NCBI GenBank assembly: GCA_902573115.1
Contig: CACGIM010000005.1
Coordinates: 1-42,565, forward strand
Source of the DNA: an uncultured Candidatus Poseidoniales archaeon
GTDB taxonomy: Archaea > Thermoplasmatota > Poseidoniia > Poseidoniales > Thalassarchaeaceae
Direction of reading: 5' to 3'
Length of the DNA stretch: 42,565 bases
Of the stretch, positions 1-42,565 are shown one piece after another; positions within the stretch are counted from its first letter, which is position 1; each line of letters begins with the position of its first letter. A model generated the notes under the pieces. It ran no database searches and was not told the origin of the DNA. It saw nothing but the letters and a program-made list of their open reading frames with translations. The position numbers were made by a program, and so were the translations under genes.

Positions 1-1
1 T

Positions 2-553
2 GAGACATTAGACATAGGGATAGGTAACATGCTGGATAAGTTCGCTAGACACAATGGGATTCCATTTCCCGGTGGCCCAGAAATAGAGAAACTCGCATCA
101 AAAATTGACGGAGTAAAGCATAATCTCGATTCAGTGGCACTTCCTTATGGAATACAAGGCATGGACTTAGCATTCTCGGGGATACTAACCTCTGCCATTC
201 AAAGAATATCTGAGGGAATCCCTCTTGAGGAAGTATGTTGGTCATTGCAAGAGCACTCTTTCGCCGCATGCGTGGAAGTAGCTGAGAGGGCTCTAGCCCA
301 TACTGGCAAAGATGAGTTGTTATTGGGGGGTGGAGTAGCATGCAATGAGAGGATTAGGGAGATGGGCACTTTAATGTGCGAGGAAAGAGGTGCAAAATGT
401 CACTGGCCAGATAAGCCATACTGTATCGATAATGGAACAATGATAGCCGAACTTGGGAGAAGGATGATCGACTCTGGAATAAGGACTGAAATCTCTGAAA
501 GTGCAATAAACCCAATGCTAAGAACTGACAATACTGTGGTTTTGTGGGATTGA
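2..553 (+). CDS. kae1: tRNA N6-threonylcarbamoyladenosine synthase subunit Kae1/TsaD, 5'-truncated by window edge
   Basis: Frame is open from base 2 (ETLDIGIGNMLDKFAR...); Kae1/TsaD motifs GIQGMDLAFSG, ELLLGGGVACNERIRE, CIDNGTMIAELG. No Bud32 kinase fused before the stop at 553. Confidence 0.92.
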   Translation, partial: ETLDIGIGNMLDKFARHNGIPFPGGPEIEKLASKIDGVKHNLDSVALPYGIQGMDLAFSGILTSAIQRISEGIPLEEVCWSLQEHSFAACVEVAERALAHTGKDELLLGGGVACNERIREMGTLMCEERGAKCHWPDKPYCIDNGTMIAELGRRMIDSGIRTEISESAINPMLRTDNTVVLWD

Positions 554-611
554 AGCGTCACGAAATCTTATGAAACCCGGTCCGGCCGGTGGATTGAGGA
601 TTGATTAGACA

Positions 612-1445
612 GTGCAGAGACGAAGGAGAAAGAAGGCCGCTCCAAAGAACGTCTTTGGGACCGGTTCACAAGCCTCCCCCTCCGTCAAGAAATCTTCCAA
701 AACGAAGCCTGAAACATTCCAGAGAAGGGCTCCTCAACGAGCGCCTCCGTCAGTACCCGGTGCAAAACCTAAATCCCCCGTCAGGCAATCTGAGTCTGTG
801 TTGGCCAAGGTTCAACCCGTTGATAGTGAAAGTGAGGGCAACTCGATAGATGAGCAGGTTGAAGAAATTCCAACAGAACCCGAAATAAAGGCAGAAGTTT
901 CAGAGGATTTGCCCGAAGAAATTGTAGAGAAGCAAATACTTGGAACAAAAATAAAGGAAAAACAAGCCCCGAAGAGTCCAGAGACCAATATAGAAGAAAC
1001 AGAGGTCGATGGGAGGAGTTTGAAGGCTAGAGAAATTATTCAGAATAGCATGATTAAAGCTTCAAAAGCGGCAGCGAAGGAAGTAAAGGAAGCAGCAGAG
1101 GAATCAAGAAAAAGTGCTAAAGTTGAATCAAAAGGAACAGTTAAGAAACCACAAAAGAAATTCAGGAACAAAGTATCTTCCTATCAACCGGCTGCTAGAG
1201 CAAAGAGGCTTGACAGAAGTCGCCACATGGAGTACAAATACGAGATGAGAGGTCTGTTAGATAACATCGGTGTGGCAGAGGAACATAGATCCAACCTACT
1301 TGCCACTATTTGGGCTAGGGGGGAAAGACAGACTACCGTGGAAGCAAAAAATTTCTTAGACGAAAAGCTGAATGAAGGAATAATTGACAAAAACCAACTC
1401 AAGACGTTGGAAAAAATAGTAGATGGTTATACTATCAGGCGATAA
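612..1445 (+). CDS. Hypothetical protein: K/E/P-rich disordered N-terminus and compact charged C-terminal domain
   Basis: 277-aa ORF (GTG start) in the kae1 to mutase gap; low-complexity N-terminus, C-terminus YEMRGLLDNIGVAEEHRSNLLATIWARGERQ. Confidence 0.75.
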   Translation: MQRRRRKKAAPKNVFGTGSQASPSVKKSSKTKPETFQRRAPQRAPPSVPGAKPKSPVRQSESVLAKVQPVDSESEGNSIDEQVEEIPTEPEIKAEVSEDLPEEIVEKQILGTKIKEKQAPKSPETNIEETEVDGRSLKAREIIQNSMIKASKAAAKEVKEAAEESRKSAKVESKGTVKKPQKKFRNKVSSYQPAARAKRLDRSRHMEYKYEMRGLLDNIGVAEEHRSNLLATIWARGERQTTVEAKNFLDEKLNEGIIDKNQLKTLEKIVDGYTIRR

Positions 1446-1454
1446 AACCTGAGA

Positions 1455-2987
1455 ATGGTTCTTGTCGGACAACCCCGTGCGAGATCCGTGGACGGGTCAG
1501 CAGGTGAACCACCATACAGACGGGGAATTCACCCAGGAATGTACAAAGACAGACTCTGGACAATGAGGCAGTACGCCGGATTCTCTTCACCAGCTAAAAC
1601 TAATGAGCGATTTCAAAACCTACTCGATGGCGGTCAAACAGGAATATCAGTAGCTTTTGACCTACCTACTCAGTTGGGATTCGACTCGGATGATGAAATT
1701 TCATCAGGAGAGGTGGGCAAAGTTGGTGTTTCGATAGACTCAATTCACGATATGAGGGAATTATTTGAAGGGATTGATATGGGATCAATCTCAACATCAA
1801 TGACAATAAACGCTCCAGCAACAACATTACTGGCACTATATGTGGCAGTGGCAGATGAAAGGGGGACTCCAAGGGAAAAACTATCGGGGACTGTCCAGAA
1901 TGACATATTGAAAGAATATATTTCCAGAGGATTGTACATCTATCCTCCTGAGCCCTCTGTCAGATTGACAACAGATCTCATGTCTTGGTGCAAGGAAAAC
2001 ACACCAAGATGGAATACAATCTCTGTCAGTGGTTACCACATGCGTGAGGCTGGTTGCACGGCTTCTCAAGAGATTTCCCTTACTTTATCAAATGCTATAT
2101 TTTACTGCAGAAAGGCTATTGAGATGGGCATGAAGATAGACGAGTTCGCTCCGAGAATGTCTTTCTTCTTTGCCTGTCACAATGACCTCATTGAGGAAGT
2201 TAGCAAGTTTAGAGCTGCAAGACAGCTATGGTACGAAATGGTCGAGGAGGAATTTTCTCCTAGCAATCGTAAGTCCTCACAACTTAGATTCCACACTCAG
2301 ACTTCAGGGGTGACTTTAACCGCCCAACAACCAATAAACAATGCTGTGCGGGTTGCATATCAAGCACTTGCAGCGGTACTTGGGGGCACCCAATCTCTTC
2401 ACACCAATAGCTTTGATGAAGCTCTAGGCCTACCAACCGAAGCATCTGCCAATTTAGCCCTAAGAACACAACAAATCCTTGCAGAGGAAACAGGAATTAC
2501 TTCCTCTGTTGACCCATTAGGGGGGTCCGAGATCGTAGAATCAAAAACTGATGGCCTAATTGAAGCAGCTCGAAAGACAATAATGGAGATAGAATCCATG
2601 GGTGGAGCAATGGAATGCGTGAAGGCGGGCCTGCAGCAAAAAATCATTCATGAAAGTGCATGGGAACAGATCAATAGGGTAGAGACTGGAGAAGAGCTAG
2701 TGGTAGGGGTTAATTCCCATTCAGAAGAAACAGCACCAGAATTCGAGGGGCTGGTCATCAATCCTGACGATGAAAAGAACAAGGTGGCCGATCTAATCAA
2801 ATTTAAAAAATCACGAGACGAAAATCAGGTGGAACTCGCCCTATCAGAGGTAAGGAAAGCCTGTATTGATGGTACAAACGTTATGGAACCAATTATCTCT
2901 GCAGTCAAGTTAGAAGCAACTGTGGGCGAGGTCAATAGCATAATGAGAGAAGTTTTTGGGACCTGGGTTGCCCCTAGTGGTGTTTGA
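1455..2987 (+). CDS. mcmA1: Methylmalonyl-CoA mutase, large (catalytic) subunit without B12-binding domain
   Basis: 510 aa; MYKDRLWTMRQYAGFSSPAKTNERFQNLLDGGQTGISVAFDLPTQLGFDSD, SVSGYHMREAGCTASQEI, GGTQSLHTNSFDEALGLPTE. Confidence 0.95.
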   Translation: MVLVGQPRARSVDGSAGEPPYRRGIHPGMYKDRLWTMRQYAGFSSPAKTNERFQNLLDGGQTGISVAFDLPTQLGFDSDDEISSGEVGKVGVSIDSIHDMRELFEGIDMGSISTSMTINAPATTLLALYVAVADERGTPREKLSGTVQNDILKEYISRGLYIYPPEPSVRLTTDLMSWCKENTPRWNTISVSGYHMREAGCTASQEISLTLSNAIFYCRKAIEMGMKIDEFAPRMSFFFACHNDLIEEVSKFRAARQLWYEMVEEEFSPSNRKSSQLRFHTQTSGVTLTAQQPINNAVRVAYQALAAVLGGTQSLHTNSFDEALGLPTEASANLALRTQQILAEETGITSSVDPLGGSEIVESKTDGLIEAARKTIMEIESMGGAMECVKAGLQQKIIHESAWEQINRVETGEELVVGVNSHSEETAPEFEGLVINPDDEKNKVADLIKFKKSRDENQVELALSEVRKACIDGTNVMEPIISAVKLEATVGEVNSIMREVFGTWVAPSGV

Positions 2988-3404
2988 ATGGGTAAGGGAT
3001 CTGTAAACCATATCGGGATAGCCACCGACTCATTAGATAACACTGCAAAGGTTTGGGAAGCGCTTGGATTTACTCAAGGTGATGACGAAGTAGTGGAGAG
3101 CCAAGGTGTTAAAATTAGGTACATGCGGGGCGATGGAGAAACAAACATTGAGCTTCTCGAGCCACTTTCTGCTGATTCCCCCGTGGGTAAATTCCTATCC
3201 GTAAGGGGGCCTGGTGTCCAGCAAATTGCAGTCAACGTCCCTGACCTCGTGTCGAAAATATACCAACTGAAAGGTATGGGAATAAGGATGATCAATGATG
3301 AGCCAATTCTTGGTTCAAATGGCCATAAAATAGCTTTCATACATCCATCATCTTGTGGTGGTGTTTTGGTTGAACTAGTTGAATATGAACAGTCAGAATT
3401 ATGA
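2988..3404 (+). CDS. mce: Methylmalonyl-CoA epimerase (glyoxalase fold)
   Basis: Directly abuts mcmA1; NHIGIATDSLDNTAKVWEALGF, GPGVQQIAVNVPD, HPSSCGGVLVELVEY typical of MCE. Confidence 0.93.
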   Translation: MGKGSVNHIGIATDSLDNTAKVWEALGFTQGDDEVVESQGVKIRYMRGDGETNIELLEPLSADSPVGKFLSVRGPGVQQIAVNVPDLVSKIYQLKGMGIRMINDEPILGSNGHKIAFIHPSSCGGVLVELVEYEQSEL

Positions 3405-3732
3405 AAAAGGAACCTCTTTTCGCGAAATCATGATTACCTCTTTGGACCGAATAGAAAGCCTGGAAAAAACGTCGATACCCCATATTCAGTCTGAGATTGA
3501 CTATCTGAGAGACACGTTGGAAATATTAAGGGCAACTGAGGAGATTTCTAACGATGCCTTCCTAGAGGCTGGGTCTATACAGGGAGGCCTATCATTAATC
3601 GTTAATCTAATCTCTCAGAATATACCGGAGGAAGAGGCTAACTCCCAACTAGAAAGCTTGAAAGAAAGGGCAAGAACATTAGATCAAAGCTATTCAGGAC
3701 TCGACGATAAGATCGAGAGTAGACGGTCATAA
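3379..3732 (+). CDS. Hypothetical coiled-coil protein overlapping the epimerase 3' end
   Basis: 117-aa ORF, ATG start overlapping mce by 26 bp, same strand; heptad-like charged helices. Confidence 0.65.
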   Translation: MNMNSQNYEKGTSFREIMITSLDRIESLEKTSIPHIQSEIDYLRDTLEILRATEEISNDAFLEAGSIQGGLSLIVNLISQNIPEEEANSQLESLKERARTLDQSYSGLDDKIESRRS

Positions 3733-3750
3733 TACTCTAATAATACTCTA
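3729..3750 (+). repeat. Perfect tandem 11-bp direct repeat (ATAATACTCTA)x2 upstream of the RHH gene
   Basis: ATAATACTCTA|ATAATACTCTA read directly; followed by a degenerate third copy that overlaps the TATA-like AATATTTAT. Confidence 0.9.
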
Positions 3751-3752
3751 GT

Positions 3753-3761
3753 AATATTTAT
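3753..3761 (+). promoter_or_regulatory. Candidate archaeal TATA box (AATATTTAT) for the RHH-folE operon
   Basis: AT-rich element about 25-33 bp upstream of the ATG at 3786, consistent with a leaderless transcript. Confidence 0.5.
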
Positions 3762-3785
3762 TGGCACAACTATGGCCGGAGTTTT

Positions 3786-3956
3786 ATGCCAAAGGTAAGT
3801 CTAGACATGCCTCAGGAAATTCTGATTGATCTGAAAACCCATGTTGGTGATCATAAGAAGTTCGTTAGTCTAGCTGACGCGATAAGAACCGCATGTAGAA
3901 AGATGTTGGATCAGTTGGATGAGATAGATGAAAGACATGGTAGATCGGGTGATTAA
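3786..3956 (+). CDS. Ribbon-helix-helix (CopG/Arc/MetJ-fold) small DNA-binding protein, 56 aa; not in supplied ORF track
   Basis: Translated by hand: MPKVSLDMPQEILIDLKTHVGDHKKFVSLADAIRTACRKMLDQLDEIDERHGRSGD*. Beta strand (KVSLDMP) followed by two helices as in RHH proteins; stop abuts the folE start. Confidence 0.85.
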   Translation: MPKVSLDMPQEILIDLKTHVGDHKKFVSLADAIRTACRKMLDQLDEIDERHGRSGD

Positions 3957-4529
3957 TTGACAAGTAAGAAAAAAGCAATGAGTGCTGTCGAAACGATTGT
4001 TAGGTACATAGAAGGCCAAAACGGAGACTTGAGAGAGGGGTTAGCCAACACCCCAAAGAGAGTTGTGGAATCATTTGATGAGATATTCTCGGGCTATGAT
4101 GAGGACGCGAAATCAATCTTGGACTCGACATTCAACGCAGAAGGATATGAAGGCATAGTTCTCCTAAAAGATACGGAATTCCACAGTACCTGCGAACATC
4201 ACCTCCAACCTTTTTCTGGTAGGGGCCATATTGCATACATACCCGTAGAGAGAATAGTGGGAATTAGCAAGCTTGCCAGACTATTGGATATGCATTCGAA
4301 GAGACTTCAGAACCAAGAGAGAATAACACAATCCGTGGCCGACGACATCGTGGCACACCTCTCCCCCTTGGGGTGCGCAGTAATTCTTGAAGCCCAACAT
4401 GGGTGCATGAAGTGCAGAGGGGTAATGAAGCAAAATGCAATTATGACTACCAGTGCTATGAGGGGGGTTTTCTTTGAAAAGGCCGAAGCTAGGGCAGAAG
4501 TACTCCAGCTAATGAGAAGGGACAATTAG
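3957..4529 (+). CDS. folE: GTP cyclohydrolase I (FolE / GCYH-IA type)
   Basis: FHSTCEHHLQPFSGRGHIAYIP, GISKLARLLDMHSKRLQNQERIT, HGCMKCRGV; TTG start adjacent to the RHH stop. Confidence 0.96.
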   Translation: MTSKKKAMSAVETIVRYIEGQNGDLREGLANTPKRVVESFDEIFSGYDEDAKSILDSTFNAEGYEGIVLLKDTEFHSTCEHHLQPFSGRGHIAYIPVERIVGISKLARLLDMHSKRLQNQERITQSVADDIVAHLSPLGCAVILEAQHGCMKCRGVMKQNAIMTTSAMRGVFFEKAEARAEVLQLMRRDN

Positions 4530-4541
4530 AGTGGTGATGTA

Positions 4542-5138
4542 GTGGTAAAATATCCAATTGTGGAAATATTCCACTCTGTTCAAGGGGAGGGGTTTCACAA
4601 TGGCATTCCTCATGTGTTCATTAGATTTGGAAACTGCAATCTCAGGTGTGAATGGTGCGACACTGATTTCATGACCTATGAGGAAATGGATATTGATTCA
4701 ATAATAAACGAGGTTCTCAGCTATGATTGCAAACGAGTTATCTTCACAGGCGGTGAGCCTGCAATGCAAGACCTCTCTACTATTGGATCTAGACTGAAAG
4801 AATATGGCATATTCCTCTCTATAGAGACTAATGGAACAATACCCGTGGATCCAATTATTGACTGGATTTGCGTTAGCCCTAAGGACCAGCTATACCCAAA
4901 TGCTTCCATAAATCAAAGGACTGGCGATGAGCTAAAAGTGGTATATTGCGGTCAGAACCTATCGATGTATGATGATTTGAAGAGGGGATTCCACAACTTG
5001 TACATCCAACCTTGTTATTTGGAAAATGAGTCAGTAGAAGAAAATGGAAAGAATTTCCAAGTTGTTGAAAATTTAGTCAAAGAGAGCCCTGGTTGGAGAT
5101 TGAGCCTACAAACACACAAGTGGATGGGTGTACCATGA
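4542..5138 (+). CDS. queE: 7-carboxy-7-deazaguanine synthase QueE (radical SAM)
   Basis: FHSVQGEGFHNGIPHVFIRFGNCNLRCEWCDTDF (CX3CX2C), TGGEPAMQ. Confidence 0.95.
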   Translation: MVKYPIVEIFHSVQGEGFHNGIPHVFIRFGNCNLRCEWCDTDFMTYEEMDIDSIINEVLSYDCKRVIFTGGEPAMQDLSTIGSRLKEYGIFLSIETNGTIPVDPIIDWICVSPKDQLYPNASINQRTGDELKVVYCGQNLSMYDDLKRGFHNLYIQPCYLENESVEENGKNFQVVENLVKESPGWRLSLQTHKWMGVP

Positions 5139-5908
5139 TTAGATCCGTGATGTCACTTTCGGGAGGAATGGATAGCACGGCCCTTCTACTCCAAATCATC
5201 GCAGAAGGGAGTAAGGTTACATGCTTATCATACGATTACGGTCAAAAGCACTCTATTGAATTAAACAAGGCCAGAGAAAACATTGCCTACCTTTCAGAAA
5301 AAGGACACAATGTAGAACATGTATTGTTAGATCTTAAATCAGCCATGGGGAAATTGAATTCAGCATTAACCTCCGAAGAAATTGAGGTTCCAGAAGGGCA
5401 CTACCAATCGGAACAAATGAAACAAACTGTTGTGCCCAATAGAAATGCAATATTTTCTTCAATCCTCTATGGCCACGCTCTGAGTATATCCAGTACAGAG
5501 GATTGTGAGGTTAGGGTTTCACTGGGAGTACACAGTGGGGACCATGAGATATATCCCGATTGCAGACCGGAATTTTACGAATCACTAGAAAAATCATTCT
5601 CCATTGGAAATTGGGGTAGCGATAGAATATCATTCCATTTGCCCTATATCTTCGGTGATAAAAGTAGTATCCTGATTGATGCCCTCAAATCTTGTGAATC
5701 ATTGGGGTTAGATTTTGATACCATTATGGCGAATACGAACACCTCATACTATCCAGACAAGTATGGCCGTAGCTCAGGAAAAACAGGAGCCGACGTTGAG
5801 CGGGTTCTTGCTTTCAATAGCATAGGAAGAAAGGATCCACTCAATTACGTAGACGGTTGGGAAACGGTTCTAAATTATGCCTTAGAACAGGAAAGGAAGG
5901 GGATTTAG
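5135..5908 (+). CDS. queC: 7-cyano-7-deazaguanine synthase QueC
   Basis: MIRSVMSLSGGMDSTALLLQ; ATGA overlap with the queE stop; VPNRNAIFSSILYGHAL. Supplied ORF start (5093) is probably too far upstream. Note that the usual C-terminal zinc-cysteine pattern is not obvious. Confidence 0.93.
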   Translation: MIRSVMSLSGGMDSTALLLQIIAEGSKVTCLSYDYGQKHSIELNKARENIAYLSEKGHNVEHVLLDLKSAMGKLNSALTSEEIEVPEGHYQSEQMKQTVVPNRNAIFSSILYGHALSISSTEDCEVRVSLGVHSGDHEIYPDCRPEFYESLEKSFSIGNWGSDRISFHLPYIFGDKSSILIDALKSCESLGLDFDTIMANTNTSYYPDKYGRSSGKTGADVERVLAFNSIGRKDPLNYVDGWETVLNYALEQERKGI

Positions 5909-5910
5909 GA

Positions 5911-6336
5911 ATGAGTAAAGATATGCCCAAGTTCGATCCAGAAAAAGACCTAGAATGGAGGAAGAGGCTAACCAATCTCCAGTACCATGTTACACGAGAG
6001 TCAGGAACCGAGAGGCCGAATACAGGAATCTACAACATGGAGTATAGGAAAGGCGAATATGTATGTATTTGCTGTGGCCATATACTATTCACTTCGGAAA
6101 TGAAATTCAACTCCAGATGCGGTTGGCCAGCATTTCATTCCGAACACAAAAAGGCTGGTATCAAGCGAATTGTGGATAAATCGTATGGTATGCAAAGAGT
6201 TGAGGTCAGATGCGGGTCATGTGACGCACACTTAGGACACGTCTTTGACGACGGGCCACTGGAGTTTGGAGGGGAGAGATATTGCATAAATTCCGCGAGT
6301 ATGGACTTCAATTTGGGGAGTAATAATGACAACTAG
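5911..6336 (+). CDS. msrB: Peptide-methionine (R)-S-oxide reductase MsrB
   Basis: CICCGHILF, SRCGWPAFH, VRCGSCDAHLGHVFDDGP, RYCINSASMDF. Confidence 0.95.
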   Translation: MSKDMPKFDPEKDLEWRKRLTNLQYHVTRESGTERPNTGIYNMEYRKGEYVCICCGHILFTSEMKFNSRCGWPAFHSEHKKAGIKRIVDKSYGMQRVEVRCGSCDAHLGHVFDDGPLEFGGERYCINSASMDFNLGSNNDN

Positions 6337-6781
6337 GATCAGAAGATGGGTGGAGACCGACACTGGTCACAGGGTTCCAAACCACAATAGCAAATGCAGA
6401 CACATGCATGGCCATAGATACAGATGGGAGGCGGAACTAGAGGGTGATGTGGTAGAAAAAAAGGGAGTTTCAGAGGAAGGTATGCTGATGGATTTCTCAG
6501 ACGTATCCAGTATTTTAAATACAGTTATTCACGATGTTGTCGATCACGCATTCTTAGTTTTTGAAGATGATAGTGAGGCGATACACGCACTTTCTATATT
6601 GGGTGATGAGCACCGAACTGTGCTAATGCCATTCATACCCACGGCAGAGAATCTTGCAAAATGGGCATTTGATCAAGTCGACCCATTAATCACCTCGTCA
6701 TACGGAAACTCCCTTTTCCTTAGGGCCTTTCACGTTAGAGAAACCCCCAAATCCTGGGCAAGTTGGGTGAGACCAGATTGA
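6326..6781 (+). CDS. queD: 6-carboxytetrahydropterin synthase QueD (PTPS family)
   Basis: GHRVPNHNSKCRHMHGHRYRWEAELEG (CX3HGH motif), GMLMDFSDVSSILNTVIHDVVDHAFLV, PTAENLAKW. Confidence 0.93.
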   Translation: MTTRIRRWVETDTGHRVPNHNSKCRHMHGHRYRWEAELEGDVVEKKGVSEEGMLMDFSDVSSILNTVIHDVVDHAFLVFEDDSEAIHALSILGDEHRTVLMPFIPTAENLAKWAFDQVDPLITSSYGNSLFLRAFHVRETPKSWASWVRPD

Positions 6782-6886
6782 ACAGAAGAATTTCGATAAT
6801 ATCTATGGGACCTTCTTATCTTTCTTGTTAGCGGAACAGACTCTTATTTGTCAACTATGATATACCTTAATGATTAGATTCGATCA

Positions 6887-7501
6887 GTGCATAATTCTGC
6901 TATCGAGGTATTCAGCCGATGGGCATTGGAAGGACGTGACGAGGGTATGGAAAATGGCCATGCACCAAGTGTAGAGGTAATGATTTCGAAGGTATTGCCA
7001 AGGCTTGGAAATCAATTCAAATCAATAGATGTTGGCTGCGGTAATGGATGGGCCGTGAGGAGATTATCAAAGTTGACTGATTGCGCATCAAGTATGGGGG
7101 TGGATGGTTCTACAGCTATGATAAATAAAGCAAAGAAAATCGACCCAGAAGGAAACTATGAGGTCGGTAACTTACCGAGCTGGTCTCCTCATGAAAAGGT
7201 AGACCTAGTCTTCAGCATGGAATTTATCTATTATCTTGAGGATCCATCTAAATTCATTAAGTTAACCCATGATAAATGGTTATTAGATGGTGGAACTATT
7301 GCTATTGGTATGGATCATTATCTCGAGAATGAATCAAGCCTTTCATGGCCGGATTCAATGAACTTGAAATTGGCCACTAGGAGCATTCAGGATTGGCTAT
7401 TTGAATTCAAAAACGCTGGATTCACCAATCTAGAGCATTACCAAACTGGAAGAAAGGATAATTGGGCTGGGACTCTGATAATATTGGGCACAAAAGAATA
7501 A
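6887..7501 (+). CDS. SAM-dependent class I methyltransferase
   Basis: IDVGCGNGWAVRRLSKLTDCASSMGVDGSTAMINKAKK, DLVFSMEFIYYLEDP. Confidence 0.85.
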   Translation: MHNSAIEVFSRWALEGRDEGMENGHAPSVEVMISKVLPRLGNQFKSIDVGCGNGWAVRRLSKLTDCASSMGVDGSTAMINKAKKIDPEGNYEVGNLPSWSPHEKVDLVFSMEFIYYLEDPSKFIKLTHDKWLLDGGTIAIGMDHYLENESSLSWPDSMNLKLATRSIQDWLFEFKNAGFTNLEHYQTGRKDNWAGTLIILGTKE

Positions 7502-7560
7502 GATGATACTGGATAGGACAATCTAAAGTATACAAATTCCGACATAAGGGTCTTTTGATC

Positions 7561-7854
7561 TCATTTTTTCTTTGATTTACCAACAGAAGGAGTAAGCTCT
7601 CTAGATTTTCTACTTCGACCCAGTAAAGATAGGACCCACCAGCCAAAAGAGAGTATGGGTGTTGAGACGAACAACACTACCAAAAGCCAAATGAGAGGCA
7701 TCCCGTTTGATATGGGCCATGCCCATATTGAAACAGAAACTATTGTGGCGATTAATAGAATCCTGGAGGCCTCACTCGGGGTATCCCTTCCATTGTGGTC
7801 TAGGCGGGGAGATAGTAGAATGTCACCATAACTCACAACAATTCCCCATTTCAA
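7561..7854 (-). CDS. Small hypothetical membrane protein
   Basis: 97 aa, two hydrophobic segments with a basic C-terminus. Confidence 0.6.
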   Translation of the reverse strand: MKWGIVVSYGDILLSPRLDHNGRDTPSEASRILLIATIVSVSIWAWPISNGMPLIWLLVVLFVSTPILSFGWWVLSLLGRSRKSRELTPSVGKSKKK

Positions 7855-7967
7855 TTAAGAATCTCAGGTTAAATCCCCATCAATGCTCCACTGCTCAAAG
7901 ATGTATTCATATTCCTCCAATCTGAAAACTAACAGATCTTCCCTCTCTTGAGGTTGAATTTTATTTT

Positions 7968-8564
7968 CTATATTAAAGCCCCCAGAGCTTCTTCAATAAT
8001 TGAGTAATCTGGATAGTAAGTTTTGCTTTGCCAAATAACGATACCTCCGGAGTCTATCACTTGAAGCGTAGGAGTGACCGGGTTGTTGAAAGCTTCTGGT
8101 AGTGGGACCGAGCTTTGCTCTCCAGTAGAAGCGTCCCAAGCAGTGTCTGTCTCTGAGGGTACTAGAACTGGCCACGGGCTGTATTGTTTTGATGAGTTAT
8201 TACCGTAGGTGTCGTATACATATTGGGTCTCCTCAAAATTGGGATATCTGTGAATCGTAACCACATTCGCATCTTCGTGTATTGTGCCATTTTGCATACA
8301 CTGCCGAATCATTTCTGTCCATAGATGGCAGCCATTACATCCAGCCGCTGCCCAAAGAATCAGAGTACTATTGTTTCCTGATTGCTCAAGCAAATTGTAG
8401 TCTCGAGTTATGTCTATTTCCCTACCTAGAGTTTTCGCAATCACGTTAACGCCCTGCAATTCCTCATCATTTTCGCCTTGGATGATCTCTAAATCTTCGA
8501 CAACAGGTGAAGTGCAACCAGGTAGAATGAACAATACTATCAAGATGGTTACTACTCTGTCCAC
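7968..8564 (-). CDS. Predicted lipoprotein with thioredoxin-like fold (CNGC)
   Basis: Signal/lipobox-like MDRVVTILIVLFILPGC; LILWAAAGCNGCHLW with CxxC; VTPTLQVIDSGG resembling a thioredoxin cis-Pro region. Confidence 0.7.
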   Translation of the reverse strand: MDRVVTILIVLFILPGCTSPVVEDLEIIQGENDEELQGVNVIAKTLGREIDITRDYNLLEQSGNNSTLILWAAAGCNGCHLWTEMIRQCMQNGTIHEDANVVTIHRYPNFEETQYVYDTYGNNSSKQYSPWPVLVPSETDTAWDASTGEQSSVPLPEAFNNPVTPTLQVIDSGGIVIWQSKTYYPDYSIIEEALGALI

Positions 8565-8601
8565 ACCTTACTGACGTTCCCACAAGAGATAAATTGTTGT
8601 T

Positions 8602-10947
8602 CTACCAATCAAATAAAGATGCCTGAATCCGACTCCTTCTAAACGCTGATTCAAATTTTGACAGGTGCAAATTGGATACCGCTCTTGCTGCGGATTCTAA
8701 AGCGGCACCGGAGGTTCCAATTTCCATACCAAAAGCATCACCAATAAATGAGACGCCATTTTTTGATAACACTGATTCAGGGCCCGAGAAAGGCGTGCTG
8801 TATCTCCACTTGTGAGACTTCCATCCATCACTACACAAACCCATTCTTTCAGAAATTATTTTTGTTATTTGATCTAAGCTATTTTCAATTAATATTTCGC
8901 TATAATCCGAAGAAAGCTCTACTAGCAACGTCGAATCGTCTACTTTAGTTAGATTATATCCTTCAGGAACCGTTTGTGGGATATCTTGAAAGGGCCCCCA
9001 TGAGATAATTTTGGAATAACTTTGCCCCATAATTTCTAGCCCCAACCAACTGGCTATCACGATGGCCTGCTCCACAGGAACTGCCACTATGACTTTGTCA
9101 TGGGTTGATACATTCACATCTCCATCAAAATCCCTAGTTAGCCTCACTCCATTTTTGATGACATCTATGTGTGTTATCCTTTGGCTGAGACGAACGTCTG
9201 ATCCTTGAGACAAATGATTTAGAAGGTCTGGAATAGGCTTGAGAGGTATCAGAGTGGACCCATTACGCTTAACAAACCCAAGCCTTTCCCACTCTTCGGT
9301 AAATCTATCCATCCATCTCGGGATGGAATCCAAGGATCTTGACCCCAAATGAAAGATTTCGCCACTGTCTGTATTCCAACCCGTTAGCCTACCACCTATC
9401 CGAGCACCCTTGTCCCAAATGGTCACCTTGTGGCCAAGATCGGTGAGTAGCCTAGCAGCAAACATTCCCGACAACCCGCCTCCAATAATTCCTATATCCA
9501 AAGGAATACCTCCGGCCGGCCTATTTGTTATATCGACGTATTCTGCAATGTCTATACGGTTCTGGTGGGACAGAGTAGGTCTTTTACGAATTTTACCCAT
9601 TACCGCGTCTACAGGTCCGAATGCTCTGTCGAAAAGTCCGAAGCACCATTGAACTCCAGCTATCGAACTAGGATCTCTACCATCAAGCGCAAATCTGTTA
9701 TTCTGTTCTAACGCAATTTTCATTGCTTCTTCAGGGTCATCTACCCAATTTGCAAACGCTTTTCCCCATGTCATCCTAACATTATTATGCATTGTTCCGT
9801 GTCTGACTAAACCTGTCTGTGCAGAATCCCAGAGGACATCTCCGGTGCAACTTCTCTCCAACTCCATCGGTGATAACTCGGATATTGTTCCGGTTCTATC
9901 CGCCCATGATGAACTTGCCCACTCGGGAATATTCGACCATCGTTCAGGATGTTTTAACGCATGGGCATGGTGTTGTGCATGTTCCCTGAATACAAGCATC
10001 TCATCAAGAAACTTCTCTGCCCCTTTGCCTCCTATCGCTGAGGTTTCCCTTACGATTTGTGTCACAGATATCATGCCATAATGGATCCAAGGGGACATTC
10101 CGCTAACCCCATCTCTCAAGGCAGCATTGTTTCTGTTCAAGTGGTATCGCCTAAGTCCTGTTTTACACCAATTTTCCCAACGGGCTGTCGCAGATGAAGA
10201 ACCCCCTCGTAGTTCTTTAACAGGTACTACGGTGGGGTCAATGTCACAACCGGACATAAGCTCCGCACCTCCATCATTTGTTAGCTCAAGCCGTACATCA
10301 ACAGGGCTAAAGGGTGGATTCCATGTTTCTGGCATTCCTTTGGGCCGCAACTTCATTCTAGGCCAATTTAGGCTTGCCCGTTTCTTCATCTGGTTTTTTG
10401 TGGCTTCTCTGAATCTAAAGGGCCTGTCAATTGTTTTACCAAAAACAGGCCTTGGCAAAACACAATGTGAGTCTACCTCCACTAAACAACAATTTCCGTA
10501 CAACCTTTCTGACCAACTAGCCCATGGCTCAAGATCAACCATATCGGTAATTACCAACCCTGACTCCTTAGCCAATTCAATAAGATATGGCCCCCTACTT
10601 CCCTTTCTAGATACATGAACGATGTGATCAACACCTAAGGACTCAGCTCTGTCTGCTACATCTGCAGCCCCTTCGAGTAAGAATCTGTGATGTCTGTAGG
10701 AAGCGTGAGGGTACCTTTCATCGATCCCATGGTATATGAGCAGCGGAACGTCTTTTGTTGAAGCAATATGGATCGCAGTGTCGAATGTCGGGCACTCATC
10801 TAACCTGATCGCCGTTCGCATCCAGTGCAATACGAATGAAGGGTTTTCACAGACCCTATTTGATTTGATTAGACACCGTTCTTCCAGGTGTTCAGGTAAG
10901 CCGAGTTCTTGGAGCACAGAACGGAATAGATGTATGAACCATTTCAA
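8602..10947 (-). CDS. Fusion protein: N-terminal class II-like DNA photolyase, C-terminal FAD-dependent amine-oxidase/renalase-like domain
   Basis: 781 aa in one frame. Photolyase part: VLHWMRTAIRLDECPTFDTAI, LVRHGTMHNNVRMTWGKAFANW, ALEQNNRFALDGRDPSSIAGVQWCFGLFDRAFGP. C-terminal part: IGIIGGGLSGMFAARLLTDLGHKVTIWDKGARIGGRLT; switch at about 9510. Confidence 0.9.
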   Translation of the reverse strand: MKWFIHLFRSVLQELGLPEHLEERCLIKSNRVCENPSFVLHWMRTAIRLDECPTFDTAIHIASTKDVPLLIYHGIDERYPHASYRHHRFLLEGAADVADRAESLGVDHIVHVSRKGSRGPYLIELAKESGLVITDMVDLEPWASWSERLYGNCCLVEVDSHCVLPRPVFGKTIDRPFRFREATKNQMKKRASLNWPRMKLRPKGMPETWNPPFSPVDVRLELTNDGGAELMSGCDIDPTVVPVKELRGGSSSATARWENWCKTGLRRYHLNRNNAALRDGVSGMSPWIHYGMISVTQIVRETSAIGGKGAEKFLDEMLVFREHAQHHAHALKHPERWSNIPEWASSSWADRTGTISELSPMELERSCTGDVLWDSAQTGLVRHGTMHNNVRMTWGKAFANWVDDPEEAMKIALEQNNRFALDGRDPSSIAGVQWCFGLFDRAFGPVDAVMGKIRKRPTLSHQNRIDIAEYVDITNRPAGGIPLDIGIIGGGLSGMFAARLLTDLGHKVTIWDKGARIGGRLTGWNTDSGEIFHLGSRSLDSIPRWMDRFTEEWERLGFVKRNGSTLIPLKPIPDLLNHLSQGSDVRLSQRITHIDVIKNGVRLTRDFDGDVNVSTHDKVIVAVPVEQAIVIASWLGLEIMGQSYSKIISWGPFQDIPQTVPEGYNLTKVDDSTLLVELSSDYSEILIENSLDQITKIISERMGLCSDGWKSHKWRYSTPFSGPESVLSKNGVSFIGDAFGMEIGTSGAALESAARAVSNLHLSKFESAFRRSRIQASLFDW

Positions 10948-11076
10948 ATGTCGTTATTCTGTAATTGTCATTTTTGAATTTGACTAGAATGGTCAATAAA
11001 AAATATTAGAATTTAGTAGATATTGACTTAAAATCTCGTACAAGCCACTAAAAATGAAATTTTTTGGAACAAGTGC

Positions 11077-11964
11077 ATGATTCCCCTCATCGATAGATGC
11101 CATCAGCTAGTCTTGGGTGATGAGACAGCTAACTTAGTTAGGAAGTTAGCAATACTATCGGCGATTCTTGGTTTTGTCGCTCATATTGTGGTTTGGGTGT
11201 TTCACGACTTAGGTCATATCACGATATCAGGCGACTCATCAGAATTAGTAAAATCTCCACTCTCAACATTGTATACTCCATTTTCGATTCTTTTGGCATA
11301 CGAGGTATATGAGCTAATAAGAACAATACCTGACTCGTTTTCATCATCCGTAGGGAAACAGTTTGAAATTGCCACTTTGTTGGTAGTGCGAGAAATATTG
11401 AAGAGACTTTCAGAAATAGAAATCACAGGTGATTGGTCAATAGGCGAAGACTTGAGCATCCTCCTTGTAGAGTGTGCTGCGTTCATAGTCCTCTTCTACA
11501 CCTCTATTTCCTACCACAAAATATCACTTGAAATCCAACATGAGGATGATCCATCAGGTCTAGTTTCCTCATTCATATCGTACAAGAAGATCATCGCAAC
11601 TGCAATGGTACCAGTCTTCTTATCAATCGCTGCATTTTCATTTGTTAGTTGGCTAAACGATGCCAATGATGGCGGAGGAGGTGTAGATCGCGGAATCTTC
11701 TTTCTGGAATTCTTCACTTTTCTCATACTCGCTGATATTTTGATTTTGCTAATCTCGTATTGGTTTTACACAGATTTTGCTAATCTTGCTAGAAATACAG
11801 GTTTCGTACTATCCACCGTCGTCATTAGGGTGGCTATTTCTTCCTCGGGCCTCTCTTCCATGATACTCTTCAGCCTAAGTGGCGTGCTAGGAGTCGCTAT
11901 CATAGGAATTTCCAGTAGATTGAATCTCGATTTTGAGAGATATAACGGCACAATTCGAAATTGA
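11077..11964 (+). CDS. Hypothetical polytopic membrane protein
   Basis: 295 aa with several hydrophobic helices. Confidence 0.7.
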   Translation: MIPLIDRCHQLVLGDETANLVRKLAILSAILGFVAHIVVWVFHDLGHITISGDSSELVKSPLSTLYTPFSILLAYEVYELIRTIPDSFSSSVGKQFEIATLLVVREILKRLSEIEITGDWSIGEDLSILLVECAAFIVLFYTSISYHKISLEIQHEDDPSGLVSSFISYKKIIATAMVPVFLSIAAFSFVSWLNDANDGGGGVDRGIFFLEFFTFLILADILILLISYWFYTDFANLARNTGFVLSTVVIRVAISSSGLSSMILFSLSGVLGVAIIGISSRLNLDFERYNGTIRN

Positions 11965-11973
11965 CATCGGGGG

Positions 11974-12198
11974 ATGCAACAACTTATGGATGAGAAATTT
12001 GCTGAAAATCTACCCTGGCCGTTCCATATTATTCCCATAATATTCGGACTTTTTGGACTAATATTAGGTGTTAGATTGGTAGAACAGTTCGGACCTTTAG
12101 CGAGGACTATATTTCCTTCAATTTGTATGGTAATTGGAGGATTTGGAGGGTTACTACTAATTGGATACATCTCTGATAATCTCAGGCCTTCTTCATAG
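11974..12198 (+). CDS. Small membrane protein with 2-3 TM helices
   Basis: 74 aa; PFHIIPIIFGLFGLILGVRL and IFPSICMVIGGFGGLLLIGYI. Confidence 0.6.
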   Translation: MQQLMDEKFAENLPWPFHIIPIIFGLFGLILGVRLVEQFGPLARTIFPSICMVIGGFGGLLLIGYISDNLRPSS

Positions 12199-12199
12199 A

Positions 12200-12955
12200 T
12201 TACAGGTTATCCTCAAACGAATCCGAAGCAATTGATATAGCCCCAATTATACGATGAACCTCATCTTCTTTGGGAAGGCCACGAAATATCACTCTCAGGA
12301 GAGTTTCCTGAATGCCCTGTCGTTTGTGTTCCTTTGTGGGCATTAGCCGTGTAAATCTAGAAACTTCCGATCTAAGTTGATCTCTCAATCTAGAATTTAG
12401 GAGCCTTCCACCAGTCCCTGACGTAATGTCAGAATTGGAGTTTGTATACCAAGAAAAACAAAGTATTGCTACCGCATGACTGAGGTTTAGTATTGGATAG
12501 CCCTCCCATGTTGGAATAGTGACAAGGACATCGCACAATCGAAGCTCGTCATTTAGCAGACCCTTTCCCTCGGGCCCAAACACCATCGCAACCTTTCCGT
12601 CAACACCTGATAACCTCTCGGGTAGCTCCTCTGGCAATAGGAAGTGCCTCATCGATGTCCTATCCCCGTCTTCTCTTTTTCCCGATGTGCCAACAACTAG
12701 GGAACAATCGGAACACGCCTCTCTAATACTCTCGACTTTTTTACTGCTGTCAAGTACTTCCTGCGCGTTCTTTGCCCTCTTCCTAGTCTCATCAGACCAC
12801 TCTCCGGACCTACCTACAACCCTCAGATCCTTTATGCCGAAGTTTAGCATAGACCGTGCAACGGCACCAATGTTTCCATCATGTTCCGGATTAACCAAAA
12901 CAATACAGACATTATTCGAGAAAGAAGGAAGCACACCTTCTCTCCTATCCCCCAT
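12200..12955 (-). CDS. trmJ: TrmJ-like tRNA/rRNA 2'-O-methyltransferase (SPOUT/TrmH family)
   Basis: CIVLVNPEHDGNIGAVARSMLNFGIKDLRVV, MVFGPEGKGLLNDELRLCDVLVTIPT, YPILNLSHAVAI. Confidence 0.88.
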   Translation of the reverse strand: MGDRREGVLPSFSNNVCIVLVNPEHDGNIGAVARSMLNFGIKDLRVVGRSGEWSDETRKRAKNAQEVLDSSKKVESIREACSDCSLVVGTSGKREDGDRTSMRHFLLPEELPERLSGVDGKVAMVFGPEGKGLLNDELRLCDVLVTIPTWEGYPILNLSHAVAILCFSWYTNSNSDITSGTGGRLLNSRLRDQLRSEVSRFTRLMPTKEHKRQGIQETLLRVIFRGLPKEDEVHRIIGAISIASDSFEDNL

Positions 12956-12991
12956 AACACTTGGACCTAGTCTTCAGTGATGAGCTATGCG

Positions 12992-13183
12992 CTAATCTAC
13001 TCTGCGTTGTTTATACCGCGTTATATAACCAGCAATCCAATTCCTCATTCTCTTGTTATCAACATCTGAGAACTCTGAGACTAGGTGCTTGTTCTTCTCG
13101 AAGTCGTCAGTGAATTGATCGGGATATGTTTCAACCAACCTTAGCGCCCTTGACTTGATGAATGAAGGCCTTATATTTCCCAT
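12992..13183 (-). CDS. rps17e: Ribosomal protein S17e
   Basis: [59 protein letters not shown]. Confidence 0.9.
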
Positions 13184-13185
13184 AA

Positions 13186-13449
13186 TTACTCCTCCAATAG
13201 CTTGACTTCCAATGGAAAGCCCTCCTCTCTAGTACACACGACCTTAATTTTCCTAGGCGGATTTTGCATCCCCCGTTTCCAGATCACATGGTTGATCGAC
13301 TCATCAATCCAAATATCTTCTTCCTCTGTCTTCTTCATGTGTTGAGCAACATGGCTCTTTACCTCAGCCATCGCCCTCTTGGCTCTGTGCGTACGGGGTA
13401 CTTTCCATGCTGCCCTAAGGGGTATTGTGAGTTCTTTCACTTCTGCCAT
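13186..13449 (-). CDS. rpl31e: Ribosomal protein L31e
   Basis: [32 protein letters not shown]...[25 protein letters not shown]. Confidence 0.94.
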
Positions 13450-13453
13450 TCTT

Positions 13454-13609
13454 TCACCTCTGAAGTTTTGAGCGTCTCCACATGTGCCTCTTAGGATGTG
13501 AATTGGTCTTTCTGTTTGTTCTCATTACAACCCAAACTGGTACCCTCTTATTCTGCTTAGTCACTTTGTTGAGCCGCTTTTTTTTCGCAAAAGGTTTGTT
13601 TCTGGCCAT
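13454..13609 (-). CDS. rpl39e: Ribosomal protein L39e
   Basis: [51 protein letters not shown]; start set at the internal Met. Confidence 0.95.
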
Positions 13610-13610
13610 G

Positions 13611-14081
13611 TTAGTACCCCTCCAGTCCAGGGTATCGTTGTTCAGCAATATCTCTTACAGAGTGGGCGATTTCATCTAGTAGGCTTTGACCCTTCGCGCT
13701 AACAACTTTGCCTCTATTTACAGTACCAGCTGGGTTCATTGCATCTTCTAGAAGCCCAGATTCAGAGAGCTGTTGTAGGATTTTCCTAGATATGTTCCTA
13801 GATCCCGCCACGGCCTTGTTCTTTTTCACGCCTCTATCTTTGGCCCCTCCAAACTCTTGAGAAATTCTGTTCACTCCAATGGGCCCCTTTATTGCTACCT
13901 TACGTAGTACTGAAGCTGACCTAGTGTGCCACCAGTCTTCTTGGACCGGAGGCCTTTCTCTGTGCGTGCCGGTCTTAACGTGAGAAGCCCACTCTGGCGG
14001 TTTAATCGAGTTCTCAGACCGTAACTTGTCAGCGAGACCAGCTATTAGCAGGTCTGCGGGGACGTCGTAGTAGGTTGTCAT
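13611..14081 (-). CDS. rps19e: Ribosomal protein S19e
   Basis: [65 protein letters not shown]. Confidence 0.94.
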
Positions 14082-14121
14082 TTACTCACCGTGCGGGCCG
14101 GCCGTCATAAAGTCCGTATTT

Positions 14122-14139
14122 AACCGTGATGACACGGTT
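14122..14139. promoter_or_regulatory. Perfect 7-4-7 inverted repeat AACCGTG-ATGA-CACGGTT beside the ribosomal operon TATA-like element
   Basis: Read directly; overlaps the upstream edge of TTAAATAC (minus strand) about 40 nt before the S19e start. Confidence 0.6.
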
Positions 14140-14207
14140 TTGAAACTACTTGCTCTTGATTACGGTTAACGACAAGCATTCAAAAATACGCTCCGACTGG
14201 TAACTAT

Positions 14208-15008
14208 GTGAAGAGATCACTATCTAAGAACCCGAACATGCTCAGAACTATGATCGGGACCGGTCTAACGCTGATAGTACTACTAGCCTTCGCGGTCTAT
14301 TCCAACACTGTAGACTCGGAGTACTACGAATACACCACGACGAACGAGAACCAACAGATGGATCTAACATCTGAGGAGGAGGGCCAATCCGAATGGTATT
14401 ACTCTACTAACGATGCCATAACATGGGTGAACTTTTCAGTTGATGGGGCGCCAGTGGGTTCCGTATTAATCGTGGAGGCGGAAGGAACCAACTGGTCGCA
14501 TTCTCCCAGCCTAGGGTTGGAAGATTCAAACTATATTTGCAATGAGCCAGAGTCGGATTACTCTAGTTTGATAGAGACTTGCGATTACAGTAGGACGCAT
14601 TCAATCGTCCTAGAAAGTGGAAATGGCACTCTAAGGGGCAGAGTTTCTCTAGAGCTGCCAATCAAGGGGAAGGGCTATCTTGAGAGCTCGAGCATAGAGG
14701 AAGCCACAGAAAGGGCACAACAAATGGTCTCAGATGCCAAAAGGACGATAACCTGGAAGATTTCAATAAGCCAAGATGACGAGATAGTTCCCAGCGCCGG
14801 ATTGCTGGTTTCTGGAGACTATGCCAAGCACGAACTGACCGGGTTAGAAAAATTCAAAATTGATCCAATCCAGGAAACAGTTTACAGTTTCTCGGCCCTG
14901 GTCGGTTGCTTCTTCATGGCACTAGTAGTGCCTCTTATGATTTATTTCGCGGCTAGATATAGGGAGAAAAAAGATGAGGAAAAAAGATCAAGCATCGAAG
15001 AAGAATGA
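14208..15008 (+). CDS. Hypothetical membrane-anchored protein
   Basis: 266 aa, N-terminal TM, extracytoplasmic region, C-terminal TM and charged tail. Confidence 0.7.
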   Translation: MKRSLSKNPNMLRTMIGTGLTLIVLLAFAVYSNTVDSEYYEYTTTNENQQMDLTSEEEGQSEWYYSTNDAITWVNFSVDGAPVGSVLIVEAEGTNWSHSPSLGLEDSNYICNEPESDYSSLIETCDYSRTHSIVLESGNGTLRGRVSLELPIKGKGYLESSSIEEATERAQQMVSDAKRTITWKISISQDDEIVPSAGLLVSGDYAKHELTGLEKFKIDPIQETVYSFSALVGCFFMALVVPLMIYFAARYREKKDEEKRSSIEEE

Positions 15009-15065
15009 ACAATGATCAATATTTAAATTACTGATTTCTGGTATTCAATTATGGAATGCTGAAGT

Positions 15066-15131
15066 TTAACAGCATCCATCGCAAGAACAGCTTGGACCAC
15101 ATGGGTCACAATCACAACATTCACAGGGCAT
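15066..15131 (-). CDS. Candidate cysteine-rich micropeptide (21 aa, 9 Cys), metallothionein-like; not in supplied ORF track
   Basis: Minus-strand translation ATG...TAA: MPCECCDCDPCGPSCSCDGCC. TATA-like TAAATAAT starts 27 nt upstream of the ATG (leaderless spacing). Confidence 0.65.
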   Translation of the reverse strand: MPCECCDCDPCGPSCSCDGCC

Positions 15132-15150
15132 GATGTACGGTAATCGGATT

Positions 15151-15158
15151 ATTATTTA
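15151..15158 (-). promoter_or_regulatory. Candidate TATA box (TAAATAAT) for the Cys-rich micropeptide
   Basis: AT element at the spacing expected for leaderless archaeal transcription. Confidence 0.45.
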
Positions 15159-15219
15159 GATGTGTCTGAATTATTAATCAACGATGTCGGCCTTTCTGAA
15201 ATGAAAGTTTCTTCCAGAA

Positions 15220-15564
15220 CTAATTATTTGGATTAGTTCTGATGTTAGTAATTTCCGCATAACCTAGTTCCAGGAAGTGGGCTATTGACTTGCTAACTCT
15301 TTCGGACACCGGGGATATCTTCTCTGCAAATTCTTCATCCATTGCATTCATGATCTCCTCAATTGTGTTCTTTCCATCCATCAAAAGCCAAAGTTTTGAA
15401 TTCATATCGTCAAGTGATCTTCTAACTTTTTTAGGTGCTTTAAATATGTCAGATATCTTTGTTTCAAACTTACCTAAGATCTTATCGACAGTTATTACTA
15501 CCAGTCCGTGACCATTAATCTCCCAATCAACATCGGCCCTTTTTGGAATCAGCCCGTTCCCCAT
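15220..15564 (-). CDS. Stand-alone PqqD-like (RRE-type winged-helix) protein
   Basis: IPKRADVDWEINGHGLVVITVDK...VRRSLDDMNSKLWLLMDGKNTIEEIMNAMDEEFAEKISPVSERVSKSIAHFLELGYAEI matches the PqqD-like pattern; ATG at 15564 overlaps the upstream stop (TAATG). Confidence 0.8.
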   Translation of the reverse strand: MGNGLIPKRADVDWEINGHGLVVITVDKILGKFETKISDIFKAPKKVRRSLDDMNSKLWLLMDGKNTIEEIMNAMDEEFAEKISPVSERVSKSIAHFLELGYAEITNIRTNPNN

Positions 15565-15734
15565 TAGAACACCGACGATATTAGCCAAGCGGAGGACAAA
15601 ATCCCTAATGTGACAAATCCTATTAATTTCCTCTTTCCTAATCTAAAGTTGCTTGCCCACCAAGTACCAACTCCGCTCAAGGACATCAAGAATAATGCGA
15701 TCGACTCTGCTGAATTCAGAGACCCAGATGTCAA
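15564..15734 (-). CDS. 56-aa mini membrane protein (2 predicted TM); not in supplied ORF track
   Basis: TTG start 1 nt after the flavin reductase stop, stop overlaps PqqD-like start (TAATG): MTSGSLNSAESIALFLMSLSGVGTWWASNFRLGKRKLIGFVTLGILSSAWLISSVF. Confidence 0.7.
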   Translation of the reverse strand: MTSGSLNSAESIALFLMSLSGVGTWWASNFRLGKRKLIGFVTLGILSSAWLISSVF

Positions 15735-15735
15735 C

Positions 15736-16281
15736 CTATCTCCTCAATTTTATTGTGTTCGATACCAAAGAAGCAGCCAAACTTTTCACTCTATCAAGGA
15801 TTAGATTATCGACTATTGAGCCATCTTCTTCGAATGCTTCCTTTATGTGTGGAACTGCTATTTGCTCAGGAGCCACCCAACCATGAATCCATCTTGCAGC
15901 TATCCTCATATGATTTAGAGTGTTATTACTATTCTGACCACCAAGAGTGGCCATCAATCCGAACACCTTTCCGGAGGTATGTTTAGAATAAAGCCAATCC
16001 AGGCTATTTTTCATCACTCCACTCATTGTACCATGATATTCCGGGCTAGATAACACAAATGCATCTGAGCTCAGGGCCATATCTTGAAATTCCTTTACAA
16101 TAGCATCTTCCCAGCTTCCCGGGGCACCGACTAATGGCAAGGGCTTCTTACCGTGGTCCCAAATAAGGGTCTCAGCACCCAATGATTCGCATTCTTTCAA
16201 CAATATCTCCAGCATACGCCCATTGGCAGAGTCCAAGTCGTAAGTTCCACATATTCCCATTATCACAATTGGATCGCTCAC
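15736..16281 (-). CDS. NAD(P)H-dependent FMN reductase-like flavoprotein
   Basis: VIMGICGTYDLDSANGRMLEILLKECESLGAE, FVLSSPEYHGTMSGVMKNSLDWLY, GLMATLGGQNSNNTLNHMR. Confidence 0.9.
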   Translation of the reverse strand: MSDPIVIMGICGTYDLDSANGRMLEILLKECESLGAETLIWDHGKKPLPLVGAPGSWEDAIVKEFQDMALSSDAFVLSSPEYHGTMSGVMKNSLDWLYSKHTSGKVFGLMATLGGQNSNNTLNHMRIAARWIHGWVAPEQIAVPHIKEAFEEDGSIVDNLILDRVKSLAASLVSNTIKLRR

Positions 16282-16368
16282 GACCTCTAATAGGGGTCCC
16301 TGTCTTCAACTATACCCACCGAGATATCTTGCCAACGCTTATTCATTATCGGGTTTGCCAAAGGAAAT

Positions 16369-17550
16369 ATGGAAGGTAGCATATCTGAAATGCTACAGTT
16401 GGCATCAGAAGAGGCCAATTCAAATAGGATCTCAGAATCCATCGAATCTTACCTAAGAGTCTTAACACTAGATTCCGAAAATGCAACTGCTCTGTACTGT
16501 CTTGGGGTCCTCTACGCTCAGATTGGATCCCTGGATGATTCAATAAAATCCTTCGAAAAGTCCCATAAATCATATCCCAATCACGGACCAACGTTAGCAA
16601 ACCTAGCAACATTGTTAGAAAATATAGATCCTGTCAAAGCTTCGGAATATGCAATATTAGCGAAGGTTTCATTTCCAGAAGATGATAACATTTCTAGGAT
16701 AGCGAATTACGAGGTTTCGGATTCAAGCCCAACCAAACTTTTCGTAAAGGCTACAGCCGTAGAACAGGAGGAAGGGGAAAACATAGATAATCTGAATCAA
16801 GATTACTCTCCACAATCAAGGAAATCCAAAGCCAAGTCTCTCTCATCTACTGGGGATCACTCTTCTGCAGTCGCTATTTGGAAAGGATTGCTAGATGAGG
16901 CACCAGAGTCCCCGGAAATATGGCGGGGTCTCGGGGAGGCATTGTCTGCCGCCGGTTATGATGAAAGATCGGAGCAGTGCATGAATAGGGCTTACTCTCT
17001 CGAAATAAAACAAGAAGAACATACCAAAGAAGCCCCCGTTAAGGAAATCGAACAAGATGATGTTGAAGCACTGATGATTGCAGCAGAAGAAGTTCAGTCA
17101 AAAATGGAAGAAAAAGAACCAACGAGGGACTTAGAAGATGCAATTGGCTGGTATAATATGGGGATCAATCTGATGAATGAGGGAAAACATGACGATGCTC
17201 TTAGCAGCTTCGAGAAGGCTATAGGAGGTTGCCCCCCAGAAGAGATTGAGCTAAAGATAAATTCCCACAATGCCCGGGGTAATGCTCTCTACAACGCAGC
17301 GCGATATCCTGAGAGTGTGATAGCCTACCATACGGCTATAGGGATAGACCCCAAAAGTGTGAAGGGTAAAACTTTGTTTAACATGGGTTCATCGTATGCC
17401 GCTGTTGAGCTTTTCGAAGATGCCATAAAGTGCTTTTCACAAGCAATCGAAATGGGGCTAGACAAGGATGAGTCAATACTGTGTGAGAAGCAACTCAGTA
17501 GGTGTAGGCTTTTAGCTAGGGAACAGGCAAAGAGACAATCACGGGTTTGA
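16369..17550 (+). CDS. Tetratricopeptide repeat protein
   Basis: Several TPR units: ALYCLGVLYAQIGSLDDSIKSFEKSHKSYPNH; IGWYNMGINLMNEGKHDDALSSFEKAIGG; NARGNALYNAARYPESVIAYHTAIGIDP. Confidence 0.88.
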   Translation: MEGSISEMLQLASEEANSNRISESIESYLRVLTLDSENATALYCLGVLYAQIGSLDDSIKSFEKSHKSYPNHGPTLANLATLLENIDPVKASEYAILAKVSFPEDDNISRIANYEVSDSSPTKLFVKATAVEQEEGENIDNLNQDYSPQSRKSKAKSLSSTGDHSSAVAIWKGLLDEAPESPEIWRGLGEALSAAGYDERSEQCMNRAYSLEIKQEEHTKEAPVKEIEQDDVEALMIAAEEVQSKMEEKEPTRDLEDAIGWYNMGINLMNEGKHDDALSSFEKAIGGCPPEEIELKINSHNARGNALYNAARYPESVIAYHTAIGIDPKSVKGKTLFNMGSSYAAVELFEDAIKCFSQAIEMGLDKDESILCEKQLSRCRLLAREQAKRQSRV

Positions 17551-19836
17551 CTAGGCTGATATGCTAACTAGAACTGACTTACTAGTAGGTGTTTTACTTA
17601 AATCGGCCACACTATCGAGCGGTATCAGGACATTAGACTCAGGAAAATACGTCGCTACGTTTCCAGGAGGAATGTCGTATCCGATCAAATACCAACCGTC
17701 AGATTTCCTCTCTATTCCTTTGTAATTTGTTTTGATTGAAACTTCCTGATACTGTTCCCATCCGTTAGATTTCATGTCCGCATGGCTCATCATAACTACT
17801 CTTCTGCCGCCAGAAATACCTCTATACCTATCATCTGTCCCGTATATCGTTGTGTTATACTGGTCATGGGACCTTATTGTCATCATGACAAATTCCCCCT
17901 CAACCCGATTAATTCCATTTAGCTCATGTGAAATAAAATTGGCCTTTCCCGTACTTGTATTGAAAACAAGGTCATCTCTGGGGGGGTTAGGTAAATAGAA
18001 ACCTCCATCCCACCTACATCTGTCATTGTACTGATCAAATCCGGGAATTGTCCTTTCAATACAATCCCTTATTCTGTCGTAATCCCCAACAAGATTTGCC
18101 CATTTGATTCCTGACATGCCGATTAACGATTCTAATGACCCGGCTATTCCAGAAACTATAGCCGGTTCTGACATTAGGTGTTTGCTCGCAGGTCGCGCCA
18201 CTCCTACTGAGGTGTGGACAACCCCCATGGAGTTCTCAACGGTCACTAACTGGGAATGCCCCCCTGTCATATCCCTCTCAGTTCTACCTAAGCAGGGGAG
18301 GATAATTCCAGTCTTTCCAGTTATCAGGTGTGACCTATTAGGTTTCGTGGATATCTGAACTGTCAGCTTACAATTCTCCAGAGCCTTTGCAGTCGCGCCT
18401 GTATCGGACATCGCGGAAAGGAAATTTCCCCCCATGGATAGGAATACAGTAGATTCCCCCTTTGCCATACGTTTGACAGCATCTACGGAATCTGCCCCGT
18501 TCCTGTTCACAGGTTTTATTCCGAACTCAGCTTCTAACGACTCGAGGAATTCCTGAGACGGGTTGTGATTTATTCCAACTGTCCTATCGCCCTGAACATT
18601 GGAGTGGCCCCGGACCGGGCATAGACCTGCTCCAGGCCTCCCAATATTGCCACCTAGAAGTAGAACATTGACAATTTCCTGTATCGTCGCTACAGAATTC
18701 TTGTGCTGAGTAAGACCCATTGCCCAGCAGCATATTATCGAATCGGCTCTGCTCATCAATGTTCCTAATTTCTTAATTTCTGATCTCTCAACACCACTCT
18801 GTGATAAGATTTCGGACCATGATGAATTGGCCACAGAATCTCTGTATTGGTCAAAACCGTGAGTATGGTCTACGATGAATTGGGGTTGTTCTTCCAATAA
18901 TGGAATTATGATTTTAGCTAATCCCCTGAAAAGGGCTTGGTCGCCATTGACTCTAACCCTGATGTGCCTATCTGCTATCGAATTTCCAGTACCTAACACT
19001 TCTAGGGGGTTTTGTGGATGTTTGAAACGAACCATGCCTGTTTCCATTAGCGGATTAATGCTAACAATTGAGGCACCTGCCCTCTTAGCATCTCTTAGTG
19101 CTGTTAGCATCCTAGGGTGGTTAGTTCCAGGGTTCTGGCCAATCACTATTATCAAATCTGACTTCTCAAAGTCATCAAGCCTCACAGTCCCCTTACCGAT
19201 ACCAATAGATTGGTTCAGGGCGATTCCCGATGACTCGTGGCACATATTCGAACAATCAGGCAAGTTGTTAGTCCCTAATCTTCTTGCCAGCAATTGCCAT
19301 AGGTATGCAGCTTCATTGCTTGTTCTTCCGGAAGTATAGAAAAGCGCCTCATCTGGTGAGTCCAAATTAGCTAGCTCATTAGCAATGTAATCGAATGCTT
19401 CCATCCATTCAATCTCCTCATAGTATTCGGAACCTTCCCTGAGAATCAATGGGTTAGTTAGCCTACCTTGACTATTGAGCCATTGGTCAGATCTTTTTGA
19501 TAACTCGACAACTGTGTTCTTTGACCAGAAATCCGGATCCGCCCTCCTTAGAGTGCCCTCATCCGCTATTGCCTTGGCCCCATTTTCGCAGAATTCCGCC
19601 ATTGTCCTTTTGTAATCAGGATCAGGCCAGGCACATCCTGGACAATCAAATCCAGAGAATTTGTTGACTCTGGTCAGATTAGAGATGGTACCTCTTACTC
19701 CCATTTTCGTCACACCGTGCTTTAGTGTCGAAATTATCGCTGGCATACCAGCTGCTGATTTACTGGGTTTTGATTTGGTAGGCACCCTCGAATCGAGTGG
19801 GGTGGTAGCAACCGGCCTTTTACGCACGGACATCAT
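17551..19836 (-). CDS. Molybdopterin oxidoreductase, formate dehydrogenase alpha-like (FdhF2/YdeP type)
   Basis: FSGFDCPGCAWPDP, ALFYTSGRTSNEAAYLWQLLARRLGTNNLPDCSNMCHESSGIAL, RPGAGLCPVRGHSNVQGDRTVGI; ORF extension to 20091 overlaps the divergent gene and looks spurious. Confidence 0.9.
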   Translation of the reverse strand: MMSVRKRPVATTPLDSRVPTKSKPSKSAAGMPAIISTLKHGVTKMGVRGTISNLTRVNKFSGFDCPGCAWPDPDYKRTMAEFCENGAKAIADEGTLRRADPDFWSKNTVVELSKRSDQWLNSQGRLTNPLILREGSEYYEEIEWMEAFDYIANELANLDSPDEALFYTSGRTSNEAAYLWQLLARRLGTNNLPDCSNMCHESSGIALNQSIGIGKGTVRLDDFEKSDLIIVIGQNPGTNHPRMLTALRDAKRAGASIVSINPLMETGMVRFKHPQNPLEVLGTGNSIADRHIRVRVNGDQALFRGLAKIIIPLLEEQPQFIVDHTHGFDQYRDSVANSSWSEILSQSGVERSEIKKLGTLMSRADSIICCWAMGLTQHKNSVATIQEIVNVLLLGGNIGRPGAGLCPVRGHSNVQGDRTVGINHNPSQEFLESLEAEFGIKPVNRNGADSVDAVKRMAKGESTVFLSMGGNFLSAMSDTGATAKALENCKLTVQISTKPNRSHLITGKTGIILPCLGRTERDMTGGHSQLVTVENSMGVVHTSVGVARPASKHLMSEPAIVSGIAGSLESLIGMSGIKWANLVGDYDRIRDCIERTIPGFDQYNDRCRWDGGFYLPNPPRDDLVFNTSTGKANFISHELNGINRVEGEFVMMTIRSHDQYNTTIYGTDDRYRGISGGRRVVMMSHADMKSNGWEQYQEVSIKTNYKGIERKSDGWYLIGYDIPPGNVATYFPESNVLIPLDSVADLSKTPTSKSVLVSISA

Positions 19837-19901
19837 AATCAGACACCACATTTCAACATACTGAGGGTCAATATAATGTTCGAATACTAGTGTGGACCGG
19901 T

Positions 19902-20864
19902 ATGAAGAGGGGGCTTCATGTTGTAACTGGGTCTTTCGGCTATTCAGGCAGATGGATCTCAAAGGAGCTTCTTTCAAGAGGAAAAGAGGTGAGAACATTA
20001 ACCAATGCGATAGGCAGGGATGACCCATTCGATGGGATGGTGGATGTACGGCCATTAGATTTTGATAACCATGATGAGCTAGTAAATTCACTCAAAGGTG
20101 CTGATGTGCTATATAATACCTATTGGGTAAGATACAAAGATCCCAATGGAAAATATACACATAATTTAGCGGTAGAGAATATTAGGAAATTATTCTTAGC
20201 TGCCTCTGAAGCTGGCGTTCGTAGGGTAGTGCATTTTTCCGTCGCTCATCCGCATAAAGCTCCAGATTGGACCTATTTCAGGGGTAAGGTGGAAGTAGAG
20301 AATATACTGAAATCATCTGGATTGTCATATGCAATAGTACGTCCTACTGTCTTTTTCGGAGGGAACAGAGATGTCCTCATTAACAACATGGCTTGGCTTA
20401 TACGGAAATTTCCTGTTTTCGGGTTATTTGGTTTTGGAAAATATCAAATTCAACCTGTACACATTAGTGATGTTGCAAGAGTATCAGTCGATTTAGGGGA
20501 AGATTCTCAAAACGTCATTATCGATGTAGCTGGTCCAGAAAAATATCAATACAAAGATTACGTCAAACTAATTTCAAAATCTATCGGAGTAAATAGGATA
20601 ATTGTACCTATGCCCCCGATAATTGGTTGGTTTGTTGGTAAAGCTGTGGGTTTGTTTCTAGATGATAGGGTAATCACTAGAGCCGAGATTAAAGGTCTGA
20701 TGCAAGGTCTTATGGCAACTAATGAGGAACCAGTTGGAAAAATTAGCTTCTCCCATTGGATATCAGAAAACGGTAAGACACTGGGCATAAGATATCAGAA
20801 TGATATGAAAGAAAGGAAGTACTCTGTCCCAGGAGACCAGTCCTCTATTGGGAAATTCTCCTAA
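19902..20864 (+). CDS. NAD(P)-binding atypical SDR / NDUFA9-like epimerase
   Basis: LHVVTGSFGYSGRWISKELLSRGKEVRTLTN, VRRVVHFSVAHPHKAPDWTYFRGKVEVENILKSSGLSYAIVRPTVFFGG. Confidence 0.88.
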   Translation: MKRGLHVVTGSFGYSGRWISKELLSRGKEVRTLTNAIGRDDPFDGMVDVRPLDFDNHDELVNSLKGADVLYNTYWVRYKDPNGKYTHNLAVENIRKLFLAASEAGVRRVVHFSVAHPHKAPDWTYFRGKVEVENILKSSGLSYAIVRPTVFFGGNRDVLINNMAWLIRKFPVFGLFGFGKYQIQPVHISDVARVSVDLGEDSQNVIIDVAGPEKYQYKDYVKLISKSIGVNRIIVPMPPIIGWFVGKAVGLFLDDRVITRAEIKGLMQGLMATNEEPVGKISFSHWISENGKTLGIRYQNDMKERKYSVPGDQSSIGKFS

Positions 20865-21651
20865 TGCCACTGTAAGCTGTTAGTGAATCCTCCTTGGCAA
20901 AACATATCAGTGTCTGTCCGTGTTCTTTAGAGAGATCTACAGCCATAGTACTGGGTGCACCAATGGCGACCAAGATTGGGAACCCCGCAAGGATGGACTT
21001 GTGCACCAGCTCAAATGAAGCCCTCCCGGACAAGATGCAAATCGGATCTGTCGGTGGAATCGCCCGTTTTCTCAAGTAAGATCCTACAAGCTTGTCCATG
21101 GCATTATGTCGCCCCACATCTTCAAAAATCTTGATAATTTTACCAGCGCTATTGAAACTGCAACATGCATGCGACCCTCCTGTCAAGTCAAATATTTTCT
21201 GCGAAGTTCTAATCTGGTTGAGGCATTCCGAAACTAACTTTAGCGAAACAGACGCAACCTCGTCAAGATTAGTACAACCATGCATAGCAAGGGCATCTTC
21301 AATCGTACTCCTCCCGCAAATGCCACAAGCAGAGCTCACGGTACTAGGTCGGCAGTGAACCTTAGGATCGAATTTCGATCCATTATGTAATGTCACAGAA
21401 ATTAAATCTTCTTCAGAATTAATCAAATCTATGTTATCCATGCTGGATATTATGCCTTCGGAATAGAGGAAGCCTAGAGCTAATTTCACGTCTTCCCCCC
21501 TAGTTCTCATGGTAACGCCTAGATTGTATGCCCCATGTTCAGGAGTGATGATTTCTATTGTAAGGGGATCCTCCATTGTCACCGCATCATGTTCCCTCAC
21601 CAGATCAGAGCCAATGACCCGTGCCACATCTCTCTGTTCTATTCCGTCCAC
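20845..21651 (-). CDS. fdhD: Formate dehydrogenase accessory sulfurtransferase FdhD
   Basis: VKLALGFLYSEGII, STVSSACGICGRSTIED, FDLTGGSHACCSF, FEDVGRHNAMDKLVG, LSGRASFELVHKS; exact start uncertain (GTG at 21651 suggested). Confidence 0.93.
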   Translation of the reverse strand: MDGIEQRDVARVIGSDLVREHDAVTMEDPLTIEIITPEHGAYNLGVTMRTRGEDVKLALGFLYSEGIISSMDNIDLINSEEDLISVTLHNGSKFDPKVHCRPSTVSSACGICGRSTIEDALAMHGCTNLDEVASVSLKLVSECLNQIRTSQKIFDLTGGSHACCSFNSAGKIIKIFEDVGRHNAMDKLVGSYLRKRAIPPTDPICILSGRASFELVHKSILAGFPILVAIGAPSTMAVDLSKEHGQTLICFAKEDSLTAYSGIRRISQ

Positions 21652-21733
21652 GTGCCTTCGAATTGAAACTGATTGATATGTGTGATGTGTGAATATACCA
21701 ACTGTTGAAATACATCTGTTTGCACGTGATATC

Positions 21734-22120
21734 ATGAGCATACTAGGGGGGGAAGGCTTCTCGCTACCGGTCGTAACAGAAACGCCCGTTGTAGCAGTTG
21801 ACCTACAGTTCTCCGACTCAGCAAAGAAGGCACTTAAAGAAAACATGAACGGGGACGAACATACACATGTTCTGGTAATCAGCGCCCAATCAGGGGGGTG
21901 CTCAGGTTATTTGTATGACATGAAAATAATCGAAGACCCTAATGACAATAGCTTTCAGAGGCTAGACGTGGATGGGATACCTGTAATTGTACATAACAAA
22001 GACAGCTCCCTCCTCTCCGGAATATTGGTTGACTACAAAGACACATTAATGGGGGGTGGTTTTCAAATCACCAACCCAAACGCTGACAGATCTTGTGGTT
22101 GTGGGCAGTCATTCGGCTGA
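21734..22120 (+). CDS. HesB/IscA A-type Fe-S cluster assembly protein
   Basis: SGGCSGYLYDMKI, GFQITNPNADRSCGCGQSFG. Confidence 0.9.
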   Translation: MSILGGEGFSLPVVTETPVVAVDLQFSDSAKKALKENMNGDEHTHVLVISAQSGGCSGYLYDMKIIEDPNDNSFQRLDVDGIPVIVHNKDSSLLSGILVDYKDTLMGGGFQITNPNADRSCGCGQSFG

Positions 22121-22129
22121 GGTAGTCAA

Positions 22130-23044
22130 TTGACAAATTATCTTAACGGCAACTCCGAACATTTCGTCTTAGACTCCTCAGTGACCTTGCTCAAAGGTTC
22201 AGATTCACTAAAAGTCATTGATAGAACTGTGTCTACAAAACTGACAAAAATGGACAACTTAGATCGCCAAAGTACTCTATTCTGCGATGCCAATGGAAGA
22301 ATTGTCGATCAAGTCTCAATTATCGTTATTGATGGCCAATTATTGGTATTATCCGACAAAGGAGAATCACAAGCAACTAGGAATAAACTAGTCACCGGCG
22401 TATCTTGGGATGAAGACTGTGAAGTGCTGAATGCGGACAATGCGATTTCACAGATTGTGATAGTTTGTAAAAATCCCGACCTAGTACTGGCTAAATTTCA
22501 AATTGAATCAATACTCCTAAGAAATGATAGAGTTATGGAAAAGGAAGATCTACTAATTTCCATGAAAAAATTTAGCTCTTGTCACGTCATAGATATATTG
22601 GTACCGAAAGAGCGGTGTGATGATTTACTTGTCTCCTTGGAGGAGTCAAAATCAAAACTAGGGCCTTTAGAACGCTGGGATTTCCTCAGGATAAACAATG
22701 GCATTCCATCTTTGCTAGACTCGAGGGGAAAATTACCAGGAGATTTAGGAATGGGTGGCCTGATAAGCTTGGACAAAGGATGCTATCCCGGTCAGGAAAT
22801 ACACGCTAGAATGGATAGTAGGGGAAAGTCTGCCAAACAAATGCTGAAGATAAAATCAGAAACAAAATTAGATGTTGGGAAGATTGTCATCAATGACCTT
22901 GGAAGAATTTTTGTGACCTCATCCGCCACTAACGGAGAGGTCTCCTTATCCTTGGCTATTTGTGATTCAGTAGTTGGCGACCGTGTTTCATTCAATCTAC
23001 CAGATGGAACAAAAGGATTAGCTGAGATTCTTACTTCTGTCTGA
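22130..23044 (+). CDS. YgfZ/GcvT-like folate-binding protein (Fe-S cluster maintenance)
   Basis: SLDKGCYPGQEIHARMDSRGK (KGCY.GQE signature); RQSTLFCDANGRIVDQVSI. Confidence 0.88.
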   Translation: MTNYLNGNSEHFVLDSSVTLLKGSDSLKVIDRTVSTKLTKMDNLDRQSTLFCDANGRIVDQVSIIVIDGQLLVLSDKGESQATRNKLVTGVSWDEDCEVLNADNAISQIVIVCKNPDLVLAKFQIESILLRNDRVMEKEDLLISMKKFSSCHVIDILVPKERCDDLLVSLEESKSKLGPLERWDFLRINNGIPSLLDSRGKLPGDLGMGGLISLDKGCYPGQEIHARMDSRGKSAKQMLKIKSETKLDVGKIVINDLGRIFVTSSATNGEVSLSLAICDSVVGDRVSFNLPDGTKGLAEILTSV

Positions 23045-24104
23045 ATGCAGTATCAAAATCCTCGTCCCCTTCTACCCATTCTGACAATGTCATTAATGGG
23101 GTCAATCTTAGAGACCCTAAATTCCTATTAAAAAGATAAACCATCGGGTTGAAAACACCTACCATTTGATTTTGAAATGTCTTCTTGACAGACTCCCCAC
23201 GATTTCTGAAGAATACAATCTCGACAGTGATCCCGATTATGGTGGCCGTGTAAAGTACCAAGAGAACACTAATTGCAAATGGGACAGGGTCAATTAGTAA
23301 ACCTCCTGTTCTTATCTTAGAGCCATACATCATTTGTCTGGATAACAGGAATAAGAGGCCTACCCCAACCCATGGACCCAATTTTTCGTCTACATAACTG
23401 TCCATAGGCATGATCCTCCGATTAGTCGGGTCTGCGAAGGTAAGAGTGCTCTCAGTGGCAGCTCTAATTACGGAAATTGCCGATACTAGGATGATGTAAA
23501 CCAAGGCGCTTAACATAAGCACATGAAATGATGAAAAGGGGGCATAGGAGACAATAAGGTATGCAAACAATCCGAGAAAAACTGTTGTAGGCATTCTGTG
23601 TATTGAAGCCAGAACTTTGTCAAGTTGTTTTGCACCGTCATCTAGCCTCGGAATTCCAATAATTTCCCATCTAGTATATTTCTGGATAAGTACCGCAACA
23701 AATGACAATACCTTTTTTTCTATCAGGATCCATTCTAGGAGCCGAAGTAGGGGCATCATCGGGATCGTAATTATGGCTGCGAATATACCGACTAAAGGCC
23801 ATAGAATTAGACTAGGGAACAATAGAAAATGTTGCAATCTAAGTTTATGCAGTAGATCAGACTCAATTCTAGCCTGCCTATCCGAAGTGAGGTGTACCTT
23901 TCTTGCTTCTGCGTCCAATTCTGATCTATAACGGACTAAAGGCATACCCGAATCAAGAACTCTCCTAACTTTCTCTCTATAATGTTCGTGCTCTGGTTCA
24001 ATCCCTACCCACCATCTCCATGCTACGGATACGGGCATAGCAAAAATTACAGGGGAGGCCAGTATAAGGAGGGAGGTAAATAGGGCCTCTAGGTCGTCTG
24101 CCAC
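23031..24104 (-). CDS. Hypothetical polytopic membrane protein
   Basis: 357 aa, multiple hydrophobic segments; 3' end overlaps the ygfZ-like gene by 14 bp (convergent). Confidence 0.75.
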   Translation of the reverse strand: MADDLEALFTSLLILASPVIFAMPVSVAWRWWVGIEPEHEHYREKVRRVLDSGMPLVRYRSELDAEARKVHLTSDRQARIESDLLHKLRLQHFLLFPSLILWPLVGIFAAIITIPMMPLLRLLEWILIEKKVLSFVAVLIQKYTRWEIIGIPRLDDGAKQLDKVLASIHRMPTTVFLGLFAYLIVSYAPFSSFHVLMLSALVYIILVSAISVIRAATESTLTFADPTNRRIMPMDSYVDEKLGPWVGVGLLFLLSRQMMYGSKIRTGGLLIDPVPFAISVLLVLYTATIIGITVEIVFFRNRGESVKKTFQNQMVGVFNPMVYLFNRNLGSLRLTPLMTLSEWVEGDEDFDTAFRQK

Positions 24105-24164
24105 ATACTCGCGTAGAGACTAATCACAATAATGAAACGGTTAACTTTCCTACTTTTAGTGACT

Positions 24165-24758
24165 TCATAGTAGGGTCTCGTAGTTCTCAGAGACTATTGT
24201 CCAATCTACAACATTCCACCATGAGCTGATGTAATCTGCCCTACCAGGTCCGTATTTCTTGTAGTATGCGTGTTCCCAAACATCAATCCCCAAAATCGGA
24301 ATACCCTCTCCCTGCATAATTGGATTGTCTTGGTTCGGAGTTGAAAGTATACAAAGGGACCCATCTGATACACATAACCAAGCCCAACCACTTCCAAATC
24401 TGGTCATAGCAGCTTTAGCAAAATCTTCTTTCATTGAATCAAAAGAGCCGAACGCATCATTGATTGCGCTAGACAACTCCCCTGTTGGTTCCCCTCCACC
24501 ATTTGGGCTCATAATGTTCCAAAACAATGAGTGATTCCAAAATCCACCCCCATTATTCCTGACTGCATTATTATCGAAATTTTCAATCAGCAATTCTTCA
24601 ATGGATTTCCCATCCATATCAGTTCCGTCGATTGCGGAATTTAGGTTTGCAGTATAGGCCGCATGGTGTTTACTATGGTGTATCTCCATGGTCAAAGCGT
24701 CAATGTGTGGTTCAAGTGCGTCATACGCATATTTCAGTTCAGGCAATTCAAATCCCAT
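24165..24758 (-). CDS. sod: Fe/Mn superoxide dismutase
   Basis: [73 protein letters not shown]. Confidence 0.96.
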
Positions 24759-24851
24759 ATTTTCTCACCTTCGATTAGGGGGTTGTCATTTTCAATCCTA
24801 CGGAAGGCCGGGTCTCAAAATATTGATGCGCCCAAGACTCTTAGTCGGGGT

Positions 24852-25820
24852 ATGGGTCGCGTAGCAGTCACTGATGGCATGTCTCCAGATGCAATATCGA
24901 TGCTAGAAAAAGCAGGGCACGAGGTAATAATTGAACATCATGATGATGATCGAATCCTAGAAGGATCGCTTTCAAGATTCGATGCGGTAATAATCAGAAG
25001 CGCAACAAAACTTTACGCAAACCAGATCAAAGCCTCAGTGAAAGGAAAGGGCGGTGTCAAATTCATTGGGAGGGCAGGAGTAGGTGTAGACAACATAGAT
25101 TTGGATACTGCTACAAAACATGGCATAGTAGTCTGCAATACGCCTGGAGCCTCAACGAAGAGCGTTGTAGAACTTACTATTGGCCATCTACTGGCTTCTA
25201 CGAGGCACATAGCTACTGCAGATAGAACATTGAGGAAGGGGGAATGGGCCAAAAAGAGACTTAGGGGTTCGGAGATCGGTGGAAAGAGGCTTGGATTAGT
25301 TGGGTTTGGCAGAATTTCAAGGGGCGTTGCAAGAATCGCATCAGCTTTCGGTATGGAAATTCATGCATTTGACCCGTACGTTAAAGCAGACAATGAAGGA
25401 GTAATTATGCACAATACCGTTGAGGAAGTTTTCAAAATTTGCACTCACATTTCCATACATTGCAACCTTACGGAGGAAACCCGAAATTTGGTAAATTCAG
25501 ACATGATTTCCCTCATGCCAGGTATCGGACTAGACGGTACAAAATGCGGTAATCATATCGTGAGCTGTGCAAGGGGCGGAATAATAGACGAGAAGGCTGC
25601 TTGTGAAGCATTGGAATCAGGTAAATTATCATCACTGGCATTGGATGTATTCGATATTGAGCCACTTGGCGATAGCCTACTTTTGGAACAGGAAAACTTT
25701 CACGGTAGTCCTCACATAGCCGCCTCCACACTTGAAGCACAAGACAGAATAGGAACAGAAATGGCTTCCCTACTGATAGAATTCTTCGAAGACGGAAAAC
25801 CTAGCTATTCGATAAATTAA
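24852..25820 (+). CDS. D-3-phosphoglycerate dehydrogenase-like 2-hydroxyacid dehydrogenase
   Basis: MGRVAVTDGMSPDAISMLEKAGHEVI, FIGRAGVGVDNIDLDTATKHGIVVCNTPGAST, KRLGLVGFGRISRGVARIASAFGM; lacks the long ACT C-terminus of full-length SerA. Confidence 0.9.
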   Translation: MGRVAVTDGMSPDAISMLEKAGHEVIIEHHDDDRILEGSLSRFDAVIIRSATKLYANQIKASVKGKGGVKFIGRAGVGVDNIDLDTATKHGIVVCNTPGASTKSVVELTIGHLLASTRHIATADRTLRKGEWAKKRLRGSEIGGKRLGLVGFGRISRGVARIASAFGMEIHAFDPYVKADNEGVIMHNTVEEVFKICTHISIHCNLTEETRNLVNSDMISLMPGIGLDGTKCGNHIVSCARGGIIDEKAACEALESGKLSSLALDVFDIEPLGDSLLLEQENFHGSPHIAASTLEAQDRIGTEMASLLIEFFEDGKPSYSIN

Positions 25821-25867
25821 ATCTTAATCCGTGACAAGATTAATCTCCCAGAGTCCTATGTCTATTC

Positions 25868-26521
25868 ATGGAAGTAGGCGGCCCTTGTTCTATTAGTGGA
25901 TGCAGAAGATCTACTATGTATGGTTCCAGTAAGTGCTACAAACACAGGGACTTAGGCATACATGATGATCCTAGCATTGAACAGATTCAGGCACACTCCG
26001 TATCTCAGAATAAAACAGGTTCTCAGATACTATTCAACATAGATGGTAATGATTTTTCCATGCCTTCAAAGAATATTGACGGGGTAATTGACAAAATTTC
26101 CAAAGGAAAACTATTCTGGACAGTCGACCTAGGTCTAGACTCCAACGAGTTCATACAATATGCAATCGATGATGAAAAGTTAGAACATTGGGGTGACAGC
26201 AAAATGTTAGAGTCTACTGAAATGGGCCATGAAAGAGCATTATTAACTCTAAAAGAGAAAATCATGGACCCGAATCTGACCGCGGGTATGTGGTGGAAAG
26301 ATGATGGCCAGGAAACAAAGACAGAAGATACTCTGAGACCTGTTTTGAATATGATAGCAATACCCGTCGCCATCATTTTTGTATTGATATTTATGGAAAA
26401 CTATGATTTTTATGTCCCACTTGATTTTTCAGTTGAATTGTGTTGCTATGGGCTAATGGCAATAGGTGGTATGGGAGCCTCTATGAGTAGAACGAAAGAG
26501 GGTAGATTTGCCTCCAGGTAA
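25868..26521 (+). CDS. Hypothetical protein with N-terminal Cys/His cluster and two C-terminal TM helices
   Basis: CSISGCRRSTMYGSSKCYKHRD at the N-terminus; VLNMIAIPVAIIFVLIFM and FSVELCCYGLMAIGGMGA TM segments. Confidence 0.7.
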   Translation: MEVGGPCSISGCRRSTMYGSSKCYKHRDLGIHDDPSIEQIQAHSVSQNKTGSQILFNIDGNDFSMPSKNIDGVIDKISKGKLFWTVDLGLDSNEFIQYAIDDEKLEHWGDSKMLESTEMGHERALLTLKEKIMDPNLTAGMWWKDDGQETKTEDTLRPVLNMIAIPVAIIFVLIFMENYDFYVPLDFSVELCCYGLMAIGGMGASMSRTKEGRFASR

Positions 26522-26522
26522 A

Positions 26523-29006
26523 TCAAATTTCGATATTGTGCATGGACCTCAGAGATTTTCCAAATATTTCCAAGTTCGGTGGAACATCAATGTTGGATAT
26601 GGGTGCCTTTAATGAGATTCCATAATCCTTCTTTTTCTTCCAAACCATCGAATTGAAGGCTACTAAACTTTCAGTAAGGTGTTGCATGGATTCAAAATCT
26701 CCAGAACCCGAACCGTCAGGAAGCTCTGGAAACTCTCTGACATCAACAGAACTAGTACCATACAATGTGGAGCTTAGATAGTGTGTGAAAAAGGGACAAA
26801 TTGGACTGAAAACACTCATCAGGTCCCTGACAATTCTGTGCAGTGTCCACGAAGATGATAGGTTTCCATCATATAACCTAGTTTTGGACATCTCTAACCA
26901 ATGACTAGGGAAAACACCAGTGCCAAAAGACTTGATTGCCTGTGCAGCTGAATATATGTCAATTTCCTTCCATGATGACTCGACTATGGTTAGGGTCCTG
27001 TTAAACTCAGCAAGTATCCATATATCCTCAGATTGTAGCTGGGGGGGCCTCTCAAAATCTTCAGGCACGTCGAATTGGCTAGCAAACCTTGCAATATTGA
27101 AAATCTTGGTAAGCACACCGTAATATTTCGTCTCAATCTCTTCTGGATTGATATGGAAATCATCTCCTACCTGCGCATCGCAAGCCTTCCACAGTCTGAA
27201 GCACTCGCTTCCAATTTTATTTGCCTTCAAAACTACCTGTTTCCCATCTGCGCCCTTGATTTTCCATGAGCCGGTTCTACCCCCAGCACCGCATTCTAGA
27301 ACGCTATCGGCATCTATTCCATTTCCGAGTGATTTTGACATCTTCCTGCCCCAAGGATCCATTCCGAGTCCATCAACCCAGATGTTTTCAAATCCCGGCT
27401 TGTCTAATAGTAGTGCACTTTTTAGTAAGGTATAGTACAACCAGGTCCTTACGATTTCTTTTCCTTGTGGCCTTATAGATGTCGGAAATGCTCTTTGGAA
27501 TAATTCACTATCTCTAAGATATCCAGATACGTATAGATTTGAGTTGGATGAATCCATCCAAGTATCGAAGACCTTTTCTTCACCTTGCAATATTCCAAGC
27601 TGGTCTAACATCTCACTGTATTTTCCTATCAGGATCTTCGACTCTCTGTCAATTACCTCAGAACCAGGAGGGGGACCTTCCTTCCAAGGTTGAACATAAG
27701 TCCCAGAAGGTGGCACTACAATCTTGCTTCCATCCTGGGAATACCAGATTGGCACTTCAGTATGGTACCACCTCCTTCTACTAATTGGCCAATCTATTGA
27801 TACCCCTTCCATCCAGTCATGAAGGAATTGCCTATTTCTTTCTGGAATAAAATTACTTTGGTTCGACAATTCTCTTAGTCTATCCTGTATGTGAGTTTGC
27901 CTAACATACCATTCTTTCAAGAGAATTATCTCCACGGGATTTCCCCCTCTTTCACTTACTGGGACCTCTTGCTCTTTCTCCTCTATGCTCTTCAATAATC
28001 CAGATTTATTTAGAATAGATTTTGCTTCTAGCCTAGCTTCTTCTACTGTCAGGCCGGACAATGGTCCTGATACATCTGTCATTCTGCCTTCTAGATCAAT
28101 AGCAACGTACGGCTCTAGACCAAGTTCCCTGAATATCGATACATCATTCTGGTCTCCAAAAGAACAGACCATCAGAACACCACTTCCAAATTCCATCTTT
28201 ACTGAATGGTGTGATTGAATTTCAACCTCATTGGTACGCCCGGATATGGCTATTGGCAATCTCACCTTCTTGCCAACATAATTCGTATATCTTGAATCAT
28301 CTGGATGTACCACGACCACGCCACATGCACAAATCATTTCTGGCCTTGTTGTTGAAATCACAATCTCTTCTTCGTCTTCCGTAGTCCATGTTACATGACA
28401 TAGGTTGGTCTTTCTAGTGACTCTCTGTACCTCAGCATCAGCGATTGTTGTACCTTCTACTGGGTCGTATAAATTTGGCCTCAAGTCCTCAATGATATCC
28501 CCTCTTTTGAAGAGATCCACAAATATGGATTGGGAAATAGCCCTATAATCGGGTGAATCAGTTAGATATTCATTATCGTAGTCGCACGAAAGTCCCACTC
28601 TTTTCGCCGTCTTGCGCATAGCTTGGGTATATTCTTCTATTGTCTCTGAACACAGATCTAAAAATTCACCCCTATCATAAGATCTCATTTTTCGACCTGT
28701 TTTTTTCTCCACAGTGAATTCAATGTTGATGCCGTTGCGGTCAACTCCCCAGGGAAATCTAACCTCTTTGCCCAGTAGTCTCTGACTCCTAGCAATAACA
28801 TCTATCATACTGTACTGTGCCACGGCGCCAATGTGCCAAGTTCCGCTCGGATAGGGCGGAGGAGTATCAATGACGAAGACTTCGCGATCACTAGTCGAAT
28901 CGAATGAATATCTATTTTGATAAGATTCGGATTCAAAATGATGTTCTTGAATTCTCTTTTCAAGATCCACGCTCCAACGTTTATCCTTGATTTTAGGCTC
29001 ACCCAT
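26523..29006 (-). CDS. valS: Valyl-tRNA synthetase, archaeal type
   Basis: VFVIDTPPPYPSGTWHIGAVAQYSMIDVIARSQRLLGKEVRFPWGVDRNGINIE, GRKMSKSLGNGID; true start likely MGEPKIKDKRW at 29006. Confidence 0.92.
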   Translation of the reverse strand: MGEPKIKDKRWSVDLEKRIQEHHFESESYQNRYSFDSTSDREVFVIDTPPPYPSGTWHIGAVAQYSMIDVIARSQRLLGKEVRFPWGVDRNGINIEFTVEKKTGRKMRSYDRGEFLDLCSETIEEYTQAMRKTAKRVGLSCDYDNEYLTDSPDYRAISQSIFVDLFKRGDIIEDLRPNLYDPVEGTTIADAEVQRVTRKTNLCHVTWTTEDEEEIVISTTRPEMICACGVVVVHPDDSRYTNYVGKKVRLPIAISGRTNEVEIQSHHSVKMEFGSGVLMVCSFGDQNDVSIFRELGLEPYVAIDLEGRMTDVSGPLSGLTVEEARLEAKSILNKSGLLKSIEEKEQEVPVSERGGNPVEIILLKEWYVRQTHIQDRLRELSNQSNFIPERNRQFLHDWMEGVSIDWPISRRRWYHTEVPIWYSQDGSKIVVPPSGTYVQPWKEGPPPGSEVIDRESKILIGKYSEMLDQLGILQGEEKVFDTWMDSSNSNLYVSGYLRDSELFQRAFPTSIRPQGKEIVRTWLYYTLLKSALLLDKPGFENIWVDGLGMDPWGRKMSKSLGNGIDADSVLECGAGGRTGSWKIKGADGKQVVLKANKIGSECFRLWKACDAQVGDDFHINPEEIETKYYGVLTKIFNIARFASQFDVPEDFERPPQLQSEDIWILAEFNRTLTIVESSWKEIDIYSAAQAIKSFGTGVFPSHWLEMSKTRLYDGNLSSSWTLHRIVRDLMSVFSPICPFFTHYLSSTLYGTSSVDVREFPELPDGSGSGDFESMQHLTESLVAFNSMVWKKKKDYGISLKAPISNIDVPPNLEIFGKSLRSMHNIEI

Positions 29007-29135
29007 GATTATCTCCGACCAAATGGCAAAGATTTGTATTATTGACGGTTCCCATCGGGTCCGAAAACACAATTTCTACTATGCCTACTTCCGTGGGGTT
29101 GAAGGTATGCAGTTTCACGTGATAGTCGAAGGGTC

Positions 29136-32096
29136 ATGTCGATAGGCGGAGGAGGGGGTTCGGATAGGGGTCGTTTAGACTCAATAATTGATATGTCTAA
29201 ACAGAATACGAGCGAGATTTCAGGAAATCTTCAGACCTCGTTCACTAGGCTTCCCAATTTGATAAGAAGGCGCTTTAGGGAAGCAGATGGGTCTTCGTTC
29301 ATCACAATGTTTCCGGTAGCTGCAGTCACGTTTTCACTTTTGTTTACCTTATTCATTTTACCCCATTCCGGGATATTAGATTGTAGAGATGGTTTCGATA
29401 ATCCATCCTTCTGCAATGAAGAACCGGCTCTGAATGTAAATGGAGATCTTGAGGTCTACCTCCCTACTGATGATGATCCCTATAGTGTCAAGAACCTAAT
29501 CAAAGAAGTAGAGGACGATTGGACAACAAATGTCATGGTCATATATGTTGAATCCTATAATTACAATGTAACTGACGTGAGCATTCTCGATGAAATCGAT
29601 AAGGTAGAGAGGGGGATAAATCCTACCAGAAATGATGGGGGCGAATATGATGACGTCATCTATGTCCTTTCAATATCAACAGTAGTAAAGGAGGTTAATT
29701 CAAGCGCCGGAAGAGTTGTGAAAGCATTCTTCTCTGGACTTGCTGAGGCGACAGGAAACCAGCAGCTATCTGATGAAATTAACGAAACTATTGATTCCCA
29801 ACAAGACATAATCGGGAACTATGCCATACCCGAGGAACAGCAGAGAGTTGACCAGATACTGCAAGAAATGCCAGAGAATGCTTTAGACAAGCTAGTTAGG
29901 GACGTTGGAACGGCCACTGAGGACAAAGCATTCAGATGGAATAGAGCAGTAATCATAATTGGAATAGCAGATGATACCGGTGAAAAGACAATTGGAGATA
30001 TTGTGACAGAAACGCAGTCAAAAATTGATCAAATCGCCGTTGATAACAACTGGGGCACTCCCAATGAACAAGGTAACTGTGACGATGAACAAAATGACGG
30101 TTCCGAATTATGCCTAAGAATGACTCTTACAGGACCAGCTCCACTAACTAACGCGGTCACTGAAGAATCCTTCAATCTATTTTGGAAAGTATTTCCTATG
30201 GGCGTAGTCTATGTCGCAATAGGATTGTTCCTATTCCATTGCGACCTACTTCAGACCGGTAGGATTCGATGGGTCCAAGGCATCAAGGTCTTGATCATAT
30301 CCGGGCTCCCCACTCTGTGTGCGGTTTGGATAACGCTTGGAATGATAGGTTTTCTAGATTATGAAGTCACGATGACCGTAATACTAGTTGGCCCTATTGT
30401 CCTTGCCTTGGGCGTATCTTATGGTTTACACATTACGAATAGATATGCAGAGTCAAAGGGGACTCCTCATGAAAAAATGGCTGCAGCGCTTAATTCGACT
30501 GGAAAAGCAGTATTTCTATCAGCCATGACCACTATTATCGGATTCATATCTCTAACATTTGCTCCAATGAAACCAATTCAAACCGTAGGATGGGCATTGG
30601 CTGGCGGCATAGTAGTAGTGTACGTTATGACTATGTTGATGGTTCCAAATCTAACTATCTTACTTGATCTAAAGAAACCTTCACATCCGCCTCCCAAAGT
30701 ATTCGTAGCTGCAGTAAATATGCCTGTCAAATGGTCCAAGGTTACGTTAACAATCTTTCTTACACTCATGTTGATTTCCGCTGGCTACAATCGGCAAAAC
30801 GTCGAGGAGAACATCGACTTACTCAAAATGGCGCCAAATGAAGTCGAAGCGGTTCAGAAAATGGATGTTTATTCACAGGAATTTGAGGCCGGACAACCAG
30901 GTTTTCTGCTTGTTGAAGCGGATATCCAAGCTGATCCCGATCTAGGTATAGGATCTATAACGGCTGACCACCCATACGCTAATCTTGAAGGAATAGAAAA
31001 TTTAGAAATAAGGTGCAACGATGTTGAGAACGCGACCGCTGTATCAATTGTTTTCCTGATGAAAGCTATTGCAGTCGGCGTCAACGTTTCGGGAACACCC
31101 GTCAATGATATTATCGAAAGAACCCCTTTACCAAATCCTATCAAGGAGGTCGCAGAAATAATTTTCGATAGGGAACAATCAGGGAATGTTTCATTTTGGA
31201 CTATTTTGGACACGCTTGATGCCCAAGAGGATGATGGGGGACGACAGATTCAGAACTTCCTCCTCTATGTATTTTACAATAGCATGACAGATGAAATGAG
31301 GGAGTTGTTCATTTCTCCAGACTACCAACGTACCCTGATATACATCGATATGCCATTTATGGACGTAAAAGCTACAGAAAAAACAGCTATTCAGATCAAT
31401 AATTGGGCTAAGGCCGCAGGCGACTCGGCTAATCCTATAGACGTTTTAGGAGATAGGCTAATTGGCGTAGCATCAGTTACAATAGAGGTGAACAAACTCA
31501 TAGTTGATTCCCAATGGACATCCTTAGCCTTTGCTCTGGGGTTCACTATTCTGACCCTGGCCCTTGTTTTCCGGGACATAAGGTACGCTTTGCTTACCAC
31601 TGTTCCCGTAGGATTCACCGTAGCCATGCAATGGCTAGTTATGGACAATGGGGGAGTATCCCTTTCTCTGGTCACTGTGATGATTGGCTCGATTCTAGTC
31701 GGCGTGGGTATAGACTTCTCAATACATATAGCAAATCGAGTTAAGGAATTGGGAGGATCTATTGAAGCCATACGGACTTCATGTGCCAGCACTGGAATGA
31801 GCCTTTTCGAGGCTACAACAGTGACGGCTCTCGGATTGACATGTGCTTATGACATACCTATTGAGGCAATACAACCTTTCGTAACAGTTGTCATAATCCT
31901 ATTAATTGTAGCAGCACTTTCGGCTTTACTCCTTCTTCCTGCAATATATTCTTTCATGGTCACATCAAATATTGGACTTACGGGAGGAATGAGTGCCATG
32001 GTCAAATCCTCCGGCCTTAATTTGTCAAAAACCACAAGCGAGCACACTAAAACCGAAATCCCAGCAGCATATGGGAACACAAATGATGCGTGGTAA
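29136..32096 (+). CDS. MMPL/RND-family transporter
   Basis: 986 aa; two TM blocks (KVFPMGVVYVAIGLFLFH..., SLAFALGFTILTLALVFRDIRYAL..., GSILVGVGIDFSIHIANRVKE) with large extracytoplasmic loops. Confidence 0.9.
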   Translation: MSIGGGGGSDRGRLDSIIDMSKQNTSEISGNLQTSFTRLPNLIRRRFREADGSSFITMFPVAAVTFSLLFTLFILPHSGILDCRDGFDNPSFCNEEPALNVNGDLEVYLPTDDDPYSVKNLIKEVEDDWTTNVMVIYVESYNYNVTDVSILDEIDKVERGINPTRNDGGEYDDVIYVLSISTVVKEVNSSAGRVVKAFFSGLAEATGNQQLSDEINETIDSQQDIIGNYAIPEEQQRVDQILQEMPENALDKLVRDVGTATEDKAFRWNRAVIIIGIADDTGEKTIGDIVTETQSKIDQIAVDNNWGTPNEQGNCDDEQNDGSELCLRMTLTGPAPLTNAVTEESFNLFWKVFPMGVVYVAIGLFLFHCDLLQTGRIRWVQGIKVLIISGLPTLCAVWITLGMIGFLDYEVTMTVILVGPIVLALGVSYGLHITNRYAESKGTPHEKMAAALNSTGKAVFLSAMTTIIGFISLTFAPMKPIQTVGWALAGGIVVVYVMTMLMVPNLTILLDLKKPSHPPPKVFVAAVNMPVKWSKVTLTIFLTLMLISAGYNRQNVEENIDLLKMAPNEVEAVQKMDVYSQEFEAGQPGFLLVEADIQADPDLGIGSITADHPYANLEGIENLEIRCNDVENATAVSIVFLMKAIAVGVNVSGTPVNDIIERTPLPNPIKEVAEIIFDREQSGNVSFWTILDTLDAQEDDGGRQIQNFLLYVFYNSMTDEMRELFISPDYQRTLIYIDMPFMDVKATEKTAIQINNWAKAAGDSANPIDVLGDRLIGVASVTIEVNKLIVDSQWTSLAFALGFTILTLALVFRDIRYALLTTVPVGFTVAMQWLVMDNGGVSLSLVTVMIGSILVGVGIDFSIHIANRVKELGGSIEAIRTSCASTGMSLFEATTVTALGLTCAYDIPIEAIQPFVTVVIILLIVAALSALLLLPAIYSFMVTSNIGLTGGMSAMVKSSGLNLSKTTSEHTKTEIPAAYGNTNDAW

Positions 32097-32136
32097 ATAT
32101 CCGGTACTTTGATTGACAGGACCAATACCGGCGGTC

Positions 32137-32613
32137 ATGACGGAATATTGGTTGATGAAGAGCGAACCCCACGTTTACCCCTGGGATCAATTGGTTGAGG
32201 ATGGTTCAACTCATTGGGATGGAGTCAGAAATTACCAAGCCCGAAATATCATGAGGGACAAAATGTCAGAGGGTGACTTTGTTTTGTTCTACCATTCTAA
32301 TTGCAAACCCCCTCATGTAGCTGGCATTGCAAAAGTGTCTAAGGAAGCATATCCCGATTTCACGGCACACGATCCAGAATCAAAATACTTCGATCCTAAA
32401 TCCTCTTCAGAGAACCCTCGTTGGATGATGGTCGACATCGAGGCCTATCGTGAAATGACTACTGTGTCATTGCCAGAATTAAGATCCAATCCATCCCTTG
32501 AAGGGATGCCATTACTGCAAAAAGGTCAGAGACTATCAGTTCAACCTGTATCAAAAGATCATTTCGAAATAATTTGCAAAATGGGTGGAGTCAATTTATC
32601 GGCTGTTGGATGA
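32137..32613 (+). CDS. EVE-domain protein (thymocyte nuclear protein 1-like)
   Basis: YWLMKSEPHVYPWDQL, HWDGVRNYQARNIMRDKMSEGDFVLFYHSNCKPPHVAGIAKV. Confidence 0.93.
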   Translation: MTEYWLMKSEPHVYPWDQLVEDGSTHWDGVRNYQARNIMRDKMSEGDFVLFYHSNCKPPHVAGIAKVSKEAYPDFTAHDPESKYFDPKSSSENPRWMMVDIEAYREMTTVSLPELRSNPSLEGMPLLQKGQRLSVQPVSKDHFEIICKMGGVNLSAVG

Positions 32614-32617
32614 TAAA

Positions 32618-33466
32618 ATGACATATTCAATAGTTGCCAAATGCCCAAAAACAGGAAATTTTGGAATCGGTGTCCAGTCTCATTGGTTTGCCTCTGGCAT
32701 TGTTTGTTGGGCAAAAGCTGGAGTCGGTGCTGTGGCGACTCAAGCCATGGCTCTTATTGACCATGGTCCATTGGGATTAGAAAATATGAGAGCCGGAGAG
32801 TCAGCATTTACTTCTCTTGAAAATAGATTAAATTCAGATGAAACTCCCGAGATAAGACAGGTTGCAATGTTAGACTACGAAGGAAATGTAGCCGTCCATA
32901 CTGGGTCACAAACCATTCCTGAGTCTGGCCATATTGTGGGTGATGGTTTTTCATGCCAGGCTAACATGATGTGGAATGGATCCGTTTGGGAAGGTATGTA
33001 CGATGATTTCTCAAAATCTGAGGGAGATCTCTCTAGAAGGCTGCTTTCATCACTTTTTGCCGCACAATCAAAGGGAGGGGACATTCGGGGGAAGCAGTCT
33101 AGTAGAATACTAATAGTCTCCTCAGAACCAAAAGAAAAACCATGGGAAGAGACAATTGTTGACCTAAGAGTTGATGACCATTCTAACCCATTATCTGAGC
33201 TTGAAAGACTGCTTGATTTACATGACCAGTACGCTTCATTTGAGACAGCAAACCTCGATAGTTATGAACATGTCAAGATACCTGAGTTAGCATTTTGGAA
33301 ATCAATAGAGCTCGCAAATTCGGGACAGGAAAGTGAGGCTAGGGATTTGTTCAACTTCGCTTTTGATCAAGACGATTGCTGGCGCGAATTACTCATTAGA
33401 TGTTCGAATAAAGACCTACTAGGCATTACTAAGGGAACGGTTGAGATATTACTTATTGACCACTAG
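32618..33466 (+). CDS. DUF1028 Ntn-hydrolase-like protein
   Basis: TYSIVAKCPKTGNFGIGVQSHWFASGIVCWAKAGVGAVATQAMALIDHGPLGLENMRAG. Confidence 0.9.
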   Translation: MTYSIVAKCPKTGNFGIGVQSHWFASGIVCWAKAGVGAVATQAMALIDHGPLGLENMRAGESAFTSLENRLNSDETPEIRQVAMLDYEGNVAVHTGSQTIPESGHIVGDGFSCQANMMWNGSVWEGMYDDFSKSEGDLSRRLLSSLFAAQSKGGDIRGKQSSRILIVSSEPKEKPWEETIVDLRVDDHSNPLSELERLLDLHDQYASFETANLDSYEHVKIPELAFWKSIELANSGQESEARDLFNFAFDQDDCWRELLIRCSNKDLLGITKGTVEILLIDH

Positions 33467-33467
33467 C

Positions 33468-33792
33468 CAGTAATTAGTGGGCATGTCCTCGGTGGACGCT
33501 CGTCACCAGTGAAAATCTGGCACCAATCTCCTCCGTCCCGCATTCCCAAGGCATCCAGCATCCCCGGTCGGGCTGCTCGCTTCCGCGCCTGACCTGGTTC
33601 CCGGGCTTGAGACGTTTTCCAGCTCCCTCCGGAGCGGGTTATCGCCAACCTGGATCTCTTGGGGGCGAGACATCGACGTCAACCGGTACTTTCCCAGAGG
33701 CTCGTCTGCGCCGCCCTCGGACTTCGGGTCACCATTTTCGACGATTTGTGAAAAATAGAGCACGTCAACTCCCCCCCTAGCCCAAATTACGC
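33468..33792 (-). ncRNA. ffs: Archaeal signal recognition particle (7S/SRP) RNA
   Basis: Minus strand has helix 8 CCAGGTCAGGCGCGGAAGCGAGCAGCC (GGAA loop), helix 6 GCTCC-GGAG-GGAGC, and terminal closing helix GTAATTTGGGC (5') with GCCCACTAATTAC (3'); GC-rich island compared with flanks. Ends approximate. Confidence 0.95.
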
Positions 33793-33825
33793 TCGAGTCT
33801 CCTCCCCTATGAATGTGATCGGTGA

Positions 33826-34206
33826 TCAAGATTCATACTTTGATGGGCATCCCGTTTGAATTTCAGTAGATTCCAAAACCCAGATTCCATCTTCATATGA
33901 TAACATACCTCTAACTGCGATTGTTCGCCCTTCTGCGAATCCGTCAGGCACGGCTGACTGAGAATAATCGACAGTGACATTTGTCTTCAAGCCATCAAGT
34001 TGGAATGTCAATTGATCTGAGAAAACAGTGCCATTAGAGACAACTCCTCTCACAAAAACCTCTGAATCCTTGAAATCATCCGGTGAATTCATCACTTCAT
34101 CTACAGTATATTGGGTTTGAGGATCTACTGATAGCATCATCAATGTAAATGCGACTATGGAAGATAGAAAGACGAGCGCAAGACGAGTTCTCCTAGTTCC
34201 TACCAT
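33826..34206 (-). CDS. ccmE: CcmE-like cytochrome c haem chaperone, variant with CxxxY
   Basis: N-terminal TM, OB-fold-like YTVDEVMN...EVFVRGVVSNGTVFSDQLTFQL...VTVDY...VPDGFAEGRTIAVRGMLSYEDGIWVLESTEIQTGCPSKYES. Confidence 0.8.
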   Translation of the reverse strand: MVGTRRTRLALVFLSSIVAFTLMMLSVDPQTQYTVDEVMNSPDDFKDSEVFVRGVVSNGTVFSDQLTFQLDGLKTNVTVDYSQSAVPDGFAEGRTIAVRGMLSYEDGIWVLESTEIQTGCPSKYES

Positions 34207-34228
34207 AATATAATCACACAACCCACCA

Positions 34229-35332
34229 CTAAATGTGTTTGTACCCGACTGCTTCTTTGATAGATGTAAAATTCTCTTCCCTGACCTTTCTCTTTAGTCC
34301 CTTTACTATACTGGATACAACTGAAGGACCGTTGAATACCATTGCAGAATACAATTGCAGTAATGTGGCACCGGAGGTAATAGCTTGCCATGCAGATTCG
34401 GAGCTATCTATTCCGCCGACACCAATTATTGGGATTTTGCCACCAGTTTCGATATATGATTTGCTAATTACCTCCAAAGATCGTGATTGCAATGGCCTGC
34501 CAGATAGCCCTCCATCATTTGAAAAGGCCTTCCTCGATTGAGTATTGATTGGTATCGGCCTCTTAATTGTAGTATTTGTTGCCACTATGCCATCTATTCC
34601 TAGATTCATTGAGGCTGTAATTGAGGTAGATATGTCCTCATCTTGTGAATCAGGTGAAAGTTTTAGCAAAAACGGCTTATTTTCCCCCTTCCTTTCCCTG
34701 ATTCTATTACAAGAAGTCAAAACGGAGGATAGATGGTCACCACTTTGGAGTTCTCTCAAACCTGGCGTATTTGGCGAAGAAACGTTCAATACAAACAAAT
34801 CAGCGTGGTCCCACAAAATATCCAAGGTAGCAGAATAATCTTCAGCTGCGTGTTCGTTAGACACTTTCTTGGATCTACCTATATTTGCAGCAACAGGAAA
34901 TTTTGGCCATTTGTCTGAAGCCTTTCTGTCTATCAGTCTCTTTTTTACCTCAGACGCGCCGGGATTGTTAAATCCCATCTTATTGATGAGTGCCCGATGT
35001 TTATTCGCCCTAAACATTCTTGGTTTTGGATTGCCATCTTGAGGGTATCGTGTTATTCCTCCGTACTCACACCAAGAAAAACCCATTGCCGACCAGGAAA
35101 GGAGCGCTTCGGCCCCCTTATCAAAGCCAGCTGCCAGTCCAAGAGGATGATGGAAGAGCTTACCAAAGGCCTCCACTGGTAGTTCTGGTGACTTGTACAC
35201 GCTATTCAACATCATTTGTCCAGCATTTGTCTCACCGAATTTAGATAGGGTTTTGATTGATAATTTATGAGCAGTTTCGGAATCTACAAATTTCAAGGCG
35301 GGAGCACCAAAAATCCTCCATCCTATGCCCAT
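34229..35332 (-). CDS. pyrD: Dihydroorotate dehydrogenase, class 2 (quinone-dependent)
   Basis: HPLGLAAGFDKGAEALLSWSAMGFSWCEYGGITRYPQDGNPKPRMFR, MGFNNPGA, LNVSSPNTPGLRELQ, GVGGIDSSESAWQAITSGATLLQLYSAMVFNGP. Confidence 0.95.
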   Translation of the reverse strand: MGIGWRIFGAPALKFVDSETAHKLSIKTLSKFGETNAGQMMLNSVYKSPELPVEAFGKLFHHPLGLAAGFDKGAEALLSWSAMGFSWCEYGGITRYPQDGNPKPRMFRANKHRALINKMGFNNPGASEVKKRLIDRKASDKWPKFPVAANIGRSKKVSNEHAAEDYSATLDILWDHADLFVLNVSSPNTPGLRELQSGDHLSSVLTSCNRIRERKGENKPFLLKLSPDSQDEDISTSITASMNLGIDGIVATNTTIKRPIPINTQSRKAFSNDGGLSGRPLQSRSLEVISKSYIETGGKIPIIGVGGIDSSESAWQAITSGATLLQLYSAMVFNGPSVVSSIVKGLKRKVREENFTSIKEAVGYKHI

Positions 35333-35415
35333 GATCTTGGCAAAAGGAACTGTTCTTCAATCGTTATGCCTCAAAATCCACTAATGGGCGAATCTCGCTA
35401 TATATTGCCTGGCTT

Positions 35416-35442
35416 CGCACGCGCCCGCGCGCCCGCGCGCGT
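35416..35442. repeat. CG-alternating low-complexity tract (CGCACGCGCCCGCGCGCCCGCGCGCGT)
   Basis: Read directly in the pyrD/topA divergent intergenic region; TATATATT lies just upstream (about 35399). Confidence 0.9.
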
Positions 35443-35512
35443 TGGATAGTCTTTGGACTACTCATGTTTATACAGGGGGTGTATCGGCCGGTAAACTCAT
35501 TGAGGTCATTTT

Positions 35513-37771
35513 TTGAAACTGGTAATTCTTGAGTCTGGGGCAAAGGCCCGTACTATCAAGAAATATTTGGGCAAGGGTTGGATGGTAGACGCCTGCAACG
35601 GGCACGTACAGGATTTACCATCTGGAGGGAGAACTAAGGATAGTTCCAAGGCTATGTGGGCGTCTAAAAAGGGTGAGCTACCCAACCCACCATGGTCTTG
35701 GACAAATAAAGCCGAGAATATAATGGGGAAAATCTCAACAAAGGCCGAAAAGGCCGGGGTTAAGGAGGTATACATCGCAACAGACCCAGACAGAGAAGGA
35801 GAATTCATTGCTTGGAGATTGAGTCAAATTTTATCCAACTTTTCCCGAGTATATCGGATTTCTTTCAATGAAATAACAAAAGATGCCGTAACTGGTGCAA
35901 TATCAAACCCAAGGAGTTTGGACATGTCTCTCGTGGAGGCTGCTATTGTACGCAGACTCATGGATCGCCTCGTCGGTTTTAGGTGTTCCAAATTCTGCCG
36001 CTCATGGAAATTACGTTCAATGGGCCGAGTCCAAACCCCTACTCTAGGATATATAGTAGATAAGGAATTAGAGCGAGAGGCCCATGTTCCGAAAGAATAC
36101 AACACCGTATCTGGGATTGCCTATGATGTTGAAATCAAGGTCAGGTTTCACGAATCCAATGATCCGGAAGCATGGAAAGATGACGATGGGAAACATTTTC
36201 CAGACAGGACATCTGACTCGGAAAACGCTAAATCTGCATTTTCTGTATTGGAATCTACCAAGGAAGTAAAATTGAATTCTGTTAAAGAGTCAATTGTTTC
36301 CAGAAAACCTCAACCTCCATTCACTACGGACACTATGCTTCAGACCGCTAGCTCGAGCCTTGGATGGTCAATATCGAAAACCAGTGGAGTAGCCTCTAGC
36401 CTCTATCAATCTGGGCATATAACCTACATTAGAACTGACTCAACCAGAACAAACAAAAAGGCCAGAGATGTAATGAAGGACCACATAATGAAAAAATTTG
36501 GAAACGATTTTTTAGGCGATGGGATTGGTCAAGGGAAGAGTAAGAGAAAAGGATCTGTTCAAGACGCACATGAAGCTATACGCCCTACGAATCCCGAATT
36601 TGAGAATATAGAATCAGACAAAGATGAAAAATTACTATACAAATTAATCTGGTCTAGGTTTGCAGCAAGCCAGATGTCTAATTCAATAAGGGAGAGAAGA
36701 GCTCTAACTTTTAGTTGTGAAGGAATGGAGGAATCGATATATGGAACTACATCTTGGAGAACACACTCAGGTTGGGAAGAGGTCTTCAACTGGAATCGAC
36801 CAGACGTCAGTTCTGTACCGCCGAATGTTTCTTTTGAGAATGGGTCAGTTTGGAAATTAGATGGGCCACCTGAAATAACAGTTGATTTTACCAAGCCACC
36901 TAGAAGGTTTTCGGAAAGCTCGATTATTCAACAAATGAAAAGAGATGGCATCGGGAGGCCCTCTACCTACGTATCAACCGTTTCAAAGCTGGTAGATAGA
37001 AAGTACGTGAATAAAGAAGGTAGCTCATTATCTCCAACAACACAAGGTAGAACTTTATGGCTTGAGGTCGCACCATTTTACAATCGTACGGATGTTTACG
37101 GTGAAGGACTATTCTCATACAAATTCACTTCTAGTATGGAAGAAAATTTGGACAACATTGAATCGGGTGAGGCGATAGCTTCCCAGAAATGGGATGAATT
37201 TGTAGAAATTTTTAGAGGGCTTCACAATGATGCACTAGAAAAGAGGAGAGAAAAACCAACACTAAGGCAAGTCCAATTCTTGGAAAGCATACTAAGCAGG
37301 GTGACACGAGAAGAAGCTTCAGAAATAATGGGAGAAAAAATAGTTTCAGAATTGACCGGTAACGAAGCAAGAGCGATAATCGACGGTCTAGGGGACTCAA
37401 TACAAGGTAAGCTGCCAGCTAGTGAGCGACAAATTGCTACAATAATTAAGCTACTAGATAAATTAAATTTAACAACAGAAAAAGCCCTTTCTGACATGGG
37501 TTTGGATGATCTTAACGACTTATCTGGAGGTAGGGGCGGAACGGCAAGTCAATTGATTGGAAAGCTAATCGATCTTGACCGGTCATCCCCCGCTACGGAA
37601 AGACAGGTCTCAACTATCATATCAATGGCCGACAGCCTCGAAATGGATATTGCAAACGCAATGGAAATAGTCCAAACTGAGTCCATTGACACAATAAACA
37701 AATCCGATGCGAGTACTCTAATCGCGACCCTAAAAAAGCAGATCAATTCTAAAAGGCGTAGAAAAAAATAG
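35513..37771 (+). CDS. topA: Type IA DNA topoisomerase I with tandem C-terminal helical repeats
   Basis: KLVILESGAKARTIKKYLGKGWMVDACNGHVQDLPSG, EVYIATDPDREGEFIAWRL, ITYIRTDSTRT, RDGIGRPSTYVSTVSKL; C-terminus lacks obvious Zn-fingers. Confidence 0.94.
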   Translation: MKLVILESGAKARTIKKYLGKGWMVDACNGHVQDLPSGGRTKDSSKAMWASKKGELPNPPWSWTNKAENIMGKISTKAEKAGVKEVYIATDPDREGEFIAWRLSQILSNFSRVYRISFNEITKDAVTGAISNPRSLDMSLVEAAIVRRLMDRLVGFRCSKFCRSWKLRSMGRVQTPTLGYIVDKELEREAHVPKEYNTVSGIAYDVEIKVRFHESNDPEAWKDDDGKHFPDRTSDSENAKSAFSVLESTKEVKLNSVKESIVSRKPQPPFTTDTMLQTASSSLGWSISKTSGVASSLYQSGHITYIRTDSTRTNKKARDVMKDHIMKKFGNDFLGDGIGQGKSKRKGSVQDAHEAIRPTNPEFENIESDKDEKLLYKLIWSRFAASQMSNSIRERRALTFSCEGMEESIYGTTSWRTHSGWEEVFNWNRPDVSSVPPNVSFENGSVWKLDGPPEITVDFTKPPRRFSESSIIQQMKRDGIGRPSTYVSTVSKLVDRKYVNKEGSSLSPTTQGRTLWLEVAPFYNRTDVYGEGLFSYKFTSSMEENLDNIESGEAIASQKWDEFVEIFRGLHNDALEKRREKPTLRQVQFLESILSRVTREEASEIMGEKIVSELTGNEARAIIDGLGDSIQGKLPASERQIATIIKLLDKLNLTTEKALSDMGLDDLNDLSGGRGGTASQLIGKLIDLDRSSPATERQVSTIISMADSLEMDIANAMEIVQTESIDTINKSDASTLIATLKKQINSKRRRKK

Positions 37772-37797
37772 TTTAGGTTGGTACGAGTCGAGGAATC

Positions 37798-39003
37798 ATG
37801 AGGTCAGAATACGACGTAGTAATCATCGGTGCCGGGCCAATAGGTGGATACTTAGCCAAAAAACTCAATGAACGTGGGCATAGCGTTATTCTCATTGAGG
37901 AGCATGATGAAATTGGGAGGCCTTTCCAGTGTGCAGGACTCATCAATCCTCTAGCTATGAAGAAAGTCGAATTAAGAGAAACTGTGCAAACAACCATCTG
38001 GGGGGCCAACATTCACAGTCCAAATGGTACTGTAGTGAGGGTAGGTGTTCCCAATGTCGATCGGACTTACTCTGTCTGCAGAAAACTATTCGATGAGGCT
38101 GTCGTAAGGCAGAGCATAGCTTCTGGTAGCGAGATCTTGCTTTCCAGCAAGCCCGTCTCAGCGTCAATTGAAGAAGAATATTGCATTGTAGGAATAGATG
38201 GGCCATCGGGTCTTTCTGAAATCAAATGCAAGTTGATTTGTGGCGCTGATGGCGCTCACTCATGGGTTAGAAGACAATTTAGAATGGGCAAGCCAACAGA
38301 AACCATCATTGGGTTCCAAATCGAAGTAACGGGTTATCAAAATCGAGAAGGAACTCTAGATATGTACACTGGTAAATCTATATCTCCCGGATTCTTCTCT
38401 TGGGCTATTCCCTCTGGTGAAACTACAAGAATTGGTACTTGGACAAAACCTGAACTTATGAATGGGGTTTCGAGTGAGGAGTTTCTGAAAAATTTGATGT
38501 TATATTCTAAATTTAGAAATAAGTTCGAAAATTGCGTAGAGATTGGCCGGTATTGCGGTCCGGTGCCAAGTGGAATTGTTCGGTTCCCATTAAAACAGAG
38601 AGTTGCATTATTCGGGGATGCGGCTGGAATCTGTAAGCCTACTACGGGAGGTGGAATAGGGCCCGGATTCAAACAGGTTGACATTCTAGTACCCAAATTA
38701 AGTAAATCAATTAGCGATAACAATCTTAGTACTAACGCAATGAAGAAAATTTCTGCCTCATTAGATGAAATGAGAAAAGATCAGAGAAGGAAGAAGGCTC
38801 TTCGTGACGCGTTTCTAACGGAGATGGATGATCATGAGTTGGAAGAAATTTTTAGCGTTTGGGCAAGGCCAGAAGTGACTAAATTAATTAATGAAGTTGG
38901 AGATATAGAAAATCCAATTCCCCTTGGAATTAGGATGCTTAGGGAGGTTCCTGAATTTAGAAGACTAGCTGGTAGGGCTGTAAAGGCCGTTTTGTGGGGA
39001 TAA
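37798..39003 (+). CDS. Geranylgeranyl reductase family FAD protein (archaeal lipid reductase-like)
   Basis: YDVVIIGAGPIGGYLAKKLNERGHSVILIEEHDEIGRPFQCAGLINPLAM, CGADGAHSWVRRQF, VALFGDAAGICKPTTGGGIGPGFKQ. Confidence 0.9.
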   Translation: MRSEYDVVIIGAGPIGGYLAKKLNERGHSVILIEEHDEIGRPFQCAGLINPLAMKKVELRETVQTTIWGANIHSPNGTVVRVGVPNVDRTYSVCRKLFDEAVVRQSIASGSEILLSSKPVSASIEEEYCIVGIDGPSGLSEIKCKLICGADGAHSWVRRQFRMGKPTETIIGFQIEVTGYQNREGTLDMYTGKSISPGFFSWAIPSGETTRIGTWTKPELMNGVSSEEFLKNLMLYSKFRNKFENCVEIGRYCGPVPSGIVRFPLKQRVALFGDAAGICKPTTGGGIGPGFKQVDILVPKLSKSISDNNLSTNAMKKISASLDEMRKDQRRKKALRDAFLTEMDDHELEEIFSVWARPEVTKLINEVGDIENPIPLGIRMLREVPEFRRLAGRAVKAVLWG

Positions 39004-39007
39004 TTTT

Positions 39008-40102
39008 TTGCCATCATACATTCAAAGGATAAGATACCCTCCCTTTGAACTGGGAAACATGGACCCTAATTCAGTACCAATATCAGAAGCATTAGTAGAT
39101 ACAAATGGCCTCAATGTCACAGAATTCACTATTGGAAATAAGAATGACTGGATAGTGGAATGGAAAGCAATAGACGCCGAAGACCCCCCTAAATTAACTA
39201 TCCATGGGAACGTTGGCACAGAAACACCCGCCTTCATCAAAAAATCACGATCGGGTTGGTATGTTAATCCTGACCCACTCCATAACTTGTCTAGAAAAAT
39301 GATTCTACCTGTTGTCTCTCTTCTGATAGTCTCTCTCTTCATACACGCTATTGAACCTGGCCTAGTCGACCTAGGAATATTTGACAATACGATTGCCGGC
39401 TCTATTTCCATTGGCCCCCTTGACTATCCGAGGTTACTATTCTTTACATTCCCAATTTTTCTTCTGCCGCTACTATTCAGGACTATTGCAAATTTTAGAG
39501 ACATGTCAAGGCAGTCATACATTAACAGCAACCCATTTGGTGAACCTATGACAGAAATAACTGTGTCGAAAGGTAGGTGTAAACTTTCGATTTCTTCTTT
39601 TCCCGAGGAATTGCAAATAGTCAGATCCCGTGTTCAAGTAGGAATCGCTATTCCAGAGCGGAGTGTCGTGCTTGAATCTCTTGGCAGAAGTGAGGGTGGC
39701 CAACCTTCTCCTGGCATGTCCACTAAACTTCCTGACAAAAGAATAGCAACGGGCGACGAGTCGGGTACCGGTGTAGGGGAAGCTACCCCAATGCAGGTGT
39801 CGACAAGAAGAACTGTTATCCTAGAGCCCTTTAGAATAATGGAAACCGGAGATTGGTCAATAATTCAAAAAAAGGAAAACAAACCTATTGTCAGCCAAGA
39901 GCTCAATGTCCCCTTTGAGTGGCCTGGCACAATATACTCATCGCTAATCGCCGTGCATTGGGAGATATTGATAGAATTCCAAGACAACCTAGGTAGGAAG
40001 GTTAAGTGGGTATCCCCGTTTGTAATGCCACAAAGGGAAGAGCCGACTTCATTGGGTGTTGCGCCCGTTAGAAGCGGTAGGGCTGAGTTATCTAACTACT
40101 GA
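39008..40102 (+). CDS. Hypothetical membrane protein
   Basis: 364 aa, TTG start, two to three TM helices in the first half. Confidence 0.7.
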   Translation: MPSYIQRIRYPPFELGNMDPNSVPISEALVDTNGLNVTEFTIGNKNDWIVEWKAIDAEDPPKLTIHGNVGTETPAFIKKSRSGWYVNPDPLHNLSRKMILPVVSLLIVSLFIHAIEPGLVDLGIFDNTIAGSISIGPLDYPRLLFFTFPIFLLPLLFRTIANFRDMSRQSYINSNPFGEPMTEITVSKGRCKLSISSFPEELQIVRSRVQVGIAIPERSVVLESLGRSEGGQPSPGMSTKLPDKRIATGDESGTGVGEATPMQVSTRRTVILEPFRIMETGDWSIIQKKENKPIVSQELNVPFEWPGTIYSSLIAVHWEILIEFQDNLGRKVKWVSPFVMPQREEPTSLGVAPVRSGRAELSNY

Positions 40103-41236
40103 CTGTATTTCTTCTGTGTTTTCACTTATAGCATTGTAATCGGAGTCTCTTTCTGAAGGAATGTACCCTGCGGCAATAATTGAATTCCTCAGCTCATTTA
40201 TCGACGCATCTGTTTTGGTTGTACCAGATGCCGAAACCACGTTTTCCTCCATCATTGTGGATCCAATATCATCAGCACCACCATTCAAAGCAATCTGGGC
40301 TACAGACAATCCCATTGTGGGCCATGATGCTTGAATATGGTTAATATTATGAAGGAATAGCCTAGAAACTGCTACGTGCCTGAGATACTCTACTGACCCT
40401 GCACCTAGCTCAACCCTATTTGCCCCCTTGTTCATCTTACCGAAGGTGTTGTTCTCTAACATCACCGGCCATGATATGAATGAGGTAAAACCAGGTAGCC
40501 CCTTTGAGATGGAGCTATCTTGGAGGTCCCGAATTTTGGACATGTGCTCTACTCTATTTTCTATAGTTTCTCCGAAGCCAAAAACATTGGTCGCGGAAGT
40601 TGTCAAGCCAATTTCCTGTGCCTCTTCCATCACTCTTAACCAGTTTTTTGCAGAACCCTTCAAAGGGGATATTCCCGATCTTATAGAATCAACGAGCATT
40701 TCTGCTCCCCCGCCCGGCAGCCCATGCATACCAGCATCTTTGAATTCTCTGAGTACTTCCCTTGTTGTCAATCCAGAAACTTCTGCTATGCCTTCAATTT
40801 CTATGGGCGAGAAACAGTCAAGAGAAATTGTAGGATGTCTTACTGTAAGCTCAGTAATCAAATTAGTGTACCAATTAAGTTCTAAATCGGGATTTACTCC
40901 TCCCTGCATCAAAATTCTGGAGCCACCAATTTTCTCTAAATCACTAATCCTATCACTGATCTGGGTTATACTCTGGGTGTAATTTTCATCATGTCCGGGT
41001 GGACGGTAGAATGAACAGAAATGACAATTTATCGTACATATGTTTGTGTAATTGATATTCCTATCTATCAGGTATGTTACTTTCCGACCTGGGACCCTCT
41101 TTTCCCTCATTTCATTAGCGACGAACAGTAAGTCATTCAATGGAGCATTTTCATACAACAAAGTAGCTTGAGGTATTGTCAATATAGGCGGTTCATCCGA
41201 TAATTGGCCTTTAAGAATAACTTCTATTCCTGACAT
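40088..41236 (-). CDS. mqnC: Dehypoxanthine futalosine cyclase MqnC-like radical SAM enzyme
   Basis: GRKVTYLIDRNINYTNICTINCHFCSFYR (CX3CX2C), QASWPTMGLSVAQIALNGGADDIGSTMMEENVVSASG, IIAAGYIPSERDSDYN. Confidence 0.88.
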   Translation of the reverse strand: MSGIEVILKGQLSDEPPILTIPQATLLYENAPLNDLLFVANEMREKRVPGRKVTYLIDRNINYTNICTINCHFCSFYRPPGHDENYTQSITQISDRISDLEKIGGSRILMQGGVNPDLELNWYTNLITELTVRHPTISLDCFSPIEIEGIAEVSGLTTREVLREFKDAGMHGLPGGGAEMLVDSIRSGISPLKGSAKNWLRVMEEAQEIGLTTSATNVFGFGETIENRVEHMSKIRDLQDSSISKGLPGFTSFISWPVMLENNTFGKMNKGANRVELGAGSVEYLRHVAVSRLFLHNINHIQASWPTMGLSVAQIALNGGADDIGSTMMEENVVSASGTTKTDASINELRNSIIAAGYIPSERDSDYNAISENTEEIQSVVR

Positions 41237-41238
41237 TT

Positions 41239-42543
41239 TTAGACACCAGACCCTACTAGCTCTTCTATTTCTTCAATGCTTTTGGGAACCTCGGCAGTCA
41301 ACACCTCTGGTCCATTATCCGTTATAAGTACGTCATCTTCTATCCTGATTCCAATACCTGAATACCTTTCCGGCACGTCAATGTCATTCCTCCAACTTCC
41401 AAAGTATAGTCCCGGCTCTACAGTCAGAACCATGCCAGGTTCTAGCGTTGGCCCAGGGTTTTTGTCTCCTTTCCTACCGCCTCCAACATCATGAACATCA
41501 AGACCTAGTAAATGCCCTGTGCCATGCATGAAGAAATTCCGTATGGGACCGTCTGGATCTAATTGATCACCTAGTGCTTCTTCTATTGTAGTGTCAAATA
41601 CCCCCAGGTCAACAAGACCGCTTGCCAATACTTTTGAGGCCGCGATGTGAAATGAATTCCAAGGTGCTCCTGCCTGGCAGGCTTTAATACCCGCAATTTC
41701 TGCTTCAAGAACGATATTGTATATCTCCCTTTGAGGTTGGGTATACTTGCCATTTACAGGCCAGGTTCTAGTTATATCCGATGCGTACCCGTTAACCTCG
41801 CAACCCGCATCAACAAGTACTAGATCTCCATTATTGATTTTTGATGAGTTCTCTTTGTAGTGCAAAATAGTTGCATTATCTCCACCCCCTACGATAGATG
41901 GAAAGCTCCATGAGCTCCTAGATTTCAAAAAATGCCCCTCCACTACTGATTGAATTTCCCATTCACCAATACCAGGATAAGCATTTTTCATAGCTAAAAT
42001 ATGCGCTTCTGATCCAATCCTTGAGGCCTCTTTGATATGCAGAATTTCCTTTTTGCTTTTTATTACCCTCATCTTATCAATAATATTCCTAGGATCCGAA
42101 ATCTCCCTAGGGCAGCCTGCAAGTACTGAATCTAGCTTTCTAGAAATCCCCTGTACGTGAAAAACATTCTTCACATCCATTAGAATCTGATTAATTTTAA
42201 TTTCTAGATCTTCAATAGATTCGGTATTGTCAACAGGCCAACCCGTTGCTCCTTCTGGACCAAGTCGCTTTCCTTCCCAAATTTCGGCTTTTGTATCTCT
42301 TGGAGGTACAAATAATGTAGATTGCCGCTTTCCTGAAATGTTTGACGCAAGGAAAACACCCTCGTCACCGGTCCAGCCACATAAATACAACATGTAGGAA
42401 TTGGGCCTAAACGGATAGGACACGTCATTTGATCTGATCTTTTTGTCATTAGTGGGAATAATCAGACAGCTTGAATCGGGCAATTCTTCGAAAAGTAGGT
42501 TCTGCCTAGAGAGGTATTCCTCATTGTCGAATGGCAGATTCAT
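41239..42543 (-). CDS. pepP: Xaa-Pro aminopeptidase (M24B, PepP-like)
   Basis: DLVLVDAGCEVNGYASDITRTWPVNGKYTQPQREIYNIV, FFMHGTGHLLGLDVHDVGG, LEPGMVLTVEPGLYF, GIGIRIEDDVLIT. Confidence 0.94.
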   Translation of the reverse strand: MNLPFDNEEYLSRQNLLFEELPDSSCLIIPTNDKKIRSNDVSYPFRPNSYMLYLCGWTGDEGVFLASNISGKRQSTLFVPPRDTKAEIWEGKRLGPEGATGWPVDNTESIEDLEIKINQILMDVKNVFHVQGISRKLDSVLAGCPREISDPRNIIDKMRVIKSKKEILHIKEASRIGSEAHILAMKNAYPGIGEWEIQSVVEGHFLKSRSSWSFPSIVGGGDNATILHYKENSSKINNGDLVLVDAGCEVNGYASDITRTWPVNGKYTQPQREIYNIVLEAEIAGIKACQAGAPWNSFHIAASKVLASGLVDLGVFDTTIEEALGDQLDPDGPIRNFFMHGTGHLLGLDVHDVGGGRKGDKNPGPTLEPGMVLTVEPGLYFGSWRNDIDVPERYSGIGIRIEDDVLITDNGPEVLTAEVPKSIEEIEELVGSGV

Positions 42544-42565
42544 ATACACTGCTTGAGATTTTAGT

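Follow-up and report, generated by a model that had tools for sequence, protein, structure and literature searches.

A conserved 21-codon micro-gene of Poseidoniales encodes a nine-cysteine peptide with a putative role in zinc buffering

Can a reading frame of only 21 codons be a gene, and what might a peptide serve for in which nine residues are cysteine? This question is raised by a short minus-strand frame in the window, by which we mean the whole 42,565-nt stretch of DNA analyzed here (contig C5 of Poseidoniales genome G000; assembly 0.98 Mb, 63% complete). An earlier note on this DNA had described the frame as an unlisted peptide gene in an otherwise empty intergenic region and had proposed either a metallothionein or a substrate for modification by neighboring genes. 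Translation of the frame gave the peptide described there, with Cys at residues 3, 5, 6, 8, 11, 15, 17, 20, and 21 of 21. It is 43% Cys, acidic, and soluble, contains no His, and has its nine Cys packed in 19 residues with Asp as the sole other likely ligand. The region is indeed empty otherwise: the convergent membrane-protein gene ends ~58 nt away, and on the other side the next gene lies at a distance of 89 nt. Positions of these features, together with further annotated features of the window, are listed in Table 1.

Table 1. Annotated features of the window, with strand and supporting observations (promoter positions are counted from the ATG)
Feature	Position	Strand	Observations
21-codon micro-gene, MPCECCDCDPCGPSCSCDGCC + TAA	15066..15131	-	Translation, conservation, coding selection
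TATA box, TAAATAAT	15151..15158	-	-27..-20, within conserved block -32..-18 (15149-15163)
Upstream conserved block, TAATAATT (consensus TATTAATT)	15169..15176	-	-45..-38
Convergent neighbor, membrane protein without known function	14208..15008	+	In 24/28 genus genomes; outside the system
Upstream neighbor, PqqD-like protein	15220..15588	-	Pfam PF05402, E 4.9e-4, below cut-off
781-aa ORF	8602..10947	-	Amine-oxidase/NAD-binding domain at C-terminal end; ~480 N-terminal residues with no Pfam match at E<=1e-5
Molybdopterin oxidoreductase, 846 aa	17551..20091	-	Formate-dehydrogenase-like
Archaeal SRP RNA gene	33475..33787	-	Rfam RF01857

Homologs of the peptide were collected as complete copies (n=44), every one of which is 21 aa long. 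Eight Cys are invariant among them and Cys3 is present in 43/44, while Pro10, Gly12, and Asp18 are near-invariant besides Cys. Third codon positions vary at 20 of 20 codons, first positions at 11, and second positions at 9; TGT and TGC interchange at every Cys codon, the stop codon can be TGA, TAA, or TAG, and the start codon ATG or GTG. Mean pN was 0.143 and mean pS 0.869 in these copies (pN/pS 0.16). Because Cys residues are fixed while third positions and stops vary, and because pN/pS is low, selection acts on the peptide and not on RNA or DNA. The 21-residue frame is confirmed as a real conserved micro-gene, far beyond chance, and the synonymous variation of Cys codons that the earlier note had named as a check was found.

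The gene is widespread in the order and appears to be restricted to it. Of 150 family genomes searched, 34 gave a match at E<=10, mostly at <=1e-3. Using a profile of 29 variants at E<=1e-3, homologs were found in ~49/324 Poseidoniales genomes, which include members of both families, and 12/22 genera had a match at the looser threshold of E<=1. Among 393 genomes sampled from the phylum, real matches were confined to Poseidoniales; two weak matches outside the order turned out to be 12-residue chance matches without the C-terminal Cys and were rejected. A loose Cys pattern run over genome contigs returned mostly (TGY)n repeats, with two real peptides among the matches listed, apparently from Poseidoniales; since the pattern was swamped by these repeats, it probes the absence of the gene outside this phylum only in part. 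By tblastn, phages and plasmids contained no match, and two strict Cys patterns had zero matches in viral contigs, by which a viral origin was rejected. Decay of the gene is visible in individual copies: the G130 copy has no Cys3, a copy in G186 (L366; G186:C20:741-803) has lost its start codon, and a copy in G066 (L081; G066:C1:406485-406547) has lost its first third.

The peptide gene also has a conserved upstream region. When 46 upstream regions were aligned ungapped at the start codon and their information content was determined, two conserved blocks emerged (Table 1), and a pyrimidine was favored at -1, before the A of the ATG. The TATA-like element that had been reported 27 nt before the ATG lies inside the proximal block. 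In view of the blocks, the TATA spacing, and the -1 pyrimidine, this layout fits a leaderless transcript starting at the A of the ATG, and the gene possesses its own conserved, apparently leaderless promoter. Allowing <=2 mismatches, the two-block pattern occurred 11 times in 28 genus genomes, every time at the peptide; the window's own copy exceeds the two mismatches allowed in this search.

With its promoter, the gene occurs in ~25 different neighborhoods, on which grounds an explanation by an operon or a partner gene was rejected. At the window locus, synteny of the flanking genes extends throughout the genus. In 21 congeners just 31-79 nt separate the membrane-protein gene from the PqqD-like gene, and the peptide is missing there; the distance is 217-231 nt, with the peptide inside, in G000 and G130 alone. 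The empty sites in 21 genomes therefore indicate gain of a short gene-plus-promoter segment at this locus (or its loss in the other genomes), and the neighbors are incidental. The history of the gene is separate from that of its neighbors. This bears on the second proposal of the earlier note, a RiPP-like precursor matured by neighbors such as the PqqD-like protein, whose RRE fold and distance of 89 nt in the window invite the idea. As the gene stands alone in ~25 contexts, which share no common enzyme, and as the PqqD-like gene keeps its position in 21 congeners that have no peptide there, modification by neighbors is unsupported; there is no leader peptide within the 21 aa either, and we consider such a precursor extremely unlikely. 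Even less credence is due to a Cys-codon leader peptide that regulates the downstream gene through ribosome stalling. Very small size, Cys richness, and a promoter of its own would suit this role, which is barely conceivable given that the downstream gene varies by context and in many cases, that of the window included, is convergent, that Asp, Gly, and Pro are also under selection, and that no conserved sequence was found downstream.

Some of these neighborhoods point to zinc. Many genomes contain a conserved zinc island comprising a NikR-like regulator, a ZnuA-ZnuC-ZnuB set divergent from it, a DUF1636-like protein, and a COG0523 GTPase with a CxCC motif (L463:5652-13324, with equivalents in L466, L468, L470, and L476). 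It is unusual for a ZnuABC importer to be accompanied by a NikR-like regulator rather than a Zur-like one. ZnuA is commonly ~590-1090 aa long with a big His/Asp-rich insert between its two halves; ZnuA of the window genome (G000:C9, L463:6174-8858) has ~894 aa. The peptide gene abuts the island in four independent contexts. In G124, it is located 67 bp from the NikR-family regulator, itself divergent from a ZnuA-ZnuC-ZnuB operon, and Pfam confirmed NikR_C, ZnuA, ABC_tran, and ABC-3 there. The peptide gene lies 35 bp from a DUF1636-like gene in G048/G056 and 205 bp downstream of one in G075, and in G058 it is divergent from a COG0523 gene at 154 bp; in two more contexts (the G082 group and G004) it is found within ~12 kb of the zinc island. 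Counted over 17 contexts, which are neighborhoods merged by shared flanks, by hand and after the pattern had been seen, 4/17 are within 2.5 kb of the island and 6/17 within 12 kb (binomial P ~1e-5). Most peptide contexts, the window's included, are away from zinc genes, and the island of the window genome is on contig C9.

Peptide and zinc genes also co-occur, at Fisher P values that are inflated by the relatedness of the genomes. In Poseidoniaceae, ZnuA was found in 30/33 peptide genomes vs 46/117 others (odds ratio 15) and COG0523 in 24/33 vs 22/117. Either or both were present in 31/33 peptide genomes, the remaining two being 62-63% complete. ZnuA is commoner than the peptide, with 46 genomes carrying ZnuA but no peptide, and in family f2 there was no clear excess of ZnuA (12/15 peptide genomes vs 110/174 overall). 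On the genus tree, about three independent clades are concordant and one is discordant. A PstS-like phosphate-binding protein used as control co-occurs with the peptide as well (13/33 vs 8/117) and is not adjacent to it, so the co-occurrence with zinc genes may partly mirror a nutrient-poor niche. Physical linkage is thus the stronger evidence for a role in zinc metabolism.

The zinc island also offers a candidate regulator. Between the NikR-like and ZnuA genes, an inverted repeat CTAATAAT-N16-ATTATTAG is nearly perfect in most genomes; seen at L463, L466, L472, and L473, it is a likely operator, and its 16-nt spacing is that of E. coli NikR. Promoters of COG0523 genes score above background for this element. 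The resemblance of peptide promoters is weak: 35% score >=12/16 vs 6% of an AT-matched intergenic background, with related sequences fully weighted. The -45..-38 block might form one half, the left one, of a NikR-like operator, with the right half overlapping the TATA box; this is suggestive only.

What, then, does the peptide resemble? Aromatic residues are absent from all 29 distinct sequences, and the CxCC, CxC, and CC motifs are conserved. Together with 9/21 Cys, where ~30% Cys or more is typical of metallothioneins, these are metallothionein traits. No member of the 29 matched Pfam-A or NCBIfam at E<=10, in line with its description as unlisted, and no match was found in the PDB. The peptide thus appears metallothionein-like in its traits, yet matches none of the named metallothionein family models in Pfam/NCBIfam.

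Bacterial metallothioneins also employ His ligands. Fungal copper metallothioneins such as those of Neurospora and Agaricus have ~20-25 aa, seven Cys, and one short cluster with CxC motifs. Our peptide is similar in size, in the single short cluster, and in the CxC motifs, and it differs by nine Cys instead of seven, by its CC pairs, and by its linkage to zinc genes. This similarity is the basis for an alternative, a copper(I) buffer built on a polynuclear Cu(I)-thiolate cluster with the nine Cys as ligands. A size near the ~25 aa of the fungal proteins favors it, and Cys-only ligands without His suit Cu(I) as well as Zn(II). The genomic linkage, however, goes to ZnuABC/COG0523, and P-type metal ATPases, near-universal in these genomes, showed no association with the peptide (27/33 vs 104/117), so that copper buffering is unlikely.

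Closer in setting is BmtA of marine Synechococcus, where ZnuABC is paired with this metallothionein under one zinc sensor; BmtA is regulated by Zur and can hold as many as four Zn (PMC9337993). SmtA/BmtA, and especially Synechococcus BmtA, are likewise small and Cys-rich, with a gene that goes with ZnuABC, a low-zinc surface-ocean host, and probable zinc storage (PMC9337993). BmtA is longer, whereas the peptide described here has 21 aa, is Cys-only and archaeal, and lies beside a NikR-like regulator in one context. The beta-domain of mammalian metallothionein shares nine Cys, CxC motifs, and the lack of aromatics, and it binds three divalent metals in a Zn3Cys9 cluster, i.e., with the same ligand count (PMC10243857). 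It differs in comprising ~30 residues of a two-domain protein, compared with nine Cys in 19 residues and no profile match for the peptide.

Zn3Cys9 is also formed by the nine invariant Cys of CXC domains (PMC3447885), so the peptide might instead be a small zinc-dependent module for binding nucleic acid or protein, a free CXC/pre-SET-like knot. The count of nine invariant Cys, as in MSL2, and the conservation of Pro10, Gly12, and Asp18 beyond Cys agree with this. The published consensus, CX[C/H]X2-13CX4-7CXCX5-60CX2-4CX1-2CX2-15CXN (PMC3447885), is broken by the peptide at Cys2-Cys4, its second and third Cys being adjacent and its third and fourth one apart; the peptide is also much shorter, lacks the conserved C-terminal CxN, is mostly acidic, and offers no basic surface for DNA. 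Such a module is therefore very improbable. A peptide that serves redox chemistry or thiol buffering, or that acts as a scaffold in Fe-S or persulfide chemistry, in either case instead of storing metal, would be compatible with 43% Cys in an acidic, soluble chain devoid of aromatics. Strict spacing of nine Cys throughout the order and linkage to zinc genes are unexpected for a generic thiol buffer, and we rate this explanation as quite improbable.

The peptide is thus probably a minimal metallothionein-like zinc-thiolate buffer that works beside ZnuABC and COG0523. We prefer this reading because of the parallel with ZnuABC-BmtA in Synechococcus and because the zinc transporter of Poseidoniales has been interpreted as a surface-ocean adaptation (PMC6461757). 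A stand-alone unit of ~130-180 bp with an apparently leaderless promoter encodes a 21-residue, presumably cytosolic peptide, whose thiolate cluster would most likely enclose two to three ions of Zn(II) (or Cu(I)), and the nine Cys would suit a Zn3Cys9 cluster as in the metallothionein beta-domain. Archaea of zinc-poor surface water would thereby hold a small, cheap, and exchangeable zinc reserve beside a high-affinity importer and a zinc-allocation GTPase. Of the two functions suggested in the earlier note, the metallothionein-like one is strengthened, as a putative assignment, by selection on Cys, the gene's own promoter, and the linkage and co-occurrence with zinc genes, while the neighbor-modified substrate is abandoned. 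More doubtful, and held only tentatively, is a wider proposal: that the peptide represents a previously undescribed archaeal metallothionein family with perhaps the shortest natural Zn3Cys9 cluster, carried by an autonomous mobile unit of ~130-180 bp and placed jointly with ZnuABC and COG0523 under NikR-like instead of Zur/SmtB-type control.

Metallothioneins are scarcely discussed for archaea, and in the literature collection searched the phrase 'archaeal metallothionein' returned no report. If the proposed function is true, functional genes as short as 21 codons escape current annotation, and biochemists would gain a minimal nine-cysteine cluster peptide accessible to solid-phase synthesis. 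For the Poseidoniales themselves, the most abundant archaea of the surface ocean, such a peptide would be a further component in the cycling of zinc in the sea.
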